20,489 nucleotides of DNA from Saccoglossus kowalevskii (Eukaryota > Hemichordata > Enteropneusta > Harrimaniidae), in NCBI RefSeq assembly GCF_000003605.2, contig NW_003134876.1:1-20489 (forward strand). The letters run 5' to 3'. The notes beneath the pieces were generated by a model. The model did no database searches and was not told the origin of the DNA. It worked only from the letters and a program-made list of their open reading frames with translations. Shown here piece by piece: positions 1-20,489 of the stretch. How positions within the stretch are numbered: position 1 is the stretch's first letter; each line of letters begins with the position of its first letter. The translations under genes and the position numbers were made by a program.

Positions 1-1060
1 TTTTTTGAATGCGAATGCCACCCCCGTCCCCCGGCGTTCATGGGACTCCGACGGGGCGAGGCAGATGATGAAACTTCCTTTCACCAATCTAATTAATCTC
101 TGCAGGATACCAATAGTCGTCTTCTTCTTCACAATCGCAGGGGCTGTCTCGCGTACCACAGACAGACTTGAGGGTCCATATAACACAATGGAGTAAGGTT
201 CACTATTAAATGGTACACAATATTAATCCGACAGGATCTGGTCAAGTGAACCAGCTCAATGAACAAACTGAGTCAATCCAACAGACTGACCAAATAAACC
301 CAGTGGCACCTAGTGACTGGAAAAATAAAATCACATAAAATTAATGCGCCAGGAACTATAAATTAACTAAATTAACCTGGCAGTGCCTGACACTAACGCC
401 ACATACAATGAAACACCTAGCTGTTGTACAAATAAAATGCCTGAACAAAGCAGTAAATGCCGCCCACACCAGCCCCAGGCTATACAAGAAGCAGGGCACG
501 TTGATCAAAAAAATTAACAACGTCCACACAGCAAACACTGGCTCCCAACTCAGCACAAACGCACAGGCATGCACCCAACCACATACACAAACAATACGGG
601 GTAAATACAATGATAAAAATGAACAACGTCACAATAAAATCAGCAAAATCGCCTCACCGTGCTAATCACAAAATGCGACTAACTAAGCAGTCTATACAAT
701 CTACCGAGAGAGTGCGTCGCTGCCCCAAAGACGCCGCCAAAAAAAGAAGACTCGCCGTGGTTTCCCGAAAAAGAGTGACCAGAACGAATCTCGCCAAAGG
801 CCTAACACGAAATGTGCATGCAGTGGAAAATTCCCTAAGATGATAACCACAATTAGGAAAAATCACGAGGTGTGCAACGGGGGAATGATGCAATCTCGGC
901 GGCGACGCACGAACAACTACACAGGACGGGAAAAAGTGCTATCACTACCCACAAAAAGTTACAATGATGTAAATCACAAAGTTTTGATGCAATAAAAGTT
1001 CACGCGATAATTGTTCAACATTTGATTGCAATCAAAGACGTTTCGGGGCTCCTTTCCGAA
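1..1060. other. GC-richer intronic block, possibly mobile-element derived
   Basis: This stretch is visibly richer in G and C than the rest of the window (for example GC runs near 20-60 and 700-790), and it sits directly upstream of a cadherin exon of gene 1. On the minus strand it ends in CATTCGCATTCAAAAAA at the window edge, as the tail of a retroelement would. Its short open frames on both strands lack any recognisable domain. I cannot name an element family. It has no supported gene and is most simply intronic. Confidence 0.35.
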
Positions 1061-1063
1061 CAG

Positions 1064-3590
1064 TTACGGTTACAGTTCACCTACCAGTCACGACGAATGA
1101 CAAATGATAGAATCTTTCGAATTTCACCAAACACGTGAGTAATTATTGTTTTATACACTCACCTGGTATATCATATATTTTGGCTTGTACTAAATAATGT
1201 TCAGTGATGCTTAAGATGATTATAAAAAATAGTGCATGGTATTCTATTCATGTTTACAGTGGAGAGATATTTCTAAATAGAAAACTGGATCGAGAGAATG
1301 TCGAAGAACATACTTTGGTGTTACTAGTACACGACGGGAACCGGACAGCGTACGTATTTACCATTAATCATGTGACAGACGTGTTTTAAAAAATGCCTCC
1401 TCCATCCCAAGACATTGATGTCTTTTCGTACGACTGATTGTCATTCAAATAAGTACCTTAGTGACAACAATAGTCTGTTGATCTTTTACAGAATGATACT
1501 ACTGTTCTCTCAGTCGTTGTTACTGACATTAATGATAATGATCCTGTAGTAACTGCGTCGGAGTATAATGTAATGGTTTTAGAGGAAGAGGCAGATTTTG
1601 TGGTAACTTATGTTAGGGTATGTACAAAAATCTGGTATTCAGTGCCTTGATTAAATATGCGTGGGTGTTCAGCCTTTGTGTAATTACTTCTTTTTTTATT
1701 GAACTTCCTGCCTTCAAATATAACAATACATGCAATGGATATTATGGCTTTCTGTTTGATCTTCAATTTTTTGTAATAATTTACATTGTGTGTGTTACAG
1801 GCGACTGATGAAGATTATGGAATTAACGCAGATTGTACGTTTACAATAGTTGAAAGACTTGTAAAGTACGTAAATGAATTATGACAGTATTTAACTATTG
1901 TAATGTTGTTGCTTCATACAACCAAATTTACGACAAATAACAATAATGCAAATAAGACACATTTATTACTTTGATTAAACACCTCATAGCACGTGATACA
2001 TAGCAGACATGTTCTTTGACATAGCAGACATGTTTTTCATCAAAATTCATTTTTTTTAAATGTCTCAACATAATACACATGTAAAGCGGATACAAAAACA
2101 TATTCAATTAAAATCAGGAAAGTGAAATCACGAACCGCAAAACAGTACTAAACAAAGAACAATACACGGTCATTGAAATAATGGAAAATGGCGCAATCAT
2201 TGTATTAATTCTATTTATTTATACACATTTATATTGTTTATAAGATAAGTTTCACACGTGTTAGTTGACATTTAGTACTTTTGGACTTATATTATCTCAC
2301 TTGACAGCAGTCTAATGGTTAATTAGTTTTTCAAGAAATCTATCTGGTGACAATAAACTTTGCTGTAGAACAATATATGAACTCATGAATAGTTACTACA
2401 GTACTAATTGCACACCATCTCGTGACAATTATTTACGATACAAAGCTGTCGCAAATAATGTGTTATTCTTGTTTCTCTAGTGATTTTACAGTCCACAACA
2501 TAACTGGGGAAGTGACAACGCGGAGAGTTCTTGATAGGGAACATAAAGAAACATATGAAGTATATATTTTGGCAATTGATCATGGTCGAAGTCCCCGTTC
2601 TGGTGAAGCATATGTGACAGTTACTCTCATTGATGTTAATGACAATCCACCAATGTTTGAATTAAATACTTATCGGGCCACCGTGGTTGAATACATATCA
2701 GGGAAATTTATCCTTTCGGTGAAGGTAACAATTTATACTTGTCACTGGTTGTTATCTTATTTCAATCTACTTTTTGGTCCAATAACAAGGCAGTTTTATG
2801 TTTTGGCAAAAACGTTCATGGTGTTGACAGTTTCATTTCAGTTCATTTCAGTTCTTCAATGAGGTTGAATTGTCATCGTCGTCTCAGCGTTTTAATTGTA
2901 AATATAGTATGTATTGTAGGGAATATAGTGTTCAGGCATACTATGTATAGCAATACATGATTTGTATTTGTTTACGTCAAGTTTGTTGTAGTAAACTACT
3001 TTCATTGTTCCTGCACTTACCTACATTATGATTTTGGAGTTATGTAATAATGTATACTTTTAAATGGGTATTGATGTTTAGGCAAAAGACATGGATGTAA
3101 TGGATAATGCTGCCGTGCGTTACGCAATCATTCCTGATAGTCATACCGACTATAATTTGTTCACTGTGGATGCAATGACTGGCAATGTATATTTTTCATC
3201 ATCTGAGTCTACTGAGAATGTGGGTGAAAATCTGGTGGTAATGATAGAAGCTTATAATGAAGTACCATACACATCGGATGATATTCTTAATGGAACAACA
3301 ACTGTCGATGTCACAGTACTGGTAAGACAATGACTAATTCAAGCGAGGAGCATTTATTACAGCAATGCAGTTATTACAGCAATATAATACCTAGTCAACA
3401 AAAAAATAAGCCAAATTGCATGCACAAGTTTACCTGTGATAAAATACTATCTAACTATGTATGAAATTAAGTACCTTACATCTGTATCGGTGTATTTGTT
3501 ATGTAGAAATATAATCATAGTGTCTAATTGCTTTGTAGTGTTCTACCACAGTGACGAGATACCATAGTGAATCAGACTGGTGGATGTGGG
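1064..3590 (+). other. Gene 1 extracellular cadherin repeats (last about three)
   Basis: The first visible repeat is partial. The exon ending at 1134 reads FRISPNT and splices in phase into [13 protein letters not shown] at 1260, giving the F-x-I...TG-x-I...LDRE signature, and it closes with the calcium-binding DINDNDP at 1525-1545. The second repeat opens with [10 protein letters not shown], has ATDEDYG for the DxD-type calcium site (1801-1821), VHNITGEV and LDREHKE, and ends with DVNDNPP (2632-2652). The third, membrane-proximal repeat runs from [12 protein letters not shown] across 3082-3321 ([20 protein letters not shown]). It lacks LDRE and has no closing DxNDN, as is usual for a last repeat. 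Such repeats mediate calcium-dependent adhesion; the ligand or partner cannot be told. Confidence 0.85.
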
Positions 3591-6066
3591 TAGTTATAAT
3601 CACTCTTGTTGGAATCGTCACCTTGATAATAGCAGCATCGCTAATAATTATAAATCGCAAAAGAAATTATCAGCATGTTCGAAGAGAAGCTTGTCATGAA
3701 TTACAGATATTTGAACATCAGGATTACGAGGAAATTGCAGAACACGTAAAATTTGACTCCATTGGTGAGATATTGCACTGTGTGAATTGATTTTTCATTT
3801 TTCACACAAATGATAATGAGAACCAGTCTGGCGATATAACTAGTTGAGAAAGACAACACATAGTTTTTGTTTATTTCATAGATATTGCAAAAGCAAAGCT
3901 GCTTGACTCATTAGATGAAGATCTTCGAATCGAGGTTGAAGATGTTCTTGTCTATCCACCCATTGACGGTGTCGTTTTGAACATTAAACATGTCATTGGA
4001 AAAGGTAAATCAACAGTATTTTGAACACAATTAATATACCTGAATCACAGATATATATATTCATATGACTTTTCGCGAGTACTTTTTACAACAAAAATAT
4101 CTAAAAAATCAGTAGTGCTGGGTTAATCAAGGTTTGAATGTAGTAAATATCTTACTGTTGTTTTGAATAACATAATATAGAGTTTATATAAATAAATATA
4201 AATGCGTGTGTTTTACTTGTTTTAATGTCATTTTGGAAAGGTGCATAAGGCTGTGCTCAAAAAAAATAATGGGGAATCGAATGATGTCGCTGTCAAAACT
4301 ATGCAAAGTAAGGATTTCACGTCATGTCATTTCACAAAATCTCATCTATTTGATTGATATAATCACCGGTACGTGACAAATATGCGCGTAATTCTATGTT
4401 TAATTAAACCTATTTTGTCATTTGTTTATGGCTATTTAATGTTTAAATCACACTGACAATAATTTTACTATAATCTACATGTTAGCAGCTTTTTGAAAGA
4501 AGGAACTATCATGAAAGACTTTGATCATCCTAATGTGCTGGGTTTGATTGGAATATTCATTGATGAGAATAGCAGTCCATCCATTGTTCTGAAACAGTTT
4601 GTTACAAAATCTACGAAGGTAGACATTGGTTAAATGTTTAATACTTATCCATCCATAACTAAAATTAAACTGAACGAATATATATATGAATAAAAATCGA
4701 AATTTGAGATAATGATAGTAGATACTTTAGATATAAAACTTATGATGCTAATATATGCTTAACATACAAAATGCATTCCTGGGGCATCAAAGACATACAT
4801 AAAATTAAAACGCAAAATATTTATGTCATTCGCCCGATATTGCATTTTACGTTTCTCATAGTGAACTGTATATATATATATATATATTACATAAACTAGG
4901 AATTCACAGTGGCTGAATTATTGACATTCGGACGTCATATTGCTTGTGGCATGGAGTACCTATCTGGGTTGCGATTTGTCCATAGAGACCTGGCTGCACG
5001 GAACTGCATGTAAGAAAACTAATAGAATGACACTTACGATATAGATGTGTGTTATTAGATGTCAAACCCAATTATGCATTAATTGAAAATATTCCCCTAA
5101 TGCAAAACATTGTTTTTCATCTTCACTGTGTTGTTTAAACAATAGCACATCTGATGAAAAATGCAGTGTTGTTTTATGATGTTGTACATCACGTACTACT
5201 CCAGTCATATTATATCTTAAAAAGGCTCTGGAATAAATACTACTAAACACATGTTATATATATAGGATTGACGAAAACATGGTAGTAAAAGTGGCTGATT
5301 TTGGTTTGTCCCGAGACGTCTATGAAAAAGATTATTACACCATTAAGAACAAGACGAACGCATTACCTGTGAAATGGATGGCGCCGGAAAGTCTGAGCAA
5401 AGAGACATTCAACACCAAGACTGATGTTGTGAGTTACAGTTAAGACACCTGATCAATAATGAAAACATAACAAAAATCATAACATTGATTATAAATAGTA
5501 CAATACAAAGTATACACATTGTACACTGTGATAAGGCTAATATTTTCCCTCCAATTTGCATTGTGTATTTTGTAGTGGTCTTTTGGTGTTGTACTATGGG
5601 AACTTATGACGCGTGGTGCAAATCCATATCCAGGTGTCGACAATCTAGATGTGTCACGATTTCTGTTAAGAGGTAATAGACTGTCGCAACCAGAATTTAC
5701 CCCATACGAAGTGTATGTATACTGATCCTTTTACATAATAATACACACGTGTGTGCACGTCATATAAAGTGATCTACGATAGCAACGGCATTCTCTGCAT
5801 GTGTTTGAGTGTTCACAATATATAAATTTAGTTTGTGATGTGTACTGTTTATGTATCTCAAAATCTTTCACTCAATGTTTATTTATAGGTACACGGTTAT
5901 GACATCATGTTGGGATATAGACCCAGAGCAGAGACCTGGGTTTAAAGATCTTGTCTCGGAAATGGACAAGCTACTATCTAAAATATCATCTGGCAAAGAA
6001 AACTCTTATATGAGATTAATACGTTCATCAGTGACTGATCATAACTACATGAAACCCGTTTTGTAA
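1064..6066 (+). CDS. Cadherin-repeat receptor tyrosine kinase with MET/RON-like kinase (3' portion of gene, 14 exons)
   Basis: Predicted single-pass membrane receptor with an extracellular cadherin array and a cytoplasmic tyrosine kinase. Proposed exons: 1064(or 1076)-1134, 1260-1353, 1492-1617, 1801-1865, 2481-2724, 3082-3321, 3539-3764, 3882-4004, 4227-4307 (or -4320), 4489-4618, 4900-5009, 5266-5428, 5576-5712, 5889-6066. These join in frame to about 666 residues and a TAA at 6064-6066, provided the two doubtful junctions around 4227-4320 are accepted. Visible order: parts of three cadherin repeats (DINDNDP, then DVNDNPP), transmembrane helix, juxtamembrane segment, kinase, short tail. Intron phases match across all other junctions. 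The 5' end (signal peptide, first repeats) lies left of the window. Known cadherin-type receptor kinases are RET and insect Cad96Ca, but the kinase motifs here fit MET/RON better. No canonical AATAAA was found within about 700 nt of the stop. Confidence 0.82.
1998..2034. repeat. Short direct repeat in a gene 1 intron
   Basis: ACATAGCAGACATGTT occurs at 1998-2013 and again at 2019-2034, separated by five bases. It is a minor intronic duplication with no evident function. Confidence 0.7.
3539..4004 (+). other. Gene 1 transmembrane helix and juxtamembrane segment
   Basis: The exon at 3539-3764 encodes a hydrophobic stretch from WWMW (3578) to about 3652, followed by the basic stop-transfer NRKRN. 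That places the following YEEI tyrosine motif (codons 3725-3736) in the cytosol. The exon 3882-4004 encodes a juxtamembrane stretch [20 protein letters not shown] and leads into VIGKG, the start of the kinase glycine loop. The LLD...VEDVL...VIGKG layout is similar to the juxtamembrane-to-kinase entry of RON and MET. There is no cysteine-rich, EGF or laminin G module between the last cadherin repeat and the membrane. Confidence 0.85.
3992..5990 (+). other. MET/RON-like tyrosine kinase domain of gene 1
   Basis: Motifs in order: glycine loop VIGKG (to 4004) continued by HFGKVHKA (from 4227); VAVK with the ATP-binding lysine (about 4288-4299); [19 protein letters not shown] (4490 on) with the alpha-C glutamate; [12 protein letters not shown]; catalytic loop HRDLAARN (4981-5004) followed by CM; DFG (5297-5305); activation loop with adjacent tyrosines DYYTIKNKT (YY at 5333-5338); [31 protein letters not shown] split at the 5428/5576 junction; and [41 protein letters not shown] and NKT-A-LPVKWM are shared with MET and RON rather than with RET, FGFR or EGFR. 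All catalytic residues are present, so activity is expected if splicing is correct. The stretch between IVLKQF and the next helix is short and lacks the usual GDL motif. Confidence 0.85.
4869..4888. repeat. TA dinucleotide microsatellite
   Basis: An uninterrupted TA run lies immediately upstream of the acceptor of the gene 1 exon at 4900. Confidence 0.9.
5990..6066 (+). other. Gene 1 cytoplasmic tail with two YM motifs
   Basis: After the kinase the protein has only about 25 residues, ending [12 protein letters not shown]...HNYMKPVL. Two tyrosines (codons 6007-6009 and 6046-6048), each followed by methionine, lie 13 residues apart. MET also carries two closely spaced tail tyrosines that dock SH2 adaptors. 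The motifs here differ (YMRL and YMKP), so equivalence is inferred only from position. Confidence 0.6.
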
Positions 6067-7076
6067 ATATTGTACCTAGTAGTATAGTCCAGTTGCAAAA
6101 CTGTTGGTATATCCATATAAGGTTTAATATATAACGCCTTGCTTATAAAGTATTTTAACTCACACTCTGGTCTACAGATACGCTATGATAATATATGTAG
6201 GTAGTTTCAAATTATCCTGTGTTATGTTTTGACTGCCTCCAATGTTACATGCTTGAATATATTCCACAATACAAATAGTGTATCCAGTAATGTACTATAT
6301 TATAAACCAAGTTACGTTTTTCATGACAAGGAAAATGTGTTTCCTTCACACGTTTTGTTGTCATTGGAATGTAATGCAAAAACAAATGCATTTTCAGTGT
6401 TGTTATCATATATTCTAAAATTGAGTTTATAGATGTTATATTTTTGCCATGTTGGCATACAAAATTTATGAACATAACAGAATTACTGATCACTGATACC
6501 ATAGCATATGCACCAGTACTAGTAAATATACAATCACACATATATATATATATATATATAATTTTTGCCACTATAATGGTATTTAATTTTTTGTAAATAT
6601 ATTAATACAGTTGAAAAATAATACCATAGTAATTACGAAATAGCAACAGTAAGCCCTAACCCATATTTGCGAAACAATTAAATATAATATCTCGTTCATT
6701 CATTTATGCTTGTCATTCCAGTTTGATTTGCAGTACGCATAATTGGAAAAGAACGGTCTGTTTTATTTTCTCTATGAAAAATATAAATATATAAACAGGC
6801 ATAAACAAACGCCCTATAAATAATAGAACTGTGATATGATATGTACTGGTCAAACCACTGTGTATGCTTTTATAGCCAACCAATTAATTGCCGATAACAC
6901 TAATAATGTTATGTTCTGACAACATAAGAGCAAAAGCATATTTTCAATTTTGTCATTATTCAAAAATTAGTTATTATCAGTATTTTTGTTAGTTTCCGAC
7001 AAATAGAAATATACAACATTTTAAATTGAATAGAATTGCACGGAAACAGTAAAATGAACTAATCAAAGTAATATGA
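6067..7076. other. 3' flank and presumed 3' UTR of gene 1
   Basis: AT-rich sequence after the stop. No AATAAA signal was found by eye as far as about 6800. TATAAA-like and ATTAAA variants occur (about 6145, 6301 and 6678). A TA microsatellite lies at 6541-6560. Short open frames on both strands here show no domain and are not called. Confidence 0.5.
6541..6560. repeat. TA dinucleotide microsatellite
   Basis: Ten TA units in the 3' flank of gene 1. Confidence 0.9.
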
Positions 7077-7079
7077 TCA

Positions 7080-7274
7080 AAATTGCTCATTGACAGTATC
7101 ACCAGATGTGTAATGTAGCTCATTATATGATTCTATGTTCACTGTTAGCATCTCCCCAACCCTCTCTATTGTCAACAAGGATGTAATACACACATCACCG
7201 ATTGTCTCATCCACAACAAAGTATTCATAGTTCATAACATGTTCATAGATGATTGCATCAATCACAACGGCTTT
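7080..7274 (-). pseudogene. Inverted relic of the gene 1 membrane-proximal cadherin exon
   Basis: On the minus strand an open frame ending at a TGA (7077-7079) resembles the exon at 3082-3321. The relic segments FVVDETIGDV, VGEMLTVNIESYNELHYTSG align to [30 protein letters not shown]. By eye, 48 consecutive residues align without a gap, with 23 identities. The copy is truncated on both sides: the start (GCAAAAGACATGG in the parent) is not recognisable, and a stop follows DTVNEQF where the parent continues [11 protein letters not shown]. No transmembrane or kinase exon follows on the minus strand, so this is read as a duplicated, inverted and orphaned exon rather than part of a live gene. An alternative is an exon of an unseen divergent gene. 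Confidence 0.7.
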
Positions 7275-8621
7275 TCTGGTGCATCAATGCAATTAACTTA
7301 GGTGATATGAATATAGTCATTGCATGCATTTGTAGATAGAGATGCAGTTTACCTGACAGATATTTTAATAAGTTAATTAGGAAACCCAGATGACCTCCCT
7401 TGTCCACAAAAACTATATATTTTCGGAAAGCTTATTGTATGAATTTTAAAATGTTGTTAGTATTTTTTATGGATACTGTAGTTTGAAATGTGCACAAAAA
7501 TGATTTAAAACAAATTAGTTTCTGAACCATGCTTGTGTTTCCTGTCAAAATTTGTTTATGGGTACATCTGTTTACTATGAAGAAAGTGCCGTCATGAAAA
7601 CTGTCTACCAGTTGTCAATTTTGCATGTTAGCAGCTCACATTTCACTACTTACATTTTATTTATAAATTAACACCAAGGCTAGTTATCTGTACGATTGTA
7701 ACACTGTTCAACCAAAAACAATGCCCCGACGGCGTTTTGATGATAAACATATTGTCAATCGTTTGTGAAAATTTCAAAACAAAAGGTCAAAGCGTCTGGG
7801 AGCTATTTTTTTTTAAAGTTCTGGGATATTCACAATTCTACAAAATTTTAACAGTCTATAGCCAAGACTGTTATAATAAAAAGCCAAAAAAATCACTCCC
7901 AAGTGCCCACGAATCTGCATCTCTACCTTAAGTATCAAAAAATACATCGGCGATGTGTCTAATATAAGTACATTAACGATGACTAAAATAGCCTGCTTAT
8001 AGTTTATTTTACCGCAATCAGCTCAATGATCTTATAAATGATTGTACATTGTGTTGATAAATGTTGACGAATTATCGGCATTAACAGTTAGAGCGTCAAT
8101 GCCGTAGAATAATTTGTCTCGATCATCAGAAAAAAACATCACCGGTCTCCAGTGCAAGCAACCGTAAAAGGTGACAAGTGTTCTGTCAAACCGTTTAACG
8201 CTCCCACAGAAACCACGCAAAATAACCACCTACATTAGGACACTGTATTTGATTGTGCTATTTTTGACCGGTGACGTCACCAGGAACGCTATAGAAGGTC
8301 TATTGTTGGTCGACTAAGACAATTGCTCAAGTCATGTTTTCCCCATAATTCAATATAATTGTATTGTATAATCATACGGCTCGAAGTACACAGGGGCAAC
8401 TTATTCAATTTATATTTGCATTCAAATCTATTATTTTTTTTATTATTTAACCTTTGATTATATCAGTGCTCGTCTTTTGATTGCTTCCAAAGTAGGACTC
8501 GAAATTTAAAGCAGAACAGTACTCTGAGACCTGAAACTGCGGACAATACCTTAAAAATCTTTTTAAATGACTCAGATAATCACCAAGCAAGTGCATTAAC
8601 ACCGATTAGATGGACACTATA

Positions 8622-8650
<29 letters not shown>
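8622..8650. repeat. ATT trinucleotide microsatellite
   Basis: Uninterrupted ATT units followed by a degenerate continuation to about 8664. Confidence 0.9.
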
Positions 8651-8652
<2 letters not shown>

Positions 8653-9120
8653 ATTACTATTATACAGGTTTGGCACTACAACAGGACAAAATATTACACA
8701 TGAAATCTGAACAAGTGTCACGTTTTTGTGGGATTGGTTGATTAAACTTGACTAGAAGTAAACAAATTCTGTGTAGTTTCTGTTGTCGAACTGATAATAA
8801 TTTTACTCACTTGCCATTTTTATTTTCACAATAAATTTTGAAAATTAAATCAGCTGAAAACACACACTCCGCTGCTATTATTTCTTGAGTTGACAGTGAG
8901 TAACCGAGGGTAATACTTGTAGACTTATACTCACTTGTGCGAATTGTGAATTCGCTTAAAGGTTCTTTGTTGTTATATTTTCGATGTTTGACCTCTGAAT
9001 GTTGGCCATGAATTAGCCATTAATCAAAAAAACCAACTAACGACAATCAGGGTAATGCCACGGGCGGTAGGTTATCGGAGACCTCCATACCGTTGTAGTT
9101 ATTATAACTTTCTTGTATTA

Positions 9121-9320
9121 ATGCTAATCAATATAAATTATATAAAGCAGAGCAAACGTAGCAACGTAAGCTCTCAAGTTTATGAGGTTCAGTTGTTTGG
9201 ATGAGACCAAGTGCATTTGTGGATTTGGTCCCCAGTGCTCTTGACGTGACCCTAGTGACGAAGTATAATTGGGGGTCTGGTCTTTAGTGTTCTTGAAGCG
9301 ATTTGACGAAGCACAGTTCA
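9121..9320. repeat. Diverged dispersed repeat, copy A
   Basis: Shares with 11463-11645 the order ATCAATRTAAA, TTATA, GCAACRTAAG, GAGG and GTATAATT...GTCTGG on the same strand. The similarity is patchy and seen by eye. On the minus strand both copies would read YVA...YIDY-like peptides, which reflects shared ancestry rather than coding. The family is unknown. Confidence 0.4.
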
Positions 9321-11462
9321 GCACTTACCCTAAAAGACGTTTTGTTTTTTCACCCAAAAAAGTAATCGAGTAAGCAGCGAAAGAAACCTTTGTACACGAG
9401 GTAAGTATTGTAATTAACTCTTTATACCTCTAAGAGGGAGGGAGCTCGTACTGTGCTACTGTGTCAACATCAATATGACATATATTGGGCTCCACGCTGC
9501 CGTTGTCATAATGTAACCTATTGAGTGACTTGCTACGTGAATTGTTACCATGGAGATGAAACCATCTGTATCTAAGAGGGCACCCTTTACAAATTGAATT
9601 ATGATTTTATTTAAAACACGAATAACATAAAACAAAAATGGTTTTCCTATAATAACGATAAGTATACTACTCTTTCTGGCATTATGATATAGGTAATGTC
9701 TCATCAGCATATGTGCAAAATTATTGTTCTGTAATTTTTGAATTATACCATGAAGAAACATTAAACAAATTTAACATTAAATACAAAAGTTTATGTTGGC
9801 TAATCCAATTGCACAGACACAATAACCACGAGCAATTATATTATTTTTAAACATGTGTTTGTAATAAATATAATAATCACTTTAAACTTCTACATCTGGT
9901 CAATAATAATATTCGATGTTTCATTAAACACTATTTTTTAATTCAATTTCAGTCTAAAAGTAAAAGATATTCTTTCTAGTTTGACCAAAAATTTTAATCA
10001 GGTTACACGAGTTTGTAGTCTGTAGGCTCTGGCCTTTAACTTCTGTTTTTTAACTTTGTTTTAAAAAATACATAAACCTTTACTGTGCCATTGAGCTCAA
10101 AACCAAGTCTTACTCTTGTGGATCATATAAGGAACTTGTGTGCGTATTTTGCTGGCACTAGTTAGTTATAGTGTAAAGTATGCAACATTTGCTGTGACAC
10201 TGATATAAATGATAAATGTACTATGTATTAAGTTGACTGATTTGTGTGAATGTTCTAGTTTTCAAAGCATCATTTGTGTTTCTGGAGTTGGAATTACAGC
10301 AGGCATTCGTATGTGATTAGTAGTTTGTCGTATAACGTGATTAGTGTACATACACGTGTTTCTACTAAATATCTAAAACACTCATCAACAGTGTCAGGCT
10401 GGCGTATCAAAATGTTGACATGGTTATCAACAGGAAACGTTTGTTGTCATTACAAATTGTTGAATATAAAATAGTATAAAATGTTTGCCAAGCATGGCCC
10501 GTTTTTGCAACCAGGTCTAATCATTATATATTTTTCAACTGTTGATATAATGAGCTCATACGTAAAATTTCCGTTCATGTCATCAAATAAATTATTATAA
10601 GACTTCTAGACACATCCACATTTATAATACCACATAGAACTTGAAATATACATGATTGATAATGAAATATGTATTAGTGGGTATGGCATATCCTTGTTGC
10701 TGTTTAGCTTTATATTGCCTCGTCTGCGTTAACTAGGAATTCCTAACGACTATGATTTATATAATTTTATTCTAGTAAATTGGTAAAATAGGCATACTAT
10801 TATTATGTACAGATATTAACATGTATTACATGTATTAGTGGATATGTTATTTGACAAGATTTATTTTCATTTAGCATTTTTAAATGCACGGGTAGTCGAA
10901 TGCGAGCACTTCCCTGTTGTAAATTATTACGTATGGTAACTCCCCAAAACACACAGTAAATGAATGAGCTATAAAAATGCACTGCAGCTCAAACATTTTG
11001 TTTTTGAGATGGTAAAATAAAATTAGTATCTAGGTAAAAGCATTTGAACAAATGTTATTCCATTTTTAATAATTCCTTTTGCTAAACGCAATTGCATGTG
11101 ACTATTATGTCTCTTTTACTTCATTTTTCTTCATTAAAATGATTTAGTATGCAAATAACATTATATTAATTAGCATGTAATGCTAGGATAATTGGTCTGT
11201 AAATTGAGAACTTGCAGAGTTCATCTTTTGGAAGTTATCTTTATTATAGTAAATTAAAATCAACAGTTTTCGTGAAGGGTGCTTGAGAATTATGATTCAT
11301 TCATCTCATCAACTAAGCAACGCTTTTCACACACGATTTGAATACTTTATAACATGTGAGAAATTGAAACGCCAGTTCACCTTAAATCAAACACCATTCC
11401 AATCTGGGTCATGCAACGGATAGTATGCTCAGACATACCGTCTGCGGCGCAGTAAGTTTAGT

Positions 11463-11645
11463 TTAATAATTAGCCACAATGTAATCAATGTAAACTTTAT
11501 AACACATGAAACACATAGCAACATAAGTTTGTAGACTTTCGAGGCTTAGATATTTGGGTGTGACCTCGTATAATTCTGCGTCTGGGTCGCTGAAGATCTG
11601 TGTGGTTTTTTTGTCCGTACGAAAGAATTCAATTCCGTGTGACAC
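11463..11645. repeat. Diverged dispersed repeat, copy B
   Basis: Second copy of the repeat described at 9121-9320, with the clearest match at 11482-11550 (ATCAATGTAAACTTTATAA, then AGCAACATAAG). It lies just upstream of the 226-bp tandem duplication. Confidence 0.4.
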
Positions 11646-11730
11646 TGGACAATTTAGCCTGTGTGTTAATGGAGTTCACAGAGGCAGTAACCTTTGGACA
11701 TTAAGTAAGAATTTTTATTTATATACTGTA

Positions 11731-11956
11731 TAGTGGTTAAACGTAGACGGTTTGCACAATTACATTTATGAAGGCTGTAGCAATATTTCTTTTCGCGGAG
11801 TTGTGTCATGTCTATTTCTGCTTTTTTTCATTTAAACAATTGTTATTGACAAGCCATAACGAAAACAATGGTGCTAGGTCACTGTGAGCAGTCAAGCCAA
11901 CTCGTGATATACACTTGTAAATAGTGACCTTTGTTCGTCGCAAGCACATATTTTTG
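11731..11956 (+). repeat. 226-bp tandem duplication, unit 1
   Basis: Begins TAGTGGTTAAACGTAGACGG and ends GCACATATTTTTG. It is followed immediately by a nearly identical second unit. No open frame or known element was recognised inside. Confidence 0.95.
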
Positions 11957-12181
11957 TAGTGGTTAAACGTAGACGGTTTGCACAATTACATTTATGAAGG
12001 CTGTAGCAATATTTCTTTTCGCGGAGTTGTGTCATGTCTATTTCTGTTTTTTTCATTTAAACAATTGTTATTGACAAGCCATAACGAAAACAACGGTGCT
12101 AGGTCACTGTGAGCAGTCAAGCCAACTCGTGATATACACTTGTAAATAGTGACCTTTGTTCGTCGCAAGCACATATTTTTG
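11957..12181 (+). repeat. 226-bp tandem duplication, unit 2
   Basis: Direct head-to-tail copy of 11731-11956. By eye the units differ by a change and one-base length difference in the pyrimidine run near 11820/12046 and by one T/C substitution (ACAATGG versus ACAACGG). The duplication is therefore recent or homogenised, or a local assembly artefact. It lies about 0.7 kb upstream of the gene 2 start. Confidence 0.95.
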
Positions 12182-12909
12182 TTTTTTACAAAAAAATCAA
12201 CTAATGCCGTAAATAGCAGCGTGACGAATTCTGCAAATAATTAGTAAAATTAGCACATAACAAGGCATGAGAAAATCGTATCTACAAGCTTGTATATAGC
12301 CAGTACATTGCCAACAAATTTAGAATATCTTGCACTGCCTGAGAGTGAACTAGATTCCAAGGTTCAGTTATTTATTCGAGTAAAGGGTTGATTCGGCAAT
12401 AGAGCCAGTAGCTAGAGATACCAATACAGATACAGTCTATATTAAACATTTATATTTGTAATTGCCTAATTTTCACACTTTTTACGCTAATTTACATCTT
12501 CATTGGTTTTTGCCACAGGGCACCTAAAGTAACAGTTTATTACAATACCATATACTTTCACGGAGAGGTTTTTGGTTTCTATGGAGATGAGTAAACAATG
12601 TTTTTTTTAATATTGTAAATTTTATTGAAATAGAGATACTAGTAACTTAAAATGCTGACTGCTTTATATGGCTTTATTTTACATGCCAAATGTACCATTC
12701 GGAAGAAAAGATGTATAATAATAAGGTTATTACGAAGATACCTCAAAGTATGTACGAAGACGGCGTACTGTATCCTCGTAATAACCTCATATTATATGTT
12801 TCATACTAATCACATGCTCATATGTGTTGTAACTAGCCACTAGTACTAGTAGTTACTTGTATTTATATGAATGTGAAATTGATTTCTCCATTGTATTTTA
12901 TATTCTCAG
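12182..12909. promoter_or_regulatory. Presumed 5' region of gene 2 (upstream of the first coding exon)
   Basis: Non-coding sequence before gene 2. A pyrimidine-rich acceptor-like tract (TTTTATATTCTCAG, ending at 12909) suggests that at least one untranslated exon and the promoter lie further upstream, in this stretch or beyond. No convincing TATA box or initiator can be singled out in such AT-rich DNA. The long palindrome at 12715-12795 is inside it. Confidence 0.3.
12715..12795. repeat. Long imperfect palindrome (hairpin) upstream of gene 2
   Basis: Left arm AAGGTTATTACGAAGATAC (12723-12741) pairs with GTATCCTCGTAATAACCT (12770-12787), and pairing can extend outward through AT-rich bases. 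Inside the loop, AGTATGTAC and GTACT can pair further. The result is a roughly 80-nt hairpin of precursor-microRNA size. It could also be a small inverted-repeat element or chance palindrome. Confidence 0.65.
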
Positions 12910-12916
12910 ATACATT

Positions 12917-13277
12917 ATGACGACAAAGCTAATGGAGCCACGTAAGTTGATATGCATCATTATTATCTAAAAAAAATGTGCGTGTCTGTTGTAAACACTA
13001 GGTTGGACATGTCCATGCAGTATGATATCATTTTGACAACAGTTCAAATGCAATTTCTATTATACACTTTGGTGATTTAATGGTTGCATTGATGTAGATA
13101 TCTTTCACATAGAAAATTATGTATGCTTCATGTAGACGTGTTTCTTGTAGACTGTCATTTCAGTGTGTTATAGTGCACGCACAATCGTCTGGGGTTGTTA
13201 AGTAATAAAGTATTCTGTAATTCCAGGTCGGACATTATTAATTGTTTTGATTTTGCATTGCGTTGAACCTGTTCAAA
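12917..13277 (+). other. Signal peptide of gene 2, split by a phase-1 intron
   Basis: ATG at 12917 opens a nine-codon exon (MTTKLMEP plus the first base of Arg). It joins 13227-13277, encoding RTLLIVLILHC then VEPVQ. The n-region is basic (Lys, two Arg), the h-region is about eight residues, and cleavage is plausible after VEP or VQS. This arrangement establishes that gene 2 begins inside the window rather than being a continuation of gene 1. Confidence 0.75.
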
Positions 13278-16200
13278 GTAAGTAATTCAATATAATAATA
13301 TATACCACCCATTATGAGTCAGATTTTGAAAATTTATTTCTAATGATGACATTGACACATGTTGGCCAATGAATATTATTTCTTGAATGTTGTACCCCGA
13401 AACCGAGTAGAGCGAGCATGTGTTCGTGACACATACAACATCATTTGGTGAGAGGTTGCATATGTTACAAATTGAAAATGCGAACTTAAAAACAACAGTT
13501 TCAATCAAGTAATTTTCGCTCTCTTTGCATTATCAACCTATTTCCAGAGAAGTTAACCTTGAAAAAAAGTATCCCATTATAGTAAGTGGTATCACTGTTC
13601 TAGTATTGTCTACTCCGTAGTGGTGATTGTCACTTAGGGACCAATCAGTTTTTATGGCCGGGGCTGGACCGGAATTTTTTTTGTAAATGTAGAAACTAAA
13701 TCAATAACCCCCCTGTATCCCCAATGAAAATTATGGTGACCCCCTGGACAAAGACTAAAAGTAATGTGACACCCCCCCCCCATTTTCAGTTCTTTTCAAA
13801 ATATGTTTATAGTTATTTATTTAATGTTGTTATAGTTAGTTGGTATAGATTGGCTGCATACTATAGTCATTGAGTGAAAAATAATTGTTTCTACAAATCA
13901 GCAAAATACTGCATGTCTCCAAGTGCCTGCTTGTCTCCCAGATCTTGTTGTCACTGTATACCGCACTTCACTGTGATCCTCCTCTTTACTGGCCAGAAAG
14001 AAAGTTGTAAACATTTTTGAGGAACTCAAACTTTAATACTGTATACAGGAGCAGGAGTTGGAGGAGGAGGAGGAGGAAGAAGAGGAGGAGGAGGAGAAGG
14101 AGGAGGAAGAAGAAGACGAAGAGGGGAGGAGGATGGAGAAGTAGAAGGAGAGCAAACTTTTAAGTGAGAAGGAAGAAAAGGATGTTATAGAATACAGTTT
14201 AAAGAACGAAGAGGATAAAAAGGAGAAGTAGCTGGGAAATATAGGAATATAAATAAAGTATAAGATAAACCAAAGATTGTTATATTTTATATATATTCTA
14301 TATTACAAATTTTTTATATCATACTTTATTGTGTTTCCTGTAAATCCCCAATACTTTTAGTCATGTGACAGTGATTGCTAACTGCAAATAATTAATAGCT
14401 TAGAATCTGTCAACCTATTTATTTCCACTTACTAATATTTGTTTATTATGGTATAATTAACACATTTACATAAACCACTTTTTATATTTTTATTTATTAT
14501 ATTTTATATTTATATTTATATTTATTGTTTATTATATTTTATATTTATATTTATTGTTTTGTAGTCAATATAAATTATTTGACATATAACCGTCCATACT
14601 TTACAATGTGTTGTCATGTACTGTATTTGTCAACATTTACATTGACATTGTTGCAATTTATAATTAGTTTATTTCTGTTTACAGTTTATATTTACAAATC
14701 ACATTCCAGCAACAGAGCGTGTTGGGCTTTTTTCACATTTAATGTGTTGGCATTAATTGTTGCAATATTGTCAATATTCCATTGCACAAGTTTTTATATC
14801 ATTTGCTGTCATACACCATAAATTGTTTCTGTGGTGCACCGCAATAAATTATAATTAAAATACCGATACTTGCTAGTGTAATAATTTCGAAATGCTATAT
14901 AAATACAATGCAGATAATACCAGCCTTGAAAGAAAGTAACAGTTTATACTTGCAAAATTCTGTGACGAAAGAGTGGCATGTTGTAACTTATAATTTGCAA
15001 TATTTTATAAATAAGGTGACCCCCTCAAATGCTGTCTGAAAAAGACTGACCCCCCTCTTGATACTTCAGAAATAAGGCCCCCTGGAATTTGCCGGCCCAG
15101 CCCCGGCTATAATAACTGATCTGTCCCTTAGTATCACTGTGCATGGTAGGCAAACATTAAACACAATCGTTGTTAACATACTATGCTGTGGTTTGTATTT
15201 TTAAGGTGAATTGTGTGATTATGACGCTATCAACCCAGCAATAACAGACTCATATGAACAAGAACCAATTGGTAGGTACAACATACGTCAAATATGTTCA
15301 CATTCACTGAGGGTTGTCAGTTAATTTAAATAATATCGTTCAGATTGTTAGGGGTTAGGTGGCGATTGCTTCTGTTTTCTTGCGACAATATCGGTTTCAC
15401 GAAAACCGGGAAGTGTTCTATTCATCATACATGGGAGGGGGTGCTCAGCAATGTGAAACTGTCTTTAGCTGTTGCCACAAGGTCCAGATAGCATGTGTGT
15501 TACATTTTGATAATCTGTTTCATTGCAATAAATAAATTGTTGCGAGCCATACCCAACGACGACGAACTGGCTGGCAGTGACTTTGTGATTGTGGGACATG
15601 TAATGCTTACCAGTTTCTGTTTACATATTTAATTGCACTTGCCTTTGAAATGAACGAAAAAAAAGCTGTCACTATTTTACGGAGAAAAATTTCAACTCGC
15701 CTAGTATGCACGACAAACATGCTAATATGAAAACAATAATGATATATTTGTGTTTGTGTTGCAAGAATGTTTATTCGATATTGCAACTATGCTGGACTGA
15801 AACTATAATATTTCGCTCGTTCACTGACTCCGGCTAAACCTGCTGCAATGGAAAGGAACTTCTTAAAAGTTCATTGTAAACTCAATAAAACGTCAAACTC
15901 ACAAAACTTAATAGCTCTGATGATTATATGCACTTGATTCAGACTTTTCATTACAAGGTGGAATGAGTTTGTTCATTGAGCTAAGCATTATCTGTCATTG
16001 TAATAGTGTGATATTTTACTACAAATATTGTACTCACCATGAGATAATTTACATTTTGTATCACTGCTATTCGTTACAGGTACCATTATTTACAGTATTC
16101 CTGTTGAGGGAGAGGTAGGTACTGAGATTGAGCTCAGTCTATCAGTGGAAGATGGTCATGATGACAAATTTGACCTGGATATTCAAAATATTACTTGGGC

Positions 16201-19200
16201 AGTGGTATATGACATGGAAGCAGAAAACGTGAGTACATTCATTAGACAATTTACTCAAATCACTGTTTATTGTGTTTTGTCTCATAATATATATATATAT
16301 ATATACGCGTGGGTGCGTGTGTGTGTGTATTCATTTTTGTGTTTTTGCGTATTTGAAAGTGAGCGTATATACATCATTTAGTTGTATTCTATTGGTAGTC
16401 AACTGGTCTCTCCCAAAAACGTTGGGGTGGAAAATTTGTTTTCTCTGAATGTCATATTCATATTAAAGTTATATTCAATATTGTATTGAAGTAGGTCAAA
16501 CCAATTTCAAACAATTTAAATGTCATTGATGAGTCTGCCGTCCCAATGATGATTTTGATAACTTATTTAAGCTAGTATTCGTACTGCGTATTATCGGATT
16601 GTTGAGCTATTAGGGCTATTCGGTTAAATGTTAGCATTGTTGCCTGTTCAGAAATTAAATAGTGGTCCTCTTCCACACTTATTACAACACATTCAATTGG
16701 ATCATTGATTTGGCTAAAAGAGATAATCCTGCAGGTTTCTATTTTCTTTGATATGCTGGTAGATAATGTCATCAACCCTCGTCTGAAGTTGGTACCCAGT
16801 GTGTTTGCTCACTAGATCACGAATTCCAGGGTTTGTACCATAAGAATATAAACTGTTCATGTTTTTGTGTATTTCAATTTTAAAAGTATTTTCATACGTC
16901 CAATGTTGTTTTTCATATAGTGTCTCGACGAATTCACCATAGATGTCACCTGTGAAGTAATTGTTAGTGGAAGAACAAAAGTAATTATTGCCTTTCTTGT
17001 TACAGTAGAGTTATTTATTTAGGGCTACAAAACAGATTAAAATAGTGAAACAGCAAGGTTGTAGCAATATTAATAATATAATTTATAATTGCAATAATTG
17101 AATATAAAAAATGAGTAATATTGAAAAATAAATTATTGAATAAAACGCGTTGTAAATTGTACATTTCTCCAGGTTGGTGCAATGTCCTTATAAGCTGCGT
17201 TGACCCCATTGAAACATGCAGGCCAAATAAACGTTGACAATCATAACAATCGTTAATAGATAATGGATGAATAATTGATATTATATTTCAATAATTAGAG
17301 TTGCATATCAAAACCAAGGTGTATTTTGTGATATGAAATATGGATTAGTCTGACAACTAGTTCATGACCGTGAATATTCGCCTCTTTGTCTACACTGTTA
17401 ATAGACGTTGAACTCTGTGTATTGATAAAAACTGCCTATTTGTAACATCACTTCTACTAAAAAAAAGAAATGAACGGAGGCGTATTGTTATTTATAGTAG
17501 TGAGCTAAAAACGACCAATGAGGTAAAGGGTAATTAAATCTACTATGACAACTTAATTTAATCACAATTATTTTTGTGTTTTAGACGTTGACGGTAATTG
17601 TAGGCATTGCTGATGTTAACGAATTTCCGCCTGTATTAGAAGACTCTCCTTATAAAGTTAACATAAGTGAGGTGAGGAACGTGTGTAGTAAAGGCAGATT
17701 TGGTATGATCACTCATTTAATCTTATTCATGATATAACAAGCTATTACTCTATTATAGAAGAGTTTCTCATATACATATATATTAGGAATACTATAAATG
17801 TGTTAGTGGTGTTAGTGTTACTGGCGATAATTAAAAATGAATGTTTAATTTCAGTTCACACAATTGGGCACTACTGTACTTATATTTGGTGCAACAGATG
17901 AAGATTGCGGTATTGTGCACTTATATTATGAAATAAATAAGGTTAGTTTATTAATTAATTAATTAGCACATAATTTATAAATTTTGTGTGAATATCGACT
18001 TCTCTTGAAATTGCTTAACATTAGGTAAAATTGTTTTGTTTGAATAACACAGTGACTTTGACAATCTGACCGTTTTCTTGTTTGTTGTTAACATCTTTGG
18101 TACAATTGGAAAAAATAAAAAGATACCACGTTTACACATATTTACGTTTTTTTTATTAACGTCAGATTTTAATCATGTCATGTAAAAGTGTAAAGACTTT
18201 GATCAGTTTCAGCGGAGGTACAACCATATATAATAACTATTCAAAACTGTCTATAAAATTGTGATCTATTATTTTTTCTTTCTGTAATCTTAGGGACCAG
18301 GATACAACCTTTTTGATATTCCAAGTGTAGGTACCCCAGAAGTAATTCTTGTTGAAGAAGTAGATTACGAAGAAAACACATGGTTTAATATAACTTTGCT
18401 TGCTAGAGACGTGAGTAAAACCGTTCACTCGACAACATACTATGGCAAAAAGTCAGTAAGGTTTTTAATGACATATGTCACATGTATGGCTAGCTGAATT
18501 TTCAGAATCAAGTAACATATGTTAATATATATTTGTAATCAACATGTAGCACATATTTGTTGTTCATTCTACAATTCGCATTATCAATATTAAATTGTAA
18601 ATTAATTGCTATCACTCTGAATTGATAGTTAATGTGACCCAACAATGTTGTAAACCACTCAATTATGGAGAATAAACAGTTAAATAGTTGTGCTTAAATA
18701 ATTAGTTATATTTTAGTAATATAAATGTTTAATGTAGTAATATTATCTGATAGTATTAGTTTTCTTACATCTATTTTAATTGAACGCAATCCAATTTATT
18801 CTAGAGCGATGACGATGACGCATTAACCGGCACCGGGGAAATGCACGTCTCTGTCATAGATGGTGACGATATGAGGCCAATATTTGGTGACATAACCTAC
18901 AATACCATGGTTACAGAAAATGATGCAAACGTATTATTGCTACCGGAATTCCCAGTAAATGCATACGACCAGGATTTCGGAATTGATGAAGACCTAAATT
19001 ATAGTTTTGCTGGTTAGTGATCTCATTATTATACACATTTTCAATAACATTTAAAAACCATTATGAAAAATACATCTAATTTGAACTTATTATTAAGCAA
19101 TCTGGATGTTAAGTGAATAACATCTGCATTGTTGTTACACACAAAATGTTATATTCAACATTTTAGTATGTACACACATATAGATACATGTATTCATGTT

Positions 19201-20489
19201 TTGAATCGCAGATCCTGAACGTACTGATGACGCCATATACGAAACAGAATATTTTCGTATTAATGACATGACGGGAGAGGTTACCCTTATTAAGGAACTT
19301 GACAGAGAAGCGTTGCCTGGTGGCACTATAACAGAAGTACTGAGAGTTAGTGCAATTATATTGTCAACATAGATTATAATATTACTGTTGAGTAAACATA
19401 TTTTCCTCGCAAATTAGATTATTAGTACCAGCTAATAGACGTTCTTATTGCACTTTATAATGTTAATTCTTATTTATAGGCTGCACAAGTAAATTCCATG
19501 GGTTATCACGTCTATACATATCGAGATGGTTATGCCACATTGGTAGTAACAGTACTGGATGTTAATGATAATATTCCTAATATGAGTAAACCTCTATATT
19601 ATGGCGAGGTTGCTGAACATTCACTGCAGGATACTATTGTGTGTGAAGTTAGCGCTACAGATATAGACGAAGTATGTACACTATCACACATAACATATTT
19701 CCTATCGCATTCTTTATGTGTAATTCTCTCGGGACAACTTGAATTCAATATACAAGTAATGCGTATATCAATACAGTTGATAAGTATGAATTTCAGTCTC
19801 TCAATAATCTATCATTTTATTTTTTGTTATTCAGGGAGAGAACGCCATATTTAATTTTGTCTTACAATCTGACTTTGTAAACCATAACATGTTTTATATT
19901 GGAGATCCCATATCTATTACACCAAATACCGCAGTTGCTTTCATTCGTGTCAATGATTCAACGTCTTTGGACGCTGAATATATCGCAAAACCAATTAATT
20001 TTACGGTGAGCGTAATTTGCATTTTCAAATACTATTTTGACGTTGAGCACGTTTTAAGTATCGTTTCTTAAGAATCGAGGTTTTCTCATAGAATGAAATA
20101 CAATTTGTATATACCACAAAAGATATTGCTTCATCAACTGTACTTACTGTTTTATCCGAGCTTGATTTATAAAGCATTGATGCATGTTTTACATCACAGG
20201 TGTATGCAATTGAAACACAGACGAGCGAACTATTTCGAAGTGAACCATCAACTGTGTCGATCACTGTCAGCGATATCAACGACAACATACCACTGTTCGT
20301 CGGGGAACCATACATTGCAAGTGTTAATGGAGATATAACAGAAGAGACATATCTGATCACGGTATATATGTATCTAGACACATTTGCATTGGTTCATTTT
20401 TCAGTATATAGCGTTTCTTCAATAATTTATTGTTTATGTTTGTTTCGATTTTTTCAGGTTAAAGCTGTAGACAGCGATCGCGATGATAA
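12917..20489 (+). CDS. Secreted or membrane cadherin-repeat protein, 5' part (13 exons visible, possible tandem paralogue of gene 1)
   Basis: Exons: 12917-12941 (coding part), 13227-13277, 15206-15271, 16080-16228, 17585-17671, 17855-17941, 18294-18410, 18805-19012, 19212-19345, 19480-19671, 19835-20005, 20200-20361, 20458-end. All have GT...AG borders with matching phases and read about 493 residues without a stop. The start ATG at 12917 is chosen because the first two exons join into a signal peptide: MTTKLMEPRR, a hydrophobic TLLIVLILHC core, then VEPVQ. An acceptor-like tract ends at 12909, so an upstream non-coding exon is likely. About four and a half cadherin repeats follow. The coding sequence is open at the window end, inside KAVDSDRDD, a calcium site of repeat 5. 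It is on the same strand as gene 1 and directly behind it. Whether it also ends in a kinase cannot be seen. The exact protein class (protocadherin-like, FAT-like or receptor kinase) is undetermined. Confidence 0.85.
14047..14153 (+). repeat. Polypurine GGA/GAA tract
   Basis: Over 100 bases almost entirely of A and G in GGA/GAA units, inside the 13633-15131 element. Such mirror-like purine tracts can form triplex DNA. No coding role is supported. Confidence 0.9.
14481..14560 (+). repeat. AT-rich minisatellite-like tandem repeat
   Basis: Two imperfect units of about 33 bp built on TTATTATATTTTATATTTAT and ending in TTTATTGTTT. It lies inside the mobile element and precedes a low-complexity open frame that is not called as a gene. 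Confidence 0.7.
16286..16329. repeat. Compound AT then GT microsatellite in a gene 2 intron
   Basis: An AT run (16286-16305) is followed by a GT-rich stretch. It is intronic, directly downstream of the exon ending at 16228. Confidence 0.85.
16714..17010 (-). other. Unidentified 98-codon minus-strand open frame in a gene 2 intron
   Basis: On the minus strand a frame opens after a stop at 17011-17013 and runs 98 codons to a TAG ending at 16714, with no initiating Met near its start. The residue mix is protein-like rather than low-complexity (for example YGTNPGIRDLVSKHTGYQLQ and VDDIIYQHIKENRNL). Shortly downstream another frame (16572-16775) stays open with PIECVVISVEEDHYL and TFNRIALIAQQ, as if one ancestral frame had been broken by a frameshift. 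I recognise no family. It could be a decayed gene, a retroelement fragment or chance. Confidence 0.25.

Follow-up and report, generated by a model that had tools for sequence, protein, structure and literature searches.

Here we present gene 1, a gene in which cadherin repeats lead by way of a membrane exon into a tyrosine kinase of the MET type. The window, the whole stretch of DNA that was analysed, is a complete contig (C2687) of 20,489 bases, both ends of which cut genes, and it was compared with its own genome (572 Mb, 4830 contigs searched). We consider it probable that gene 1 comes from a small family of genes with this composition and is a copy that suffered damage recently and probably no longer works; the best account of the joining of cadherin to MET-type kinase is that the lineage has a genuine receptor of this architecture, seen here in a damaged copy. 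This reading draws on the in-phase exons, the Pfam cadherin and kinase matches, the place of the kinase in the MET clade, the introns in common with MET-type relatives, and the constraint on a sister ectodomain on another contig (C14). The initial annotation had proposed a domain-shuffled receptor that couples adhesion to MET-type signalling; the cadherin-MET joining stands, while working adhesion-to-MET signalling does not stand for this copy, which has four damaging features, among them a repeat at its 5′ end.

Exon layout of gene 1

Gene 1 lies on the forward strand, and its exons E1 to E7, and again E9 to E13, are joined in phase through GT..AG introns (Table 1). The introns on both sides of the membrane exon (3321/3539 and 3764/3882) are GT..AG with the phase kept across each, which bears out the passage from cadherin exons through the membrane exon into a kinase that had been read from the letters alone, and the two calcium motifs named in that reading, DINDNDP and DVNDNPP, are indeed found in E2 and E4. 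The modelled exons contain no stop codons, and E10 to E13 look clean. In a Pfam scan whose query started with the residues of 1061-1097, i.e. with repeat sequence, the spliced protein reached 113 bits for Cadherin (PF00028, three stretches) and 278 bits for the tyrosine kinase. Gene 1 has what marks the Cadherin superfamily, EC repeats in tandem that bear DxNDN calcium motifs, and among solved chains those of CELSR1, protocadherins, and cadherin-23 come nearest to E2-E5. A RET_CLD1 match of 15.7 bits lies under the cut-off (20.1 bits in the C14 sister). Ahead of the membrane exon, in the part of gene 1 inside the contig, the Pfam scan matched neither Sema nor PSI nor TIG, and it showed no complete plexin ectodomain.

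Table 1. Features of the window (aa, amino-acid identity; C14, the contig with the sister copy)
Feature	Position	Strand	Remarks
E0 remnant, cadherin exon	1098..1134	+	5′ part gone; alignment to C14 begins at 1098
E1, cadherin exon	1260..1353	+	83% aa to C14
E2, cadherin exon, DINDNDP	1492..1617	+	90% aa to C14
E3, cadherin exon	1801..1865	+	86% aa to C14
E4, cadherin exon, LDREHKE and DVNDNPP	2481..2724	+	85% aa to C14
E5, membrane-proximal cadherin exon	3082..3321	+	89% aa and 93% DNA to C14
E6, transmembrane exon and juxtamembrane start	3539..3764	+	hydrophobic stretch, RKR
E7, juxtamembrane exon, ends VIGKG	3882..4004	+	part resembles LDEDLRIRVQDTL of the MET-type gene on C3462
E8, kinase exon, HFGKV..VAVK	4227..4307	+	AG absent in front
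E9, kinase exon	4489..4618	+	start 4486 or 4489; alphaC start shortened, hinge missing
E10, kinase exon, HRDLAARNC	4900..5009	+	
E11, kinase exon, activation loop	5266..5428	+	
E12, kinase exon	5576..5712	+	
E13, last exon, end of the C-lobe and two-tyrosine tail	5889..6066	+	stop 6064-6066
Relic membrane-proximal cadherin exon of another copy	7089..7271	-	46% aa to E5, E=6e-8
Gene 2, 5′ part of a cadherin gene	15208..20489	+	cut by contig end; Pfam Cadherin 77 bits
Gene 2, tentative extra exon	15208-15272	+	
Gene 2, exons 1-5	16080-16228, 17585-17671, 17855-17941, 18294-18410, 18805-19012	+	with splice sites and frames
Gene 2, exons 6-10	19212-19345, 19480-19671, 19835-20005, 20200-20361, 20458-	+	with splice sites and frames

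A MET-type kinase

The kinase of gene 1 is of the MET type and not of the RET/FGFR type, and trees, approximately unbiased (AU) tests, and intron positions all uphold this part of the initial annotation. Among the best 60 of 889 rows of matches to solved chains, MET scores 286 bits, followed by RON (262), TYRO3 (233), MER (229), AXL (215), and the next kinase at about 199. The top row of all is an EGFR chain with 302.9 bits, yet this chain carries two kinase copies of 150 bits each and was therefore not taken as the nearest relative.

A kinase phylogeny with MET, RON, RET, Cad96Ca, FGFR, and AXL had been suggested along with the annotation, and ours, in which gene 1 is compared solely with kinases of human origin and with two in-genome relatives (no Cad96Ca among them), places the kinase with MET and RON and rejects RET/FGFR. 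In the tree of 11 kinases it is the sister of MET+RON (support 98.6/99), and once the in-genome relatives on contigs C3462 and C455 are added, the MET clade including gene 1 has a support of 99.6/100, and three orders inside it are left unrejected by the AU test. When E10-E13 alone are used, the place as sister of MET+RON is again the best (91.9/84), with two placements unrejected by AU, outside MET+TAM (0.188) and with INSR (0.057). The placements rejected are those with RET (AU p=7.4e-7), with RET+FGFR (p=3.3e-6, or 5.0e-5 with the in-genome relatives added), and, for the full kinase, with INSR (p=0.0021), with TAM (AXL; p=0.0056, or 0.0037 with the in-genome relatives, and marginal at 0.044 for the C-lobe alone), and outside MET+TAM (p=0.018). 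A position nested within MET+RON was also rejected in the 11-kinase set (p=0.003).

The two in-genome relatives are further MET-type kinases, at C3462:310-313 kb and C455:181-184 kb (minus strand), to which the gene 1 kinase is about 50% identical. They resemble gene 1 in kinase type and in intron positions, and the one on C3462 also in a juxtamembrane motif. Six kinase introns are common to the two in position and phase: after GKG, after VAVK-xxK, between the hinge/alphaD and alphaE, within the M of RNCM, between DV and W, and before the last exon. Gene 1 keeps five of the six, the one after GKG with a normal donor and an acceptor that lacks its AG; the remaining intron has the matching donor GTAAGG at 4308 and no open path into exon 9. 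An FGFR-like gene of the same genome (L017) has an activation-loop intron, which gene 1 lacks, and does not have the intron between DV and W.

In the 8 kb upstream of each of the two related kinases are IPT/TIG pieces over the cut-off (26 and 32 bits), an additional IPT/TIG piece under it (17.6 bits), and PSI-like pieces slightly under it (21.5 and 21.9 bits). Assigned to the kinase genes by position, these pieces, within the 8 kb read, recall MET or Met-LP and make the two genes candidates for either; in Met-LP receptors, according to PMC6374515, a MET-type kinase is combined with a complete plexin ectodomain. Kinases and upstream pieces together span C3462:310-320 kb and C455:181-192 kb.

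Like human MET and RON, gene 1 has, beside a kinase of their clade, twin tyrosines in the activation loop and two in the tail, and unlike them it is without a Sema, PSI, or IPT match, a hinge, and part of alphaC. The tail tyrosines lie in SYMRL and NYMKP (6007-6048) and call to mind the pair of docking tyrosines in MET and RON, although they are 13 residues apart and those of MET about 7.

The genome search with the DNA of 3300-6300 matched only the window itself, and at the protein level nothing above 65% identity was found outside the window among the matches listed (127 of 169 candidates scored). Viral contigs yielded no kinase relatives, and prokaryote genomes yielded one weak bacterial match only. 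The latter, in L001 (RXJG01000005.1, a Sphingobacteriales MAG), is to the C-lobe of a tyrosine kinase (37%, E=6e-6).

Damage in gene 1

Gene 1 has four damaging features: a repeat in E0, a lost AG in front of E8, a shortened alphaC, and a missing hinge. The first is due to an interspersed repeat, about 1.1 kb long, that occupies 1..1097, with a poly-T left end and a right end inside cadherin exon E0, which it meets at 1097/1098. The corresponding exon of C14 is whole, with AVDVDEDDLTFTFGNG preceding the residues kept in the remnant. The gene had been annotated as starting at 1064; since bases 1-1097 are repeat, with similarity to C14 from 1098 onward, that start lies outside the gene. A genome search for the repeat gave 68 rows: the window itself, the cadherin exon of C14, and 66 repeat matches at 66-99% identity, some of these being pieces of one copy; 12 of the matches end at 1093-1097 and one at 1104.

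At the glycine loop, E8 is preceded by TTTTAAT (then GT), where the C3462 equivalent reads CAAAG, then GTCAGTTTGG. All GT/GC-AG combinations from E7 to E9 were enumerated within set ranges, and 16 paths keep the frame, VAVK, and exon 9. HFG is kept in none of them; VIGKG is retained in eight, two of which also have exon 8 from 4241 to 4320. Into exon 9, only weaker donor sites after 4302 and 4320 are open, not the GTAAGG. Skipping E8 altogether gave no open splice path in the ranges tried. Most of the kinase strings listed in the initial annotation are as described, and the C-lobe exons down to the stop are present, while normal splicing does not yield VIGKGHFG, with TTTTAAT standing before HFG.

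The start of alphaC (NDIEDVKK in C3462) is gone, and the hinge of eight residues is absent, the flanking alignment being free of gaps on both sides. The hinge is kept in MET (LPYMKHGD), in RON, and in the relatives on C3462 (LPFMAHGD) and C455, so that gene 1 is without the complete kinase of the MET/RON family, with its G-loop, hinge, and alphaC. Neither the hinge nor the alphaC loss had been noticed before, and the same holds for the second cadherin gene and the decayed minus-strand cadherin exon of the window. Against the reading as an inactive copy it counts that the modelled exons are free of stops and that E10-E13 are clean, so the damage is either young or partly tolerated. We advise against annotating this copy as a working receptor.

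Damage of this kind might be compatible with a gene still in use, as a working receptor with a dead kinase (a pseudokinase or decoy) and unusual splicing. The C-lobe, tail, and ectodomain exons are intact and 16 splice paths are open, eight with VIGKG and all without HFG; however, loss of the whole hinge would probably prevent the normal two-lobe fold and the ectodomain is interrupted by the repeat, and we judge such a receptor improbable.

Less probable still is that the lesions are errors of assembly and that the true gene is intact. The contig ends in the repeat, and on C14 the letters restart, past a stretch of N, in a 98.8% identical repeat copy (C14:256963-258058) at about the same start base, so a misjoin at 1097/1098 is possible; a repeat junction this near the contig end could be such a misjoin and counts against the reading of gene 1 as a damaged family member as well. 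The lost AG, the alphaC shortening, and the hinge loss, on the other hand, are found deep within the contig, where the DNA has no other match in the genome, and the latter two exceed one-base errors.

Sister copies and the proposed receptor family

The window holds the 5′ part of a second cadherin gene (gene 2), whose exons are 60-100% identical in amino acids to C14. On C14, gene 2-like exons are followed by exons like the cadherin exons of gene 1, all in one direction, over 194.4-206.1 kb. As this single gene matches both in order, gene 1 is the 3′ part and gene 2 the 5′ part of two copies. A 766-residue part of the C14 ectodomain contains seven Pfam cadherin stretches (232 bits). By our own Nei-Gojobori script, dN/dS to C14 is 0.306 for gene 2 (445 codons, ten main exons) and 0.335 for the gene 1 ectodomain (255 codons). 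Values for single exons range from 0 (10 codons) to 1.64 (exon 20200-20361), and the high ones among them, including 0.62 for E5, count against the reading of gene 1 as a copy from a constrained receptor family.

After the last cadherin exon, C14 is N throughout 206,539-229,999; from 232,000 to 256,500 all seven 501-base samples are N, and N continues up to 256,961. The N stretch covers the place at which a membrane and kinase end would be expected on C14, so a second cadherin-MET junction was not observed, and no kinase exon was found on C14 as read over 183,000-206,538. This is where the chief rival explanation has its strength: in a cadherin family without kinases, a duplication would have put MET-type fragments behind a dying copy by accident. 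The sole copy seen with a kinase is damaged, and C14 has no kinase exon either in the part read or among the matches listed. Yet E5, the membrane exon, and E7 are in phase with normal sites across two introns, and the N stretch of C14 falls exactly at the place expected for the kinase. Moreover, the gene 1 kinase, for all its distance from its in-genome relatives, is still free of stops, which means that it was probably long kept by selection. We regard an accidental junction as unlikely, and the family reading, in which the sister copies would also end in a kinase, as the better account.

If gene 1 does come from such a family, the C14 copy and the copy that begins at 15.2 kb may be receptors in working order, each with a MET-type kinase behind seven or more cadherin repeats, a proposal made from sequence comparison that we hold tentatively, at a little short of even confidence. 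In such a receptor, calcium-dependent binding of the cadherin repeats to neighbouring cells or to a ligand would cluster the receptor and turn on the MET-type kinase through phosphorylation at the twin tyrosines of its activation loop and at those of its tail. If true, cell-cell adhesion would directly drive MET-type signalling in this animal, with the MET kinase rewired independently alongside MET-type genes that bear IPT and were kept in the same genome.

Among known systems, RET and the insect receptor Cad96Ca/Stitcher resemble gene 1 in placing a cadherin-type ectodomain on a receptor tyrosine kinase; unlike gene 1, RET has a kinase with which, alone or together with FGFR, the gene 1 kinase does not group. 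PMC7619074 gives RET as the only human receptor kinase with cadherin-like domains, and Cad96Ca is termed RET-like in PMC11908783. Met-LP, like gene 1, combines a MET-type kinase with an ectodomain that differs from the one in MET; unlike in gene 1, this ectodomain is a plexin one rather than cadherin repeats (PMC6374515). Swaps of the ectodomain on a MET-type kinase are known already from the plexin forms in that source; were there a cadherin version, it would mean that adhesion, too, had been connected to the MET kinase, and MET signalling triggered by adhesion could be tested directly in an animal that is not a vertebrate. No cadherin-MET receptor was described in the literature searched, which comprised titles and the starts of abstracts, with most subscription journals outside its scope.

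Other traces of cadherin genes and of duplication were also seen. The isolated, decayed minus-strand exon (7089-7271), for which the same search found no neighbouring exons of its gene, points to another lost copy. At 11731-12182 of the window, a unit of about 226 bp is duplicated in tandem almost perfectly (99%). Elsewhere in the genome, five contigs (C2180, C347, C4774, C1913, and C4133) show numerous cadherin matches, each set within one long open frame of up to 4971 codons, with the appearance of protocadherin-type clusters.
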